From contig NZ_MBTF01000023.1 in the NCBI RefSeq assembly GCF_002013915.1, positions 496,001 to 560,000 on the forward strand: a DNA stretch of 64,000 nt, given 5' to 3'. Positions 1 to 64,000 of this stretch are shown in pieces (positions within the stretch are counted from its first letter, which is position 1; the number at the start of each line of letters is the position of its first letter). A model generated the notes under the pieces. That model did not search any database. It saw only the letters and a program-made list of their open reading frames with translations, and had not been told where the DNA came from. The DNA comes from Mucilaginibacter pedocola. Its GTDB lineage: Bacteria; Bacteroidota; Bacteroidia; Sphingobacteriales; Sphingobacteriaceae. Both the position numbers and the translations under genes were made by a program.

Positions 1-104
1 ATACTGGTTCTTTAGAGCATTACGAAGATTAATAATTTCCCAACCCTCGGTCAAGCGTCCACGCATGAAGAGGCGATATAAAATACAACAACATCAACCC
101 AAAT

Positions 105-1484
105 ATGAAGAACAACTTAAAAATATGGATGCTTGCCGGCGTTACCGCTTTGGGCGTGCAGACGGCATCGGCACAATTACAACCGGGCTACACCAAACTA
201 TTCGATGGTAAAACCCTTAAAGGCTGGAAAAAACTGGCAGGCAATGCCGACTACACCGTAGCAGACGGTGTAATAACCGGTACCGCAGTACTCAATAGCG
301 GTAATACCTTTTTGGTTACGGAAAAAGAATACGGCGATTTTATTTTGGAGCTGGACGTGATGACCGAAAGCAACCTCACCAATTCGGGTGTGCAGGTACG
401 CAGCCATTACGACCCTGCCGGGCACGAAGGCAAGGGAAAGGTTTACGGTAAACAATGCGAAGTTGACCCCAGCGACCGTGCCTGGACAGGCGGTATATAC
501 GACGAAGGCCGCCGCGACTGGCTTTACCCTATGGAACTAAACGCTAAAGGCAAAACCGAATGGAAACCCGGCGTTTACAACCATATTAAAATTGAGTGCA
601 TTGGAAACAGTACCAAAACCTGGATAAACGGTACCCCTGCGGCTTATGTAGTTGATACGCTGGATAAAAAAGGTTTTATAGGTTTACAGGTGCATGCCAT
701 TAGCGAAGCAGGGCAGGCGGGTAAAAAGATATTCTTTAAAAACATTCAGATAAAAACCGATAAGTTGAAACCGCAGGCTTTTGCCAAAGATGCCTATGTG
801 GTTAACCTGACGCCGAACAGCCTTACCGATTTTGAAACGCAAGGTGGCTGGAAGCTTTTGTTCGATGGCAATAGCAGCAAAGGCTGGCGCAGTGCAAATG
901 CCATGACTTTCCCCGAAAAAGGTTGGAAGGTAAAAGATGGCATGCTATCAGTTATCGGTGCTAATGGCGGCGAATCTACCAACGGCGGCGATATTATAAG
1001 TGACGGACAGTACACTGCCTTCGATATGTCGTTCGAGTTCCGGATGTCGAAAGGGGCCAATAGCGGTGTTAAATACTTCGTTACCCTGAGCGAGAAAACG
1101 GTAGGTTCGGCTATTGGGCTGGAGTACCAGGTGTTGGATGATGTGGTACACCCCGACGCCAAACTCGGGCGCGACGGTAACCGCACGCTGGCTTCGCTGT
1201 ACGACCTAATAACCGCCAAAAAACAACCGCGCTTTACCCATCCTATAGGTGCATGGAACATCGGCCGTATTATAGTTTACCCTAACAACCACGTGGAGCA
1301 TTACCTCAACGGCGTTAAAGTATTAGAGTACGACCGTGGTTCACAAGCCTTCCGCGACCTGGTGGCCATCAGCAAATACAAGGTTTGGAAAGATTTCGGC
1401 GAAGCCAAAGAAGGGCATATCCTATTGCAGGACCACGGTTTCGATGTGAATTTCAGAAGTATTAAGATAAAGACTTTGCAGTAG
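105..1484 (+). CDS. Secreted DUF1080 (3-keto-disaccharide hydrolase fold) protein, two domains
   Basis: A 459-residue protein with an N-terminal signal peptide (about residues 1-23, ending in ASA before QLQPG). Two tandem DUF1080/concanavalin-like domains follow, about residues 28-217 and 246-457; each opens with a variant of the family hallmark F-D-G-K/N-S/T-x-K-G-W (LFDGKTLKGW and LFDGNSSKGW) and ends in a strand resembling FKNIQIK / FRSIKIK. The family is now linked to 3-keto-glycoside hydrolysis in Bacteroidota and Planctomycetota, and is periplasmic or surface exposed. Inferred role: carbohydrate or glycoside processing. It stands alone; no SusC/SusD or GFO/IDH oxidoreductase lies next to it inside the window, so the substrate cannot be guessed. 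The ATG at 105 gives a clean signal peptide. Confidence 0.88.
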   Translation: MKNNLKIWMLAGVTALGVQTASAQLQPGYTKLFDGKTLKGWKKLAGNADYTVADGVITGTAVLNSGNTFLVTEKEYGDFILELDVMTESNLTNSGVQVRSHYDPAGHEGKGKVYGKQCEVDPSDRAWTGGIYDEGRRDWLYPMELNAKGKTEWKPGVYNHIKIECIGNSTKTWINGTPAAYVVDTLDKKGFIGLQVHAISEAGQAGKKIFFKNIQIKTDKLKPQAFAKDAYVVNLTPNSLTDFETQGGWKLLFDGNSSKGWRSANAMTFPEKGWKVKDGMLSVIGANGGESTNGGDIISDGQYTAFDMSFEFRMSKGANSGVKYFVTLSEKTVGSAIGLEYQVLDDVVHPDAKLGRDGNRTLASLYDLITAKKQPRFTHPIGAWNIGRIIVYPNNHVEHYLNGVKVLEYDRGSQAFRDLVAISKYKVWKDFGEAKEGHILLQDHGFDVNFRSIKIKTLQ

Positions 1485-1488
1485 AATT

Positions 1489-1659
1489 ATTTAACCGCAA
1501 AGGCCGCAAAGTTTTCGCAAAGGGCGCAAAAATGGTATTCCCAGTTTTGCGCCCTTGTTATATTATCAAGATTTGTGAAATTCGAATAAATTAGAAAAAT
1601 TCGTGTTAACTCACATTGCGTTACTTTGCGTTTTTCCTCTGCGTTCTTTGCGGTTAAAT
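1489..1659. repeat. CGCAAAG-family inverted repeat element
   Basis: Tandem variants of the unit GCAAAGG/CGC run inward from the arm ATTTAACCGCAAAG (1489-1502) and are mirrored by CTTTGCGGTTAAAT (1646-1659), a perfect 14-base inverted pair. Related elements occur at 14126-14298, 26929-26970 and 30603-30772. The rest of the gap up to the permease (1660-1917) carries no gene; it holds a direct repeat ACCGAACA (1691-1698 and 1713-1720) and an AT-rich stretch. Confidence 0.75.
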
Positions 1660-1917
1660 CGCAAACATACCCCTAACCAACAAGCCTATTACCGAACACC
1701 CCACCGTCCGAAACCGAACAGCTGAACGATTTGAAAATTTATTAATTTGCTGTATTACAGATTTTTATAAAATTGGCATACATCTTATATGTTTACCATA
1801 TAGCAAGCTTGCTTGCGCCATAAGTTCTTGTTAGTCAATTCAAATCAAATCGAAGGTGTCATTCTTCATCAATAGGATCGCAGCTAATCGGTGGAATCAA
1901 AAATAATCGGTGTAATC

Positions 1918-4323
1918 ATGCTAAGAAATTATCTAAAAGTTGCCTGGCGCAACCTGCTCAAAAACAAAACGCATACATTCATTAATGTATCAGGTTTATC
2001 GGTTGGTATGGCGGTAGCCATGCTGATAGGTTTGTGGATATGGGACGAGTTATCGTACGACAAATACCACGATAATTACAACCGCGTGGTAAAGGTGATG
2101 CAACACCAAACCATCAATGGCACCACGCACAGCCAGGTAGCTATCCCTATCCCATTGGGTACTATGCTGCGCAACGATTATACCGGCCCCAACCGCGACT
2201 TTAAATACATGGTAATGTCGAGCTGGAATTTTGAGCATATCCTTACGGTGGGCGATAAAAAACTGGCCATGACCGGTAGCTACATGGAACCAGAAGCAAC
2301 CGATATGCTATCGCTGAAAATGCTTAAAGGCACCCGTAAAGGATTGCAGGATCCTTTATCCATCGTGATATCAGAAAAAGTAGCTACCGCTATGTTCGGT
2401 AATGATGACCCTCTGGGCAAAACCATTAAAATAGATAATAAAAAAGATGTTACCGTTACCGGCGTATACGAAAACCTGCCCCGCAATACCGAATTTAACG
2501 AACTTACCTATATTTTGCCATGGCAGTTATACCTTGATACCGAAGAATGGCTTAAACGCGCATCTACCCAATGGGGCAATAACTCATTCCAACTGTTCGC
2601 CCAGCTTAACCCCGGTGCCGACATTGCCAAAGTAGATGCCCGCATAAAAGACCTTAAAAAGAAAAACATTGCCGCACAGGGCGATAAAGTAGGCGCATCA
2701 TTCAACCCGACGGTGTTTTTACACCCTATGGAAAAATGGCACCTCTACAGCGAGTTTAAAGAAGGTAAGAATACAGGCGGCGCCATTCAATTTGTGTGGC
2801 TGTTCGGTATTATCGGAGTTTTCGTTTTATTGCTGGCTTGTATCAACTTCATGAATTTGAGCACCGCCCGTTCCGAAAAACGCGCGAAAGAAGTAGGCAT
2901 ACGTAAGGCTGTTGGTTCTATCCGCGGGCAGCTCATCGCGCAGTTCTTCAGCGAATCGTTAATGGTGACGGCGTTTGCCTTTGTGCTTTGCATTTTGCTG
3001 GTATGGGTAACCTTACCATGGTTTAACCAGGTGGCCGATAAAAGCATGAAGATGCTTTGGAGCAACCCTGCGTTTTGGGCAATAGGGCTTGGCTTTAGCA
3101 TGCTTACGGGCATTATTGCCGGTAGCTATCCTGCCTTTTACTTGTCGTCGTTTCAGCCTGTAAAAGTTTTAAAAGGTACCTTCAAAGCCGGTAAGTATGC
3201 TGCTGTGCCGCGTAAAGTACTTGTAGTGCTGCAATTTTTCGTGTCGGCTACACTTATTATTGGCACCATCATCGTGTTCAGACAAGTGCAGTTCACCAAG
3301 AACCGCCCGGTAGGTTACGAGCGTACCGGCGTGGTACAGCTGAACATGAAAACCGAGGATATTCACAAGAACTTTACGGCTGTACGTAACGAGTTATTGG
3401 CAAGCGGAGCTATTATAGAAATTGCCGAATCGGGCAGTCCGCTTACCGATGTTTACTCTAACAGCAGCGGTTTCGATTGGGAGGGCAAAGCACCCGACCT
3501 GCAGGACGATTTTGCTTACATCCGTATAACCCCTGAGTTTGGTAAAGTGGCACAATGGCAGATCATAGAGGGGCGCGATTTCTCGCGGGACATCAAAGCC
3601 GATTCGTCGGCCCTTATCCTCAACGAAGCATCTGTAAAATTTATGAACCTGAAACACCCGGTTGGAGCCATTGTAAAAAGCGGCGATTACAAAATGCATG
3701 TTATTGGCGTGGTGAAAGACCTGGTGATGTCGTCCCCATACGAGCCGGTGAAAACTACGTTCTTCTCCATGTCGGGCGGGGGGGGCGATCTGGTGGATAT
3801 TCGCCTGAACCCTAAAATGAGCAGCCATAATGCATTGGCTAAAATTGAATCGGTATTTAAACAGTACGACCCGGGTAGCCCCTTCGATTATAAATTTACT
3901 GATGATGAGTATGCCCGTAAATTTGCCAGCGAAGAGCGCGTAGGTAAGCTGGCAGGCTTCTTTACCCTGTTAGCCATCTTCATTAGCTGTATGGGCCTGT
4001 TCGGTATGGCATCGTTTATGGCTGAGCAACGCACCAAAGAGATCGGTGTGCGCAAGGTGCTGGGCGCATCGGTGTTTAGCCTGTGGCAATTGATGTCGAA
4101 AGATTTTGTGGTACTGGTATCTATCTCGCTGATGCTGGCCATACCGGTTGCTTACTACTTTATGGGCGGCTGGCTGCAAAACTATAAATACCGCGCCGAC
4201 CTATCGTGGTGGATATTTGCTGCTACCGCTTTTGGAGCCATAGGTATAACCATGCTTACGGTGAGCTATCAAAGTATTAAAGCAGCATTGAGCAACCCGG
4301 TAAAGAGTTTGCGCAGCGAATAA
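1918..4323 (+). CDS. FtsX/MacB-type ABC transporter permease, about 800 residues
   Basis: An inner-membrane permease of the duplicated MacB_PCD-FtsX kind common in Bacteroidota. The ATG at 1918 (MLRNYLKVAWRNL) is chosen over an in-frame GTG at 1891 because the downstream paralogue starts with the same motif. Order: TM1 near residues 20-40, periplasmic core about 45-240, three TM segments about 290-405 including the FtsX signature (STARSEKRAKEVGIRKAVGS), TM and second periplasmic core about 430-640, and a last three-TM FtsX block with the matching KEIGVRKVLGAS. Such proteins couple to a MacB-like ATPase for lipoprotein, peptide or antibiotic export, but no ATPase is encoded nearby. The second permease follows after 21 bases, so the two are probably co-transcribed. 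Confidence 0.88.
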   Translation: MLRNYLKVAWRNLLKNKTHTFINVSGLSVGMAVAMLIGLWIWDELSYDKYHDNYNRVVKVMQHQTINGTTHSQVAIPIPLGTMLRNDYTGPNRDFKYMVMSSWNFEHILTVGDKKLAMTGSYMEPEATDMLSLKMLKGTRKGLQDPLSIVISEKVATAMFGNDDPLGKTIKIDNKKDVTVTGVYENLPRNTEFNELTYILPWQLYLDTEEWLKRASTQWGNNSFQLFAQLNPGADIAKVDARIKDLKKKNIAAQGDKVGASFNPTVFLHPMEKWHLYSEFKEGKNTGGAIQFVWLFGIIGVFVLLLACINFMNLSTARSEKRAKEVGIRKAVGSIRGQLIAQFFSESLMVTAFAFVLCILLVWVTLPWFNQVADKSMKMLWSNPAFWAIGLGFSMLTGIIAGSYPAFYLSSFQPVKVLKGTFKAGKYAAVPRKVLVVLQFFVSATLIIGTIIVFRQVQFTKNRPVGYERTGVVQLNMKTEDIHKNFTAVRNELLASGAIIEIAESGSPLTDVYSNSSGFDWEGKAPDLQDDFAYIRITPEFGKVAQWQIIEGRDFSRDIKADSSALILNEASVKFMNLKHPVGAIVKSGDYKMHVIGVVKDLVMSSPYEPVKTTFFSMSGGGGDLVDIRLNPKMSSHNALAKIESVFKQYDPGSPFDYKFTDDEYARKFASEERVGKLAGFFTLLAIFISCMGLFGMASFMAEQRTKEIGVRKVLGASVFSLWQLMSKDFVVLVSISLMLAIPVAYYFMGGWLQNYKYRADLSWWIFAATAFGAIGITMLTVSYQSIKAALSNPVKSLRSE

Positions 4324-4344
4324 ATTATAAAGCCCGATAGCTAC

Positions 4345-6999
4345 ATGGACCTTAAAAATCAAATTTGGAACCTGGTAGCAAAGAAGCTGGCAGGCGAAGC
4401 ATCGGCAGAGGACCTGAAAGAGCTGGGAACTCTGCTTAAAAAAGACTCCGTTACTGCCAACAAGGTATACACCATTGAAGGCTGGTGGGAGGATAGCCGG
4501 GAGGCAGAACGAGATAATAGTGTTATATTATTTAACAGGATACGCAGCAGAATAGAGAGCCAACAGCCAAACGCAACATCGTTTAAGATGCCGGAAGCTG
4601 AAAGGAATAACCTAATAAATACAGGTATGATACGAAATTATTTAAAAGTTGCCTGGCGCAACTTAACCAAACATAAGGTTTATAGCGCCCTTAATGTTGG
4701 CGGTTTAGCCATAGGTATTGCCGTTACCATGCTGATAGGGCTTTGGGCATATTTTCAATATAGTTACGACCGCTTTTTGCCCGGCTACGAGCAGGTATAC
4801 CAGGTGCGCCGCAACTTTAACAGCAATGGCGATACGCTAACCTTCAGCAGTACTTCGTTAAAACTCGCCGATGCCCTTCGCGCGCAAATACCCGAAATGG
4901 AATACGTAGCCGAAACCGACCAGGTGGGCTTTCATGGTTTGCTGGCGGATAATACCAAGTTGTTTATGAAAGGCATGTTTGTAGGAGAAGATTTTCTGAA
5001 GATATTCCCGTACCCTGCCGCCAAAGGGAGTATCGGCAAAGCTCTGGATGACCCTTATAGCATTGTAATAACCGCCTCAACAGCCAAAGCTCTTTTCGGC
5101 ACCACTGATGCCATTGATAAAACAGTAAAATTTGATAACCGCGATAACCTGAAGGTAACCGCAGTTATTGATGACGTGCCCGCAAACTCTACCCTGCAGT
5201 TTAGTTACCTGGTGCCTTTTAAATATTACGAAATGAGCCAGCCTTGGGTGAAGGAGGTGCGCAATGGCAGTTTCAGCGATAACTCTTTTTGGCAGTACGT
5301 GAAACTTAAGCCAGGTGCCGATTACAACCGCGTGATGGCCAAAATACGCGATATAGAAAAGGTAGAAACCAGCAGCGTAAATGCCGTAAACTCCAACGTA
5401 ATTATCCAGCCTATGGCCGACTGGCACCTCTACGGCACCTACAAAAATGGAAAAGCCGTTGGCGGGTTCATCGAGTATGTGCGCATGTTCAGCATTATTG
5501 GCGTATTTGTGCTGGTGATAGCTTGCATCAATTTTGTGAACTTGTCTACGGCACGCTTCGAAAAGAGAGCGCGAGAAGTTGGCGTTCGCAAGGCGATCGG
5601 CTCCGACCGTAAGCAACTCATCATCCAGTTTTTGGTAGAGGCCGCTATGGTGGTAGTTGTATCTTTTGCGCTTTGCCTTTTACTGGTGCAAGCCGTGCTG
5701 CCATATTTCAATTCGCTTACGGGCACTAATATTAATATACCGGCCAATAGCCCGGCATTTTGGCTCATTACATTGGTGAGTATAGTTTTGGTATCCTTAC
5801 TGGCAGGCAGCAGGCCTGCGTTCTACCTGTCATCATTCAACCCCGTGTTAGTATTGAAAGGGAGCGTGAAGGCTGGCAAGAGTGCCGTGGTATCGCGCAA
5901 GGCTTTAGTTATTGTGCAGTTTAGTTGCTCCATTGCTTTAATTATAAGCACCATTGTGATATATAACCAGATCATGTATGCTAAAGATCGATCTACAGGT
6001 TACGAGGTAAGCAAACTGGTAACCACCAGCATGAACGAAGACCTGAGCAGAAATTATACCGCCTTAAAGAACGATTTGCTGCAAAGCGGTGCCGTGGAAT
6101 CAGTAACTACAGCTTCCAGTCCGGCTACCGGCGTTTACTCGCATGGCGATGTAGATTCGTGGCCGGGCAAATACCCCGGCGAAACGGTAGAGTTAGGGTA
6201 TATTTTCATGAGCGATGATTATTTTGAAACGCTTGGCATGAAGCTGCTTTCGGGCAGGGAGTTTATTAAGGGCTCTAAAGCTGATTCTACAAGCATCATC
6301 CTGAATGAAGCCGCCGTAAAACGCTTGCGCCTGAAAGATCCGCTTAACCAAATGATCGTAAAAAACGGCATGCAGTACCGCGTTGTTGGCGTGGTAAAAG
6401 ATGCCCTGATGGATTCGCCCTACGCTAACGCCGACCCAACTGCCTTTATAGGCGGTGGTGGCTGGAATATGATATACAAGCTGCCTGCAAAAGCAGATAC
6501 GCATGCTGCAATAGAGAAACTTACCGGCATATTTAACAAATATAACCCCGCATTCCCCTACGATTACCGCTTTGTGGATGATGACTACAACCAGAAGTTC
6601 AGCGAAGAATTATTGGTAGGCAAGCTTTCGGCAGTGTTTGCTGCACTGGCGGTTTTTGTATCGTGCCTGGGGCTGTTCGGAATGGCAACCTTTATGGCAC
6701 AGCAGCGCACCAAAGAAATAGGCGTACGCAAAGTGCTTGGCGCAAGCGTTACGCAGCTTTGGGCAATGTTATCTAAGGATTTCCTGGTGTTGGTAATAGT
6801 GAGCTGCGTGGTGGCATCGCCCATTGCCTGGTGGTTTTTAGAAGGCTGGCTGCAAAAATATACCTACCGCATTAGCATAGGCCCCGGCGTGTTTTTACTT
6901 GCCGCCGCATCGGCCGTTGTCATAGCTATTTTAACGGTAAGTTACCAAAGCATTAAAGCCGCACTGAGCAACCCGGTGAGGAGTTTACGGAGCGAGTAA
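4345..6999 (+). CDS. FtsX/MacB-type ABC permease with FecR-like N-terminal extension
   Basis: Paralogue of the preceding permease with the same two PCD/FtsX halves (signatures STARFEKRAREVGVRKAIGS and KEIGVRKVLGAS). Unlike it, the ORF begins with about 94 extra residues before MIRNYLKVAWRNL (which would start at 4627). The extension is soluble and helical, with IWNLVAKKLAGEASAEDLKEL near residues 7-27, which resembles the cytoplasmic N-terminus of FecR-type anti-sigma proteins (recognition from memory of motif style, not a search). The ATG at 4345 sits 21 bases after the previous stop, which fits a translated start; a second start at 4627 giving a normal-length permease cannot be excluded. 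Probably one operon with the gene before it. Confidence 0.85.
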   Translation: MDLKNQIWNLVAKKLAGEASAEDLKELGTLLKKDSVTANKVYTIEGWWEDSREAERDNSVILFNRIRSRIESQQPNATSFKMPEAERNNLINTGMIRNYLKVAWRNLTKHKVYSALNVGGLAIGIAVTMLIGLWAYFQYSYDRFLPGYEQVYQVRRNFNSNGDTLTFSSTSLKLADALRAQIPEMEYVAETDQVGFHGLLADNTKLFMKGMFVGEDFLKIFPYPAAKGSIGKALDDPYSIVITASTAKALFGTTDAIDKTVKFDNRDNLKVTAVIDDVPANSTLQFSYLVPFKYYEMSQPWVKEVRNGSFSDNSFWQYVKLKPGADYNRVMAKIRDIEKVETSSVNAVNSNVIIQPMADWHLYGTYKNGKAVGGFIEYVRMFSIIGVFVLVIACINFVNLSTARFEKRAREVGVRKAIGSDRKQLIIQFLVEAAMVVVVSFALCLLLVQAVLPYFNSLTGTNINIPANSPAFWLITLVSIVLVSLLAGSRPAFYLSSFNPVLVLKGSVKAGKSAVVSRKALVIVQFSCSIALIISTIVIYNQIMYAKDRSTGYEVSKLVTTSMNEDLSRNYTALKNDLLQSGAVESVTTASSPATGVYSHGDVDSWPGKYPGETVELGYIFMSDDYFETLGMKLLSGREFIKGSKADSTSIILNEAAVKRLRLKDPLNQMIVKNGMQYRVVGVVKDALMDSPYANADPTAFIGGGGWNMIYKLPAKADTHAAIEKLTGIFNKYNPAFPYDYRFVDDDYNQKFSEELLVGKLSAVFAALAVFVSCLGLFGMATFMAQQRTKEIGVRKVLGASVTQLWAMLSKDFLVLVIVSCVVASPIAWWFLEGWLQKYTYRISIGPGVFLLAAASAVVIAILTVSYQSIKAALSNPVRSLRSE

Positions 7000-7003
7000 G
7001 TGG

Positions 7004-7140
7004 AGTTAAGAGTCAAGAAATTAAGATTCAGGAATCAAGACAAAAGACAGAGACTTGATTACTAAATAAAAAAGACCCGGCGTTTTGCACCAGGCCTTTT
7101 ATTTTTTCTTAGCTCTTGATTCTTTTATCTTGACTCTAAA
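7004..7140. repeat. TCAAGA-type intergenic repeat with hairpin
   Basis: Variants of AGAGTCAAGA, GATTCAGGAATCAAGA at the left are answered by CTCTTGATTC and ATCTTGACTCT at the right, so the whole gap between two convergent genes can fold back. Between them lies an imperfect GC-rich hairpin (7066-7104) followed, on the minus strand, by TCTTTTTTAT, which may end transcription of the bacilliredoxin gene. Related TCAAGA units sit at 11805-11838, 46033-46066 and 59277-59309. Confidence 0.6.
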
Positions 7141-7142
7141 GC

Positions 7143-7553
7143 TTAGCAATACTCGTCAAAAGCATCTATCAGGTTATCTGCAATCATTTGTGCAGGGCGG
7201 CCTTCTATTTGGTGGCGCTCTATTATGTGTACCAGTTTACCATCTTTAAACAGCGCCATTGATGGCGACGATGGAGGGTAAGGCAACATCAGGCTGCGTG
7301 CAGCATCAACGGCTTCGCGCTCCATGCCGGCAAATACGGTTACCAGGCGGTCGGGGTGTTTTTCGTTAGCAGCAGCCATACGCGCAGCAGGGCGGGCATT
7401 GGCAGCAGCGCAGCCGCAAACCGAGTTAACCATCACAAATACAGTACCTTCGCTTTTAATAGCGCTGTTTACTGCATCGGCGTCCTTCAATTCTTCAAAA
7501 CCAACTTTGGTTAATTCTTCCCGCATTGGGGCAACTAAATATTCCGGGTACAT
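7143..7553 (-). CDS. Bacilliredoxin, BrxA/BrxB (YphP/YqiW) family
   Basis: A 136-residue thioredoxin-fold protein, full length for the family. The active-site region is NSVCGCAAANARPA with the family's Cys-Gly-Cys motif, and the N-terminus MYPEYLVAPMREELTKVGF is typical. In Firmicutes such proteins remove bacillithiol from S-bacillithiolated proteins; here the role is thiol-disulfide or thiol-adduct repair in the cytoplasm, with the cognate thiol not shown by this window. Divergently oriented to the M23 peptidase genes across a 214-base gap that contains an 8-base-arm palindrome (AACCCGAA 7629-7636, TTCGGGTT 7646-7653). Confidence 0.9.
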   Translation of the reverse strand: MYPEYLVAPMREELTKVGFEELKDADAVNSAIKSEGTVFVMVNSVCGCAAANARPAARMAAANEKHPDRLVTVFAGMEREAVDAARSLMLPYPPSSPSMALFKDGKLVHIIERHQIEGRPAQMIADNLIDAFDEYC

Positions 7554-7767
7554 ATGTGTATTAGCTTAATTCTAAATTTTATACAAAAATACCAAATCAT
7601 TTAACAAAAAATATACGTACAAAGAATAAACCCGAATTATTGACGTTCGGGTTATAAACAGCGTTTTTGCCCGGCAATTAAAATTTATGTTTATATTGCG
7701 TTGTCGGTTAACGCTGATCCCTGATTAATTAACTAAAGAAAAAACTTAAAAACTGCACGTTTAAGTA

Positions 7768-8622
7768 ATGGGCATCTTTACTCAAAAAAATCAAACCCAA
7801 CCCAGGGTAGTACAAGTAAAAGCAAAGCATTTTAATAGTATAAAATTAGCCATAGCGGCGGGCATCATCATGGTAATGGTACTCATGACAGCCGTTTTTC
7901 GCCTAAACCGCCAGGTGGCCGAACAAAGTAACGAGAACCTGCGCCTGCATTCGCAAATTGCGGCCTTGCAAAGCGAGGTTGATAAAAGCACCGAAGACGC
8001 CATGCTGGCCAACTCCGAAAAAGAGGGGAACCGCAGCAAAGCAGTAGGCTATATCGAGAGCATACAATCTAAACTAAAAAGCATTAATACATATCTCAGT
8101 AAACGTGGCCTGCGCAGCATCAGCTTCAAAACCGTTAACCTGAGTACCAATAAAGAGAAAAGCGATACCAAAATGTACAGCGAGTTTAACGCTTACCTGG
8201 ATAGGTTGGTGAACAATATTGCTTACATGCCAATGGGCTACCCGCGCTTAAGCTCGTTTACTTCGTTTTTTGGCTACCGCAGTAACCCTTTCGATTTTGG
8301 TGGTGGCGAGTTTCACCCGGGGTTAGATTTTAAAGGCCGTAAAGGCGAGCCTGTTAAATGTACCGCCAGCGGCAGCGTTATTTATGCGGCCAAAGCAGGT
8401 GGCTACGGTAACTGCGTGCGTATAAAACACCCTAACGGACTGGAGACCTGGTATGGCCACCTTTCGAAGATCAATGTTCGCGAAGGCCAGCGCGTTACCG
8501 TGGGCGATGTTATTGGCAAAGTAGGCTCAACCGGCCGCTCTACCGGCCCGCACCTGCATTACGAGATACGCAAGAACGGCCGCCCGGTAAACCCTAAAGG
8601 GTATTTGAGTTTGAATATGTGA
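7768..8622 (+). CDS. M23 family (LytM) peptidoglycan endopeptidase, membrane anchored
   Basis: 284 residues: short cytoplasmic N-terminus, one TM segment near 29-48, a coiled-coil about 50-125, and a C-terminal peptidase M23 domain about 165-280. The zinc ligands are visible: the first motif EFHPGLDFKG (H-x3-D) and the second GPHLHYEIR (H-x-H). A predicted periplasmic D-Ala-mDAP endopeptidase. It is the first of two paralogues (second at 8821) that share even the linker MGYPR ahead of the catalytic domain, and both stand before a bactofilin gene, a well-known pairing in which the bactofilin places the peptidase to shape the cell. A terminator at 8660 separates it from its paralogue, so they may be separately transcribed. 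Confidence 0.92.
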   Translation: MGIFTQKNQTQPRVVQVKAKHFNSIKLAIAAGIIMVMVLMTAVFRLNRQVAEQSNENLRLHSQIAALQSEVDKSTEDAMLANSEKEGNRSKAVGYIESIQSKLKSINTYLSKRGLRSISFKTVNLSTNKEKSDTKMYSEFNAYLDRLVNNIAYMPMGYPRLSSFTSFFGYRSNPFDFGGGEFHPGLDFKGRKGEPVKCTASGSVIYAAKAGGYGNCVRIKHPNGLETWYGHLSKINVREGQRVTVGDVIGKVGSTGRSTGPHLHYEIRKNGRPVNPKGYLSLNM

Positions 8623-8659
8623 TCGTAGATTTGAGATAGATAATCTCAAGCATAAGATG

Positions 8660-8689
8660 AAAAGCAGTTGGTTTACCGGCTGCTTTTTT
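8660..8689 (+). terminator. Rho-independent terminator after first M23 gene
   Basis: Stem AAAAGCAG / CTGCTTTT with an inner GGT/ACC pair, followed by a T run. It lies 38 bases after the stop at 8622 and before the second peptidase gene. Confidence 0.75.
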
Positions 8690-8820
8690 CGTTCTATGTA
8701 AAATGTGGTATTGTTTGGGAAACGTACTTCCAATTGATTAAAAATGTGAAAGTTAACGCAATGTTAATTTGCAGATATGGTTCACATTATTTATTTTGCA
8801 TTCCCTAATTATTAAAACTG

Positions 8821-9684
8821 ATGGCCCCAAAGACATCTGACGTTACTACCATTATGATCCTGAATCGTAACGAGAGCACCCGTTCGTTGCAAGTAAAAAC
8901 CAAACACATAAAAAGGCTTAAACATTATACGGCAGCATTGGCTGCTGTTTTTGTGTTGCTTGGTGGCGTTATTTATTACATGTATGCCCAGAACTTACGC
9001 CATGAGCAGGAGAAAATGCAGCTGATGTCGCAAATAGTGAAGCTTAAGGGCCAGATACCGGCCAGCCTGATAAAAGCAGGCGAAGAGCATTCGGCCCAGG
9101 GCTACATCCAGCAAATAGAGGGTAAGCTTAAAACCATAAACGATTACCTGCGCCGCCGCGGCCTAAAAGGGTTCAGCACCAAAGGTACGGGTGGCGATAA
9201 TAATGCCGAGGGCAAAAAACTATCAGATAAAGAAGTTTACAGCCTGTATAACGATTACTTGAACCGACTGATGGGCAACATCGCCTTTACACCAATGGGC
9301 TATCCGCGCATGGATGGCTTTAGCTCGGTGTTCGGCTATCGCAGCGATCCGTTTAACTCTGCAAGTGCCGAATTTCACCCCGGTATTGATTTTAAAGGCG
9401 ACCGCGGCGACGAAGCCCGCAGCACTGCCAACGGTAAGGTTATTTTTGCCGGCTGGTTCGGTGGTTACGGCAATTGCGTGCGCATACAGCACGGTAACGA
9501 TTTCCAGACCCTTTACGGGCACCTCTCGCGCATCAGCGTAAAAGTAGGGCAGCAGGTAGTGGTTGGCCAAAAGGTAGGCGAGGTAGGCTCTACAGGCCAC
9601 TCAACCGGAACGCACCTGCATTACGAAGTACGCAAAGGCGGTAAACCTATTAACCCTGTAAACTTTTTGACTTTGAATAAATAA
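8821..9684 (+). CDS. M23 family (LytM) peptidoglycan endopeptidase, second paralogue
   Basis: 287 residues with the same plan as the gene before it: TM about 39-59, coiled-coil about 60-110, M23 domain about 165-285 with ligands EFHPGIDFKG and GTHLHYEVR, all intact. The conserved phrase HPGxDFKG and the PRxxxFxSxFGYR lead-in show that the two arose by duplication. The start at 8821 is used; an ATG at 8854 (MILNRNES) is a possible alternative. A bactofilin gene begins 115 bases downstream after a short GTGAGTGGAGA-type repeat. Role inferred: peptidoglycan remodelling at a bactofilin-defined site. Confidence 0.92.
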   Translation: MAPKTSDVTTIMILNRNESTRSLQVKTKHIKRLKHYTAALAAVFVLLGGVIYYMYAQNLRHEQEKMQLMSQIVKLKGQIPASLIKAGEEHSAQGYIQQIEGKLKTINDYLRRRGLKGFSTKGTGGDNNAEGKKLSDKEVYSLYNDYLNRLMGNIAFTPMGYPRMDGFSSVFGYRSDPFNSASAEFHPGIDFKGDRGDEARSTANGKVIFAGWFGGYGNCVRIQHGNDFQTLYGHLSRISVKVGQQVVVGQKVGEVGSTGHSTGTHLHYEVRKGGKPINPVNFLTLNK

Positions 9685-9686
9685 GG

Positions 9687-9790
9687 GTTAGTGAGTGGAG
9701 AACGGTGAGTAGAGAATGGTTGCTTTTGTTGCAGCTTTATTTCACCGATAAACCAACCACTCACCACTCTCTCAATAAACCACTCACCCT
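9687..9790. repeat. GTGAGTGGAGA-type inverted repeat
   Basis: GTGAGTGGAGAACGGTGAGTAGAGA units on the left are complementary to CCACTCACCACTCTCTC and CCACTCACC on the right. It fills the gap between the second peptidase and the bactofilin gene. Confidence 0.6.
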
Positions 9791-9799
9791 CCCCAAAAT

Positions 9800-10186
9800 A
9801 TGTTCAACAAAAAAGAGAAAGTAGCATTAGACCTGCAAGCTATATCAACCCTGGTTAGCGAAGGTGCTGTGATAGATGGTAACCTTAAGGCCCCGGCATT
9901 TGCCCGTATAGATGGTACCGTGAACGGTAATATCACCGTTGACGAAGGGCTTATACTGGGCGAGAAGGGCCTAGTTAAAGGCAACATCGTTACCAAAGAA
10001 ATTGTTGTTTATGGCAAAGTTACCGGCAATATCAATTGCACCTCGCTGGAGATACGCAGTACCGGCAATATCAACGGCGAAGTAAAAACTGAAACCCTGC
10101 AGGTGGAGCGCGGTGGCATACACAATGGTAGCCTGATGATGGCCCCTGTGGTTGCCGGCAAAACTATTGGCGAGAAAGCGGCTTAG
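9800..10186 (+). CDS. Bactofilin (polymer-forming cytoskeletal protein)
   Basis: 128 residues, the usual small bactofilin size. After a short N-terminal tail, residues about 20-115 are the right-handed beta-helix repeats of the bactofilin fold: GAVIDGNLKAPAFARIDGTV, GNITVDEGLILGEKG and so on, one rung every 16-19 residues with G-N-I/G-x-I-x turns. Bactofilins polymerise without nucleotide into membrane-associated filaments that localise cell-wall enzymes. Two M23 peptidases directly upstream on the same strand are the likely partners. No membrane anchor is visible. Confidence 0.92.
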   Translation: MFNKKEKVALDLQAISTLVSEGAVIDGNLKAPAFARIDGTVNGNITVDEGLILGEKGLVKGNIVTKEIVVYGKVTGNINCTSLEIRSTGNINGEVKTETLQVERGGIHNGSLMMAPVVAGKTIGEKAA

Positions 10187-10187
10187 C

Positions 10188-10380
10188 TTCAGTTTGCAGT
10201 GTGCAGTTGGCAGTTTAGCTAATAACACACCGTCACATGAATGAGATTTTACCCTTGGTTTGTAACTGACGGTTGGCGATGTGGTCAGTTGAACGACCGC
10301 AACCCCTCCCTGCCTTTGCGCTCCTACCAGCCGCACCCCTCCCACGTGGGAGGGAATTTCTCAGCGGCATCATTCCATCA
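10188..10380. repeat. Repeat-rich gap with CAGTTTGCAGT units and a CCCTCCCACGTGGGAGGG palindrome
   Basis: The gap before ahcY starts with CAGTTTGCAGT/GTGCAGTTGGCAGTTT units (10190-10216) and contains a perfect 18-base palindrome at 10337-10354 inside CCCCTCCC-type sequence. A relative of the latter follows fabI at 37280-37375. No coding potential is supported. Confidence 0.5.
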
Positions 10381-10453
10381 TTGAAATCAGCGGTTCGGGC
10401 TTATCCTATGGCAACAAAACCTTTTAGCTTTTCCGTAAAAAAATTATATTCTT

Positions 10454-10461
10454 TACTTTTG
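10454..10461 (+). promoter_or_regulatory. Bacteroidota-type -7 element of ahcY
   Basis: TACTTTTG fits TAnnTTTG exactly and lies 22 bases before the ahcY ATG at 10484. A clear -33 TTTG is not seen; TTTT stretches lie 20-25 bases upstream. Confidence 0.5.
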
Positions 10462-10483
10462 AGGAAAAAAACACAGAAAAGCT

Positions 10484-11800
10484 ATGTCGACAGTAGAAAC
10501 CACCTACGTTAAAAATAAAGTGAAAGATATTTCACTTGCTGCCTGGGGCCGCAAAGAAATTGAATTGGCTGAAGCTGAAATGCCGGGCCTGATGGCCTTA
10601 CGTGCCGAGTATGGCGCAAGCCAGCCACTTGCCGGTGCACGCATTGCCGGCTGCCTGCACATGACTATTCAAACTGCGGTTTTAATTGAAACCCTGCAGG
10701 CGCTGGGTGCCGAGGTTACCTGGTCATCATGTAACATCTTCTCTACGCAAGATCACGCTGCTGCTGCTATTGCTGCTGCCGGTACTTCTGTTTACGCCTG
10801 GAAAGGTATGAACGAGCAGGAGTTTGACTGGTGTATAGAGCAAACGCTTTTCTTTGGCGAAGACCGCAAACCATTGAACATGATATTGGATGACGGTGGC
10901 GACTTAACCAACATGGTTTTCGACCGTTACCCTGAATTGGCCAAAGATATTAAAGGCCTGTCTGAAGAAACTACTACCGGTGTACACCGTTTATACGAGC
11001 GTATGAAAGCAGGTACTTTATTGATCCCGGCTATCAACATCAACGACTCGGTTACCAAATCGAAATTCGATAACAAATACGGCTGCCGCGAATCGTTAGT
11101 TGACGCTATCCGCCGCGCTACCGACGTAATGATGGCCGGTAAAGTAGGTGTTGTTTGCGGTTATGGCGACGTAGGTAAAGGCTCTGCCGATTCACTACGC
11201 AATGCAGGTGTACGTGTTATCGTTACCGAGATCGACCCTATCTGCGCCCTGCAAGCTGCTATGGAAGGCTACGAAGTGAAAAAACTTTCTACCGCTATTG
11301 CCGAGGCTGACATTGTTGTTACTGCAACCGGTAACAAAAACATCGTTCGCGAGCAACACTTCAGTGCATTGAAAGATAAAGCTATCGTTTGTAACATTGG
11401 CCACTTCGATAACGAAATCGATATGGCATGGTTGAACGGCGCTTACGGCAGCACTAAAATTGAAATTAAACCACAGGTTGATAAATACACCATAGAAGGT
11501 AAAGACGTTATCGTATTAGCCGAAGGCCGTTTGGTTAACTTAGGTTGCGCTACAGGCCACCCAAGCTTTGTAATGAGCAACTCGTTCACCAACCAAACTT
11601 TGGCTCAATTAGAGCTTTGGACCAACACCGCAGCTTACGAAAACAAAGTTTACACCCTACCTAAACACCTCGACGAAAAAGTTGCCCGTTTACACCTTGC
11701 CAAAATTGGTGTAGAACTGGAAGTTTTAGACCAGGACCAGGCCGAGTACATCGGCGTAACTGTAGAAGGCCCGTTCAAACCGGAGTACTACCGTTACTAA
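10484..11800 (+). CDS. ahcY: Adenosylhomocysteinase (S-adenosyl-L-homocysteine hydrolase)
   Basis: 438 residues, full length for the bacterial enzyme. It splits S-adenosylhomocysteine to adenosine and homocysteine with tightly bound NAD, removing the product inhibitor of methyltransferases. Seen motifs: the substrate-domain start [33 protein letters not shown], the NAD site [17 protein letters not shown] and the C-terminal tyrosine-rich end KPEYYRY. Its codon use is more uniform and its body more C-ending in conserved stretches than neighbours, as expected of a highly expressed gene. Flanked by its own -7 element upstream and a hairpin terminator downstream, so monocistronic. Confidence 0.98.
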
Positions 11801-11839
11801 TTTCAGAATCAAGACTTTTAGAGTCAGGAATCAAGATAG

Positions 11840-11875
11840 AAAAGGGATGTGGCGATCAGCCATGTCCCTTTTTTG
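11840..11875 (+). terminator. Rho-independent terminator of ahcY
   Basis: Stem AAAAGGGA...TCCCTTTT with inner TGGC/GCCA and loop GATCA, followed by six T. It lies 40 bases after the ahcY stop. Confidence 0.8.
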
Positions 11876-11898
11876 ATTAGCAATTGGAAAGAAAGGAG

Positions 11899-12765
11899 TT
11901 ATTTCTTTTTCTTGTACCTAACCGACATTAGTTCGGCAGTTAATGCGAAGTAACGCTCGATGCTCTCGTCGGATAAGCCCGTGATGGTTTTAGTACGTTC
12001 ATTTCTGATGGTTGCTTCATCGCGGACTTCTTTATCCTTACCGTCTCCCTTGGTAAATTCTTTGCGGTCATGTAACACGAAGGCTTTGGTCGAGTCGGCG
12101 AGTTTATTCTCGGCCAGCAATTTGTTTAGCAGGCTGTCGCCCCTATCAGTACTTAACAGGTTTAAAACCACTGCAGCATTGTGTTTGCCGGTTGGCGTGC
12201 CGTTCTCAGTAATGCCTATCAAATTGTCTTCGGCGGCTTTAATGCTCATCAGGTTATACAAAAACAAGCTGGCATCAATAGCGCTTAGGTCGATCGCGTG
12301 CATTGCAAGGTAAACGTGCACTTTGGGTGTACTGATCAATTTTTCGGCTAAGGGGGCTATGTCTTTTCCTTTATTTCCTAACAGAAAACTAACGTTTAAA
12401 TAAGGTTCTCCCTGTATATTGTTAAGGTCGGTTTTCTTTACCGATGCCAGCACCGCATCTAAATATTCTTCCTTTTTATCAAGTGTAAGTATCAGCGTGG
12501 CCGCATCGAAACAAAAATAAGGGTCGTTGTTTTCTGCCAGTACCATTTCTTTAAGGCAGGGCAGGGCCGCCGCGGGGTCGGTTTTTGCGAGGTCCCAAAA
12601 CTTATCAAGCTGGGCCGATTTGGCGTCGGTTTGCTTGTCATTTAACGTGTTTGGCTTGAAGCCATAATATTCTTTTTTTAAAGTTGCCAATTTCTCGCAA
12701 AGCGATTGAGCGGAGCAAGCACACGAAAAGCAGGCAAATAAGAGAGCGGTAATAATACGGGCCAT
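11899..12765 (-). CDS. Secreted protein of unknown function
   Basis: 288 residues. The N-terminus MARIITALLFACFSCACSAQ is a signal peptide (cysteines near the cleavage point make a lipoprotein just possible, but the best site is ACS-AQS). The mature part is mostly helical, rich in Leu, Ala and Lys/Asp, with short helix pairs resembling HEAT-like repeats (residues about 70-170), and a charged KYKKKK end. I do not recognise a family. Its neighbours on the other strand are two more small secreted unknowns, giving no functional hint. Confidence 0.7.
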   Translation of the reverse strand: MARIITALLFACFSCACSAQSLCEKLATLKKEYYGFKPNTLNDKQTDAKSAQLDKFWDLAKTDPAAALPCLKEMVLAENNDPYFCFDAATLILTLDKKEEYLDAVLASVKKTDLNNIQGEPYLNVSFLLGNKGKDIAPLAEKLISTPKVHVYLAMHAIDLSAIDASLFLYNLMSIKAAEDNLIGITENGTPTGKHNAAVVLNLLSTDRGDSLLNKLLAENKLADSTKAFVLHDRKEFTKGDGKDKEVRDEATIRNERTKTITGLSDESIERYFALTAELMSVRYKKKK

Positions 12766-12926
12766 GTGTTAAGGTTGATAAGTCTATTTTTTAAATATAC
12801 TGTTTTGAGGATATAACAAGCAATGTAAACAGAAAGAAACATCTAAGCTTTAGCTCTATTTGTTGGTTTCGACCGAAAGCCGCCGATAGCTTTTTGTTAT
12901 ATTTGTGGGTAAACCAAAGCCTTAAA

Positions 12927-13586
12927 ATGAAATACCTCAAGATACTGTGCCTGCTAATTGCAATGACACATTTCGCGGCCATAACCACTGCACAAGAGAG
13001 CATTAATACCGAAGTTTTTAAAAGTAGTTTTAAACCCACCGCAACAGGCGGCGATATCTGCTATAATGGTAAAAAACACTCTTTCAGGTTGCGTGCGGGC
13101 GGCAAAAAGATCACGCTCGCTGCGCCAAAGGGGCAGCAGGATAACCAGATGTATTTACAGATAGATGGCGTGCCATTCCAGGCCTCATTAGTCCCGCTGC
13201 CGCAACAAATGCTTGGATCGGTCCGGTTGGAGAACCTAACCTACCAGCAACAAAGAGAGATATTGGAAGGTTATGTAAAGTATGAGATAGACTATCTTGA
13301 AAACGAGCTTAAGATGAAATTAAGCAATATGAGGAAAGAGTGGGTTTACATCAACAACAGGCTGTACTATATTTGGCGGTTCGAGGCAAATTACGGCAGC
13401 GTTAGTTCGCAAGTAGTTAAACCGGTTGTGGCACAGGTTTATTATTCCACCGTGTGCTTCAACCAGGTGTTAGACCTAAACCGCCCCGTGTTTAAAGGCG
13501 ATGATGTGAATAAGGTAAAAGGGCAGATCGATAAAATAGCTACTACTTTGCGGTTATACAGCACAGCAAAGCCGCCCCAAATTTAA
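12927..13586 (+). CDS. Secreted protein of unknown function
   Basis: 219 residues starting at the ATG at 12927, which gives the signal peptide MKYLKILCLLIAMTHFAAITTAQ; an in-frame earlier codon at 12894 adds an unlikely leader that overlaps the promoter. A TATATTTG -7-like element lies at 12898-12905. The mature protein has mixed alpha/beta composition, with two cysteines (CYNGKK and the late STVCFNQV). No family recognised. The next gene's real start lies 74 bases after this stop, so they may be co-transcribed. Confidence 0.7.
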   Translation: MKYLKILCLLIAMTHFAAITTAQESINTEVFKSSFKPTATGGDICYNGKKHSFRLRAGGKKITLAAPKGQQDNQMYLQIDGVPFQASLVPLPQQMLGSVRLENLTYQQQREILEGYVKYEIDYLENELKMKLSNMRKEWVYINNRLYYIWRFEANYGSVSSQVVKPVVAQVYYSTVCFNQVLDLNRPVFKGDDVNKVKGQIDKIATTLRLYSTAKPPQI

Positions 13587-13660
13587 TGCGCGCTGTATAC
13601 CCGGTGCAAACAATTCTGCCGGGCTGGCCTTTTATAAGCATACCAATAAGTAAAACTGTT

Positions 13661-14113
13661 ATGCAACTCATAAAAAGAACCATAGCCATCATTTTATTTT
13701 TGGCAGTAAGCACGGCATCGCTTTTTGCGCAAACCAAAAAAGTGGCCAACTATTTTATAGGTAAGCCAGGTACCGACACCTATAAAAGCTATTCGTTTTG
13801 GGTTACCGATGGCAAACCCTCTGAGATATCATTAGCAACTGGTGCCAATCGCACCGAAACCAAAGCAACCTACAACGGCAAAGCCACCTACCAGGGCAAA
13901 ACCTGTTTTAAAATGACAGCTGCCGATAAAAAGGTATATTACGTTTACCCCATTGATACTAAATTAGCCGTTGTAAATGCTGCCACCAAAAAGATAGAAA
14001 CCTTCACTTGGGAATACGAAGGCCCGGTTGATGGCGTAGGTACCTTTTGCCAGCCCTGCGCTCAAGACGAAAAAGAAAGCATGAATTTGATGAAGGGGAG
14101 TTATTTGAAATAG
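13661..14113 (+). CDS. Small secreted protein of unknown function
   Basis: 150 residues from the ATG at 13661; the open frame extends upstream to 13586 but only the 13661 start gives a signal peptide (MQLIKRTIAIILFLAVSTASLFAQ). The mature part is beta-rich and ends with a FCQPCAQDEKES stretch holding a C-x2-C pair, with a further cysteine at TCFKM. The pair could be a disulfide or metal site. No family recognised; likely periplasmic. Confidence 0.7.
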   Translation: MQLIKRTIAIILFLAVSTASLFAQTKKVANYFIGKPGTDTYKSYSFWVTDGKPSEISLATGANRTETKATYNGKATYQGKTCFKMTAADKKVYYVYPIDTKLAVVNAATKKIETFTWEYEGPVDGVGTFCQPCAQDEKESMNLMKGSYLK

Positions 14114-14125
14114 CTGCTTTCTTTC

Positions 14126-14298
14126 TTACCACAAAGTGCGCAAAGAAAGAAACACAAAGAAGCACAAAGCCTTTTTGACGGTTATTTTAATCACGCCAAG
14201 GCGCTAAGCCGCAAAGAAAACTTACAGTAAATTCGCAAAGCTCTGCGCCCTTTGCGCTAACGACGTTGCAAATGCTCTGCGTACTTTGCGGTTAAATC
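14126..14298. repeat. CGCAAAG-family repeat element
   Basis: Runs of CACAAAG, CGCAAAG and GCACAAAG units on the left, CTTTGCGC and CTTTGCGGTTAAAT on the right, in inverted orientation, like the element at 1489-1659. Its right arm runs into the last codons of the DUF4304 gene, whose TAA stop (14292-14294) is part of the ATTTAACCGC arm. Confidence 0.7.
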
Positions 14299-14843
14299 GC
14301 CGCATCGGGCACTAATGCCAAACGTTGCTCATGAGGGTCTTCCGCCCACCAGGTTTCTGCCTCCTGCCAATAGCTTAATATTTCTTTTGCCCGATTGGTA
14401 TAAACCCCATTACTGTTTTCTCCTTTACCACTTTGCAGAAAGAGATTTTTTATACCGCGTAAAAACATTACCCTGCGGTTATCTTTTGCCCCATTAGTGT
14501 AAGTCTCATTATTCGTCGATTCTTCACTAAAGTCAAACCAATAATCTTTGTTATGTTGCTTGCTTCCTATTCTGTGCCTGCGGTGCATATGATGTGCCGT
14601 ACATTTTGAGGGCGGAATATCGGCACCCCATCCGAGCTGTACACCTTTTGGCGAGCAGTTTGAAATTTCGACAACGAAACTCGGCTCAGAACGATTGAAT
14701 TGGAATGTCAGCAGATTGATTCTGTCCTCCTGTATCCTCCTAAAGTGGGGATAGCTCCCGGTAAAGCCTTTCTCCCGAAAAAAAGGAATTGCAATTTCTT
14801 TTATTGCTTTATCCATCAAAACCCTGAGTTCTTTACCTGTCAT
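14292..14843 (-). CDS. DUF4304 domain protein
   Basis: 183 residues from the ATG at 14843; a TTG at 14858 would add five residues. Residues 1-130 fit DUF4304 (MDKAIKEIAIPFFREKGFTG..., then FQFNR and a WFDF block), a family of cytoplasmic proteins of unknown function that in some genomes belongs to contact-toxin immunity clusters (established only loosely). The remaining tail is Ala/Glu/Trp rich. A 97-residue protein gene lies 18 bases upstream on the same strand, so the two form a small operon. The last residues and stop come from the repeat element described at 14126-14298. Confidence 0.75.
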   Translation of the reverse strand: MTGKELRVLMDKAIKEIAIPFFREKGFTGSYPHFRRIQEDRINLLTFQFNRSEPSFVVEISNCSPKGVQLGWGADIPPSKCTAHHMHRRHRIGSKQHNKDYWFDFSEESTNNETYTNGAKDNRRVMFLRGIKNLFLQSGKGENSNGVYTNRAKEILSYWQEAETWWAEDPHEQRLALVPDAAI

Positions 14844-14861
14844 ACCAATAAACGTCAATGC

Positions 14862-15155
14862 TCAATGCAGGGCTGTCTCCCAATCCTCATACGAGGGCTG
14901 TACTTCGAAACTTCTATCCATATAAGAACGCAAATAATCGGTTGCACGCTTTTGTGCGTATGCGTCGTTAAGTACTTCTCCCATTTCGTCCATCTCAATT
15001 ACATTGGCGTAAATGGCAAAAACTTGCTCTATGGCGCTAGGTTCTTTGCCATACAACAACAAATAATCAACACCTTCGAGTGTATTTTGCCTGCCGCTCG
15101 CCATAAAATAAGCAAACTCCCTGAGGGCGCCGCTAAATGAATTACTTAGTTTCAT
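14862..15155 (-). CDS. Small cytoplasmic protein of unknown function
   Basis: 97 residues, acidic, without signal peptide or TM segment. It begins MKLSNSFSGALREFAYF and contains LEGVDYLLLYGKEPSAIEQ. No family is recognised with confidence; size, acidity and pairing with a DUF4304 gene recall immunity-type proteins, which is only an inference. The gene starts 22 bases after the gcvP terminator hairpin, so its promoter must be very short, or it depends on read-through from gcvP. Confidence 0.65.
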   Translation of the reverse strand: MKLSNSFSGALREFAYFMASGRQNTLEGVDYLLLYGKEPSAIEQVFAIYANVIEMDEMGEVLNDAYAQKRATDYLRSYMDRSFEVQPSYEDWETALH

Positions 15156-15177
15156 GATTTACTGTGATTTTCACCAA

Positions 15178-15204
15178 TAAAAAAGGCTCCGTAATGGAGC
15201 CTCA
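15178..15204 (-). terminator. Rho-independent terminator of gcvP
   Basis: On the minus strand AGGCTCC, loop ATTAC, GGAGCCT, then TTTTTA. It lies 52 bases after the gcvP stop. Confidence 0.8.
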
Positions 15205-15255
15205 ATTTAATCATTCATCTGCACATTTGAAATCTGAAATCTGCACATCCGCTGC

Positions 15256-18165
15256 TCACGTTCCGTATTCAGGCGTGGTTACTTCGCTTTCTTCGAACTC
15301 GTAATCGCTTAGCGGCGGGCATGAACATATTAAGGTACGGTCGCCGTAGGTATCGTTCACACGGCCTACCGATGGCCAGAACTTGTAGGCAGCTACATAA
15401 GGCAGCGGGAAGCCTGCTTTTTGGCGGGTGTAGCTGTGCTCCCAATCGTTACCGGTAATTACAGCAGCAGTGTGCGGTGCGTTTTTCAATGGATTATCGG
15501 CTTTGTCCGACAGGCCTTTCTCGATATCCTCTATCTCATGGCGGATAGATATCATGGCATCGCAGAAACGGTCGAGTTCGTGTTTCGGTTCCGATTCTGT
15601 TGGCTCTATCATCACCGTACCCGCAACCGGGAACGATACTGTTGGCGCGTGGAAACCGTAATCCATTAAGCGTTTGGCTATATCCACTACCTCTATGCCG
15701 TATTGTTTGAACGAGCGGCAATCCAATATCATCTCGTGTGCGCAACGGCCTTTGCTGCCGGTGTATAACACACTGTAATGCGCTTTAAGGCGGGTTTTAA
15801 TATAGTTGGCGTTCAGTATGGCGTATTTGGTAGCATTGGTTAAACCTTCGCCGCCCATCATAGCTATATAAGCGTGAGATATCAGCAATATAGAAGCTGA
15901 ACCCCATGGTGCCGATGACACAGCGTGGATAGCTTTACCATTATCGATATCAACCACGGCATGGCCGGGCAGGTAAGGTACCAGGTGTTTAGCTACGCCG
16001 ATAGGGCCCATACCGGGGCCGCCACCGCCGTGCGGAATGCAGAAAGTTTTGTGCAGGTTAAGGTGGCAAACATCGGCACCAATGTTAGCAGGGCTTGTTA
16101 AGCCTACCTGTGCGTTCATGTTAGCGCCATCCATATAAACCTGGCCGCCGTTGGCGTGGATGATCTCGCATATCTCGATGATCGATTCTTCGAACACGCC
16201 ATGAGTAGATGGATAAGTTACCATCAGGCAGCTTAGTTCGTTTTTATACTGCTCGGCGCGGGCACGCATGTCTTCCACGTCGATGTTACCGTTCTCGTCG
16301 CATTTTACTACCACGATCTTCATGCCGGCCATAGCTGCCGAAGCAGGGTTGGTACCGTGTGCTGATGACGGGATAAGCGCGATATTACGGTGGCTATCGC
16401 CGCGGTCGTTGTGGTAAGCGCGGATAACCATCAGGCCGGCATATTCGCCTTGTGCGCCGGCATTTGGCTGCAGGCTCATGGCGGCAAAACCGGTGATCTC
16501 GCTCAACCATTTGTTCAGTTCATCGAATATTTGCATGTAGCCGCCTACCTGGTCGGTTGGTGCAAAGGGGTGCATTTTGCTGAACTCGGCCCAGGTAACG
16601 GGTACCATTTCGGTAGTAGCGTTCAGTTTCATGGTGCAGCTGCCCAGGGCTATCATTGAGTGGCAAAGCGAAAGATCCTTTGTCTCTAATGATTTAATGT
16701 AACGCAACATCTCGTGCTCCGAGTGGTGCGAGTTGAACAACGCGTGGGTTAAGTATGCTGAAGTGCGTTGCAACTCGGCAGGGATAACGCTTTCGATGTT
16801 CTCGCGCAGCGCATCAAAATTAGCATCGGCTAAAGTTTTGCCTTTTACTTTGGCAAAGAAACGAACGATGTTCTTCACATCCTCGGGCGAAGTGGTTTCA
16901 TCAAGCGAAATGGTTACTTCGGTGCCATTGTAGTGGAAGTTCGATTCGTTGTTCAGCGCCTCAGAATGTATCGGCCCTGCCAAAACACCCAAGTCGAATT
17001 TCAACGTATCAAAATAAGCTTTGTTCAGTTGCTCGTATCCCAACTCGTTCAAAGCTGAAGCTAACAATACGCTTAAGCCGTGTATACGCTCGGCTATCAG
17101 CTTAACGCCTTTGGGGCCATGGTATACAGCATACATACCAGCCATAATGGCCAGCAGTGCCTGCGCGGTACAAATGTTAGAAGTTGCTTTATCGCGGCGG
17201 ATGTGCTGCTCGCGGGTTTGCAGCGCCATACGCAGAGCATAGTTGCCTGCCGAATCGATAGTGACACCGATGATGCGGCCGGGGATAGAGCGTTTGTACT
17301 CTTCTTTGGTAGCAAAGTATGCTGCGTGCGGGCCGCCAAAGCCCATTGGTATACCAAAGCGCTGGGTGCTGCCTACCACAATATCCGCACCCCATTCACC
17401 CGGAGGGGTGAGCAGGGTAAGGCTCATGATATCGGCAACAACGGTTAGTTTTATATTTTTTTGGTGCAGGGCATCGGCAAAGCCTTTGTAGTTGTACACC
17501 TCGCCATTGCCGGCGGGGTATTGTACAATGGCACCAAACATATCATCGGTAAGCTCGGCAGTTTGGTGGTTGCCTATCTCCAGCTTAATACCATAAGGCT
17601 CGCTGCGGGTCTTTAAAATATCAATGGTTTGCGGGAACAGTTCTTCACTCACAAAAAACACATTGGCTTTTTGGTTTTTGCGCAGGCTGTATTGCATAAA
17701 CATAGCCTCGGCAGCAGCAGTACCTTCGTCAAGCAACGATGCGTTGGCAATCTCCATCCCGGTAAGATCTATCACCATGGTTTGGAAGTTGAGCAGCGCC
17801 TGCAAACGGCCCTGTGCTATCTCTGCCTGGTAAGGGGTATATTGGGTATACCATCCGGGATTTTCGAGGATATTACGCTGAATAACACCCGGTACAATTA
17901 CATCATAATAACCCTGGCCTATGTACGATTTGAAAACTTTATTCTTAGATGCCGTTACTTTCAGCGTGTTGAGGTAATCAAATTCGCTTTTGGCAGCGGG
18001 CAGGTTAAGGGGCGCTTTTAGCCTTATTTTCTCGGGGACGGTTTCGCCGATAAGCTCGTCAATGGTGCTAACACCAATGGTTTTCAGCATTTTTTCGGTA
18101 TCCTCGGGGTTGGGTGCTATATGGCGGTGCTGGAATTTCTCCTGGTAATCAATGTTCAGCTTCAT
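15256..18165 (-). CDS. gcvP: Glycine dehydrogenase (decarboxylating), P-protein of the glycine cleavage system
   Basis: 969 residues, the one-chain type (fusion of GcvPA and GcvPB halves). It decarboxylates glycine with pyridoxal phosphate and passes the aminomethyl group to lipoyl GcvH. The PLP lysine is in [16 protein letters not shown] (Lys706), followed by the glycine-rich loop; the N-terminal FRxRHIAP motif is present as [18 protein letters not shown]-protein and H-protein genes are not next to it, so the system is dispersed. Upstream of the start there is no recognisable glycine riboswitch in the 196-base gap. pdxJ, which makes the cofactor, lies 4 kb away but not in the same unit. Confidence 0.98.
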
Positions 18166-18361
18166 GGAGGTGACTTGCCTTTTAAAATTTACCGCAAAGG
18201 TACGATTTTAAGCATTAGTAACAATTGAGTAACATGATATTGACAGGGTAGTTACAATGCTCCTAAAGCGTGGTATAATAGCGGTGCAGGTATGCCTTTA
18301 ACTATTCTGCATTAAATTAATTATTGCGGGTGCTATTCGTTATTTTGCAGGTCGATCACTG

Positions 18362-21300
18362 ATGCGGCACCAACGGCTATTAATACTTCTGTTTTTTATA
18401 GTTTTTGCTTTTAATGCAAAGGCGGCGGTATTTACGGTTACCAGCAATGCCGATAGCGGGCCGGGGACGTTGCGGGAGGCGCTAACCTTGGCAGCGGCTA
18501 ATGGGAGTACGGAACAGGACTTTATTTACTTTAACCTACCGGACCAGAGTGAACAGGGGAGAACAATTTTACTTACGGATTTTTTGCCCGCTTTATCGCC
18601 AAATCTTACTATAGATGGGCTTACGCAGCCTGGAAGTGCTTTTGGAATATCTTACGCAAAAGTAAAAATTACCTTACCCGGTGGTTTGCAAGACTGGCCG
18701 GAAGGCTACCATCTTTTATATGGATCGAACTTGCAAAATGTTACCATAAGTGGCCTTTGGATTTGGAGTGACTATATTTATTATATGTCAGCCAGGATCA
18801 TAGATATTGCAAATTCGACGCGTGTTGAAATTAAAAATAATCTGGTACAAGGGGGGCGTGTTTATGTAGAGCTTACCGATGAGGTGCGCGTTCAGGGCAA
18901 CATTGCGGGCTTTGTGCCTGACGGAATAACATCTTTTAAAAGCAGTATTGAATTAGTGGACGTGAAAAGCTCGATAATTGGTGGCAGTTCTACAACCGGT
19001 AATCTTGTTAGTGAAACTATCGATATAAAAAGCTATACGCTTACAGGCCCATGGGGGTACGATATTTCGTTTAACAAAGTTGGGGTAGACTATACCGGTG
19101 CTTCCTCCAGCCCTAATTTATATACGGAGAAACGCCGCATCAGTGCAGATGTGCAAAATACTGTGGCACTTACCGGTACCATAACGGGTACCATTAGGGA
19201 AAATGTAGCCGGAAACAATTCCAGTGTGGTGATCTACGCTTCGGGCAATGGCACCGTAGAAATATCAGGCAACAGCATCGGTATCGACAAAAGCGGTACT
19301 GTAGCTTTCCAGGATTTTTATCCCGATTGGGTAAAATCCAACCCGCCTGCAACTACTGGTATCGTAATTGAGTCGGGTATGAAAGCATTAATACAACAAA
19401 ATACGATAGCCTATGTTGCCAATGGTATATTAGAACAACTTGCAAATGAAGTAACGATAACGCAGAACAGTATTTTTTGCTTGCAAAAGTATTATAATTA
19501 TAATATACACGATTTTATTGCCTACCCGAAGACACTGCCATTTGTAAAAATAAACCCGTACACCAATAATTCGATCTCGGGGAGAGCAACCGCCGGCGCT
19601 CGCGTAGAACTGTTTTCCAATGAGGGTGAAACCTGCGCAGGATGCGGCGCAAAGCGTTTTTTAACCGCAGTTAACGCCGATGCTCAGGGTAATTGGGCCT
19701 ATAGTGGCATTTTGCCCGGCACCATAGTGGCATCGGCCCTATCAAATAATCAAACATCTCTTTTCACAAAACCGGAGCTTGACCTCACAAACATCACGGT
19801 TACACAAATGGATTGCGATGGCGCATTAGGGAAAATAACGGGTGCGAAATTTTATAATGCGGCTGCAGTTAAATGGATGGATGAAAACGGTAATGTTGTT
19901 TCTACCTCTATTGATGCCGAAGGGCTGCCTGCGGGTAAATATAAATTGGTAGTAGGCACTGATGGATGCAATGCAGTAAGCCAGGAAATAGAAATTATTG
20001 ACCCGAGGCCCCGGATAGATGCTTCTAAAATTGTTATTGTTAGAGCAGGTTGTAACCAGTTGGGATCGGTAAAAGGAATTACTGCGAGCGCCAATGCCGG
20101 CGATCTGTTAACCTTTGTTTGGTTTAATGAAAATCAAATTCCGGTGTCGTCTGATTTAGACGCAACCGATTTGCCCTTTGGGGAGTATACTTTACGTGTT
20201 ACAAACGAAACTACCCAATGCATAGCCCGTTACGGGCCTGTTATATTAGCCAACGACAATCCTCTTTCCATTAACGATGCATCCCCCACTATCACTCCTT
20301 CCAAATGCTATGAGAAAACCGGCTCCATTACCGGCATTACAGCTACCGGCACGGGCACCATTAAATATAGCTGGCGCGGAGACTCTAATTTAGAGGTAGG
20401 TACCGATCGCGATCTGATCAACCAGCCCCCCGGCAAATATATGCTGATGGTTACCGACGACAGTAACTGCGGCTACCTCTTCTCTAAAGAACACGTGATT
20501 CCGGCCATCCCTAATGATATCGCTATAGATATCTCTACCCGCACTGTAACCGATGCCACTTGCGATAATGCCAATGGCTCCATAAAAAACATCACCGTTA
20601 CGCCCGATGTTCCGGGAGCGCTGTACATATGGGCCAACGAACGAAATGATATAGTGGGCTACGGCAAGGATTTATCGGGCGTTATTGCCGGCACTTATAC
20701 GCTTACTATTTATGGTAGCTCCGTTTGTGAACCTGTGATCAGCCAACCCATAACCATTCAAAGCACCAATGGCGTATCGCTCGATTACAGTAAACAAGGC
20801 GGCGTGTCGCCAAGTTGCAACAGGAGCGATGGCTCTATAACCGGCCTGCAAGCGCCGGGTGCAACCACCTACAACTGGGTAATAACCGGCACAAACACAA
20901 CTGTTGGGCAAAATTTAGACCTTACCGGTGTACCTGCGGGTTTTTATACGCTTACCATTAGCAATGGTATTTGTAGCAGGTCTTATCCATTCGAGGTTCA
21001 AGGTTTTCCGCCTACCGCTTTTACAGGTATTACCTACACCAAAACCAAAACCTGCGATGCCTTCCCCACGGGCACAATTACCCTGAACACAGATAACGCT
21101 AACGAAGAACCAAGAGCGTATCAATGGTACGACGAACAGGGCAACCCGGTTGGCTATACCAAGCAGGTACAATTTTTAAAGGCGGGCCGTTACAAACTGG
21201 TGCTGGAAGATAAAAATTATTGCTTGTTCGATTACCCTGAAGTGTTTACCATTGAGGCTTACCCTGAGCTGAAGGTAACCCGCGGTACCGAAACGCACAT

Positions 21301-22036
21301 ACAATGCGGTGTAGGCACGGGCAGCGTAACCGCAACTACTGTAACCGGGGGCACCGGCACTTATATTTATCAATGGAAAAATGCAGATACCGGGCAAGAA
21401 CTACCCGGCAAAACACAGGCAAGTATTGAGGGCCTTGCAGCCGGTAATTATATTTTGGAAATTAAAGATGATGGAGGTTGTAACAACTTTCCGATCCCCT
21501 ACACTATAGTAGACCAACCTGCTACCCCGCCTACGCCCGTTGCAGATGATATACAGGTTTACGGGGTCGGCAAAGCTACTATTAAGGTTAAAGATGCTTT
21601 CCCAACGGCCATTTACCGCATTTACGAAAGCGCTACCAACCCGCTGCCTATAAAAGATACCATTGGAGGCGATATTAATATTAACGTTAACGAAAGCCGA
21701 AGCTATTACATCAGCCTTACTTATGGCTACTGTGAAAGTGCACGTGCCGAAGTGAAGGTGTTTTTGAGCGCCCTTAGCGGGGGCGTCCCCAATACCTTTA
21801 CGCCCAATGGCGATGGTGTTAACGATTTGTGGAATATCCCGGGCCTTGGTAGCTACCCAAGTGCTACAGTAAACATCTTCAACCGTAACGGGCAAAGCGT
21901 TTATCAGTCGGTAGGCTATGCCAAACCGTTTGATGGTACGCGTAATGGCAAGCAACTGCCGACAGGGGTGTATTATTACATCATCACATTACGGAAAGGC
22001 GAGGTGCTCTCGGGCTACGTTACTATACTGCGTTAA
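18362..22036 (+). CDS. Large secreted protein with SprB-like repeats and type IX secretion C-terminal domain
   Basis: 1224 residues. Signal peptide 1-22. Residues about 23-400 look like a right-handed beta-helix, opening with the GPGTLREAL motif of adhesin-like and choice-of-anchor proteins. About 470-1110 hold seven or eight SprB-like repeats of about 80-90 residues, each with a Cys near the start, the phrase G-S-I-x-x-I, a Y/F-x-W strand, L-x-G-x-Y-x-L and a second Cys. Residues about 1138-1224 are the gliding motility-associated C-terminal (CHU_C, type B sorting) domain: PNTFTPNGDGVNDLW, a FNRNGQxVY strand and PTGVYYYIITL. It is therefore exported by the type IX system and displayed or released at the surface; adhesion is the likely role. 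Confidence 0.9.
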   Translation: MRHQRLLILLFFIVFAFNAKAAVFTVTSNADSGPGTLREALTLAAANGSTEQDFIYFNLPDQSEQGRTILLTDFLPALSPNLTIDGLTQPGSAFGISYAKVKITLPGGLQDWPEGYHLLYGSNLQNVTISGLWIWSDYIYYMSARIIDIANSTRVEIKNNLVQGGRVYVELTDEVRVQGNIAGFVPDGITSFKSSIELVDVKSSIIGGSSTTGNLVSETIDIKSYTLTGPWGYDISFNKVGVDYTGASSSPNLYTEKRRISADVQNTVALTGTITGTIRENVAGNNSSVVIYASGNGTVEISGNSIGIDKSGTVAFQDFYPDWVKSNPPATTGIVIESGMKALIQQNTIAYVANGILEQLANEVTITQNSIFCLQKYYNYNIHDFIAYPKTLPFVKINPYTNNSISGRATAGARVELFSNEGETCAGCGAKRFLTAVNADAQGNWAYSGILPGTIVASALSNNQTSLFTKPELDLTNITVTQMDCDGALGKITGAKFYNAAAVKWMDENGNVVSTSIDAEGLPAGKYKLVVGTDGCNAVSQEIEIIDPRPRIDASKIVIVRAGCNQLGSVKGITASANAGDLLTFVWFNENQIPVSSDLDATDLPFGEYTLRVTNETTQCIARYGPVILANDNPLSINDASPTITPSKCYEKTGSITGITATGTGTIKYSWRGDSNLEVGTDRDLINQPPGKYMLMVTDDSNCGYLFSKEHVIPAIPNDIAIDISTRTVTDATCDNANGSIKNITVTPDVPGALYIWANERNDIVGYGKDLSGVIAGTYTLTIYGSSVCEPVISQPITIQSTNGVSLDYSKQGGVSPSCNRSDGSITGLQAPGATTYNWVITGTNTTVGQNLDLTGVPAGFYTLTISNGICSRSYPFEVQGFPPTAFTGITYTKTKTCDAFPTGTITLNTDNANEEPRAYQWYDEQGNPVGYTKQVQFLKAGRYKLVLEDKNYCLFDYPEVFTIEAYPELKVTRGTETHIQCGVGTGSVTATTVTGGTGTYIYQWKNADTGQELPGKTQASIEGLAAGNYILEIKDDGGCNNFPIPYTIVDQPATPPTPVADDIQVYGVGKATIKVKDAFPTAIYRIYESATNPLPIKDTIGGDININVNESRSYYISLTYGYCESARAEVKVFLSALSGGVPNTFTPNGDGVNDLWNIPGLGSYPSATVNIFNRNGQSVYQSVGYAKPFDGTRNGKQLPTGVYYYIITLRKGEVLSGYVTILR

Positions 22037-22130
22037 GTATGAAGCCTGAAGTAGTAAGTCTGAAGTCTTAAGTTCGGTGTTCGGAAAGGGCCGATGTTTG
22101 GGTTCCTTCTTTCGGACTCAAGACTTACAA
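22037..22130. repeat. AAGTCTTAAG-type inverted repeat between convergent genes
   Basis: GTAAGTCTGAAGTC near 22054-22067 pairs with GACTCAAGACTTAC near 22117-22130, with TTCGG/CCGAA pairs in between. A close relative lies at 50563-50643, and fragments of the same sequence type occur inside recN (34899-34957). Confidence 0.6.
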
Positions 22131-22847
22131 CTATGCCAATTGGCGCAGGTACATTTGTATGGTGTTCTCCAGGCCATAGTACAAAGCATCGCTTATCAGC
22201 GCATGGCCAATGCTCACCTCATCTAAGGCGGGGATATTGTCCGAAAAGTATTTCAAGTTATGCAGGTCAAGGTCGTGCCCGGCGTTTATGCCCAAGCCGA
22301 GTTTGTGCGCTACTTCAGCTGCTTTTACGTATGGCGCTACGGCCTGCTCTTTGTTTTGCAAGTATTGCGTAGCGTAGGCTTCGGTGTAAAGCTCAATGCG
22401 GTCGGTACCGGTAGTGGCGGCGGCTTCCACCATTTCTACAACAGGGTCTACAAATATCGAAACGCGGATACCCGCATCTTTAAATACTTTAATAATATCT
22501 TGTAGGTAGGCCTGGTTGGCTATAGTATCCCAGCCATGGTTACTGGTGATCTGGCCCAAAGCATCGGGCACCAAAGTAACCTGCTCAGGTTTGCTCGCCA
22601 GTACAAGTTCAACAAATTTTTGCTCCTGGCAATTGCCTTCGATGTTGAACTCGGTGGTAACTATCTTCTTCAGGTCGAACACATCTGCGTAGCGGATATG
22701 CCTTTCATCCGGGCGTGGGTGAACGGTTATACCCTGCGCGCCAAAACGTTCGCAGTCTTTTGCCACTTGTACCAGATCGGGGTTATTGCCACCGCGCGAA
22801 TTACGCAGCGTAGCTATTTTGTTGATATTTACAGATAAACGAGCCAT
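22131..22847 (-). CDS. pdxJ: Pyridoxine 5'-phosphate synthase
   Basis: 238 residues, full length. It condenses 1-deoxy-xylulose 5-phosphate with 3-amino-2-oxopropyl phosphate in the last ring-closing step of DXP-dependent vitamin B6 synthesis. Seen: [17 protein letters not shown] at the N-terminus (the N-x-D/N-H/K... RN region), the active-site [22 protein letters not shown] and the C-terminal SIGHALI phosphate-binding segment. The start at 22847 follows a -7 element by only five bases, so the message may be nearly leaderless. Divergent to a small membrane-protein gene 55 bases away. Confidence 0.97.
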
Positions 22848-22851
22848 GGCG

Positions 22852-22859
22852 CAAAGTTA
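22852..22859 (-). promoter_or_regulatory. Bacteroidota-type -7 element of pdxJ
   Basis: On the minus strand TAACTTTG matches TAnnTTTG and ends four bases before the pdxJ ATG (22847). With the usual start about seven bases downstream, the transcript would begin at or just inside the ATG. Confidence 0.4.
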
Positions 22860-22902
22860 TACATCATTTAAATAAATCGGCATTTATGAATAACTTTAAA
22901 CC

Positions 22903-23241
22903 ATGAAACCTAAGCGCCTTATTATCGAACTGATTGTACTCGCAATAATTTATACTGCAGTGTTTTTCTGCTACTCTGTTGTATATGCGCAAATCTACAA
23001 CAGTCCCGATATTGCCAACGTATACAAAACTTATTCTATTACGCCGCCATCGCCGCCTCAAATTCTGGTGTTCTCGACCTTTTGCTTAATAAGCACTGTG
23101 GTTTATTTTATCCGCTCAGTGGTTAACCGTTATAAAAGCAATATCGTCAATGTCGTCTTGCTGGTCGGTAATGTCTTTTCGGTAACTGCATTATTGGGGG
23201 GCTATCAAGCGGTAATTGAATTAGAAAAAGCTTTTATTTAA
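22903..23241 (+). CDS. Small integral membrane protein, unknown function
   Basis: 112 residues with three hydrophobic segments near 8-30, 50-68 and 80-104, separated by short polar loops. There is no signal peptidase site; the N-terminus MKPKRL is positive, so the first segment probably faces in. No family recognised. It is divergent from pdxJ and separated from the next gene by 162 bases that carry nothing recognised. Confidence 0.65.
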   Translation: MKPKRLIIELIVLAIIYTAVFFCYSVVYAQIYNSPDIANVYKTYSITPPSPPQILVFSTFCLISTVVYFIRSVVNRYKSNIVNVVLLVGNVFSVTALLGGYQAVIELEKAFI

Positions 23242-23403
23242 ATGGTGATACGTGGACACTATATTCTCCTCTTGCCGGGCCGCCCAGGTCGTCAGCAGAT
23301 CAACCGCACCTCGAAGGCTACGTATTTATACCGATTGCGATTTTCGTGCTTATATTGATAAGTAGTTGTGTTATTACCGTTAGAAACTGGAAAACAAACA
23401 CTT

Positions 23404-24399
23404 ATGCCCAAACTCTATCTTAAAATACTTTCGCTATTTTTAATGCTAATGGCCTTTTGCTGCCGGGCGTTAGGCCAATCCCCCTACACGCCTATAAGCA
23501 ATTACCGCGTTTATACCGGCGTAGCCAAAGGGTTTGGTTTGAACTGGGTAGTGCTTCGCAGTTTCGAAAACCGCAGCAGGCAATTCCTGCTATTGGTAAA
23601 CCCGCAAACGATGGAGACAAGGATAGACCTGGCAACTTCGTACACCGTTACACCGCTTGATCTGGAAAAATGCCGTAGCGCTTTAAAAAATACACCTTAT
23701 ACTAAAGCACTTGCCGGTGCCGAAAAACAGTCGGCCGCCCTGCAGGATGCAGGGATAGAAACAGGGCTGCCTAAGGAGACGGGCATCAGCCTTACTGCGG
23801 ACTTATGCCCTTCGCACCGCCCGCTGGACAGGCGTATATTTACCGATATCATCAATGGCTTTAAAAAAGTAGAACGCCCGGTACCCGTTGCCCTATCGGT
23901 AAGCGGGCTTTGGATGCTGAAACATAAACCCGACCTGCAATGGTTAAAACAATTGGAACAACAGCATGAGATAGATATCACCTGGATAAACCACTCGTAC
24001 AACCATCGCGTTAGCGCAAAAGCTCCCCTGAAAGAGAACTTTTTATTAGAGCCGGGTACCGATATGAATTATGAAGTATTGCAAACCGAGCAGGCGATGA
24101 TCATCAACGGCTTATTGCCATCGGTTTTCTTCAGGTTCCCGGGCCTGGTATCCGATCAGCAATTGATTTACCGCATTACAGGCTTCGGGTTGATGCCTAT
24201 CGGTACCGATGCCTGGTTGGCCAAAGGTCAGCAACCGCATGCCGGCAGCATAGTGCTCATTCACGGCAATGGCAACGAGCCTACCGGCGTAGCCGATTTT
24301 ATAAAATTACTCGGTACAAAAGCCTCTGCCATAGCACAAAAGCAATGGCTGCTTTACGACTTAAGGCAAACTGTAGACGAAGATTTCGAAAGCAATTAG
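23404..24399 (+). CDS. Secreted polysaccharide deacetylase-like (NodB fold) protein
   Basis: 331 residues from the ATG at 23404, giving signal peptide MPKLYLKILSLFLMLMAFCC...; an upstream GTG at 23368 would hide it. The NodB motifs are visible in diverged form: motif 1 LTADLCPS (catalytic or zinc Asp), motif 2 WINHSYNHRV (H-x3-H zinc ligands), motif 3 FRFPG and motif 5 IVLIHGNGNEP. So the metal triad D-H-H seems intact although motif 1 is not the usual TFDDG. Predicted periplasmic carbohydrate de-N-acetylase or relative; substrate unknown. Residues 30-110 before the domain are an unrecognised N-terminal region. Confidence 0.82.
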   Translation: MPKLYLKILSLFLMLMAFCCRALGQSPYTPISNYRVYTGVAKGFGLNWVVLRSFENRSRQFLLLVNPQTMETRIDLATSYTVTPLDLEKCRSALKNTPYTKALAGAEKQSAALQDAGIETGLPKETGISLTADLCPSHRPLDRRIFTDIINGFKKVERPVPVALSVSGLWMLKHKPDLQWLKQLEQQHEIDITWINHSYNHRVSAKAPLKENFLLEPGTDMNYEVLQTEQAMIINGLLPSVFFRFPGLVSDQQLIYRITGFGLMPIGTDAWLAKGQQPHAGSIVLIHGNGNEPTGVADFIKLLGTKASAIAQKQWLLYDLRQTVDEDFESN

Positions 24400-24566
24400 C
24401 TAAAATGTTTTAGATGCATTTAAAGTGCATCGAAATGTGATTTTGGTGGCTCTTTGGGGTAAATTCATCAAAATTTCATAATGAAATATATTAGTTACTG
24501 AATTTCATTGCATTAAGCAACATTTTATTTAATATATTCGTAATACCAATTTTATTACATGCCCCA

Positions 24567-26927
24567 GTGATCCATTCGCCCGTACCCCTAAACGAAAAAG
24601 AGCGCCTCAAAGCGTTAGATCGATACGAGATCTTAGACACACTGAGCGAGTACGAGTTCGATCGTATTACCGAACTTGCCTCGATCATCTGCAATGTGCC
24701 TATCTCGTTGGTTTCGCTTGTGGACGAAAAACGGCAGTGGTTCAAATCCGCCCTGGGGCTTGATGTAAAGGAGACTTCCCGCGATATTTCTTTTTGCCGC
24801 TATGCCATAATGGATAGCGCCCCCATGGAGGTGCCAGATGCTACGCTTGACCAGCGCTTTAGCGATAACGTACTGGTGACCGGCGCACCTGATATCCGCT
24901 TTTACGCCGGCTACCCGTTGGTAGACCCGCAAGGCTACGCACTGGGTACGCTGTGTGTGATAGATAACGAACCGCGCGAGCTTACCAAAGCCCAAAAACG
25001 TGCCATGCAGTTGCTGGCACAGGAGGTAATAGTTTTAATTGTAGAACGCCGGCAGAAGCAACAGCTAAGCAGTTTCGAAAAGCTTTTCCAGTTATCAAAC
25101 GATTTGGTTTTTGTAGGGAACGAGAACGGTTTCTTCAAAAAAGTGAACCCTGCCTTTACCCGCATTTTAGGTTGGAGCGAGGAGCATTTACTGAATACCT
25201 CGACTTTTGATTTTGTGCACCCCGAAGATGTGGAGCGTACCGTAGTACAGTTGGAAAAATTGGGGCAGGGCGAGCCCACGGTTAACTTTTTGCAACGCTT
25301 TAAGAGCGCCGACGGCAGCTACCGCACCATACAGTGGACCTCGACCCCCGAACCTTCAACAGGCAATATCTTTGGTATTGGGCGCGATGTTACCCAGAAA
25401 ATAACACTCGAAAAAGAACTTGCCCGAACTACCGAAATGCTGGAACGCACCAACCGTGTTGCCCGCGTAGGCGGCTGGGAACTCGACCTGCACCGCCAAA
25501 CTTTGTATTGGACATCGGTAACCAAAGATATACACGGCGTGCCCGACGAATACGAGCCCGATCTGGTCACTGCTATTGATTTTTATAAGATAGGCGAAAG
25601 CCGCGATAAAATTACCGATGCTATTAACAAGGCCGTAACCGGTGGTTTCCCCTGGAGCCTGGAACTGCAAATTACCAACGCCAAAGGTAAAGATACCTGG
25701 GTGCGTGCATTGGGTAACGTAGAGTTTGAGCAAGGTGTTTGCAAACGTTTGTACGGCACTTTTCAGGATATTGATAATTATAAACGAAGCGAAATTGCCC
25801 TGCGCCGCGCCATTGCTACCGAGAAGAAGCTGAACGAAGAGTTACAGGTACAAGTGAGCCTGGTGCAAAAGCAGGACAAAACCATACAGGATATACAGGA
25901 GTATAAATTCCTGGCCGACTCGATACCCGAAATTATCTGGACCTGCAACCCCGATGGCAGCGTTGATTATTATAACCGCTATTGGTTCGATTATACCGGC
26001 CTGAACATGCAGGAAACCCGCAGTTTCGGCTGGGGGCTGATACTACATCCCGAAGACGTGGAGAAAGACAGTATAAAATGGAATTACTGTTTGGATACCG
26101 GTACGCCCTACGAATCGGAGATTCGTTTTAAACGCCAGGCCGATGGGGTATACCGTTGGCACCTGTCGCGCGCATTGCCCATGAAGAACGAGCGGGGCGA
26201 GATCGTTAAATGGTTCGGCTCGTGTACGGATATCGATGAGTATAAACGTGCTTTGAATCTTGAAAATAAGATAAGCCAGTTCGAAGATTTTAACCGCATT
26301 GTGGCGCACAACCTGCGTGGCCCCGCCGGTAGTATAGGCCTGCTGTTGGATATGATAGACGATGAGGACGATACTGCTGAAAAAGCCAGTCTGCAAGGTA
26401 TGCTGAAAGAAAGCAGCGTTACCCTCAACGAAACGCTGAACGAGTTGATGAAAGTGCTGGAGGTGCGCAACAACCAAAACATGGCTTACGATCTGTGCTA
26501 CCTGCCCGAAATGGTAACCGTTACCGATGCCATGCTGAAAGGCCAGATAGCCGCTAAAAAAGCCCATATCACTACCGACCTGCGCGTAGCCACCATGAAA
26601 TTCCCCAAAATGTACCTCGAGAGTATATTTTACAACATGGTAAGCAACTCGCTCAAGTACAGCAAGCCCGATGTTGCGCCCGAAATTGCCATTAACTCTA
26701 AAATGGTTGACGGCCGGGTGATGCTGGAATTTAGCGATAACGGCCTGGGGATTGACCTGCGCCGCCATGGTCAGAATATGTTTAAGTTGAACAGCATTTT
26801 CCACAAGGGCTACGACAGTAAAGGCGTAGGCCTGTTCATGACCAAAACGCAGATAGAAACCTTCGGCGGGAAAATAACCGTAGAAAGCGAACCCAATGTA
26901 GGGACGAAGTTTACCGTGGTGTTTTAG
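24567..26927 (+). CDS. Soluble GAF-PAS-PAS-PAS sensor histidine kinase
   Basis: 786 residues with a GTG start at 24567 (the ATG eight bases upstream meets a stop at once). No TM segment, hence cytoplasmic. Order: GAF about 20-160 (LDRYEILDT... start), PAS about 165-285, PAS about 290-405, a coiled linker, PAS/PAC about 435-555, then a HisKA-like dimerisation region with phospho-accepting His581 in RIVAHNLRGPAG, and an HATPase domain about 670-786 with N-box MVSNSLKYSKP, FSDNGLGID and GVGLFMTK. The HNLRGP H-box is typical of Bacteroidota kinases. No response regulator is adjacent; the lone receiver protein at 29344 is the nearest candidate. Confidence 0.92.
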   Translation: MIHSPVPLNEKERLKALDRYEILDTLSEYEFDRITELASIICNVPISLVSLVDEKRQWFKSALGLDVKETSRDISFCRYAIMDSAPMEVPDATLDQRFSDNVLVTGAPDIRFYAGYPLVDPQGYALGTLCVIDNEPRELTKAQKRAMQLLAQEVIVLIVERRQKQQLSSFEKLFQLSNDLVFVGNENGFFKKVNPAFTRILGWSEEHLLNTSTFDFVHPEDVERTVVQLEKLGQGEPTVNFLQRFKSADGSYRTIQWTSTPEPSTGNIFGIGRDVTQKITLEKELARTTEMLERTNRVARVGGWELDLHRQTLYWTSVTKDIHGVPDEYEPDLVTAIDFYKIGESRDKITDAINKAVTGGFPWSLELQITNAKGKDTWVRALGNVEFEQGVCKRLYGTFQDIDNYKRSEIALRRAIATEKKLNEELQVQVSLVQKQDKTIQDIQEYKFLADSIPEIIWTCNPDGSVDYYNRYWFDYTGLNMQETRSFGWGLILHPEDVEKDSIKWNYCLDTGTPYESEIRFKRQADGVYRWHLSRALPMKNERGEIVKWFGSCTDIDEYKRALNLENKISQFEDFNRIVAHNLRGPAGSIGLLLDMIDDEDDTAEKASLQGMLKESSVTLNETLNELMKVLEVRNNQNMAYDLCYLPEMVTVTDAMLKGQIAAKKAHITTDLRVATMKFPKMYLESIFYNMVSNSLKYSKPDVAPEIAINSKMVDGRVMLEFSDNGLGIDLRRHGQNMFKLNSIFHKGYDSKGVGLFMTKTQIETFGGKITVESEPNVGTKFTVVF

Positions 26928-26928
26928 G

Positions 26929-26970
26929 TTTTCTTTCACGCAAAGGCGCTAAGGCGCAAAGAAAAAAAAC
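26929..26970. repeat. Short CGCAAAG-family repeat
   Basis: TTTCTTTCACGCAAAGGCGCTAAGGCGCAAAGAAA, a half-copy of the larger elements at 1489 and 30603. Its TTTCTTT/AAAGAAA ends are complementary. Confidence 0.55.
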
Positions 26971-27014
26971 AACAACACCGGGCTTTAAGGCGTTATAAAT
27001 ATTAAATTTACCTC

Positions 27015-27416
27015 ATGCCCTACACCTGCCCCAAATGCGGCCGCGAACTGGTAAGCGAAAGCCAAAGCCACTACTGTGCGCGGGTAAGCTTGGATAGTTT
27101 ATTCAAAGGCAAGTCGCCGGAGTTGGTACTGCTGTTCGATAAACTACTTGCCGAAGTTGCCGATTGGCCCGATGTGCTGGTAGGCACCACACCTAACTGC
27201 ATCACCTTTGTGCATAGGCAAACCTTCTTCGTGATTCGCCCCATGCAAAAAGTGCTCGATTTGAAATTTTATTCAGCTGATAAATTGGAAGGCCCGCCTA
27301 TTTTCAAATGTATAGCCGCAGGTACCCGTTTCCAAAACAATGTGCGCTTAAGTGATGTAAGTGAGTTGCGCCCGAAGCTGTTTAGCTGGATACGGGATTC
27401 TTATAACTTGCTGTAA
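27015..27416 (+). CDS. DUF5655 domain protein with N-terminal zinc ribbon
   Basis: 133 residues, cytoplasmic. The N-terminus has CPKCG ... HYC, a probable C-x2-C-x(n)-H/C zinc site. Residues about 25-130 fit DUF5655 (LFKGKSPELVLLFDKLL, then ITFVHRQTFFVIRP), a domain of unknown function also found fused to nuclease-like and winged-helix proteins. No operon partner: the next gene is on the other strand 12 bases away. Confidence 0.75.
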   Translation: MPYTCPKCGRELVSESQSHYCARVSLDSLFKGKSPELVLLFDKLLAEVADWPDVLVGTTPNCITFVHRQTFFVIRPMQKVLDLKFYSADKLEGPPIFKCIAAGTRFQNNVRLSDVSELRPKLFSWIRDSYNLL

Positions 27417-27428
27417 GCCGCCATATAG

Positions 27429-28574
27429 TTATCCCCCTATCACCTCCACTAAAAACTGAATAGCCCCTTCGGAATGCAATGCCTCGGTAGATTGCATAGT
27501 CATTTCTGCAGTTTCGGATGCGCGTGTACGCATTTGCTTTTCATAGGCGGCAATTGCTGATAGTGTGTCGGGATGATTTTCGTTCAATAAAGCCTGCGCC
27601 AGTTCAAGGGCATCCAACATCGCCATATTTACACCTTCGCCTGCGTAAGGAGGCATGAGGTGGGCGGCATCGCCAAGGATGGTTAGGTTAGGCTGTGCCT
27701 CCCAGGTTTGGTCTAACGGCATGCAATACTGCGAGCGGGGGATAAATGGCCCTGTGGCATTTTTAAAAAGTTCCTGCCATATGTCAGCCCATCCGGCGTA
27801 TTCGGCTTTAAACCAGGCAAGCACTTGTGCTTTATCTGCAAAATCTATCCCGCTTGTGCGCACCCAGTCTTCGGCGCATTTAAAGCCGGGGTAAAATACC
27901 AAGCTGCCATCGCCTTTAGAACTAACGATCAAGCTCTTCTCATCGCCAAAGGCAAATATTTTACCGCCGTTAAGTAACTCGTGTATTTTAGGGCTGTTTT
28001 GAGCCGAAAGATAAACAGCTCCCTCCATAGCCGTAACTCCAGAATAGAACGGTTTAATAGGCGTAAGGTAGGGGCGAAGCTTTGAGTTAGCGCCATCGGC
28101 CGCTACAGCTATATCGGCGTAAACTTTTTGCCCGTTCTTAAATTCAATATCCCAACCGCTACCGTTCGGCTGTATGGCCGCAAATTGGCTATCCCATATT
28201 ACGGTACCGGGCTTTAAGGATTCCAGCAGGATATTTTGTAGAGGCCCACGGTCGATCTCGGGCCTTATGGTGTCTTCGCGCGGGGTTTCTTTATCATCGT
28301 ACACCAACGTGGCGTGTTTATCTGCAATGCGTAAGGCATCGGCGCCTGGGCGGTAGTTAGCCCAAAATTCATCCATTAAACCGGCAGCATCTAAGGCTGC
28401 CAAGCCCGATTCTTCGTGGAGGTCTAACGTGGCACCTTTGGGGCGGGCATCTTTATGTGCGTCGCGTTCATAAACGTTAACATCGGCACCGTGCATTTGC
28501 AACAGGCGCGCCAGTGTAAGCCCGCCCGGGCCGCCGCCTATAATGGCTATCTTTTTATTGGCTATTGAGTTCAT
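27429..28574 (-). CDS. FAD-dependent monooxygenase, TetX-like
   Basis: 381 residues from the ATG at 28574; an in-frame extension to 28658 is not supported. A class A flavin monooxygenase: GxGxxG in IAIIGGGPGGLTLARLL, the DG motif in AVAADGANSKLR and the GD motif in TILGDAAHLMPPYAGEGVNMAMLDA. The overall pattern (YERDAHKDAR, GATLDLHEESG, AHLMPPYAGEGVN) is that of TetX and relatives. By my recollection of TetX, substrate contacts Gln192, Arg213 and His234 are not kept here, so tetracycline inactivation should not be assumed. Its start faces an ABM-family monooxygenase gene across a 163-base gap. Confidence 0.88.
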   Translation of the reverse strand: MNSIANKKIAIIGGGPGGLTLARLLQMHGADVNVYERDAHKDARPKGATLDLHEESGLAALDAAGLMDEFWANYRPGADALRIADKHATLVYDDKETPREDTIRPEIDRGPLQNILLESLKPGTVIWDSQFAAIQPNGSGWDIEFKNGQKVYADIAVAADGANSKLRPYLTPIKPFYSGVTAMEGAVYLSAQNSPKIHELLNGGKIFAFGDEKSLIVSSKGDGSLVFYPGFKCAEDWVRTSGIDFADKAQVLAWFKAEYAGWADIWQELFKNATGPFIPRSQYCMPLDQTWEAQPNLTILGDAAHLMPPYAGEGVNMAMLDALELAQALLNENHPDTLSAIAAYEKQMRTRASETAEMTMQSTEALHSEGAIQFLVEVIGG

Positions 28575-28684
28575 TGTCGAAAGTATTTTAGCATTCTGCC
28601 TAATATTGAAGACGACCATAGCCCTCGCATATTTTAAAGTATCTGCTGAAAAATACACCTATATATCATTATAGCGGCTTTGCT

Positions 28685-28727
28685 GTTCTTTTCATCTGAA
28701 ATCTGCACATTTGCATACCTGCACATT
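28685..28727. repeat. ATCTGCACATTTG-type repeat
   Basis: ATCTGAAATCTGCACATTTGCATACCTGCACATT. The same words occur in inverse order at 15215-15250 after gcvP. It lies in the divergent gap in front of the ABM gene. Confidence 0.5.
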
Positions 28728-28737
28728 CAACCGCGCC

Positions 28738-29049
28738 ATGATAGCTGAAACCCCACAACCACCTTACTATGCTGTAATATTTACCTCCATCCGTACGTCC
28801 GTCGACGATGGCTATGGCGATATGGCTACCGAAATGGTGAAACTGGCTGCCGAACAGAAAGGTTTTTTAGGAGTTGAGTCTGCCCGTAACGAAACCGGCA
28901 TTACGGTGTCTTATTGGAAAACGCCGGAGGATATCAAAAACTGGAAGGCCGTGGCAAGGCACCAACTGGCGCAAAAAACGGGGCGCGAAAAATGGTACGA
29001 AAGTTATAAAGTACGCATTTGCCTGGTAGAGCGCGATTACGGTTTTTAA
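28738..29049 (+). CDS. Antibiotic biosynthesis monooxygenase (ABM) family protein
   Basis: 103 residues from the ATG at 28738 (an in-frame start at 28711 lies within a repeat). One ferredoxin-like ABM domain, residues about 10-95: YAVIFTSIRTS, KGFLGVESAR, ITVSYWKTPEDIKNWK and HQLAQKTGREKWYESY. The family includes small cofactor-free oxygenases and heme-degrading enzymes, and many members of unknown substrate. The conserved Trp and His of the W-x(n)-H pattern are present in WKAVARHQLAQ. Divergent from the TetX-like gene, which suggests, without proving, a shared small-molecule oxidation role. Confidence 0.85.
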   Translation: MIAETPQPPYYAVIFTSIRTSVDDGYGDMATEMVKLAAEQKGFLGVESARNETGITVSYWKTPEDIKNWKAVARHQLAQKTGREKWYESYKVRICLVERDYGF

Positions 29050-29343
29050 GCGAAAATAAAATTTCGCGCCCTCCTTATTTTTTGCTATTTTCAAGCGGAA
29101 AGAGTTATCATACTGCTGTTTTACAGTTGCGTACTTTGATGTTTACAAAATTATTGTCCAAATTAGTATTCAGTGTAACTTTTATGTGGTTTTAGGCGTA
29201 TAAACGTTTCGCCGGTTACTGTGGGGTTTGTGCAGCAGTAGGTTTTAATTACTTTGCGAGCCTGAAAACAATCGAGAATTTATTTAGTTTACAACTTATA
29301 GGAGTACAACTTTTTTAATGTTATTTCCGTACAAGGATTAGAT

Positions 29344-29766
29344 ATGAGCCCTAATAATAACAAATCCGTGAGCGTTTTATTGGTTGATGACGACGAGATC
29401 AACAACTTCATCTCTATTAAACTGATTAAAAAAGCTTTAGCGAACACAGACATCATGGCCTGCCTGAACGGGAGATTTGCGATCGATCAGCTCGCGGATA
29501 TCCAACGGAAAGACCCAAGTAAACTACCCGATTACATTTTGCTGGATATAAACATGCCGATAATGAATGGCTGGGAGTTTTTGGATGAGTACAAGCGCAT
29601 CAATCTCGATCCGCTTGGCAAAAGCAAGATTTTTATTATTTCCTCATCTGTTTTCAGCAACGATATCAACAAAGCGCGCTCGTACCCGCTGGTGAAAGAT
29701 TTTATATCTAAACCGCTTAACGTTGATAAAATAAAGGAACTTTTCGGGGTTACTGAAGAGGCGTAA
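29344..29766 (+). CDS. Single-domain response regulator (CheY-like)
   Basis: 140 residues, receiver domain only. Acidic pocket in VLLVDDDEINN, phospho-acceptor Asp in YILLDINMPIMNGWEF, Thr/Ser at FIISSSVF and the conserved Lys in FISKPL. There is no output domain, so it acts by protein contact or phosphotransfer. The 294-base upstream gap holds no gene. Its 3' end overlaps the convergent metallo-hydrolase gene by 17 bases. Confidence 0.93.
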   Translation: MSPNNNKSVSVLLVDDDEINNFISIKLIKKALANTDIMACLNGRFAIDQLADIQRKDPSKLPDYILLDINMPIMNGWEFLDEYKRINLDPLGKSKIFIISSSVFSNDINKARSYPLVKDFISKPLNVDKIKELFGVTEEA

Positions 29767-30523
29767 CCGTAAATTGTTCGTCTTGATAGCTTACTGTACC
29801 TACAGCATTTGCGCGGGCGTGGTAAAATAAACAGGTATAACCTTCTGCAGCAGCTTTTTTGCCGTACTCTATTCTTAATTCTGCCGAACGGTGGCCATCA
29901 TAATCGTATTTGGCCACAAATTTCCTTATCAGTTGCTCGGGTTCGGGTAATTCATCACCTCCAAAAAACACTTTACTGCCATCCAGATCAAACCAAAGCA
30001 CCTGGTGGTATTTGCTATGGCCTGCGCTCGGCTCATAAGTAATGCCCGGCCTAAACTCGCCGTTGCCTTCTACAAGCGTCATTTTCACTTTGTCCTTCAG
30101 GGCTTCAAAAATCTCTTTATGGTACGATGATGATGCGCCGGTTAGTGCATATTCCCATTCCTGTTTATTGATCATGTGCTCGGCATCGGGGAAGCTTGGC
30201 TCCAGTTTGCCGTTGCGCTCAACCACCAGGCCGCCTGAGTGGTCGTAATGCAGGTGGCTCATGATGACAAGGGTAACATCCTCCGGGTCGAAGCCGGCGT
30301 TACGGATGTGCTGGTGCAGCAATAATTCGTCGCGGGTATCTTTATAACCCAGGCCGGCATCTAATAAAATAAGGTCGGTACTTGTTTTAAGCAGGAAAGG
30401 GTTCACATGGATGAACAACGAACCGGGGCGGTCTTTTCTATTATCCGTTTCCGGGTTAAAAGGAATAAACTTTTTTGTACTATCAACCGAATACGAGCCC
30501 TCGCCTAAAACAAAAATTTCCAT
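29750..30523 (-). CDS. MBL-fold metallo-hydrolase
   Basis: 257 residues. Metal motif HLHYDHSGG (H-x-H-x-D-H) at about residue 92, GHSKYHQVLWF with the next ligand His, and FFGGDELPE providing the Asp. The general family includes lactonases, glyoxalase II and other hydrolases; similarity to the AHL-lactonase-like group is seen only at motif level. No signal peptide, so cytoplasmic. Ends tail to tail with the response regulator gene. The region upstream (30524-30602) is short and then becomes the repeat element. Confidence 0.85.
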   Translation of the reverse strand: MEIFVLGEGSYSVDSTKKFIPFNPETDNRKDRPGSLFIHVNPFLLKTSTDLILLDAGLGYKDTRDELLLHQHIRNAGFDPEDVTLVIMSHLHYDHSGGLVVERNGKLEPSFPDAEHMINKQEWEYALTGASSSYHKEIFEALKDKVKMTLVEGNGEFRPGITYEPSAGHSKYHQVLWFDLDGSKVFFGGDELPEPEQLIRKFVAKYDYDGHRSAELRIEYGKKAAAEGYTCLFYHARANAVGTVSYQDEQFTVTPLQ

Positions 30524-30602
30524 AGTGGCGCAAATATACGGCTATAAATTGTAACGGTTTAGTCATAAGGGGTGTCTATTAGAATATGGGAGGGGGGCGA
30601 AA

Positions 30603-30772
30603 TTTAACCACGGAGCCCGCAGAGGTTACGCGGAGGTGAACAGAGCTTTGCAAATTGACTTAAGAGTTTTAATTTTTCTTTGCGGCTTAGCGCCTTTGCG
30701 TGAGTAAATAACCACAAGACAGGCTCTCTGCGAACCTCTGTGCAACCTCCGCGCCCTCTGTGGTTAAATAGC
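30603..30772. repeat. Large inverted repeat element with TTTAACCACGGAG arms
   Basis: Left arm TTTAACCACGGAG...CAGAGG...CGCGGAGGT and right arm ACCTCCGCG...CTCTGTGGTTAAA are complementary over about 30 bases with few mismatches. The centre carries CTTTGCGGCTTAGCGCCTTTGCGTGAG, i.e. CGCAAAG-family units in reverse. It lies just upstream of the BlaI promoter. Confidence 0.7.
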
Positions 30773-30809
30773 CGCTATGTTAAAAACTGTTAAAATATTC
30801 ACAAATAAT

Positions 30810-30856
30810 TTTGATATACGAAATCTATCGTAGATATTTGTACGAAGGGATTCGTA
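30810..30856 (+). promoter_or_regulatory. blaI-type promoter with two tandem operator palindromes
   Basis: A -33 TTTG (30810-30813) and a -7-like GATATTTG (30833-30840) are 19 bases apart, the usual Bacteroidota spacing. Two 16-base palindromes surround the -7 element: TACGA-N6-TCGTA at 30817-30832, filling the spacer, and TACGAA-N4-TTCGTA at 30841-30856, right after it. Their centres are 24 bases apart. TAC...GTA half-sites are typical of BlaI/MecI operators, so this is very probably the autoregulatory site of the repressor encoded from 30868. Confidence 0.7.
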
Positions 30857-30867
30857 ATAAGGATAAA

Positions 30868-31242
30868 ATGGAACTGAAACCAACAGAAAGCGAGCTGGAA
30901 ATTTTACAGGTGATCTGGAAAAAGGGCGAGTGTACCGTTCGCGAGGTGCACGAAGAACTCATTAAAAGCAAAGAATCGGGTTATACCACTACCCTGAAAC
31001 TGATGCAGATAATGCACGAAAAAGGTTTGGTAGAGCGTAACACCAATGCCAAAACACACCTGTACAAAGCGGTAATTACCCAGCGCGAGGCGCAGAAGGG
31101 CGCGTTGGATAAGATCATATCCACCGTGTTCAAGGGCTCTACCAGCGACTTGGTGATACAGGCCCTTGGCCAGCATCGCGCCTCTAAGGATGAGATAGAC
31201 GCCATTAAAGATTACTTGAAGCAGTTTGAAGGTAGAGAATAG
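30868..31242 (+). CDS. BlaI/MecI/CopY family transcriptional repressor
   Basis: 124 residues from the ATG at 30868; the longer frame from 30811 would run through the operator palindromes and is rejected. Winged helix domain residues about 5-72 (TESELEILQVIWKKGECTVREVHEEL, then YTTTLKLMQIMHEKGL) and a C-terminal dimerisation helix region. Such repressors are cleaved or released by a cognate M56 metallopeptidase; that partner follows 119 bases downstream. Self-regulation is likely through the two palindromes. Confidence 0.93.
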   Translation: MELKPTESELEILQVIWKKGECTVREVHEELIKSKESGYTTTLKLMQIMHEKGLVERNTNAKTHLYKAVITQREAQKGALDKIISTVFKGSTSDLVIQALGQHRASKDEIDAIKDYLKQFEGRE

Positions 31243-31345
31243 AGGTTAGAGAATAGAGGTTAGAGGTTAGCGCTTTTTACTTTAGGATTTAGCGTTTAGT
31301 TTTTAGAATTTCTCCTCATTTAGAATTTAGGTTTTAGATCTTAGA
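31243..31345. repeat. TTAGAGGTTAG / TTTAGAATTT repeat between repressor and peptidase genes
   Basis: Direct units AGAGGTTAGAG and AGAATAGAGG, then GATTTAGCGTTTAG, TTTAGAATTT. It occupies almost the whole 119-base gap inside an otherwise obvious operon. Confidence 0.55.
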
Positions 31346-31361
31346 ATTTAAATAACATAAA

Positions 31362-33446
31362 ATGCAAAGCTTGTTGTATAACATCAGCCAGGTTTTAGGT
31401 ATCGCCATTCTGCACTCGTTGTGGCAGGGTTTGTTGGTTTGGTTTCTGTTGCGTATAGCCTTCGGGGCCATGCCGCTGCTGCCTGCCGCTAAAAAATATA
31501 ACGTGGCTTTACTAGCCATGTTCGGTATTGCTGCCTGGTTTATGGTTACCTTGTTTAAAGAAGCAAGTAATTTTAACTGGCACCCGGTGAATACAACAGG
31601 TGCAGGCTTTGTACAGCAGCCCGGGCTGGTTAACCAGCTATCGCCCTTTACAGCACAGGCCGACAGGTATTACTATGTTATTGAAGGTTATTTGCCCTAC
31701 ATTTCTATCCTTTATATAGCAGGTTTAGTGGTGAACCTGCTTAAACTGAGCTATTGCCGGCTAAAGCTGCGCCAAATAAAAAAAGCGCTGTTGCCTGCCG
31801 CCCAATTGCAATGGCTAACCGAAGAATTTGCAGCCAAACTTAATATCAGCCGCTATGTGCGCGTACATTTTAGCGAGTTGGTTGATGTTCCCTGCATGTT
31901 GGGGTATTTGAAACCTATTATCCTTTTACCAATTTCCCTATCTGCTAACCTCACCGTTGCCGAAACGGAGGCTATTTTACTGCACGAACTCGCCCATATT
32001 AAACGGAATGATTATTTGGTGAACCTGCTGCAGCAGGTAATAAATTCCTTATTGTTCTTTAATCCTTTTGCCCAAATAATAAACCGTTTAATAAGCGTTG
32101 AGCGCGAGAACTGCTGCGACGACCTGGTGGTGCAAACCACCAATAACCCGTTGGTTTACGCCCGTGCATTGCTCAAGTTAGAAGAAAGCAGGCATGCAAA
32201 CCTGCAGTTTGCCCTTGCGGCGAGCACCAACAAAAATGTTTTACTAACCAGAATTGAACGCATCATGAAAACTCAACAAAAAATAGGCAATATACGCCAC
32301 CTGGTGCTTGCCATATTACTTTTAGCCGGCAGCTTAAGCAGCATTGCCTGGCTAAACCCCGAAATTAAGAACGGTAAAGTAACCGTAAAAGCAGTAAAAC
32401 CTGCCGAAGTAATTGATAACCTGAATACCCTTTTTGCCGATACTACCCGTAAAAAAGCCGCTAAAGCCAAACCCGCTAAAAAGGCCGTTGCCGCAAACAA
32501 AACAAAAACCTACGTAAACGACGAAGGTATCCACTACAATTTTAACGACCCCGAGCTTGACCGCCTGAGCGCCGACGTACAAAAACAGGCCGACGTAATA
32601 AACAAATACTACAACAGTGCCGAGTTTAAGGCTATATCTGCCGACCTGGAAAAACGCGGCAAAGAGATAGGCGATTTTTACGCCAAACCCGAACTAACAA
32701 GTTTAAGCGAGAAGATGGGTAAGCTGGGCGAGGAGTTCTCGAAAAAATACGGCAACAACCCCGATGCTGAGAAGTACAGCCAGCAAATGGGCGAATTAGG
32801 CAAGAAGATGGGCGATTATTACAACTCATCGGCATTTAAAGATATGAACAACGCCCTGAGGAAGAAATACAACATCACCAGCGACTATAACGACAGCCGC
32901 GACGAGAACTACAAAAAATACCAGGACGAGTTGCACACTAAAATACCTGCTGATGTGCAGCAGTACAGCGAAACCATGCGCGCCTTGGGCGAAAAAATGC
33001 GCAGCTTTTATCAATCTGCAGATTATGTGGCCGCGCGCGACCAAATGAAACTGATGGGAGATAGCATGCGCAAGGCTTATAACAACCCTGCCATGAAGCA
33101 GCAGCAGGAAGAGATGCGTAAGCTCAGCCAAAAAATGCACGACTATACCAAAAGCCCTGAGCTTGCCCGTGCCAAAAAAGAGTTGAAAGAAGCTTCAGCA
33201 CGCTTAAAGGCCTATACCAAAACCCCCGCCTTCGAGAAAAAGATGAAGGAATACCGCAAGCAAATGAAGGCTTACAATTGGGATAATAACTTCAAGTTCG
33301 ACTACGATAACGACAATAACAATAATAACGACAATGATAACGACAGCAATGATAGTGCTGAGCGTATAAAAAAGGAAATAAAAGAAGCCCGTAAAGCCGC
33401 AGAAGAAGCCGCTAAAGAAGCGCCCGCGGAGCCGGTGAAGCCGTAA
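31362..33446 (+). CDS. M56 family metallopeptidase (BlaR1-like) with 23-residue-repeat tail
   Basis: 694 residues. Four TM segments: about 8-30, 38-58, 105-125 and 312-332. The zinc motif HELAH (His208-Glu209-x-x-His212) and the following SVERENCCDD block, which carries the third ligand, are intact. BlaR1-type proteins sense a periplasmic signal and cleave a BlaI repressor in the cytoplasm. In place of a penicillin-binding or TonB C-terminus, residues about 417-638 consist of some nine helical units of 23 residues (Y-x-S/P...M-x-x-L-G-x-K-M-x-x-Y), highly charged, followed by an Asn/Asp-rich run and a Lys/Glu/Ala tail. The upstream BlaI gene is its partner. The ligand for the repeat tail is unknown. 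Confidence 0.9.
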   Translation: MQSLLYNISQVLGIAILHSLWQGLLVWFLLRIAFGAMPLLPAAKKYNVALLAMFGIAAWFMVTLFKEASNFNWHPVNTTGAGFVQQPGLVNQLSPFTAQADRYYYVIEGYLPYISILYIAGLVVNLLKLSYCRLKLRQIKKALLPAAQLQWLTEEFAAKLNISRYVRVHFSELVDVPCMLGYLKPIILLPISLSANLTVAETEAILLHELAHIKRNDYLVNLLQQVINSLLFFNPFAQIINRLISVERENCCDDLVVQTTNNPLVYARALLKLEESRHANLQFALAASTNKNVLLTRIERIMKTQQKIGNIRHLVLAILLLAGSLSSIAWLNPEIKNGKVTVKAVKPAEVIDNLNTLFADTTRKKAAKAKPAKKAVAANKTKTYVNDEGIHYNFNDPELDRLSADVQKQADVINKYYNSAEFKAISADLEKRGKEIGDFYAKPELTSLSEKMGKLGEEFSKKYGNNPDAEKYSQQMGELGKKMGDYYNSSAFKDMNNALRKKYNITSDYNDSRDENYKKYQDELHTKIPADVQQYSETMRALGEKMRSFYQSADYVAARDQMKLMGDSMRKAYNNPAMKQQQEEMRKLSQKMHDYTKSPELARAKKELKEASARLKAYTKTPAFEKKMKEYRKQMKAYNWDNNFKFDYDNDNNNNNDNDNDSNDSAERIKKEIKEARKAAEEAAKEAPAEPVKP

Positions 33447-33605
33447 GGCAGTTAGCAGTGGGCAGTTTGCAGTAAGCAGTTGCCAGTTATCGGTTCGCAG
33501 TTTGCGGAGAGTAGAAGCAGTTTACTGCTACATATTCTGTAAACTGCGAACCGTTATTGCATATAGCATAGTAACTGCGGAACTGCCCACCGCAAACCGC
33601 AAACT
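33447..33605. repeat. GCAGTTTGC-family inverted repeat
   Basis: Left part: CAGTTTGCAGTAAGCAGTTGCCAGTTATCGGTTCGCAGTTTGCGG. Right part: GTAAACTGCGAACCGTT, AACTGCGGAACTGCCC, CCGCAAACCGCAAACTG. The two halves are complementary in opposite order. Shorter copies: 10190-10216 and 36384-36426. Confidence 0.65.
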
Positions 33606-33692
33606 GAAATTAGCTATTTTTTTTAGCAAAATCTTTTCGATAAACATCCTTTTCGTAATTTAGTGCTTTCAAAAAAACAGAAAGCGCTTGTT

Positions 33693-35447
33693 ATGCTGCA
33701 GAAGCTCACTATACAAAATTACGCACTGATAGATAACCTCGAGATCAAGTTCGATAAGGGCCTAAACATCCTTACGGGCGAGACCGGGGCGGGTAAATCC
33801 ATTATTTTGGGGGCGCTATCGCTGATATTGGGGCAGCGTGCCGAGAGCAAATACTTCTTCAATCAGCAAAAAAAATGTGTGATAGAAGGCTCTTTTAAAA
33901 TAACCGGCTTTAAACTTAAAAGCTTTTTTGAAGAGCACGACCTGGACCATGAGGACGAAACAGTTCTGCGCCGCGAAATATCGAGCGATGGCAAAAGCCG
34001 CGCTTTTATAAACGATACACCGGTAAATCTTACCCTCCTGAAACAGTTCGGCGAGAAGCTGATCGATATCCACTCGCAGCATGCCACACAGGAAATAAAC
34101 GACCCCGATTTTCAGTTATTGGTGGTTGATGGCGTTGCTGACCATCAGCCACTGCTTACCGAGTACCAAACCAAATATAAGGCTTACCGTAAGTCGCTTA
34201 CCCAGCTACAGCAACTTATCGAACAAAACGATAAAGCTAAAGCCGACCTGGACTACTTCCAGTTCCAGTTTGATGAATTGGATAAGGCAGCCCTTGCCGG
34301 CGATGAGCAGGAGGCGTTGGAGCGCGAGCTAAACACGTTAAACAATGCCGAGGAAATAAAACGCAACTTGCTTGGCGCACACTACCTCATGCACGAGGGC
34401 GAAACATCGGCCATTATACAACTCCGCGAGGCCGGGCAGCAATTATCATCGGTAGAGAAATTTACGCCCGAAGTTGAAGAACTACACGAGCGCCTCAAGA
34501 GCACATTGATAGAACTGAAAGACATTGCCGCCGAAATAGAAACCATAGAGCAGCGCACCTTTACCAACGAAGCCCGCGCCGAGGAAGTGAACACCCGCCT
34601 GAGCCTGTTATACAACCTGCAAAAAAAGCACAGAGTAAGCACTAACGACGAACTATTGGCCATACAAGCCGACCTGTCTGAGAAGATAGCGCAGGCCGTT
34701 TTTGGTGATGAAGCGGTAGAAAAACTGCAAAAGCAAATAGATGCTGCCAAACAGGAACTGGAAAAATTAGCTGCCAAACTATCTGCCAATCGCAAAAAGG
34801 CCATCCCTGTTATTACTAAGAAAGTGCTGGATAACCTGGCAGAAATGGGGATGGGGAATTCGGCGATGGAGATAGATCAGGTAGTGAGGGAGGCGGTAAG
34901 TCCGCAAGTCGGGAAAGACGCTTCGTCTGCGGACTTTCGGACTTCCGGACTTTCGGACCATCTTACAAAGACTGGTACCGATAACATTCACTTCCTTTTC
35001 TCAGCTAACAAGGGGCATGCTTTGGCGGATATGAGCAAGGTGGTATCGGGCGGTGAGTTGAGCAGGCTGATGCTCAGCATAAAATCTATCATTGCAGAAT
35101 ACACTGCTTTGCCAACTATTATTTTCGATGAGATAGATACGGGGGTAAGCGGCGAAGTAGCTAACAAGGTAGGGCAGGTGATGGAGCGCCTGGCGCAAAA
35201 CCTGCAAGTGATTACCATAACCCACCTGCCGCAAATTGCCGGTAAAGGCAAAAGCCATTATTTTGTTTTTAAAGACCATAGCGACGCCGTTACCAAAACC
35301 CAGATAAGAAAACTAACCAACGAAGAACGCGTGCGCGAAATTGCCAAAATGCTAAGCGGCGATAAGCCCGGCGAAAGTGCTTTACAAAACGCAAGGGAAT
35401 TGTTGGGGCAACCTAATCCGCTAAGCGGGGAGTTGGACCTGCGGTAG
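33693..35447 (+). CDS. recN: DNA repair protein RecN (SMC-like ATPase)
   Basis: 584 residues from the ATG at 33693 (MLQKLTIQNYALIDNLEIKF); an upstream GTG at 33663 is unlikely. Walker A GETGAGKSIILGAL near residue 32, long coiled coil about 160-360, ABC signature VSGGELSRLMLSIK near 453 and Walker B TIIFDEIDTGVSGE. It acts in the cytoplasm in double-strand break repair. Odd feature: about 20-25 residues near 403-425 (S-P-Q-V-G-K-D-A-S-S... to ...G-L-S-D-H) have no place in the usual RecN alignment and coincide with a palindromic repeat at 34899-34957. The reading frame stays open and both ATPase halves are intact. Confidence 0.96.
   Translation: MLQKLTIQNYALIDNLEIKFDKGLNILTGETGAGKSIILGALSLILGQRAESKYFFNQQKKCVIEGSFKITGFKLKSFFEEHDLDHEDETVLRREISSDGKSRAFINDTPVNLTLLKQFGEKLIDIHSQHATQEINDPDFQLLVVDGVADHQPLLTEYQTKYKAYRKSLTQLQQLIEQNDKAKADLDYFQFQFDELDKAALAGDEQEALERELNTLNNAEEIKRNLLGAHYLMHEGETSAIIQLREAGQQLSSVEKFTPEVEELHERLKSTLIELKDIAAEIETIEQRTFTNEARAEEVNTRLSLLYNLQKKHRVSTNDELLAIQADLSEKIAQAVFGDEAVEKLQKQIDAAKQELEKLAAKLSANRKKAIPVITKKVLDNLAEMGMGNSAMEIDQVVREAVSPQVGKDASSADFRTSGLSDHLTKTGTDNIHFLFSANKGHALADMSKVVSGGELSRLMLSIKSIIAEYTALPTIIFDEIDTGVSGEVANKVGQVMERLAQNLQVITITHLPQIAGKGKSHYFVFKDHSDAVTKTQIRKLTNEERVREIAKMLSGDKPGESALQNARELLGQPNPLSGELDLR
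34899..34957. repeat. Palindromic repeat inserted in frame within recN
   Basis: AGTCCGCA (34899-34906) and TGCGGACT (34928-34935) are perfect inverted arms, with an inner GACG-CTT-CGTC hairpin; then TTTCGGACT, TCCGGACTTTCGGAC units follow. This is the same AAGTCxxxAAGTC / TTCGGACT word set as the intergenic repeats at 22037 and 50563. It lies just ahead of the second ATPase half of recN. Confidence 0.7.
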
Positions 35448-35477
35448 ATAAATAGTTGTTTAAATTTATAAGCAAGT

Positions 35478-35966
35478 ATGCGCAAGTTAATTATCATCCC
35501 CTCGCTTATTGTGATCATATTCATTGCGGGAGCGATATTGATATATAACACCCACCCCATAGCGCTAAAATGGGCAACAGGTACTGCAAGAGTATTGGGT
35601 AAACCCATCCCTGCTAGCGTTTATACCAACGATAAGCAGGATAGCAGTATATTGGTTTACAAAAATGGAGATGATGGGTATGTTTTAGGACTGAAAAAGT
35701 TTGATAAGCAAGGCATGCTGCGCTATATACAAATTTATCCTAAGTACAATTGGGTAGGCCGGCCTGCGGGAACGAGTACCTATGATTATGACATAATAGC
35801 CGGCAGGCTGTTCCAAAGCGAAGTTGGCCAAAAAACAAGCAGTTTTAAGGATGACATGAAAGGTTTTGGTATGGACCCGCATCTATCCGTGGCAGGCAAA
35901 AACATATCATTTAATGTCCCCTACCAATATCTCGGATATAATACAATTAAGGTGATACTCAACTAA
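35478..35966 (+). CDS. Single-TM periplasmic-facing protein of unknown function
   Basis: 162 residues. A hydrophobic N-terminus (residues 5-25, MRKLIIIPSLIVIIFIAGAI) acts as signal anchor; the rest is a beta-rich globular domain with many Tyr and Gly residues (YIQIYPKYNWVGRP). No cysteine pair, no lipobox. No family recognised. It follows recN by 30 bases and may be co-transcribed. Confidence 0.65.
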   Translation: MRKLIIIPSLIVIIFIAGAILIYNTHPIALKWATGTARVLGKPIPASVYTNDKQDSSILVYKNGDDGYVLGLKKFDKQGMLRYIQIYPKYNWVGRPAGTSTYDYDIIAGRLFQSEVGQKTSSFKDDMKGFGMDPHLSVAGKNISFNVPYQYLGYNTIKVILN

Positions 35967-35973
35967 GCCGATT

Positions 35974-36098
35974 CGCTACCGCGAGTTTTTAACTCGTGGT
36001 ATGGCATTGTTGCAGCTTTCAGCTGCTATTTGTCGAAAGCAGGATGCTTTCGATGTGCACCACCACGAGATACGCTTTCGCTAAATCTCGCGGCAGCG
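35974..36098. repeat. REP-like element with nested hairpins
   Basis: Outer arms CGCTaCCGCGAG (35974-35985) and CTCGCGGcAGCG (36087-36098); second pair CTCGTGGT (35993-36000) and ACCACGAG (36062-36069); inside, two hairpins, GCAGCT-ttc-AGCTGC (36012-36026) and TCGAAAGCA-gga-TGCTTTCGA (36033-36053). The four-armed layout and CGAGTT/AACTCG words resemble REP elements moved by Y1 (RAYT) transposases. No transposase is in the window. Confidence 0.65.
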
Positions 36099-36159
36099 GG
36101 AGTTGTTTTCATCAAGAGATCCTAAAATCAAGCGCATCATGGTTCAGAAAATACGGGTG

Positions 36160-36192
36160 AGATTTGACAACTTTTAGAAAGTTGTCAAATCT
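36160..36192. repeat. Perfect 15-base-arm hairpin
   Basis: AGATTTGACAACTTT (36160-36174), loop TAG, AAAGTTGTCAAATCT (36178-36192). After it no T run follows on the plus strand (TTTACGC), so it is a poor terminator. The stretch 36195-36310 (GCGTTAGGGATAGGAGCGGAAACC ... GTATAGCCCGGGCC ... GGCAACGCC) looks like a further dispersed element; no gene is visible in 35967-36463. Confidence 0.7.
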
Positions 36193-36433
36193 TTACGCAT
36201 GCTCGCGTTAGGGATAGGAGCGGAAACCCCACAGCCGCGGGAAGGCCTGAGCGAAGGAAAGGGCGAGGAGTTGCAGTGTATAGCCCGGGCCGAAGGCAAC
36301 GCCATAAAAATTTCTGAACTCGAATTTTAAAAGAATTAGATGAATTATTCAGAATTTTAAAGCAATCGGGTTGTAGTTGCTTTACCACAAAACCCAACTG
36401 CAAACTGCCCTCCGCAAACTGCGAACAAATTTA

Positions 36434-36441
36434 TACCTTTG
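36434..36441 (+). promoter_or_regulatory. Bacteroidota-type -7 element of fabI
   Basis: TACCTTTG matches TAnnTTTG and lies 22 bases before the fabI ATG. The position of the -33 element falls in a GCAGTTTGC-family repeat copy (36384-36426). Confidence 0.45.
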
Positions 36442-36463
36442 CCCATTATAAAAACCAAAAACA

Positions 36464-37276
36464 ATGGCTTACAATTTATTAAAAGGTAAAAAAGGAATTA
36501 TTTTCGGGGCGCTTAACGAGCAGTCTATCGCCTGGAAGGTGGCTCAGCGTTGCCATGCTGAGGGTGCCGAAATAGTTTTAACCAACTCGCCGCTGGCCTT
36601 ACGCATGGGCGAACTGAATAAACTGGCGGAAGAATGTAATGCCCCTGTTATTCCGGCTGATGTTACCAGCAATGAGGATGTTACCAACCTGTTCACCAAA
36701 AGCATGGAGCATTTTGGCGGCGGTGTTGATTTTGTGCTGCACTCGATAGGTATGAGCGTTAACGTGCGCAAAAACATTCACTATACCGAAAACAACTACG
36801 ATTTTACCCACAAGGGTTTTGATATTTCGGCACTGAGCTTTCACCGAGTTTTGCAAACAGCCATGAAACTGGATGCAATAAACGAGTGGGGTTCGGTATT
36901 GGCCTTAACTTACATTGCGGCCCAGCGCGTATTCCCTGATTATAACGATATGGCCGATAACAAAGCGTACCTGGAAAGCATTGCCCGTAACTTTGGTTAC
37001 CAGTATGGTGTTAAAAAACACGTACGTGTGAACACCATTTCGCAATCGCCAACCCGCACTACTGCAGGTAACGGTGTAAAAGGCTTTGATGGCTTTGTAA
37101 ACTACGCCGAAAAGATGAGCCCGCTTGGCAATGCTGATGCCGACCAATGCGCAGATTACGTAGTAACCCTGTTTAGCGACCTTACCCGTATGGTTACCAT
37201 GCAGAACTTGTTCCACGATGGTGGTTTCTCGTTCACCGGCGTAACCCAGGCGGTTATTGAGCAAATGGAGAAGTAA
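36464..37276 (+). CDS. fabI: Enoyl-[acyl-carrier-protein] reductase (NADH)
   Basis: 270 residues, full length. It reduces the enoyl-ACP in the last step of each fatty-acid elongation round. Seen: N-terminal LLKGKKGIIFGALNEQSIAWKVAQ nucleotide site in its FabI variant form, VLHSIGMS, and the catalytic Tyr-x6-Lys in DYNDMADNKAYLE, followed by VRVNTISQSPTRTTAG. It is the target of triclosan-type inhibitors in other bacteria. Own -7 element upstream and a terminator downstream, so monocistronic. Confidence 0.97.
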   Translation: MAYNLLKGKKGIIFGALNEQSIAWKVAQRCHAEGAEIVLTNSPLALRMGELNKLAEECNAPVIPADVTSNEDVTNLFTKSMEHFGGGVDFVLHSIGMSVNVRKNIHYTENNYDFTHKGFDISALSFHRVLQTAMKLDAINEWGSVLALTYIAAQRVFPDYNDMADNKAYLESIARNFGYQYGVKKHVRVNTISQSPTRTTAGNGVKGFDGFVNYAEKMSPLGNADADQCADYVVTLFSDLTRMVTMQNLFHDGGFSFTGVTQAVIEQMEK

Positions 37277-37376
37277 TCAGCCCCACCCGGCCTCCCCTGA
37301 AGGGGAGGAGATAAAATATGCGAGCTTCTAAAAGTCTCTCCGCTAACCAGTGGAGGAGATTTAGAGGGAGCTAACA

Positions 37377-37410
37377 AAAAAGGCACCCAACCGGTGCCTT
37401 TTTCTTTTTT
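37377..37410 (+). terminator. Rho-independent terminator after fabI
   Basis: AAAAAGGCACC, loop CAACC, GGTGCCTTTTT, then CTTTTTT. Between it and the fabI stop lies a CCTCCCCTGAAGGGGAGGAG-type repeat (37280-37375). Confidence 0.85.
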
Positions 37411-37473
37411 GAAAATTTACTGAACATATATGAGGAAACTTTCCGCGGGTTAGGCGGAAAGTTGGGGAAGCCC

Positions 37474-37875
37474 TTACTGGTTAGAGTCGATCAATACAAC
37501 TTTAACGTTGCCGTTACCGGGGTTGGGTGTGGTTAAGTTACCATCATAAGCTTGTGCATAAATAGTGAGCAAGCCACGTTCGTGAATGTAGCTATAGCTT
37601 ACGCCATTGAATACTTCGGGTATTTGCTCGTATACACCATTGGTGAACGATAGGTAAACCAATACGCCTGCATTATCGTTGGCATAGCTATCAAGTTCGG
37701 GCATGTTAATGGATTGTTTCCAGGTTTTGCCATTATCAAGGGTAGTCCATTGGTTGGTGCTCACGCTGGTAAGGATAGTAAGGTTGTTGTTAGGCGCTAC
37801 TACGTTGTCTTTTTGGCAGGATGATGCCGTCAATACAACGATTGCCAGGCATAGGATAGATAGAATTCGTTTCAT
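37474..37875 (-). CDS. Small lipoprotein of unknown function
   Basis: 133 residues. Signal peptide MKRILSILCLAIVVLTASSC with lipobox A-S-S-C, so the mature protein is lipidated at Cys20. The mature part has a beta-sandwich-like composition (NQWTTLDNGKTWKQSI and VLVYLSFTNGVYEQIP), and ends with GNVKVVLIDSN. No family identified. Convergent with fabI. Confidence 0.75.
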   Translation of the reverse strand: MKRILSILCLAIVVLTASSCQKDNVVAPNNNLTILTSVSTNQWTTLDNGKTWKQSINMPELDSYANDNAGVLVYLSFTNGVYEQIPEVFNGVSYSYIHERGLLTIYAQAYDGNLTTPNPGNGNVKVVLIDSNQ

Positions 37876-37963
37876 AATAATTGTGCTGTTTATATTGGTA
37901 TGAACAATTTTAACAGGAAAGGTTTAACGGCTTTTGTAATTATTATATTTGGTAAATAACCTT

Positions 37964-39007
37964 ATGAAACAATACCTGCTTTTTTTGCTGCTTTTGCCGC
38001 TTACTGCGTTTTCGCAAGTTAAAATTACCGGCAAGGTTTTGAACGCCACGGGCGGCAAGCCATTAGGGAATGTGAGTGTGTTCTTAAGTAACGCTACTGT
38101 GGGCAGCAAAACGACCGACGACGGCACATTTACGCTATACAATGTGCGCCCCGGGCAATACGAGCTGGTAGCATCGGCTGTGGGTTATAGCACTTACCAT
38201 ATTGTTGTATTGGCCGCCAACGCCGATATCACTGTGGCCGACATTAAGCTTGAGGCGAAAACAACCGAGTTAAAAGAGGTGGCCATTACCGGCGAAAACG
38301 ACTGGGAGAAGAATTTTGCAAAGTTTAAAACCCAATTTTTGGGTACCTCGGAAGCTGCTGCCGAATGTAAGTTGACAAACTACGATGCCCTTACGTTAGA
38401 TTACGACAAGCAGACGGGCAAACTAAGCGGCTCATCTAACGATTTTATTGAACTGGAGAATAAATACCTTGGTTATAAAATTAAGTACTTGCTTGCCTCT
38501 TTCGATTGGGATGAGCGGGGAGGGGTCTTATATTTTGCAGGATCGTCGGTTTTTGAGGATATGAATGGTTCTGCATCACAAAAAAAGCGATGGCAGAAGC
38601 GGCGCAAAGAAGCCTACGAAGGGTCGAGTATGCAATTTTTACGCGGATTGGTTAGCGATAGCATAGAATTGAAAGATTTTAAGGCTTACCGACTTATCAG
38701 AAAACCCAACCCGCAGTCGAAAGGCCTTTCTGATAAATATATACAAACGCTGATTAATAAGCCATTGGAAAAGTCGGAATTTTTGCGCCCCACCAATCTT
38801 TCCGGTATATATGCTATTAGCTTTAAAGATTGCCTGTCTATCAAATATAAAAGCAACCGGTCAACAGTAGTAACCATCAAAAGCGACTACGCCTTTTTCG
38901 ACCTGAACGGCATCATTGCAAACCCTGCCGATGTTTTTTTTGAAGGCGCATGGGGCCTCAACCGTATGGCCGAGATGCTGCCGGTAGATTATGCGGTAGA
39001 GAAATAA
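37964..39007 (+). CDS. Carboxypeptidase-regulatory-like domain protein, secreted
   Basis: 347 residues from the ATG at 37964 (signal peptide MKQYLLFLLLLPLTAFSQ). Residues about 20-105 form a CarboxypepD_reg-like (Ig-like) domain: ITGKVLNATGGKPLGNVSVFLSN, TDDGTFTLYNVRPGQYEL. The rest (about 110-347) is a domain commonly found after it in Bacteroidota proteins, without known function. Unlike TonB-dependent receptors that begin with the same domain, there is no plug or barrel, so this is a periplasmic or outer-membrane associated soluble protein. The in-frame ATG at 37949 is possible but gives a poorer signal. Confidence 0.82.
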   Translation: MKQYLLFLLLLPLTAFSQVKITGKVLNATGGKPLGNVSVFLSNATVGSKTTDDGTFTLYNVRPGQYELVASAVGYSTYHIVVLAANADITVADIKLEAKTTELKEVAITGENDWEKNFAKFKTQFLGTSEAAAECKLTNYDALTLDYDKQTGKLSGSSNDFIELENKYLGYKIKYLLASFDWDERGGVLYFAGSSVFEDMNGSASQKKRWQKRRKEAYEGSSMQFLRGLVSDSIELKDFKAYRLIRKPNPQSKGLSDKYIQTLINKPLEKSEFLRPTNLSGIYAISFKDCLSIKYKSNRSTVVTIKSDYAFFDLNGIIANPADVFFEGAWGLNRMAEMLPVDYAVEK

Positions 39008-39025
39008 TTTTCGCCCCCAGCAATG

Positions 39026-39637
39026 TTACTCAGTACCACCTACCACAAGATTTCCAATGTTCGTATCCAATTGCGCTATCACTTTCCCGAAGGATTTGTT
39101 AAACATCCATTTACCTGCCATATAACCGAGCGGAGGTAATATAATGACACAGGCAATCAGCACCCACCAAGCGCTTGGCTTGTCCATAAAGGTAGTAACA
39201 TCTTTACCGGAGGCAAATACGCCACCCCACAGATAGCCGCCTGCTGCGCTGAAGGGATAGATAATAGCTGATACCCGCATTTGTATCCGCATCCAAGAGT
39301 TAAGGGCGTTGCGGTTGCGTTTTAGTTCGGCCAGTAAGTTATCTGCCAATACATCATCATCTACCGAGCGGTAAAGTTGCCGGGCACTTAGTAAGCCCCA
39401 AAGCGTAAACAAAAGAGTGATGCCAATTAAGGCTCGTATTTGCCAGTAGTTAAAAAAATACAGGATGCAAACATACATGCCTATGCAAATACCCACGCCC
39501 ACCATATTTTGAATAAGGAGTTTCTTCATCCGTTTTAGCGGACTATTTTGCTCCGGCTTTAGTTGCGCTATACCCTGTACTTCGGGCAAACCTGCGGTTT
39601 CCGGTTGGTGCCCTTTCCATATTTGTTCAATATCCAT
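39026..39637 (-). CDS. Membrane protein, probable anti-sigma or sigma-operon protein
   Basis: 203 residues with four TM segments (about 42-60, 68-84, 120-140, 160-180). The N-terminus MDIEQIWKGHQPE is cytoplasmic. It follows the ECF sigma gene by three bases, a place usually held by the cognate anti-sigma factor in Bacteroidota; no zinc-binding ASD motif is visible, so that role is an inference from position only. Confidence 0.7.
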   Translation of the reverse strand: MDIEQIWKGHQPETAGLPEVQGIAQLKPEQNSPLKRMKKLLIQNMVGVGICIGMYVCILYFFNYWQIRALIGITLLFTLWGLLSARQLYRSVDDDVLADNLLAELKRNRNALNSWMRIQMRVSAIIYPFSAAGGYLWGGVFASGKDVTTFMDKPSAWWVLIACVIILPPLGYMAGKWMFNKSFGKVIAQLDTNIGNLVVGGTE

Positions 39638-39640
39638 GGC

Positions 39641-40120
39641 TTAACTTGCTTTTAAAATGTTTTGTAATTGATCTTTTATCCGGTGCAGCTTTACGCCTAT
39701 GTAATTTGCGGTAATACCAAGCACGCTTGCAATTTCGGGGTTGGCGTAACCCTCCAGATGCATAGTAATTATTACCCTATCCACATCAGCCAATTGCCTT
39801 ATAGCTGCATATAGTTGATGCACTTCTTCCCTTTGCTCGGTTTGCGGCGCTACGGGGATGACGAATTGCTCTATAGAATCGGTATAGCTTACCGGCCGTG
39901 TTCTGCGGTTTATAGTGAAGATAGTGTTAATAGCCACCTGGTAAAGCCATGTGCTGAATTTGGCTTCCTGCCTAAAACCCTTTTGACCATTCCAGGCGTT
40001 TAATAGTATCTCCTGGTAAAGGTCGTTACGGTCAGTTACCGAATAAGCGTAGAGGTTTATCAGCTTAAGGATAAGCCCATGGCAGCTTTTTACCTGCGTT
40101 AAAAATTCCTGCTCTTCCAA
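39641..40120 (-). CDS. RNA polymerase ECF-type sigma-70 factor
   Basis: 159 residues. Region 2 in residues about 15-80 (DRNDLYQEILLNAWNG, FSTWLYQVAINTIF) and region 4 in about 100-155 (LPDxD-like LADVDRVIITMHLEGYANPEIASVLGITANYIGVKLHRIKDQL). The start is a TTG at 40120 placed directly after the TAA of the preceding in-frame ORF; the sequence MEEQEFL fits ECF N-termini and no ATG is available. So the translation probably depends on reinitiation. Likely a three-gene unit: small membrane protein, sigma, membrane protein. Confidence 0.9.
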   Translation of the reverse strand: MEEQEFLTQVKSCHGLILKLINLYAYSVTDRNDLYQEILLNAWNGQKGFRQEAKFSTWLYQVAINTIFTINRRTRPVSYTDSIEQFVIPVAPQTEQREEVHQLYAAIRQLADVDRVIITMHLEGYANPEIASVLGITANYIGVKLHRIKDQLQNILKAS

Positions 40121-40387
40121 TTAAAGTTTAGATAAAATTTGGTAAAGCATTGCTCCTAATAACACAACAAAGTGGAGTACAAACCATGTGCGTTGCCACA
40201 GGGGGCGTTCTGTAAACTTATTATGATTACCGGGCATAGCAACCAAACTAATGCCGAGCATAGCAAAACCATATTGCCATTCTTTTAGCACGAACAGCAC
40301 AATAGCGGTAATTAACAGGCAACCATAAGCGATCAAGCTATATCTCGCCGGGCAAATTTGTACAGATGGAGTTGATAAAGTTTTCAT
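40121..40387 (-). CDS. Small membrane protein heading the sigma-factor operon
   Basis: 88 residues, three hydrophobic segments (about 16-33, 40-50, 67-85), no known family. The stop codon TAA at 40121-40123 is immediately followed, in the same frame, by the TTG start of the sigma factor, so both are translated from one reading frame split by a stop. Function unknown; by position related to regulation of the sigma factor. Confidence 0.65.
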   Translation of the reverse strand: MKTLSTPSVQICPARYSLIAYGCLLITAIVLFVLKEWQYGFAMLGISLVAMPGNHNKFTERPLWQRTWFVLHFVVLLGAMLYQILSKL

Positions 40388-40486
40388 ATTTCATTTTTGC
40401 AATAAGTACCATCCGGAAGCAAATTATTACATGATGGCTAAAATAAATTAAAATAAGCCGCTGATATGATTATGATTGGGTGTAGC

Positions 40487-40520
40487 ACAAAAAAGCCCGC
40501 TTACTTTCGTAAACGGGCTT
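40487..40520 (-). terminator. Rho-independent terminator of clpC
   Basis: On the minus strand AAGCCCGTTTAC, loop GAAA, GTAAGCGGGCTT followed by TTTTTG. Arms 40493-40504 and 40509-40520 with one mismatch. It lies 26 bases after the clpC stop. Confidence 0.85.
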
Positions 40521-40545
40521 GAATATTTAATGAAGCTTAAGCAGC

Positions 40546-43086
40546 TTATTGTTGTTGCTCTTCGGGCGTTTTGTCTTCGCCGGCGGCTTTGTTTTTGGCT
40601 ATAACTTTTACCTGTTCGGTTTCTTTGTCAAAGTCAACTTCCATTACATCGCCTTCGGTAAGTTCGCCTTTCAGTATTTCTTCGGCAATTGGATCTTCCA
40701 GGTATTTCTGGATGGCGCGTTTAAGCGGGCGTGCACCAAATTGCGAATCGTAACCTTTGTCGGCAATAAAGTCCTTAGCTGCAAGGGTCAGTTCAATTTT
40801 GAAACCAAGGCTGTTCACACGACCAAATAAGGCTGCCAGTTCGATATCGATAATTTTGAATATCTCATCTTTACCCAGCGAGTTGAACACTATAACATCG
40901 TCGATACGGTTCAGGAACTCAGGAGCGAAAGCGCGTTTCAAAGCATTCTCGATCACGCCACGTGAGTGTGCATCTGCCTGTGTTGCTTTTGCATTGGTAG
41001 TAAAACCAACACCCTGGCCAAAATCTTTTAACTGGCGTGCGCCAATGTTAGATGTCATGATGATGATGGTATTCCTGAAGTCAACCTTGCGGCCTAATGA
41101 GTCGGTCAGCTGGCCTTCATCCAATACTTGCAGCAGTATGTTGAACACATCAGGGTGAGCTTTTTCTATCTCATCCAACAATACTACAGCATATGGTTTG
41201 CGGCGTACTTTTTCGGTAAGCTGCCCACCTTCTTCGTAACCTACGTAGCCCGGAGGCGCACCTACTAAGCGCGACACGGCGAATTTCTCCATGTATTCGC
41301 TCATGTCTATTTGGATCAGTGCATCCTCGGTATCAAACATAAAGCGGGCAAGCTCTTTAGCAAGCTCCGTTTTACCAACACCGGTAGGGCCTAAGAAAAT
41401 GAACGAGCCTATTGGTTTTTTAGGATCCTTCAAGCCTGCACGGGTGCGCTGAATGGCGCGGGTCAGCTTTTTAATAGCATCATCCTGGCCAATGATTTTG
41501 CCCGAAATAGTATCGGTCATGTTCAGCAATTTCAGGCTGTCGGCCTGGCCTACGCGTTGTACCGGTATGCCGGTCATCATAGCCACTACTTCGGCAACGT
41601 TATCTTCAGATACGGTGTAGCGTTTAGATTTTGTTTCGGCTTCCCAAACGGCTTTAGCCTGGTCAAGCTCCTCTAACAGGTGCTTCTCGGTATCGCGCAG
41701 TTTGGCTGCTTCTTCGTATTTCTGGCTGCGAACAACCTTATTCTTTTCAATTTTTATCTGCTCTATCTTCTGCTCAATATCCAGTATCTGTTGTGGTACG
41801 TGGATATTGGTTAAGTGAACACGCGAGCCCGATTCGTCAAGCGCATCAATAGCTTTGTCCGGTAAAAACCTGTCTGTAATGTAGCGGGTGGTTAAAGCCA
41901 CGCAGGCGTTGATAGCCTCATCGGTGTAAGTTACGCCGTGGTGCTCTTCGTATTTCTCTTTAATGCGGTTCAGTATCTCAACGGTTTCATCAGGTGTAGC
42001 AGGTTCTACCATTACCTTTTGGAAACGGCGGTCTAAAGCGCCATCTTTTTCGATGTACTGGCGGTACTCATCAAGCGTTGTTGCGCCAATGCATTGTATC
42101 TCTCCACGGGCCAAAGCCGGTTTAAACATGTTAGAGGCATCAAGCGAGCCTGATGCGCCGCCTGCACCAACAATGGTATGTATCTCGTCGATGAAGAGGA
42201 TAACGTCCGGAGATTTCTCCAACTCGTTCATCACAGCTTTCATACGCTCCTCGAACTGGCCACGGTATTTGGTACCGGCTACCAGCGAGGCAAGATCTAA
42301 AGTTACCACGCGTTTGTTGAACAACACACGCGATACTTTACGCTGAACAATGCGCAATGCCAAACCTTCGGCAATGGCGCTTTTACCTACGCCGGGTTCG
42401 CCTATCAGGATAGGGTTATTCTTTTTACGGCGGCTCAGGATCTGCGATACACGTTCTATCTCTTTTTCGCGGCCTACAATAGGGTCAAGCTTGCCTTCTT
42501 CGGCAGCTTTGGTCAGGTCGCGGCCAAAGTTATCCAGCACCGGGGTTTTTGATTTGATATCCGATACCTTTTTTGGTTGGGTAAAGTTGTCGTCTTCTTT
42601 AAAGTCGTCGTCGCCACCGGTTGATGATCCGGGCATCTCGTCGGTAACGTCGTTTTTATGCGATTCTACTTCGCTCTTAAATACTTCGTAATTCACGCTG
42701 AATTGAGTCAAAATCTGCGAAGCTATATTATCTTCATCGCGAAGGATAGAGAGCAGCAGGTGCTCGGTACCTATAACATCGCTTTTAAATATTTTCGCTT
42801 CCAGGTAGGTGATTTTTAATACTTTTTCGGCCTGTTTGGTTAAGGGTATACTGCCTATATGTACGTTGGTGCCAATGGTGCCTTTTACGGCATCTTCCAC
42901 AGCACGGCGTAATTTGGCGGTATCAACAGTTAGCCCTTTTAATAATTTGATTGCCACGCCATCGCCATCGCGAATAAGGCCGAGCAAAAGGTGCTCCGTT
43001 CCAATATAATCGTGGCCAAGGCGCAACGCCTCTTCCCTGCTGTACTGAATCACATCTTTTACCCGCGGCGAAAATTTAGCTTCCAT
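40546..43086 (-). CDS. clpC: ATP-dependent Clp protease ATP-binding subunit ClpC
   Basis: 846 residues, full length. Two Clp_N repeats 1-150 ([21 protein letters not shown]... start), AAA+ D1 with Walker A GEPGVGKS, middle domain with a UVR motif ([17 protein letters not shown]), AAA+ D2 with Walker [10 protein letters not shown] and Walker [16 protein letters not shown] sequence in D2 fits the ClpP-binding loop. It unfolds substrates for ClpP in the cytoplasm. No mcsA/mcsB or ctsR lies upstream; those are typical of Firmicutes. It is monocistronic here. Confidence 0.97.
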
Positions 43087-43524
43087 ATATACCTTTCTGA
43101 TTATGATCGTCCTAATCTATAAAATTATCTCTGTTAAACAAGGCGTTCGTTTTTAGATTTATCAACAATGTTGCCAACTTTTTACCCTTTTTGCAAACAG
43201 ACAGTTTTATGAAGAAAGCCCTGTTTAAACGGAATATGAATATAGCAGTTTTTGTTTTTTAAACTTTAGAAACACCTGTGCATCAGCCCCAATACGGCAA
43301 TTGTTTATGTTATGAGCTGCTTTTGCCGGTTTAGTTTAACCTGTGTAACAAATTGCCCGTTTTTATGAAGTTTGCGGGCAAATAGTCACGTTTTGTATGA
43401 CAATACGGCATGCGTTAATTTTGCCCCGCCGTATGTTAAGCCATTATTAGCAAACCAAAACAATTGTAATGTAATATACAAGTTATCGGATGAATTTTGC
43501 GTGAAAATTTACAATGGAATTGTT
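43087..43524. other. Intergenic region upstream of clpC, no gene supported
   Basis: 438 AT-rich bases between clpC and the PIN-domain gene. A direct repeat CAATACGGCA occurs at 43290-43299 and 43401-43410. A 62-codon ORF at 43372-43560 runs into the PIN gene on the other strand and has no homology I recognise. No CIRCE or HrcA-type palindrome was found. Confidence 0.4.
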
Positions 43525-43989
43525 CTATTCGCCGGCATCGCGAAGCAATGCCTCTATTAATTGAGAAGATATGCGGAAGTTGGTTTGTTGCATTTTTTCG
43601 AGGTAGGGTTTTAAAAGCGGAATGGCTCCTAACTCTTTAGCCAATAAAAGCACGCCGCCTGAGCCTTTTATGGCAATGCCTCGTTTGGCAGCAAGCTTCC
43701 TTGCATCTTTGTCGTCTGTTAACAAGTAATCACAATCAATTTCAGCAGCTAAGGCAATGGCACTTGCCTCACCCGGATCTACCTGTTGCGCCAACTGTTG
43801 CTGGAGTTCGGTATTGGTGACGGTTTGGATATTTACCCAATCGGGCAAAGGGTTGCCATATTCTGCGGCTATCTCAGGAGTGGTAATAATATTACCGAAT
43901 AATTGCGGTAGAAGGTGTAAAGCCTGTAGTTTCTCTAAGATGATGAAGCAACTGGTATCCGTTATTACAACGGTGAGTTTATCAGTCAT
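43525..43989 (-). CDS. PIN-like DUF3368 protein, probable toxin
   Basis: 154 residues. A PIN fold is indicated by the first Asp in VITDTSCFIILEK, a second acid in DPGEASAIALAAE and a third in YLLTDDKDARKLA, matching the acidic quartet of the DUF3368 group of RNase toxins. Small GxxG-like segment IKGSGGVLLLAKE follows. It overlaps the upstream UPF0175 gene by eight bases, the standard layout of a type II toxin-antitoxin pair of this class. RNase activity is inferred from family. Confidence 0.88.
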   Translation of the reverse strand: MTDKLTVVITDTSCFIILEKLQALHLLPQLFGNIITTPEIAAEYGNPLPDWVNIQTVTNTELQQQLAQQVDPGEASAIALAAEIDCDYLLTDDKDARKLAAKRGIAIKGSGGVLLLAKELGAIPLLKPYLEKMQQTNFRISSQLIEALLRDAGE

Positions 43990-44200
43990 TTTTCAGGTCT
44001 GCTTCGATACTTTGGTCGAGGTAGTGCACGCCAAAATTGATGAGTATTTCAGCAAAATCCCATTTCTTCATTCCACACATTTCTGCTGCCTGCCCAAGTG
44101 TAAGCTTATCAGCTTCGTATAACTTGGCAGCCAGAAAACGCACGGTATCGTCGTGCTCTTTCTCCAGTTGTTCCGGAACTTGAAGTGTCATGGTCGTCAT
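43982..44200 (-). CDS. UPF0175 family antitoxin-like protein
   Basis: 72 residues from the ATG at 44200 (44191 is also possible; ATGs further upstream at 44245 and the frame to 44386 extend into the ettA promoter region). The helix-turn-helix like UPF0175 core is LAAKLYEADKLTLGQAAEMCGMKKWDFAEILINFGV. Such proteins pair with DUF3368 PIN toxins and presumably bind DNA and toxin. The two genes overlap and share a promoter; they are divergent from ettA, 142 bases away. Confidence 0.85.
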   Translation of the reverse strand: MTTMTLQVPEQLEKEHDDTVRFLAAKLYEADKLTLGQAAEMCGMKKWDFAEILINFGVHYLDQSIEADLKND

Positions 44201-44342
44201 AATATAAAGATAGTGTTTTTCTGTCGAAGGTGAATGAGTTTCCATCGTGAAAATCTTTACGCACAGTATTACAATAATTTTGTTGCGAACCTTATTTACA
44301 AGATATTTGAAGCCTTGTACATTATAAATCAATCTGTATAGT

Positions 44343-46025
44343 ATGGCTGACGAGAAGATCATATTTTCTATGGCAGGGGTGAGCAAAGTTTACCCGCCGC
44401 AAAAAACAGTACTCAAAAATATATACCTGTCGTTTTTCTATGGTGCCAAAATTGGCGTTATCGGTTTAAATGGTTCGGGTAAATCGAGCCTGCTCAAGAT
44501 CATTGCAGGGATAGATAAAACCAACATTGGCGAGGTGGTGTTTTCGCCGGGCTACACCGTGGGCTACCTGAGCCAGGAGCCTGAGCTTGACCCTAACAAA
44601 ACCGTAAAAGAAATTGTAGAAGAAGGCGTTGCAGCCACTACGGCTTTACTGAAAGAATACGAAGAGATAAACGAGAAATTCGGGCTGGAGGAATATTATA
44701 GCGATGCCGATAAAATGGAGAAGCTGATGAACCGCCAGGGCGAACTGCAAGATCAGATAGATGCCGTGAATGCCTGGGAGCTTGATACCAAGCTGGAGCG
44801 CGCCATGGATGCCCTGCGCTGCCCCGACCCGGATACCAAAATATCGGTACTATCGGGTGGTGAGCGTCGCCGCGTGGCCTTGTGCCGTTTGCTACTGCAG
44901 GAACCGGATGTATTGTTATTAGATGAGCCTACCAACCACTTAGATGCTGAATCTATCGACTGGTTGGAACAACACTTGCAGCAATATAAAGGTACCGTAA
45001 TTGCCGTAACTCACGATCGCTACTTTTTGGATAACGTGGCAGGCTGGATACTGGAGCTTGATAGGGGCGAGGGCCTGCCATGGAAAGGCAACTATTCATC
45101 GTGGTTGGATCAAAAATCTAAACGCCTTGCCCAGGAAGAAAAGAGTGAGAGTAAACGCCAAAAAACCCTGGAGCGCGAGCTGGAATGGGTGCGCATGGGC
45201 CCTAAGGGCCGCCACGCCAAATCAAAGGCCCGTTTATCTAACTACGACAAATTAGCTTCGGAAGAAACAAAGGACAGGGAAGAAAAACTGGAGTTGTTTA
45301 TTCCGCCGGGCCCGCGTTTGGGGAATGTGGTGATAGAGGCTAACAATGTTACCAAAGCTTATGGCGATAAAGTACTGTTCGAGAACCTGACTTTCTCGTT
45401 GCCGCCTGCGGGTATAGTAGGCATTATAGGCCCTAACGGTGCGGGTAAAACAACACTGTTCCGCCTGATAACCGGGCAGGATACACCTGATGCCGGTACC
45501 TTCCGCGTAGGGGAGACGGTTGCCTTAGGTTATGTTGACCAAATGCACGACGACCTTGACCCCAATAAATCTGTTTACGAAAACGTAACCGGCGGCCTGG
45601 ACACCATTATGGTGGGCAACCGCCCGTTAAACGCGCGCGCCTATGTATCGCGCTTCAACTTCAACGGTGCCGATCAGCAAAAGAAAGTAGGTGTATTATC
45701 GGGCGGCGAGCGTAACCGCGTGCACCTTTCTATCACGTTGAAAAAAGGATCGAATGTGCTGCTGCTGGATGAGCCTACCAACGATATCGACGTGAACACA
45801 TTGCGTTCGTTAGAAGAAGCTTTAGAGAACTTCGGCGGCTGCGCGGTTATCATTAGCCACGACCGTTGGTTCCTGGATCGTATTTGTACCCACATACTGG
45901 CTTTTGAAGGCAACTCACAGGTGTACTTTTTCGAGGGTAACTACAGCGATTACGAAGAGAACCGTAAGAAACGCCTGGGCGATGTGGCTCCTAAGAGGAT
46001 CAAGTATAAGAAGTTGGTGGAGTAG
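44343..46025 (+). CDS. ettA: Energy-dependent translational throttle protein EttA (ABC-F)
   Basis: 560 residues, full length. Two ABC domains, no TM: Walker A GLNGSGKSSLLK and GPNGAGKTTLFR, signatures LSGGERRRVALCRLL and LSGGERNRVHLSITL, Walker B DVLLLDEPTNHLDAES and VLLLDEPTNDIDVNT, arm and P-site tRNA-interaction motif between domains, and the EttA-type C-terminus KKRLGDVAPKRIKYKKLVE. It binds ribosomes in an ATP-dependent way. A strong hairpin terminator follows, so it is monocistronic. Confidence 0.97.
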   Translation: MADEKIIFSMAGVSKVYPPQKTVLKNIYLSFFYGAKIGVIGLNGSGKSSLLKIIAGIDKTNIGEVVFSPGYTVGYLSQEPELDPNKTVKEIVEEGVAATTALLKEYEEINEKFGLEEYYSDADKMEKLMNRQGELQDQIDAVNAWELDTKLERAMDALRCPDPDTKISVLSGGERRRVALCRLLLQEPDVLLLDEPTNHLDAESIDWLEQHLQQYKGTVIAVTHDRYFLDNVAGWILELDRGEGLPWKGNYSSWLDQKSKRLAQEEKSESKRQKTLERELEWVRMGPKGRHAKSKARLSNYDKLASEETKDREEKLELFIPPGPRLGNVVIEANNVTKAYGDKVLFENLTFSLPPAGIVGIIGPNGAGKTTLFRLITGQDTPDAGTFRVGETVALGYVDQMHDDLDPNKSVYENVTGGLDTIMVGNRPLNARAYVSRFNFNGADQQKKVGVLSGGERNRVHLSITLKKGSNVLLLDEPTNDIDVNTLRSLEEALENFGGCAVIISHDRWFLDRICTHILAFEGNSQVYFFEGNYSDYEENRKKRLGDVAPKRIKYKKLVE

Positions 46026-46072
46026 TTTTTTTAGAGTCAAGAACTAAGAATCAAGAGACAAGAAACGATAAT

Positions 46073-46114
46073 AAACAGCACGAGCCTCGGCGAAAGCCGA
46101 GGCTCGTGCTGTTT
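46073..46114. terminator. Strong hairpin terminator with GAAA tetraloop
   Basis: Perfect 19-base arms AAACAGCACGAGCCTCGGC (46073-46091) and GCCGAGGCTCGTGCTGTTT (46096-46114) around GAAA. It is the end of ettA transcription and can work in both directions. Confidence 0.8.
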
Positions 46115-46122
46115 GCCAGTAT

Positions 46123-46260
46123 GTCATTGCGAAGCCTTGCGCGGGGTGAGAGCGCAGGCGGCTGTGGCAATCTCGTCGTATGCATATCGGTAATCTGTAG
46201 CGACGAGATTGCCGCGCCGCCCCCTTTTCGCTCATGCCCCTCCCGGCGGCTCGCAATGAC
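46123..46260. repeat. MITE/BIME-like inverted repeat, GTCATTGCGA arms
   Basis: GTCATTGCGA (46123-46132) and TCGCAATGAC (46251-46260) are perfect arms; inside, GGCAATCTCGTCG and CGACGAGATTGCC are also perfect complements. 138 bases, AT-poor, no ORF. It looks like a non-autonomous mobile element. Confidence 0.7.
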
Positions 46261-46275
46261 AAACGGTAATTTATG

Positions 46276-47163
46276 CTATTGAGTTATAATCGATTTAGGC
46301 ACCGTCACAAACCTCTTCCTGTAAACCCTATAAGCCAACCACAGTCCCAAGCCCATCACCCCAAACACCCACAGGTTTGCCAGTGCAAGTATTACTTCTG
46401 TAAACATCAACCAACCATTCACAATAGCCATCCACAGGCGTTTAAAGAAAGGTAACTGGTAAGATGAAGGGTCATCGTTAGCAACCATCTCTTTTACAAT
46501 GGTATTGCTTTGGTAAAAGGCGAGGCTAATGTTGCTGTATTTTACCGCGGCATCAATGCGCTGGTTGTTTATTTGGCCGTCAACCAGGTCGTCCTTTAGC
46601 CATAATACGGCAGATGGATCTTTGATATTTATCTTTCCGCTTTTTTGCTGGGCGATGAGTTCGCGACGGTTGTTCAGTTTCATTTTCTCCGACAGGTAGT
46701 CTAACGATTTGTCGGCAATATCCATTTGGCGCGAGGTAATGTACATGCCCATGTGGCTAACCTTCACCATGAAATCTTCCAGTTTTTCTGATGGTACCCG
46801 CACGGTCATGTCCGCAGCTGTGCTAAAGGCCGAAACGTGCATCACCGAATCATCGCTTACGCGGATATCCTGGCTGTTTACAACATTCGAGTGCATTTGG
46901 TGGTGCATTACCATGCCGCCATAACGGTTGGTTAGTGCGGAAACAGAATCGCCGGTTCGCTGTACATTTTTTACTTTGAAGGCCATATCGGCAGTTTTTA
47001 TCAGTTTGGCGTTCTCGGCAATGGTGGTGTCGGCCGCAATGCCCACCGTGTCTGCCGTTGCTGAGCGGTTATCGGTATTGGCATATTCATAATTTCCTGA
47101 TTTTCCTTTACACGCTGCCAGCAATGCAACGCCTGCCAGCACAACTAAAATTTTTGTTCTCAT
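46276..47163 (-). CDS. DUF4349 lipoprotein
   Basis: 295 residues. Lipobox LLAAC in MRTKILVVLAGVALLAACKG, so anchored at Cys18. DUF4349 fold about 55-230, with a coiled segment (ADKSLDYLSEKMKLNNRRELI), and a TM segment near 248-275 (VILALANLWVFGVMGLGLW) before a basic tail. So it is held in the inner membrane with its body in the periplasm. Function unknown. Confidence 0.88.
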   Translation of the reverse strand: MRTKILVVLAGVALLAACKGKSGNYEYANTDNRSATADTVGIAADTTIAENAKLIKTADMAFKVKNVQRTGDSVSALTNRYGGMVMHHQMHSNVVNSQDIRVSDDSVMHVSAFSTAADMTVRVPSEKLEDFMVKVSHMGMYITSRQMDIADKSLDYLSEKMKLNNRRELIAQQKSGKINIKDPSAVLWLKDDLVDGQINNQRIDAAVKYSNISLAFYQSNTIVKEMVANDDPSSYQLPFFKRLWMAIVNGWLMFTEVILALANLWVFGVMGLGLWLAYRVYRKRFVTVPKSIITQ

Positions 47164-47457
47164 GATGATTCGTTCGGTTTAGTATTTATACCCAATATCA
47201 TGAAATAGTAACCCGGAATTTTAGAATTTATTTTTTATAAGTAATTGATAGTTAGATATTTATAAAAATAAAAATAGCCGCGCGGAACATATCCGGCGGC
47301 AATATAAGGCAGCAGCAAACCGAGCCTGTTTGGCTCTTTTATTTTGGTGTCGCTAAATGAGGAATTAAAAATTTACGGCTATGTATCGGTTTTATATTGA
47401 TACCATTAGGCAATAAAAAGTAACCCTATTGTTATGAAAATAGGTATGGTAAAACAT
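47164..47457. other. Intergenic region between two minus-strand genes, nothing recognised
   Basis: 294 bases of AT-rich sequence in front of the DUF4349 gene. No ORF with homology, RNA fold or repeat was recognised; promoters for the DUF4349 gene should be here. Confidence 0.4.
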
Positions 47458-47494
47458 GAAGAACCCTGTAATGCCCGGCATTACAGGGTTCTTC
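47458..47494 (-). terminator. Hairpin terminator after the DUF4932 gene
   Basis: GAAGAACCCTGTAATG (47458-47473), loop CCCGG, CATTACAGGGTTCTTC (47479-47494), a perfect 16-base-arm hairpin eight bases after the stop. The following T run on the minus strand is weak (ATGTTTTACC). Confidence 0.7.
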
Positions 47495-47501
47495 AAAAGG
47501 C

Positions 47502-48563
47502 CTACTTGCCCGGCTGCGGATGCTTCTCTTTCAGAAACTTTAATACCTGCGGAAAAAACTCCGTGAAGTTTTTGTATTTGTTGCTGTTGATGTAATTATT
47601 GTAAATAAAAGGGGCAAGCTCATCCACATAAATAAAATCGCTGAGGGTTTCTTTAGCTAATTGGCGTTTATAGAGGCGTTCGGTACGGTATTTTTTGTAG
47701 AGAGCGGCGGTAATGGAGCGCACCAATGTTTCATCAAAGCAATAGCGCCAGGTGCTAATGTTATTGCGTTTTTGCCCGTCATCATCTTTGTTGAACAGGT
47801 ATTCCAGCGCGTCAATTTCCTTCTCATGCTCTTTCAGCAAAGTATTCACATAAACATGGCTGCCCTCGTGCCATACCAGGTTTTCAAAATCCTTAAATTC
47901 AAATACCGGGTCGGCATCGGGTTTGCCACCACGGGTGAAATAGCCGGTGTTGTATACCAGCAGATCGGAAAATTGCGGGTTGAGCGTTTTTGTCATGATG
48001 GCGTGCGAGCCCCAACTGTTCAGCGGATCTATACAGATGTACCACTTCACGTCGGCATTATACCTATAAAAATCCTGCAGGTTTTTAATGTACTGTACCG
48101 AATCAAGTTTATGCTTCATTTGGTTGCCCCAAGTTGTGTAACTTGGCAGATGCTGCTGATAAAAATCCCAGAATTTGGTATCGTTGAAAAAGTCGCGGCA
48201 TAATTTTATGTACTCCAGCACATTCTCTTTGCCGTACATTTTGTACCAGTTTACATCGCCGGTGGGTTCGTAAATTTTAATGTTCGGGAAATCACTCATG
48301 CACCAGCCCAGCTCCACCAGGTCGGTATACGTGTTGCCGAAAGATTGTACTTTTTTAACCGCCGGGTGCTCCTTAAACTTCCCAAAGTATTCCAGCGCCT
48401 CTTTGCTGTAGGCCGATGGATTGGGTTGGGGGTATTTTTCGGCCAGTATTTGGATAATGGTGAATAGCTCTACGCCGGGGTGCACCTTCACAGTAAGCTT
48501 TTCCTGGCAAACCGCCAGCAGCGGCAGCATGGATAAGAGGCAAATGGTAAGCAGTTTTTTCAT
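47502..48563 (-). CDS. DUF4932 secreted putative metallopeptidase
   Basis: 353 residues from the ATG at 48563, giving signal peptide MKKLLTICLLSMLPLLAVCQ. DUF4932 body about 25-350. The phrase LVWHEGSHVYVN holds an HExxH zinc motif (His-Glu-Gly-Ser-His), and CFDETLVRSI about 45 residues later may give the third ligand Glu. Proteolytic activity is not shown, only the motif. It acts in the periplasm or outside. Next to a divergent LytS-type kinase, with no operon link. Confidence 0.8.
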   Translation of the reverse strand: MKKLLTICLLSMLPLLAVCQEKLTVKVHPGVELFTIIQILAEKYPQPNPSAYSKEALEYFGKFKEHPAVKKVQSFGNTYTDLVELGWCMSDFPNIKIYEPTGDVNWYKMYGKENVLEYIKLCRDFFNDTKFWDFYQQHLPSYTTWGNQMKHKLDSVQYIKNLQDFYRYNADVKWYICIDPLNSWGSHAIMTKTLNPQFSDLLVYNTGYFTRGGKPDADPVFEFKDFENLVWHEGSHVYVNTLLKEHEKEIDALEYLFNKDDDGQKRNNISTWRYCFDETLVRSITAALYKKYRTERLYKRQLAKETLSDFIYVDELAPFIYNNYINSNKYKNFTEFFPQVLKFLKEKHPQPGK

Positions 48564-48766
48564 GTTTTTGTGATTGATCTGTGCAAGTATCAACCGCTAT
48601 ACGCATCGCCGCAACTGCGATTGGCCAACCCTGCTTATTTGTTGATGAACAGGGAAAAGAGGTGGTGTTAACGTTCGTCAGCCAATAGCGGGCATTTATC
48701 ACCAACAATGCCGCTTTTATATATTACAGTTTAAAAGCCCGGGGCATCCCTCTATATTTACCGCTA

Positions 48767-49825
48767 ATGAAGCGGAAGTATCTTATACTTTTACATGTGG
48801 CGTTTTGGGCTGTGTTTGTTTTAAGCAATGCTGTCCCCAAGTTCATGTCAAACAGCTTGTTCTCTTACCAGGGGGCTACGCCCGATGCTTTACTATTCTT
48901 TAAATACTTGCTGATAGAGCTGGGCTACGCACTTATTTTCATGAGCTGTTTTTACGGCAGTTATCTGTTTATAGCACCGCAGTTTTTTGTGCGGAAAAAA
49001 TATTTTGTTGGCTTGGTTGCCACTGTACTTTGCCTGGGTTTTATTATTGCGTTGCGGTATACACTGGAGTATGGCTTCTTTTTGCCGGTGCTTGGTTTTG
49101 ATAACTACCGGGGGAATATTTGGCCGGCAAAGCGGTATATAAGCAACATCGTTTTCTACTATTTCCCGGGGTACTTTATGTACGGCATGGCCTACTTTTT
49201 TGCCGAGAACTGGTACTGCAACAGCCGTCGCCACCAGGAATTGCAGAAAGAGAAGCTGGCTACCGAACTGGCCTTCCTGCGGTCGCAGGTAAACCCGCAT
49301 TTTTTGTTCAATACCATTAATGATATTTATGCGCTCACGTACCAAAAATCGGATATGGCGCCTGAGGCGCTGCTGAAACTATCGGTAATGCTGCGCTACA
49401 TGCTGCGCGAGGGCAACGAAGATTTTATGCCCCTGAACCGGGAGGTGGAATATTTAGAGAACGCCATAGCGCTGCAACGCATAGGTGCAAAAGGGCAGGC
49501 ATATATTAATTTTACGCAGGAAGGTTATATTGGCGAGCAACCCGTAGCATCGTTGCTGTTTATTGCATTTGTAGAGAATGCCTTTAAGCACGGTGTTTGG
49601 AATGACCCGGAACACCCGGTAGGAATTTACCTGCATGCCGATAACCTGGGCGTTATTTTTAATGTGCGCAACAGAAAGAACAACGGGCTTAAAGATAGCA
49701 CCGGCGGTATAGGTTTAAGCAATGTGCAGCGCCGCCTGCAATTGATATACCCCGACAGGCACCGGTTAACTGTAAAGGATGAGGCCGGGTTTTACGAAGT
49801 GAATTTAATTTTAAAACAGAACTGA
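48767..49825 (+). CDS. LytS/YehU-type membrane sensor histidine kinase
   Basis: 352 residues. Four TM segments about 8-26, 45-65, 78-98 and 118-140; His_kinase domain (PF06580 type) with phospho-acceptor His in LRSQVNPHFLFNTINDI and an HATPase_c domain from about 250 with FIAFVENAFKHG and the G-box GIGLSNVQRRL. Its stop overlaps the ATG of the response regulator (TGATG at 49823-49827), so the pair is translationally coupled. The signal is unknown. Confidence 0.93.
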   Translation: MKRKYLILLHVAFWAVFVLSNAVPKFMSNSLFSYQGATPDALLFFKYLLIELGYALIFMSCFYGSYLFIAPQFFVRKKYFVGLVATVLCLGFIIALRYTLEYGFFLPVLGFDNYRGNIWPAKRYISNIVFYYFPGYFMYGMAYFFAENWYCNSRRHQELQKEKLATELAFLRSQVNPHFLFNTINDIYALTYQKSDMAPEALLKLSVMLRYMLREGNEDFMPLNREVEYLENAIALQRIGAKGQAYINFTQEGYIGEQPVASLLFIAFVENAFKHGVWNDPEHPVGIYLHADNLGVIFNVRNRKNNGLKDSTGGIGLSNVQRRLQLIYPDRHRLTVKDEAGFYEVNLILKQN

Positions 49826-50559
49826 TGCGGTTAAAATGCCTTGTAGTTGATGATAAGCCGCTTGCCATTGATATTATTGCGGACTATATAGGGAAAATTC
49901 CGTTCCTGGAATTGGCGGCTACTACTACCGACCCGGTGGCGGGGCTGGGTATTGTGCGCGAGCAGGGCATTAACCTGGTATTCCTCGATATTCAGATGCC
50001 GGAACTGAACGGGCTGCAGTTCATCAAAATAGCAGGCTGGCAGTGCAAAGTTATTTTAACTACGGCCTATAGCGAGTACGCGCTGGACGGCTATGAGCAC
50101 GACGTAGTTGATTACCTGCTGAAGCCCATCGCTTTCGACAGGCTTTACCGTGCGGCAGAGAAAGCTTTACAGGCTTTTGGCAGCACAGATGCCGTAAACA
50201 GCCCGCAGCGTCAGCAGATTGCCCCGCTGCAACAAGCCAATAGTACTAACTACCTTTTTGTAAAAACCGAACACCGCATACAACGGGTAAACCTTGATGA
50301 GATATTGTACATAGAAGGGTTGCAAAATTACGTCAGTATACAAACGCCTGCCGAGCGCATCATGAGCCTGCAAACCCTTAAACGCATAGCCGAACAGTTG
50401 CCCGGGGATGATTTTGTGCGGGTGCATAAATCATTTATTGTGGCGCTAAAGCATATTACCTACATCGAACGCAGCCGCATTTTTATAGGCGAAACAATAA
50501 TCCCCGTAGGGGATAGCTACAGGGATGGGTTTTATAATGTTATAAGTCTTAAGCCCTAA
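49825..50559 (+). CDS. LytTR-type response regulator
   Basis: 244 residues. Receiver domain about 1-118 with acidic VVDDKPLAI, phospho-acceptor in LVFLDIQMPELNGLQF and Lys in LLKPIAFDRL; LytTR DNA-binding domain about 140-240 (FVKTEHRIQRVNLDEILYIEGLQNYVSI). Works with the LytS-type kinase encoded one base overlap before it. Target genes are not shown. The downstream gap holds an AAGTC-type repeat. Confidence 0.94.
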   Translation: MRLKCLVVDDKPLAIDIIADYIGKIPFLELAATTTDPVAGLGIVREQGINLVFLDIQMPELNGLQFIKIAGWQCKVILTTAYSEYALDGYEHDVVDYLLKPIAFDRLYRAAEKALQAFGSTDAVNSPQRQQIAPLQQANSTNYLFVKTEHRIQRVNLDEILYIEGLQNYVSIQTPAERIMSLQTLKRIAEQLPGDDFVRVHKSFIVALKHITYIERSRIFIGETIIPVGDSYRDGFYNVISLKP

Positions 50560-50562
50560 GTA

Positions 50563-50643
50563 TTGAGTCTTAAGTCGGAAGTCCTAAGTTTGGCCGCATT
50601 ACGGATAGAGCCTCTAAAGACTACAGACTTAAAACTTACGACT
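50563..50643. repeat. AAGTCTTAAGTCGGAAGTCC-type inverted repeat
   Basis: ATTGAGTCTTAAGTCGGAAGTCCTAAGTTT at the left and GACTACAGACTTAAAACTTACGACTT at the right are opposite-strand variants. It separates two convergent genes, like 22037-22130. Confidence 0.6.
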
Positions 50644-51099
50644 TTATTCAGGGCAATTATCCTTGCGGCGGGTATCTATGATGTAAATAATCTTCCAGCC
50701 GGCTTTGGTTTTCATGAGTTGGAAAAAATCGATGCCGCAATGGCTGAATTTATCGCCCAAGTAAAATTTATAAGGAGTCCATACGCTGGCGAGTGACCCG
50801 TCAACTTTTATATCGCCAAAGGTGATGCGTTCGTCGTAAACTTCTTTATGCGGCGTACCTACCGATTTAATAAAGCCGGCAGGGTTCTCGTTTTCGAGTG
50901 TATAACTACCATCAGCAGTTGGCTTCAGTCCCTGGAAAGCGATGCCATCGGCAAAGGTGGCCTTCAGCATGGTGCTATCGCCTTTGCGCATGGCATCAAA
51001 CATGGTGGTGATGGTTTTCTTGATATCTTCTTTATCGGTTTGGCAGAAGGCAGGTGTGGCGAGCACTATAAGCGCTAAAGCAAGGAATATTTTTTTCAT
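50644..51099 (-). CDS. NTF2-like (lumazine-binding type) secreted protein
   Basis: 151 residues with a signal peptide MKKIFLALALIVLATPAFCQ. Residues about 22-145 match the NTF2-like cone: DIKKTITTMFDAMRKGDSTMLKATF, then VWTPYKFYLGDKFSHCGIDFFQLMKTKAGWKIIYIIDTRR. Related proteins include Lumazine_bd_2 and DUF4440 members; the ligand is unknown. Possibly periplasmic. Confidence 0.85.
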   Translation of the reverse strand: MKKIFLALALIVLATPAFCQTDKEDIKKTITTMFDAMRKGDSTMLKATFADGIAFQGLKPTADGSYTLENENPAGFIKSVGTPHKEVYDERITFGDIKVDGSLASVWTPYKFYLGDKFSHCGIDFFQLMKTKAGWKIIYIIDTRRKDNCPE

Positions 51100-51142
51100 G
51101 GTGTTTAGTTTTGGCGAGTGACAAGTTAGGCAATATCTGCTG

Positions 51143-51759
51143 TTATTTCAAAACGTTGAGATCGGCAGATTTCATCCAGCCTGTAATCCTTTTCCATTTG
51201 TCGGTAATGTAAGTGCAATGTGCCCAGCCATCCTTTTCGGTATCTATATAAACCACATCGCCCGCTAAAACATAGCCTTTCCGTTGCGTGGTTTTGTCGT
51301 CTTTATAAAAATAGGTTTTCGGGGTTACAGCATATTTTATGGCTATCCAGTTTTCTTTTTTGGTGAGCACGAGGCGGTTTACGCTATCGGCAAAATGCTC
51401 TACATTCCAGCAGCCACCGTGTTCTTCTTTTAGTTTTATGTCTGCTTCAGTTGCCGATTTATAAGTGAATGTGCCGGGGATAATGTCGTCTGTTTCGCCT
51501 TTTAATTTCGACGGTGGGAAATAAGTGCTTATTGTAGCTTTGCCGTTAACAACCTTACCCTCCAGGTAAAATATGCATGTAAAAAGAGGCTCTCCATGCC
51601 CGTCGTCCCCGGTGCCACTGTGTAAAAGCCCGTTAATATTTTTGTTTCCGGGTTATAAGCAAGCGTCATTTCAAGGTATTGCCCGGGTGTAATTGATTGG
51701 CAAAATGCATTGTAAGAGAAGGCAAGTGGGAGAAAGACAAAAAGTATAATTTTCTTCAT
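51143..51759 (-). pseudogene. Secreted SH3-like protein gene broken by a one-base frameshift
   Basis: A signal peptide and early mature region (MKKIILFVFLPLAFSYNAFC, 51759 downward) run in one frame to about 51620, where the frame changes; the other frame stays open from there to 51143 and reads SGTGDDGHGEPLFTCIFYLEG ... to an SH3-like C-terminus (YVLAGDVVYIDTEKDGWAHCTYI). The total of 617 bases needs one more base to be a multiple of three; the missing base lies in GGCTTTTACACAGTGGCACC (51610-51630). With one base restored the gene would give about 205 residues. The two pieces were therefore one gene. Sequence error or real loss cannot be told here. Confidence 0.85.
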
Positions 51760-51864
51760 AGAACGGGGGCTTAATTGTTTTCTCAAAGTAAACAAATATT
51801 CTGTTCAGGAAGTAAGTATTGGTTACATTGAGCTTAGATGATAGGTTATCACCCCACAAATCCC

Positions 51865-51872
51865 TAATTTTG
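51865..51872 (+). promoter_or_regulatory. Bacteroidota-type -7 element of map
   Basis: TAATTTTG matches TAnnTTTG and lies 18 bases before the map ATG (51891). No clear -33 box was found. Confidence 0.4.
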
Positions 51873-51890
51873 CGCCTCTAAAAGTAAAAT

Positions 51891-52655
51891 ATGTCTATAA
51901 ACAGCGACGAGGAAAGAAACGGCATGCAACAGGCGAGCGATGCTGTTGCCATTACATTGAAAAAGATGCGCGAGTTTGCCACCCCGGGCATGTCAACCAA
52001 GCAGCTCGACGATTTTGGCGGCCAATTGTTACTGGAAATGGGCGCAGTTTCGGCACCAAAGCTTACTTATGATTTTCCGGGCTATACCTGCATTTGCGTA
52101 AACGGCGAAGTGGCGCACGGCGTACCATCTACAGATAAGATATTACAGGAAGGCGACCTGGTGAATATAGATGTATCGGCAGAGCTAAACGGCTTTTGGG
52201 CCGATAATGGCGGCTCGTTTGTTTTGGGTGAAGATATACACGGCCATGGTAAACTGGTAGAAGCCTCGAAAGAGATATTGAAAAAAGCTATCAGCAACAT
52301 AAAAGGTGGGGTACGCGTATCTGAAATTGGCAGGCTGATAGAAACAGAAGCTAAAAAGGCAGGCTACACCGTTATAAAAAACCTTACAGGGCACGGCGTT
52401 GGCCGCAGCCTGCACGAAGAACCTCACGAAATAGCAAACTACTGCGATAAGTACAATACAACGCGCTTTAAAAAGAACTCAGTTGTGGCGATAGAAACTT
52501 TCATCTCCACCAAATCAACCATTGCCAATTCGCAGGCCGACGGTTGGACCATGACAGGCAACAAAGGCGGCTTTGTGGCCCAGCACGAGCACACCATTAT
52601 GGTAACCGGCGGGCAGCCCGTAATATTCACCGCGCAAAACGGTATTTGGGATTAA
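51891..52655 (+). CDS. map: Methionine aminopeptidase, type I
   Basis: 254 residues, full length. It removes the N-terminal methionine of nascent proteins. Metal ligands are visible: two Asp in VNIDVSAELNGFWADNGG, His in GHGVGRSLHEEPHEI, Glu in VAIETFIST and the last Glu in VAQHEHTIMVT. It contains no N-terminal SH3-binding extension. Many Bacteroidota genomes carry map next to ribosomal protein genes; here it stands alone next to dnaA, so this may be a second copy. Confidence 0.95.
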   Translation: MSINSDEERNGMQQASDAVAITLKKMREFATPGMSTKQLDDFGGQLLLEMGAVSAPKLTYDFPGYTCICVNGEVAHGVPSTDKILQEGDLVNIDVSAELNGFWADNGGSFVLGEDIHGHGKLVEASKEILKKAISNIKGGVRVSEIGRLIETEAKKAGYTVIKNLTGHGVGRSLHEEPHEIANYCDKYNTTRFKKNSVVAIETFISTKSTIANSQADGWTMTGNKGGFVAQHEHTIMVTGGQPVIFTAQNGIWD

Positions 52656-52670
52656 TTTAGCATATCCTTA

Positions 52671-52713
52671 TAAACGAGAAAAGCCCTGCAATTTGCGGGG
52701 CTTTTCTCGTTTA
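52671..52713. terminator. Bidirectional hairpin terminator between map and dnaA
   Basis: TAAACGAGAAAAGCCCTGC (52671-52689), loop AATTT, GCGGGGCTTTTCTCGTTTA (52695-52713), 19-base arms with one wobble pair, followed by TAATTTTTT. It ends map transcription. Confidence 0.8.
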
Positions 52714-52720
52714 TAATTTT

Positions 52721-52815
52721 TTGTCATCCTTGAGCGCAGCGAAGGATCTGTTAGCCACAATGCAATATTAGATTTGCAAATCGGCGAATAGATGCTTCGT
52801 CCCTCAGCATGACAA
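52721..52815. repeat. Inverted repeat, TTGTCAT arms, CGAAG/CTTCG
   Basis: TTGTCATcctTGAGcgcagCGAAG on the left is complementary with gaps to CTTCGtcccCTCAgcATGACAA on the right. It abuts the dnaA stop. No ORF. This is a typical palindromic Bacteroidota repeat (recognised from style only). Confidence 0.6.
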
Positions 52816-52819
52816 AGGA

Positions 52820-54244
52820 TTACGACATCTTCAGTTTCTTCTGAATATCGGCAACGTAGCCTTTAAATTTCTTATCGGTATCTATCAGGTCTTCTACGGT
52901 TTGGCAGGCGTAGATAACGGTTGAGTGGTCGCGGCCGCCGAAGAAGTGGCCGATAGATTTTAATGAGCTTTTGGTGTGCGCCTTGGCCAGGTACATTGAT
53001 ATTTGGCGGGCCTGTACAATTTCGCGCTTGCGGGTTTGCGATTTTATCATTTCGATAGGCACCTCAAAATACTCGCAAACCAGGCTTTGGATGTATTCCA
53101 TAGAAATTTCCTTGGCCGAATTTTTTACGAAATTCTTCAGCATCTGCTTAGCCAGGTTCAAATCTATCTCCTTGCGGTTAAGGGTTGATTGTGCCAGCAA
53201 TGATACCATGGCGCCTTCCAGCTCGCGCACGTTGTTATCAATGTTGTGGGCAACGTACTCAACCACATCGTTTGATAGTTCGATGCCGTCCTGGTAGATC
53301 TTGTTTTTCAGGATGGCCATGCGGGTTTCCAAATCAGGAATCTGCAGATCTGCAGATAGGCCCCATTTGAAACGCGATAGCAAGCGCTCTTCTAAACCGG
53401 CCAGATCCTTAGGGGCTTTGTCTGATGTAATGATCAGTTGTTTGCCGCTTTGGTGCAGGTGGTTGAAGATGTGGAAGAAGAAATCCTGTGTTTTTTCTTT
53501 ACCGGCAAAGTTGTGCACATCATCCATAATGAGTACATCAATGGCCTGGTAAAAGTTCACAAAATCGTTAATGTTATTGTGCTTAAGGGCATCAACAAAC
53601 TGCTGGGTAAATTTCTCGCAGCTTACGTATAGCACCAGCTTATCGGGCAGGGTGCGTTTTATTTCGTTACCAATAGCTTGTGCTAAGTGGGTTTTACCCA
53701 GTCCAACACCACCGTATATCATCAGCGGGTTAAACGAGGTGCCGCCCGGTTTGGCCGCTACCGCATAACCTGCCGAACGGGCAAGGCGGTTACAATCGCC
53801 TTCCACAAAACTTTCGAAGGTGTAGTTACGGTTAAGCTGAGGGTCTACATTCAGTTTCTTCAATCCCGGTATAACAAAAGGATTTTTAATATCCTTGTTA
53901 ATAGAAATGGGAATAGGCATGCTTTGGCTTTTAGCCTCGGCACCGTTGCCGTTTGATGGCATGTTGGTAGTATACGGCTTGCTGGTAGATTGCTCCACAA
54001 CAATGTTATACTCCAAGCGGCCTTCGTCTCCCAGTTGTTTCTTAATGGTTTTGCGTAACAAGCCTACGTAATGCTCCTCGAGCCATTCGTAAAAAAACAA
54101 ACTTGGTACCTGAATGGTAAGCACGCTCCCTTCCATCCTCAAGGCTTTTATCGGCTCGAACCAGGTCTTAAAACTCTGGGCCGGTATATTGTCTTTGATG
54201 ATCTGCAAGCAGCTATTCCAAACGTTAGTACAAGTTTTTTCCAT
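52820..54244 (-). CDS. dnaA: Chromosomal replication initiator protein DnaA
   Basis: 474 residues, full length. Domain I about 1-85 (NVWNSCLQIIKDNIPAQSFKTWFEPIKAL), a linker, AAA+ domain about 135-345 with Walker A YGGVGLGKTHLAQAIG, Walker B LIMDDVHNF and sensor II region, and domain IV with the DnaA signature HFFGGRDHSTVIYACQTVE. It opens oriC. DnaN, gyrB and other usual origin neighbours are not in the window, so the gene is isolated as often seen in Bacteroidota. Confidence 0.98.
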   Translation of the reverse strand: MEKTCTNVWNSCLQIIKDNIPAQSFKTWFEPIKALRMEGSVLTIQVPSLFFYEWLEEHYVGLLRKTIKKQLGDEGRLEYNIVVEQSTSKPYTTNMPSNGNGAEAKSQSMPIPISINKDIKNPFVIPGLKKLNVDPQLNRNYTFESFVEGDCNRLARSAGYAVAAKPGGTSFNPLMIYGGVGLGKTHLAQAIGNEIKRTLPDKLVLYVSCEKFTQQFVDALKHNNINDFVNFYQAIDVLIMDDVHNFAGKEKTQDFFFHIFNHLHQSGKQLIITSDKAPKDLAGLEERLLSRFKWGLSADLQIPDLETRMAILKNKIYQDGIELSNDVVEYVAHNIDNNVRELEGAMVSLLAQSTLNRKEIDLNLAKQMLKNFVKNSAKEISMEYIQSLVCEYFEVPIEMIKSQTRKREIVQARQISMYLAKAHTKSSLKSIGHFFGGRDHSTVIYACQTVEDLIDTDKKFKGYVADIQKKLKMS

Positions 54245-54581
54245 AGTAGATAGTAGTAATTCTTTGATTTCCAGTACGTCTCAAAACGATTTTTTCGGCC
54301 GTTTCGGAACATCGAATATTCGGAAAAAAAGCCAATTAAAAAATACTTTTCAACAATTTTTCCGAAATATATTTATTCAAAAAGCACCATTTTTTAACGC
54401 GTAATTCATATAAAATGCTATCTTTCGCATGCTTACGGCAAATATGTGCCCGTACGCGTCGCAAACGCAGTTTTTAAAGTTTAAACAGCAATTGTATTTC
54501 CGCTTGTGTGGAAAAGTTCCGGCTTGCCTTACCTCTATTTGCTCTAAATTATTTTTTAAATTTTAACCGGCTTCCCATCTA
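54245..54581. other. dnaA upstream region with DnaA-box-like sites, possible origin or autoregulation
   Basis: 337 bases, AT rich, with TGTGGAAAA at 54507-54515 (exact match to TTWTNCACA on the minus strand) and two 8/9 matches, TTTTCAACA (54347-54355) and TTATTCAAA (54373-54381). CGAATATTCG (54313-54322) is a perfect palindrome within TTTTTTCGG...CGGAAAAAA arms. No gene is supported. Number and quality of boxes are low for a full oriC. Confidence 0.4.
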
Positions 54582-56129
54582 TTAATATTCCCCGAAAATA
54601 TCCCGGAGCGTATCAGCTATTTCGCCCAAGGTGGCGTAGCTTTCTACAGCGGTTAAAATGTAAGGCATAAGGTTTTCTTTCCCTTTTGCAGCAGCTGCAA
54701 GGTTGTGCAGCGCCGTATTTACCTCAGCATTATTTCTATGCTCTCTTAAACGAACCAGCCCCTCAGTTTGTTTGCGGCGTATACTGTCATTTATTCTAAA
54801 AGTGCTATCTGCCACAGGCTCAGGCACAATAAATTTATTTACGCCAACAACTACCTTTTCGCAGCTTTCTATAGCGGTTTGGTAACGGTAAGCAGCTGCC
54901 GCAATTTCTTGCTGGATGTAGTCGTTTTCTATCGCTTTTACCGAGCCGCCCATAGCCTCTATCTTATCTATATACAACTGTGCGGCTGTTTCCATCTGGT
55001 TGGTAAGCTCCTCCACAAAGTACGATCCGGCCAAGGGGTCTACCGTATCGGTTATGCCGCTCTCAAAAGCTATGATCTGTTGGGTGCGCAATGCCGTACG
55101 TGCGGCTTCTTCGGTGGGTAGAGAGAGGGCCTCGTCGTACCCATTGGTGTGCAGGCTTTGGGTACCGCCAAGCACGGCGGCCATGGCCTGTATACTTACG
55201 CGGGCCACATTATTTATAGGCTGCTGGGCGGTTAGGGTAGAGCCGCCGGTTTGGGCATGGAAACGCAGCTTTTGTGCACCCGCATCGGTAGCGCCAAGCT
55301 CTTGGGTGATGTTTGCCCACATGCGCCTTGCCGCCCTGAATTTTGCTATCTCCTCGAAGAAATTATTATGGCAGTTGAAGAAGAATGAGAGACGTTTGGC
55401 GAAGATGTTTATATCTAAACCTTTCTCCAGCGCCGCCTTTAAATAGGTTTTGCCGTTGGCGAGAGTGAAGGCAAGTTCCTGCACGGCAGTGGAGCCGGCC
55501 TCGCGTATATGGTAACCCGATATAGATATCGTGTTCCACTTGGGTAGTTCTTTGCTGCAATATTCAAAAATATCGGTTATCAACCGCATGGATGGGGCGG
55601 GCGGGTATATATAGGTACCGCGCGCGGCATACTCCTTTAATATATCGTTTTGTATAGTGCCCGATATTTCCTTCAGGTCGGCCCCTTGTTTTTTGGCTAG
55701 GGCGATGTACATGGCCATGAGGGTAGAAGCCGTGGCATTAATAGTCATGCTGGTGGTGATGTCCTGCAGTTTAATGCCATCGAACAGCACCTCCATATCC
55801 AGCAACGAATCTATAGCTACGCCAACTTTGCCTACTTCGCCTTCGGCCAGTTCGTGGTCGCTATCGTAACCTATTTGCGTAGGCAGGTCGAAAGCTACCG
55901 AAAGGCCCATAGTGCCCTGGCTTAGTAAATAATGATAACGCTTGTTGCTTTCTTCGGCGGTAGAAAAACCGGCGTATTGGCGCATGGTCCATGGGCGGCC
56001 GCGGTACATATCTTTTTGTATGCCGCGGGTAAAGGGGAACTCGCCTGGCAATTCGTTCATGCCCGAAGCTTTGGTATACACCTCTTTTATTTCGATGCCC
56101 GAATCGTTGCTGATCTTTTTGCCCGCCAT
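54582..56129 (-). CDS. Methylmalonyl-CoA mutase large-subunit catalytic domain protein
   Basis: 515 residues of the TIM-barrel domain only; the C-terminal cobalamin-binding domain (about 130 residues, with D-x-H-x-x-G) is absent. It should need a separate B12-binding subunit, which is not in this window. Seen: [71 protein letters not shown] and [11 protein letters not shown]. The residue equivalent to Tyr89 (DMYRGRPWT) and Arg207 ([10 protein letters not shown]), which hold the methylmalonyl carboxylate, are both present, pointing to methylmalonyl-CoA rather than isobutyryl-CoA. The preceding gene is six bases away, in the same unit. Confidence 0.88.
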
Positions 56130-56135
56130 GGTATC

Positions 56136-56666
56136 TTAAAATAGGTCTTCCAGGTCTTGCCTTAAAAGAGTGATAGCAATATCGTAAGGGTTTTCGTCCA
56201 GCTTGCCCAAATGGTTAAGGGTAATGCGGCCAAGGTCTAAGCCGTTAGCATCTTCGGGGAGGGCTTTTAGGGCGCTTCCTACTACTGCCAGGGTATCTTC
56301 TTTAACACGTTTTATAACTGCCCAGGCGCGGCTGCTTACATATATCTGCTGGGTAACGTTGTGCTGGTACTCGTTGCGCACCTCATTCATAATAACAGCA
56401 TGCAATTCGGCAGCGGGTAGGCTATTGCCATTTAGGCGGATGAGCATATTGGCGGGGTTTACGCGCTCTATAAAAAGCACCAACCGCTCGTAGGCTTGCA
56501 AACGCAATGGCAAAGTTTGTGCACTAAGCCCCTTTTTTAGTTCGAGCGATTGCAGGGTTTGGCTTTTATCTAAATAAGGCTTAAAAAGGTAGAAGGCAAT
56601 GTATATGATACCGATACCCGCTACGGTGTATTTTAAAATATCAGTTAGTAAACTCGAAAGATCCAT
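56136..56666 (-). CDS. Membrane-anchored protein of unknown function next to the mutase
   Basis: 176 residues. One TM segment near 12-30 (YTVAGIGIIYIAFYLF), then a cytoplasmic helical domain of charged residues (RLQAYERLVLFIERVNPANML). It resembles conserved proteins of unknown function in Bacteroidota, but I do not name a family with certainty. Six bases from the mutase gene, so it is the first gene of the unit; a chaperone or assembly role for the mutase is only speculation. Confidence 0.7.
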   Translation of the reverse strand: MDLSSLLTDILKYTVAGIGIIYIAFYLFKPYLDKSQTLQSLELKKGLSAQTLPLRLQAYERLVLFIERVNPANMLIRLNGNSLPAAELHAVIMNEVRNEYQHNVTQQIYVSSRAWAVIKRVKEDTLAVVGSALKALPEDANGLDLGRITLNHLGKLDENPYDIAITLLRQDLEDLF

Positions 56667-56733
56667 GTTTTTCTAAATGTTAGGCGTAGGCCACAAATAA
56701 TTGGGCACCCGCAAAAATCCGCATTTTAGGTTA

Positions 56734-56741
56734 TATATTTG
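56734..56741 (+). promoter_or_regulatory. Bacteroidota-type -7 element of the iron-sulfur carrier gene
   Basis: TATATTTG matches TAnnTTTG, 21 bases before the ATG at 56763. No clear -33 box. Confidence 0.45.
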
Positions 56742-56762
56742 TATGGTTAATATAAAAATAAG

Positions 56763-57116
56763 ATGAGCGCGACTGTGGAAACCCTTGTTGCACCGGTTAC
56801 TTTAACGCCGGGTGCCGTAAAAGAACTTTATAAACTAAGAGACCAGCAGGAATTGACAGATGATTTTGGCTTGCGTATTGGCGTAGAGGGCGGCGGCTGC
56901 TCGGGCATGAGCTATGTGCTGGGTTTCGACCAAAAGAAAGATGGCGACAAAGAATATAACATCGAGGGCTTAACTGTGTTTATGCACAAAGCGCATGGTA
57001 TGTATTTGGCCGGTATGCAAATCGATTTTCAGGATGGGCTTAACGCACGCGGGTTTACGTTTAACAACCCAAATGCTGCCAGCACCTGCGGTTGCGGTAC
57101 ATCGTTCTCGGTGTAA
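56763..57116 (+). CDS. A-type iron-sulfur cluster carrier protein (IscA/SufA/ErpA family)
   Basis: 117 residues. The three cluster-binding cysteines are present: VEGGGCSGMSYVLGF and the C-terminal STCGCGTSF. It receives [2Fe-2S] or [4Fe-4S] clusters from the Suf scaffold and delivers them to target enzymes. It is isolated from any suf operon in this window. A hairpin terminator follows 25 bases downstream. Confidence 0.95.
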   Translation: MSATVETLVAPVTLTPGAVKELYKLRDQQELTDDFGLRIGVEGGGCSGMSYVLGFDQKKDGDKEYNIEGLTVFMHKAHGMYLAGMQIDFQDGLNARGFTFNNPNAASTCGCGTSFSV

Positions 57117-57141
57117 CCACCTGCAATAGAAAATATTTTCG

Positions 57142-57172
57142 AAGCCTCATCCGGTTGGATGGGGCTTTTTTA
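57142..57172 (+). terminator. Rho-independent terminator after the A-type carrier gene
   Basis: AAGCCTCATCC, loop GGTT, GGATGGGGCTT then TTTTAT, with one wobble pair. It overlaps the last bases of the convergent TlpA-like gene. Confidence 0.8.
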
Positions 57173-57889
57173 TTTGGCGGTTTTTAGCTTCTTGATGGTT
57201 TGCGCAACCCAATAAGGCACCGCGCCATTGTTGTAGCCCAAGCTTTGGAAAGCAATGTTGCCATCTTTATCAATCACCAGGGTTACGGGGCATTCGGTTA
57301 CGCCATGGTAGGTAAAGTACGCCGCGCCGGCCGGAATAACATTAAAGTTGAACGGCGATATCTTCAGAAACTCTTGAACGTATGCTTTATCATCGGTAGT
57401 AATGGCTACAAATACAATGTTGCTATCGTTTTTATAGGCATCGGCAACGCGGTTTAATTCGGCTATCTGGTACCTGCTGGGTGCCGATGCTACCTGCCAA
57501 AAATTGAAGACAATGATCTTCCCCCTTAACTCTTCGGCGGTGATGGTTTTGCCGTTAACATCCTGCATGTTCAGCAATACAAAATGGTTTCCCCGCTTAA
57601 AAAATATAGTTTGCCTTGGCGATAGGCCTGCAAATTCGGCAGCCTCTGCAACGGTATCGCGCAATATAAGCGTAAATGCAGTGCTGTCGCTTTCGGGGTT
57701 TGTTGGCTTTAATTTGTATTTATTTGTAGCCCACAGCTTTTGCCATTCGGCATAGGCGTAGGGCTGGCCGTTTGCTGTGGTAACTTTTGTATTTTGGCTA
57801 AGTGCGTATTGGTTAACGGGTGCTTGTTGCTGGGCCTTTGCGGTTATTATGCTGAAAGTTAATGCAATAAGTATAATTATCTTTCTCAC
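57170..57889 (-). CDS. TlpA/ResA-like thioredoxin-fold protein lacking redox cysteines
   Basis: 239 residues with a signal peptide MRKIIILIALTFSIITAKA. The C-terminal part, about 115-235, is a TlpA-like redoxin: GKIIVFNFWQVASAPSRYQIAEL, ITTDDKAYVQEFL and ECPVTLVIDKDGNIAF. At the position where the family has F-W-A-x-W-C-P-P-C the sequence reads F-W-Q-V-A-S-A-P-S, so both active-site cysteines are serine and the preceding Trp is Ala. The only Cys left is in TECPVTL, on the cis-Pro side. It cannot be a normal thiol oxidoreductase; binding or scaffolding is likely. Confidence 0.88.
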   Translation of the reverse strand: MRKIIILIALTFSIITAKAQQQAPVNQYALSQNTKVTTANGQPYAYAEWQKLWATNKYKLKPTNPESDSTAFTLILRDTVAEAAEFAGLSPRQTIFFKRGNHFVLLNMQDVNGKTITAEELRGKIIVFNFWQVASAPSRYQIAELNRVADAYKNDSNIVFVAITTDDKAYVQEFLKISPFNFNVIPAGAAYFTYHGVTECPVTLVIDKDGNIAFQSLGYNNGAVPYWVAQTIKKLKTAK

Positions 57890-58034
57890 GGTGGCTGTGT
57901 TTTTCGGGCTTTAAGTTAGTGCAAGTTTTTTATGCAGGCAAAGTTTTAATTAAGCCGTTAAAACATAGGGCCCGGCTGTAACAAATGGAGGCATGCTATA
58001 GTCAAAATGCACACGAGTTTATTAAATTACAAGC

Positions 58035-59273
58035 ATGCCGGTAAAAACTACCTACAGAGAGAATATAGCCATAGCACTACAGTCAATAGCCGGCAACAGG
58101 CTGCGTACATCGCTTACTGCCCTTATTATTGCTATTGGCATTATGGCCCTGGTGGGCATTTTAACCGCCATAGAAGGCATCAGGCAGTTTACTAACGATG
58201 CCTTTGCCGGGCTTGGGGCAAACTCGTTTACCATACAAAACCGCGGGGCAGGCATTAGTTTCGGCAATGGCGGGCACCGCAAAATTTATCCAGCTATAGA
58301 TTACCAGCAGGCCGAGCGCTTTTATAAAACCTTTAAACTGCCTGCCCGCATGAGTATTGATTTTACGGTATCGGGCACGGCTATCGCCAAATACGAAAGC
58401 GTAAAAACAAACCCAAACATTAGGGTAATAGGCAGTAACGAAAACTATATTTTTATAAAAGGGCACAAAATTGCCTACGGTCGTAACTTCTCTACATCCG
58501 AGATTGAGCACGGTGCCAACGTGGTGATCATTGGCGATGAGTTGAAGAAGAAACTCTTTAAAACCGGCGACCCGGTAAATAAATACATTTTATTAGGCGC
58601 GAGCAAATTCAGGGTTATCGGCGTAATTGCCGCTAAAGGCAGTAATGCTTTCGGGGGCGATAAATTTTGCGTTATCCCGGTTTTGAAAGGCAGGCAGATA
58701 GCCGCTACATCCAAACCATCATTTTCTGTAGTGATCAATGTTCCCCGCCCCGAAGCTCTGGATGCCACCATAGGCGAGGCAACATCGCTTTTCAGAAATG
58801 TACGCGGGTTGCGCCTTGGGCAGGATAATAATTTTGAGATATTCCGTGCCGACTCCATCCAGGCCGAACTATCGAGCAACCTTGACGGCGTAACGGCGGC
58901 AGGTTTTGCCATAGGCATTATTACATTGATTGGTGCTGCCATAGGGTTGATGAATATTATGCTGGTATCGGTAACAGAACGCACGCGCGAGATTGGTTTA
59001 CGCAAGGCCATTGGTGCTACACCATCGGTAATACGCAAGCAGTTTTTAATAGAGGCTATAGTAATATGCCTTATAGGCGGTGTAGGCGGCATCATACTCG
59101 GCATATCGGCCGGCAACCTTATTGCCGTACAAATAAGCGGCACGTTTGTGGTGCCATGGTTCTGGCTGTTTTGGGCAATTGCCCTGTGTACAGGTATCGG
59201 GCTGTCATCAGGCTTTTACCCCGCCAAAAAAGCCGCTAAGCTCGACCCTGTTGAGGCGCTTAGGTATGAGTAG
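58035..59273 (+). CDS. ABC transporter permease, MacB/FtsX type
   Basis: 412 residues, a single PCD-FtsX unit. TM1 near 25-46 ([20 protein letters not shown]), periplasmic MacB_PCD about 50-270, three TM segments about 285-400 with the FtsX-type [18 protein letters not shown] and the C-terminal [22 protein letters not shown]. Typical for MacB-like export of antibiotic or lipoprotein-type substrates. No ATPase or membrane-fusion gene adjoins it in the window, so partners lie elsewhere. It is divergent from the TlpA-like gene. Confidence 0.93.
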
Positions 59274-59361
59274 GGGTTAGAATCAAGAAGTAAGAGTCAA
59301 GAATCAAGAAAAAAACTTAATTGGTATACAAACCTTTTAGTTATGGTTGTTTTGTATGTTA

Positions 59362-60108
59362 TTAAAACAGCAATTTATTTTTTAAGGGATAACTTTCAAC
59401 CAACAGTTTTTCAATATAATCAGTAGTAAGCGCATCTTCAAATGCCTGGGCGTGGCGCGGGTGGTGCATATCGCTCGACATGAAATCTACTATCTGCTCG
59501 TCAACCATCTCCTCGGCAATTTTTTGGGTTTGTTTGCCGTAGTAGCCTGTTAGCGATATAGTATTTAATTGCATCGCACAGCCCCAGCTGCGTATAGCGC
59601 GCATACGGTCAACCCCCATGTAAGCGTAACGCTCGGGGTGGGCCAAAATAGGTTTATAACCCGCATCGCGCATTTTTTGCACCATTTGTATTACGTTAGG
59701 CGGCTCGTTAATAAACGATAGCTCAAACAATACGTACTTTTCCTCACCCATTGTCATTAAGGTGCCTTCATCAATGCGGCGTTCAAATGTTTCGTCGAAG
59801 TAGTGCTCGGCAGCAGCCTCTACCGGTATATCAATGTTTTGGTTTTTTAGTTCCTCTTTAAGTACAGCAAGCGCGTTCATGATGCTGTCGCGGTCGTTAC
59901 GGTAATAATCGGCCATAACGTGCGGCGTGGCAATTACTTTTTTAATGCCAAGCTCCATCATTTTTTTGATCAGTACAATTGATTCTTCGGGCGTTTGGGC
60001 GCCATCATCTATCCCCGGTAGTACATGCGAGTGCATATCTACCAAAATGGGCGAATAATCCAGCGTTCTTTCTTTCTTTACCTGCTTCTTCTTAAATAAT
60101 CCAAACAT
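59362..60108 (-). CDS. CpsB/CapC-type protein-tyrosine phosphatase (PHP fold)
   Basis: 248 residues. PHP motifs: first VDMHSHVLPGIDDGAQTPEES, VIATPHVMADYY, AEHYFDETFER, PILAHPERY and SSDMHHPRHA, holding the metal-binding His/Asp/Glu residues. Family members dephosphorylate tyrosine kinases that control capsule export. It lies six bases behind rfbB on the same strand and starts the end of a surface-polysaccharide gene block; no Wzc-type kinase is seen within the window. Confidence 0.92.
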   Translation of the reverse strand: MFGLFKKKQVKKERTLDYSPILVDMHSHVLPGIDDGAQTPEESIVLIKKMMELGIKKVIATPHVMADYYRNDRDSIMNALAVLKEELKNQNIDIPVEAAAEHYFDETFERRIDEGTLMTMGEEKYVLFELSFINEPPNVIQMVQKMRDAGYKPILAHPERYAYMGVDRMRAIRSWGCAMQLNTISLTGYYGKQTQKIAEEMVDEQIVDFMSSDMHHPRHAQAFEDALTTDYIEKLLVESYPLKNKLLF

Positions 60109-60114
60109 CGTTTT

Positions 60115-61167
60115 TTAACGGTTATTATATTGCTCACTGTAGTACTCCTGGTAATGGCCCGATGTTACATCGTTCAGCCATCCTTCATTAGCCAGGTACC
60201 AATCTACAGTTTTTTCTAATCCTTCTTCAAATGTAATTGATGGTTCCCAACCCAGCTCGGCCTTTAGCTTGGTGGCATCAATAGCGTAACGTAAATCGTG
60301 CCCGGCACGGTCGGTAACATAGGTTATCAATTTTGCCGATTCGCCTTCTTCGCGGCCCAGTTTTTTGTCTAATATAGTACAAAGCAACTTTATCAGGTCT
60401 ATATTTTTCCATTCGTTATGGCCGCCAATATTGTAGGTAGTACCAATAGCTGCCTTGTGGAATATTACATCAATGGCGCGGGCGTGGTCTTCCACCCAAA
60501 GCCAGTCGCGTACGTTTTCGCCTTTGCCGTATACAGGCACCGGTTTTTGCTGTTTAATATTGTTTATGGCTAATGGTATCAGCTTCTCGGGGAAGTGGAA
60601 CGAGCCGTAGTTATTGCTGCAGTTTGATATTACTGCGGGCAGGCCGTAAGTATCGTGGTAAGCACGCACAAAATGGTCCGAACTTGCTTTTGAGGCCGAG
60701 TAGGGCGAGTGCGGATCGTAGGCCGTAGTTTCGGTAAACATATCTGTTTCGCCCAATGTGCCGTAAACCTCATCTGTTGATACATGGTAAAAGCGTTTGC
60801 CTTCGTAATTGCCTTTCCAAATGTTTTTGGCAGCATTAAGCAGGTTTACGGTGCCCACTACGTTGGTCATCACAAATTCTAACGGGTTGGTTATCGAGCG
60901 GTCTACGTGCGATTCGGCAGCCAAATGTATTACCGCATCAGGCTGTTCCTGCTCAAATAAATTGTTGATGTAGGCCAAATCAACAATATCGCCTTTTACA
61001 AAGCGGTAGTTGGGCTCGTTCTCAATATCTTTTAAGTTGGCCAGGTTACCTGCATATGTAAGTTTGTCCAGGTTGATGATCTGGTATTGCGGATAGGTTT
61101 TTACGAAGCGGCGCACTACATGCGAACCTATAAAACCTGCCCCGCCGGTTATGATGATCTTTTTCAT
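60115..61167 (-). CDS. rfbB: dTDP-glucose 4,6-dehydratase
   Basis: 350 residues, full length. Extended SDR: NAD site ITGGAGFIGSHVVRRF, DKLTYAGNLANL, catalytic Tyr-x3-Lys in YSASKASSDHFVRAYHDTYGLP, Thr-Asp-Glu in HVSTDEVYGTL. It makes dTDP-4-keto-6-deoxy-glucose, an intermediate for rhamnose and other deoxy-sugars. The rhamnose genes rfbA, rfbC and rfbD are not in this stretch. It is followed by the CpsB-type gene after six bases and follows galE by 62 bases. Confidence 0.95.
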   Translation of the reverse strand: MKKIIITGGAGFIGSHVVRRFVKTYPQYQIINLDKLTYAGNLANLKDIENEPNYRFVKGDIVDLAYINNLFEQEQPDAVIHLAAESHVDRSITNPLEFVMTNVVGTVNLLNAAKNIWKGNYEGKRFYHVSTDEVYGTLGETDMFTETTAYDPHSPYSASKASSDHFVRAYHDTYGLPAVISNCSNNYGSFHFPEKLIPLAINNIKQQKPVPVYGKGENVRDWLWVEDHARAIDVIFHKAAIGTTYNIGGHNEWKNIDLIKLLCTILDKKLGREEGESAKLITYVTDRAGHDLRYAIDATKLKAELGWEPSITFEEGLEKTVDWYLANEGWLNDVTSGHYQEYYSEQYNNR

Positions 61168-61229
61168 TCGTTAAATTGAAAGCCGATGTTTAACAACAGA
61201 CAACAACATCAGCCCGTTAATGTGTTTTT

Positions 61230-62252
61230 TTATTGTAAAGGGTTTTCGGCAATATATTTTTCCCAGTTCCAGGCCGATGCCATCATGGTGTTTACATCCA
61301 GCTCGGTTTTCCAGCCCAGTTGGTTGGTAGATTTAGTTACATCGCCCCAAACCTGCTCCACATCGCCTGCGCGGGCAGGGCCTATCCGGTAATTCAATTT
61401 CACACCGGTGGTTTCTTCAAAGGCCTTTATTACCTCCAGTACCGATGTACCCTTGCCTGTGCCAATGTTAAACATATCATAGCCTTTAAAACTATCCTTT
61501 TCGGCAAGTTTTAAGGCGGCAACGTGTGCTTTGGCTAAATCGACTACGTGTATGTAGTCGCGGATGTTGCTGCCATCGGGCGTGTTGTATTGGTCGCCAA
61601 AAACGGTGAGCATTTCGCGTTTGCCAATAGCGGTTTGGGTAATAAACGGCACCAGGTTTTGTGGCACGCCAATAGGCAACTCGCCTATCAGCGCACTTTC
61701 GTGGGCACCAACCGGGTTAAAGTAACGCAACGAGATAATTTTATAAGTACTGCCTGCGGCAATAACATCCTGCAAAATTTCTTCGGCTATTTGCTTGGTA
61801 TTGCCATATGGCGATTGCGCCGGTTTCACAGGCGCATCTTCGGTAACGGGCAATACATCGGGCTGGCCATAAACGGTGCAGCTTGATGAGAATATGAAGT
61901 TAAGCGGTTTGCCCTCGTAAGCATTTAAAATATTCACCAGGGAGAAAAAGTTATTGCGGTAATATTTCAACGGCAGTTTTACCGATTCGCCAACCGCTTT
62001 GGAGGCCGCAAAATGTATGATGCCGCCAACTTCGGGTTCTTGCGCTGCAAAGTTTTTTACAGCAGCTTCGTCGCAAAGGTCAAACTGGTAAAGCGGTGGC
62101 TCGTAGCCGATGATCTTAGCCAACTGGCCAAGGATTTTGATGCTCGAGTTAGAAAGGTCGTCTACTATAATAGGGTCGTAGCCGGCATTCACCAATTCAA
62201 CAACGGTGTGCGAGCCAATAAAACCTAAACCTCCGGTAACTAATATTTTCAT
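61230..62252 (-). CDS. galE: UDP-glucose 4-epimerase
   Basis: 340 residues from the ATG at 62252; the longer frame to 62285 would overlap the terminator. Extended SDR: NAD site ILVTGGLGFIGSHTVVEL, catalytic SSCTVYG and Y-x3-K in YGNTKQIAEE, substrate residues NPVGAHESALIGE, and C-terminal region typical of GalE. It interconverts UDP-glucose and UDP-galactose for cell-surface glycans. It is part of a minus-strand sugar gene series after the UDP-xylose synthase gene, with a terminator hairpin between the two. Confidence 0.95.
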   Translation of the reverse strand: MKILVTGGLGFIGSHTVVELVNAGYDPIIVDDLSNSSIKILGQLAKIIGYEPPLYQFDLCDEAAVKNFAAQEPEVGGIIHFAASKAVGESVKLPLKYYRNNFFSLVNILNAYEGKPLNFIFSSSCTVYGQPDVLPVTEDAPVKPAQSPYGNTKQIAEEILQDVIAAGSTYKIISLRYFNPVGAHESALIGELPIGVPQNLVPFITQTAIGKREMLTVFGDQYNTPDGSNIRDYIHVVDLAKAHVAALKLAEKDSFKGYDMFNIGTGKGTSVLEVIKAFEETTGVKLNYRIGPARAGDVEQVWGDVTKSTNQLGWKTELDVNTMMASAWNWEKYIAENPLQ

Positions 62253-62271
62253 GATAGGGCTTTTGTATAAA

Positions 62272-62305
62272 GCTAAGCCTTGCAATGGTTATTGCAAGGC
62301 TTAGC
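62272..62305 (-). terminator. Hairpin between UDP-xylose synthase gene and galE
   Basis: GCTAAGCCTTGCAAT (62272-62286), loop GGTT, ATTGCAAGGCTTAGC (62291-62305), a perfect 15-base-arm hairpin six bases after the UDP-xylose synthase stop. The T run is short. Confidence 0.7.
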
Positions 62306-62310
62306 GGTTA

Positions 62311-63303
62311 TTATTTGTTATAGGTTGTAAAATCTTTATGTTCTACTTTTTCCAGCACATCTTTTGGCAACGATTTAAAATACTCGTAAGTTATTTTTAA
62401 ACCTTCTGCACGCGATACCTTAGGTTCCCAGCCCAAAATGGCCCTGGCTTTGGTAATATCCGGGCGGCGTTGTTTAGGATCATCGGTAGGTAGTTCTTTA
62501 TAAACCATTTTTTGCGAAGTGCCGGTTAGTTTAATGATCTCTTCGCCAAACTCTTTAATGGTAATTTCGCTGGGGTTACCAATATTCATAGGTAAAGCAT
62601 AATCGCTGAACAGCAGGCGGTAAATGCCTTCTATCAAATCGTCCACATAGCAGAACGAGCGGGTTTGCGAACCATCGCCAAATACGGTTAAGTCCTCACC
62701 GCGGATGGCCTGGCCTATGAATGCCGGCAGTACACGGCCATCATTCAGGCGCATGCGCGGGCCATAAGTGTTAAATATCCTTACAATGCGCGTTTCTACG
62801 CCGTGGAAGGTATGGTAAGCCATGGTGATTGATTCCTGGAAACGCTTAGCTTCATCATACACACCACGCGGGCCTACGGTATTTACGTTGCCCCAGTATT
62901 CTTCGGGCTGCGGGTTTACGCTTGGGTCGCCGTAAATTTCTGATGTAGAGGCAATAAGCATACGCGCTTTTTTGTGGCGGGCAAGGCCAAGCAGGTTATG
63001 CGTACCTAACGAACCTACTTTAAGCGTTTGGATAGGTATTTTTAAGTAATCGATAGGGCTTGCAGGCGATGCAAAGTGCAGGATGTAATCCAGCTCACCG
63101 GGTACATACACAAAAGTAGAAACATCGTGATTATAGAACTCGAAGTTCTCGAGTTTAAACAAATGTTCGATATTGCGCAGGTCGCCTGTGATCAGGTTGT
63201 CCATCGCAATTACATGAAAATCTTCTTTGATGAACCTGTCGCACAGGTGCGAGCCCAGAAAGCCGGCCGCCCCGGTTATTAAAATACGTTTACGCGTTGC
63301 CAT
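62311..63303 (-). CDS. UDP-glucuronic acid decarboxylase (UDP-xylose synthase)
   Basis: 330 residues. Extended SDR: NAD site [18 protein letters not shown], the UXS signature [26 protein letters not shown], Tyr-x3-Lys in [12 protein letters not shown] and [25 protein letters not shown]. It turns UDP-glucuronate into UDP-xylose, a donor for surface polysaccharides. Lies in line with galE and rfbB. No UDP-glucose dehydrogenase is seen in the window. Confidence 0.93.
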
Positions 63304-63439
63304 TAAATTTTGTTTTTTGTTTTTCGTTGCAAACCTCCTGCCAAGGTTATGATATGGTAAATGCAGTTAACATAGCGCCGTACCAGTAATAAGTTGTTAC
63401 TTTTACTGCCCGACGAAGATAATAATTACAATCAGAAAA

Positions 63440-64000
63440 ATGCTTTTACTATACAACATTGGCATCACGTTATACTACCTGCTGGTGTATATAGTTTCAA
63501 TTTTTAATAATAAAGCAAAATTATGGTTAAGCGGGCGCCAAAAGCAGCACGTGCAGCCTTTAAACAAGAGCATTTGGTTTCATTTTGCATCGCTGGGCGA
63601 GTTTGAGCAGGGGCGCCCCGTGCTGGAAAAAATGAGGAATATGTACCCCGACGTTCCCGTGGTAGTAACATTCTTTTCGCCCTCGGGCTACGAGGTGCGC
63701 AAGAACACGCCCCTTGCCGATGCGGTTTATTACCTGCCATTGGATACCTCTAAGAATGCTGCCCGTTTTATTGCCACCATTAATCCTACAATGGCCGTTT
63801 TTACCAAGTACGAGTACTGGTACCACTATTTTAACCAACTGCATAAAAGGCATGTGCCCCTATACATCATATCGGGCATATTTAGGCCGGGGCAGGTGTT
63901 TTTTAAATGGTATGGCGGGCTGCACCGCAAAATGCTGAAAATGGTTACATGGTTTTTTGTGCAGGATGCCGATAGCAAACACCTGCTGCAGGGGCTTGGC
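63440..64000 (+). CDS. waaA: 3-deoxy-D-manno-octulosonic-acid (Kdo) transferase, 5' part
   Basis: 187 codons up to the window end, no stop reached. It starts at the ATG at 63440 (MLLLYNIGITLYYLLVYIVS), with an N-terminal membrane anchor typical of WaaA, followed by the GT-B N-terminal domain: SIWFHFASLGEFEQGRPVLEKM (with the conserved Ser/Glu of the family SxGE), VVTFFSPSGYEV, YYLPLDTSKNAARF and VFTKYEYWYHYF. It adds Kdo to lipid A in the inner leaflet of the inner membrane. Divergent from the UDP-xylose synthase gene, 136 bases apart. The 3' part of the gene lies beyond the window. Confidence 0.9.
   Translation, partial: MLLLYNIGITLYYLLVYIVSIFNNKAKLWLSGRQKQHVQPLNKSIWFHFASLGEFEQGRPVLEKMRNMYPDVPVVVTFFSPSGYEVRKNTPLADAVYYLPLDTSKNAARFIATINPTMAVFTKYEYWYHYFNQLHKRHVPLYIISGIFRPGQVFFKWYGGLHRKMLKMVTWFFVQDADSKHLLQGLG

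Follow-up and report, generated by a model that had tools for sequence, protein, structure and literature searches.

A putative autoregulated BlaI/BlaR1-type module with a predicted helical rod in place of the penicillin-binding sensor in Mucilaginibacter pedocola and its relatives

Introduction

The 64,000-nucleotide stretch of Mucilaginibacter pedocola DNA analyzed here (the window) contains a repressor gene and a membrane-protease gene that we interpret, with a probability of roughly 0.62, as an autoregulated antirepressor module of the BlaI/BlaR1 type in which a periplasmic helical rod has taken the place of the penicillin-binding sensor. The assignment to the BlaI/BlaR1 type is well supported, and a helical-rod input domain lying outside Pfam is supported; the evidence further suggests that the rod reports on something in the cell envelope and not on an antibiotic.

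A self-regulating repressor/protease pair of this kind switches on penicillin resistance in Staphylococcus. Receptors of the BlaR1 type are known for drug sensing, with one characterized exception: cyanobacterial PetP/PetR, a BlaR1-like protease with a BlaI-like regulator, responds to copper, so such pairs also serve non-beta-lactam signals (PMC7896320). PetP/PetR is copper-dependent and sits beside plastocyanin/cytochrome c6 genes, whereas no such genes lie next to the module described here. The module, carried by soil bacteria of the genus Mucilaginibacter and their relatives, occurs widely within a single bacterial family, with operator, repressor, protease and rod all conserved; its paired operator, conserved throughout the genus and in much of this family, is new here. 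It is a clear case of a BlaI/M56 pair in which a helical rod has been exchanged for the ligand domain, and its evolution follows a visible rule: the length of helices changes by whole turns, and the two arms of the rod change together. If the rod does read the envelope, the module would represent a new coupling of envelope state to transcription in Bacteroidota.

Results

The membrane peptidase

The protease gene and the parts of its product up to the end of the membrane domain are as follows.

31362-33446, + strand: M56 (BlaR1-type) membrane metallopeptidase with repeat tail, an ORF of 694 aa
31413-32258 (aa 18-299), + strand: Peptidase_M56 domain (Pfam PF05569, E 8.5e-33)
31983-31997 (aa 208-212), + strand: HELAH zinc motif, inside the Peptidase_M56 domain
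32208-32222 (aa 283-287), + strand: predicted self-cleavage loop F-A-L-A|A, from profile alignment to 8exs, where it falls on L-S-H-S|F of S. aureus BlaR1; conserved across loci
32292-32354 (aa 311-331), + strand: fourth transmembrane helix (TM4), from hydropathy and an AlphaFold helix at 311-331

Residues 1-331 comprise four membrane helices and the zinc site. An earlier note on the window had described intact HELAH and RENCCDD motifs and a preceding BlaI repressor gene, and all three are in place (Peptidase_M56 E 8.5e-33; repressor at 30868-31242, Penicillinase_R E 1.5e-27). The best Foldseek matches of the protein are the cryo-EM structures of Staphylococcus aureus BlaR1 (8ext/8exs/8exq, E 2.8e-4 to 8.1e-4), and its profile match to 8exs spans positions 24-323. 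Judged by sequence and by this fold match, the protein is of BlaR1 membrane-peptidase architecture. The NCBIfam model blaR1_generic matches at aa 26-323 only, with 92.6 bits against a cut-off of 400; the C-terminal penicillin-binding sensor domain of BlaR1 is absent and the tail consists of repeats. Between TM4 and the repeats runs a linker (aa 333-395) that is mostly disordered in the AlphaFold2 model. The nearest named relative, one of two named Mucilaginibacter relatives found in a single-protein search, is from Mucilaginibacter psychrotolerans, with 69% identity in the best segment.

The module resembles S. aureus BlaR1/BlaI (and MecR1/MecI) in its M56 gluzincin, its matching membrane architecture, its adjacent BlaI repressor, the alignment of its pre-TM4 loop with the self-cleavage loop, and palindromic operators at the promoter (PMC9834060). 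It departs from them in having the rod tail in place of the penicillin-binding sensor, in having Ala instead of Phe at both predicted cleavage sites, and in having no beta-lactamase or PBP gene under its operator.

Repressor, operators and probable promoter

Upstream of the protease gene lie the repressor gene and its control region.

30810-30840, + strand: probable Bacteroidota promoter core with two TTTG elements (30810-30813 and 30837-30840), from sequence; the second, -7-like element lies between the operators
30817-30832, no strand assigned: operator palindrome 1, TACGAaatctaTCGTA, conserved across the genus; putative BlaI site
30841-30856, no strand assigned: operator palindrome 2, TACGAagggatTCGTA, starting 24 bp from palindrome 1; putative BlaI site
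30868-31242, + strand: blaI-type repressor of 124 aa (Pfam Penicillinase_R PF03965, E 1.5e-27; phmmer matches to MecI/BlaI structures; conserved N terminus)
31150-31164, + strand: predicted repressor cleavage site L-V-I-Q|A, from alignment to L-V-L-N|F of S. aureus BlaI/MecI; conserved in family loci

The repressor starts at the conserved ATG at 30868 (MELKPTESE) and not at the TTG at 30811 given in a mechanical ORF list. Directly upstream of blaI are two 16-bp palindromes of the form TACGAN6TCGTA, whose starts lie 24 bp apart; of 64 genus loci scored, 61 keep this spacing. The pair adjoins blaI in nearly all of the 68 real genus loci examined and was found in 110/201 family genomes and 26/395 phylum genomes, almost invariably as a single pair per genome; with the reversed pattern as control, a pair occurred in just one genome of the family sample. 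We infer that BlaI binds both palindromes.

The promoter consensus of Bacteroidota is TTTG/TAnnTTTG. One TTTG precedes palindrome 1 and the other lies between the palindromes, at a position where relatives read TACATTTG, and by comparison with the consensus this pair is the probable promoter core. Bound BlaI should therefore block transcription.

In most genomes no second paired operator was found, so that, as far as paired operators show, the module seems to act mainly on itself. Single TACGAN6TCGTA sites were considered as a wider regulon and rejected: in most of the eight genomes compared they are no more enriched than the reversed control, and the other exact match in the window (24651) lies inside a kinase gene. 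A second operator pair in one genome (G036; L208, around 5000) is located just before what we take to be parC and faces what appears to be a gene for a secreted NTF2-like protein, both genes being named by eye. In a genome of another family (G669; L195 and L196), two paired operators stand at genes without a nearby BlaI, one of them a probable TonB-type receptor.

Matching predicted cleavage sites

S. aureus BlaR1 cleaves itself at LSHS|F (Ser283|Phe284), and S. aureus BlaI/MecI is cut at LVLN|F (Asn101|Phe102) (PMC9834060). The predicted P1' residue is Ala in both the M56 loop and BlaI here, as it is Phe in both in S. aureus, and the matching Ala at both P1' sites is found in most loci carrying the module; most relatives read LALA|A in the self-cleavage loop, where the protein in the window reads FALA|A. 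This match lends indirect support to the prediction that the M56 protease still cuts its BlaI partner. Two other pairs of the same genome read differently: L006 seemingly has Phe in both positions, and L002 has Phe in the loop versus Leu in BlaI.

The proposed mechanism is as follows. BlaI on the two palindromes flanking the promoter core would keep the operon repressed. A signal on the rod would pass via TM4 to the cytoplasmic protease, by analogy with BlaR1, and the protease would then cut BlaI at LVIQ|A, freeing transcription of blaI and the M56 gene. Beyond its own level, the module would reach at most recN, by read-through.

Downstream genes

33447-33662, + strand: intergenic stretch from the M56 stop to recN, whose very strong inverted repeat has a computed RNA folding energy of -78.9 kcal/mol (z -7.2)
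33693-35447, + strand: recN, the next gene in most genus loci examined

The inverted repeat is composed of GCAGTTTGC-like intergenic repeats; a simple terminator match was not found in it, and it may halt transcription ahead of recN. The neighbors of the module, with names assigned by eye, are presumably recN, fabI, coaBC and DUF4835-like genes. Several other genera have a gene other than recN behind the M56 gene, and the conserved unit is therefore operator, blaI and M56. For the same reason, and given the strong inverted repeat that separates it from the M56 gene here, recN was rejected as the regulated output. That the only evident target is the module's own operon would be unusual for a sensor and speaks against the reading adopted here.

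The repeat tail

32550-33284 (aa 397-641), + strand: helical rod of 23-residue units with eleven predicted helices (autocorrelation, AlphaFold2)
32817-32933 (aa 486-524), + strand: conserved tip region with loop 503-514, in the middle of two length-matched arms (column conservation)
33285-33356 (aa 642-665), + strand: Asn/Asp-rich low-complexity run, seen in the sequence, with low model confidence and poor conservation

The 245 residues of the tail after TM4 are built of 23-residue units. Its autocorrelation peaks at lag 23 (z = 7.6), with z = 5.6 at lag 46, against a highest z of 4.0 at any lag in 500 shuffles. The units occupy aa 397-419, 420-442, 443-466 (24 aa), 467-489, 490-529 (interrupted), 530-552, 553-575, 576-598 and 599-621, followed by a partial unit at 622-641. 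The nine units of the earlier note, one of 24 residues and one interrupted, are thus borne out, as is the Asn/Asp run behind them (aa 642-665); the array it had placed at 417-638 is real, although its start was given about 20 residues too late (true start aa 397).

No family in Pfam, NCBIfam or PADLOC matches the tail. A known Pfam/InterPro domain with a defined ligand over the repeats, which the earlier note had named as evidence against its reading, thus did not appear in Pfam or NCBIfam, and weak matches to Uds1, exonuclease VII and IFT57, all under the cut-off, were dismissed as coiled-coil noise. A search of the whole host genome with the tail returned no second copy beyond the M56 protein at 31362-33446, and no publication on the tail was found in the open-licence literature. 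Among relatives, mean identity to the protein in the window is 43% for the rod versus 55% for the M56 part; the tail is conserved as a unit, with a poorly conserved very C-terminal end.

A predicted two-armed rod

AlphaFold2, run on the M56 protein with an alignment of 48 relatives, places helices at aa 397-417, 420-440, 443-464, 467-487, 490-502, 515-527, 530-550, 553-573, 576-596, 599-619 and 622-641. The model thus has eleven helices, mostly of about 21 residues and separated by two-residue breaks, on either side of the middle loop 503-514. The pLDDT of the rod helices is about 92-95 and is weakest around that loop; the tail modeled alone gives identical helices at a pLDDT of 92.4 with a pTM of only 0.60. 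The long periplasmic rod or filament of the earlier note is accordingly retained as a long, predicted non-cytoplasmic rod, and nothing supports a filament; the physical or polymeric signal proposed there is a conjecture.

Arm lengths were counted in 62 tails with a recognizable tip, some of which are one gene present as two loci. Fifty-seven of them measure 105-107 residues from the first unit to the tip and 91-94 from the tip to the last unit. The remaining five have arms of 129/116 or 152/139, that is, +23/+23 or +46/+46, with equal numbers of units added to both arms. Two further genomes fit the one-unit class, with the C arm measured and the N arm judged by eye. The earlier note had asked whether repeat number varies beside BlaI: it does, in whole units. 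In a tree of the peptidase part, the expansion in G011 falls in a clade separate from those in G096, G053 and G115, which implies at least two and probably three paired arm changes. By a rough count, the balance of added units alone has a chance of about one in ten, which for three or so events is modest as statistics; that none of the 62 tails has unbalanced arms adds weight to the paired-arm reading.

Long antiparallel helical hairpins make up most of the best PDB matches to the rod model, none of these matches being significant. Because of these matches, and because the arms change length in pairs, an antiparallel hairpin is favored: AlphaFold2 predicts, and the paired changes support, a rod whose two opposed arms meet at the tip loop 503-514. 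An arm of about 106 helical residues would measure roughly 16 nm, and peptidoglycan or structures further out could be within reach. The rod may be a length-tuned periplasmic ruler, a two-armed strut growing by unit pairs whose conserved tip touches a fixed partner at a set distance from the inner membrane (peptidoglycan or outer membrane), in which case the protease would read the spacing or integrity of the envelope and not a small molecule; we regard this specific version as quite unlikely.

The repeats might instead be a passive coiled-coil spacer drifting in length, with the extracellular loops or the TM bundle doing the sensing. Variation of unit number and unit length among genera, the poorly conserved extreme C-terminal end and the existence of modules without repeats would fit such a spacer. 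Within the genus, however, each arm of the rod varies by no more than about two residues. The tip (aa 486-524) is conserved above the rod average, its columns exceeding the mean of the tail in a permutation test (p 0.004), and we consider a mere spacer improbable.

Comparison with known helical folds

The long antiparallel hairpins that typically match the rod model best include SH3BP5, Smc arms, PI3K iSH2, chemoreceptor cytoplasmic domains and the coiled coils of PcsB/EnvC/RipC. No match reaches E 1e-3, rmsd is mostly 10-25 A and there is no common sequence, so the arrangement is shared but a relationship is not demonstrated. With VIA-align, the best Z against solved hairpin folds is 10.3 at an rmsd of 21 A, in the range expected for long helices. 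The fold search of the tail thus returned generic long helices only, and the absence of a better match does not prove a new fold.

A different kinship is hinted at by weak profile matches to apolipoprotein A-I (best E 0.008), whose 22-residue repeats are amphipathic; the units could likewise be lipid-binding helices sensing membrane or lipid stress. A Pro stands near every unit start, and some helices have significant helical hydrophobic moments. De novo designed helical proteins nevertheless score as well or better in the same comparison, the majority of the helices are weakly hydrophobic with moments that do not stand out, and the 23-residue period with length-matched arms suggests helix-helix packing; we hold lipid sensing of this kind to be very unlikely.

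Unit spacings and apparent whole-turn steps

Near-perfect arrays of units, such as FNSPEWKKQMEAMKKQGEEMKKQ, occur in paralogues and in other genera, and both unit number and unit length vary between genera. Across the family, unit spacings are 23 (120 cases), 20 (31), 16 (15), 27 (3) and 37 (2), besides a single spacing of 24 and four of 39-40, some or all of the latter being pairs of 20-residue units. Less the two-residue break, the main spacings correspond to 21, 18, 14, 25 and 35 residues, or about 6, 5, 4, 7 and 10 helical turns. The regularity of the set 16, 20, 23, 27 and 37 exceeds that of random sets (p 0.004, with the helical pitch picked from four values), which fits helices linked by short breaks and changing in length only by whole turns.

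Distribution and variants of the module

Some match to the protein was found in 119/120 genomes of the genus, and a near-whole-protein match in about two thirds. The tail profile matched at E 1e-30 or better in 106/149 genus genomes; weaker, repeat-based matches occur elsewhere in the family, in 10 of 25 sampled genera in all, and a phylum-wide search gave just a few weak matches outside the family. In nearly every genus locus examined, the paired operator is followed by blaI and by one or two M56 copies, and then usually by recN. Two M56 genes stand in tandem behind one BlaI in L051, L052, L053, L054, L066, L073, L079, L081, L085 and L210; in such loci the first copy carries near-perfect repeat arrays and the second a tip-type rod. 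In two loci the M56 cluster also holds a stand-alone gene for TM4, linker and rod without a peptidase (L073, 6209-7306; L210, ORF at 4505), whose product resembles the C-terminal fragment of BlaR1 self-cleavage. A diverged stand-alone rod gene is seen in L074 (ORF at 4621), and an apparent free-standing tail in G050 proved to be an M56 gene interrupted by the contig end.

These arrangements bear on whether the rod is the output of the circuit, that is, whether the module raises the dose of a membrane-anchored periplasmic strut under envelope disturbance while the protease only sets the amount. A paired operator that is normally at this operon alone, the stand-alone TM4-linker-rod genes of two genomes (L073, L210) and operons with two M56 copies, different rods and one BlaI all agree with a strut as output. 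Stand-alone rods are rare, though, with 2 clear cases among some 150 genomes of the genus, and nearly every rod forms part of an M56 protein whose active site is intact; we hold the strut-as-output explanation to be unlikely and keep to the rod as an input domain.

Two loci (L207 and L209) in a further family, which also includes L191-L193 and which we guess to be Cytophagales-like, keep operator, BlaI and M56 and have no repeats. The earlier note had held that loss of the tail with BlaI pairing kept would speak against its proposal; these loci partly present that situation, which does not negate the signaling module. They indicate instead that the rod is a swappable input domain and that pairing with BlaI is independent of it. 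The repeats appear as one of several interchangeable periplasmic domains. In L191-L193 the same operator, BlaI and M56 go with a different helical tail, EPKMKEFEQKMKEWQ.

The host genome of 7.0 Mb has eight M56 genes, the one in the window among them. Three others (L002, L003 and L005) likewise combine an M56 domain with lineage-specific C-terminal tails, and L002 also has a BlaI, but their tails are unrelated to the rod and their cleavage-loop residues are different. The protein of L005 (997-3276, contig C2) carries another repeat tail of about 28-29 residues per unit (KALGITPEYLxSFKxAGY) that belongs to no Pfam family, and the M56 tail of L003 (contig C23, 305507-306316) ends in a heptad-like DQxQA/RKDQEQA run.
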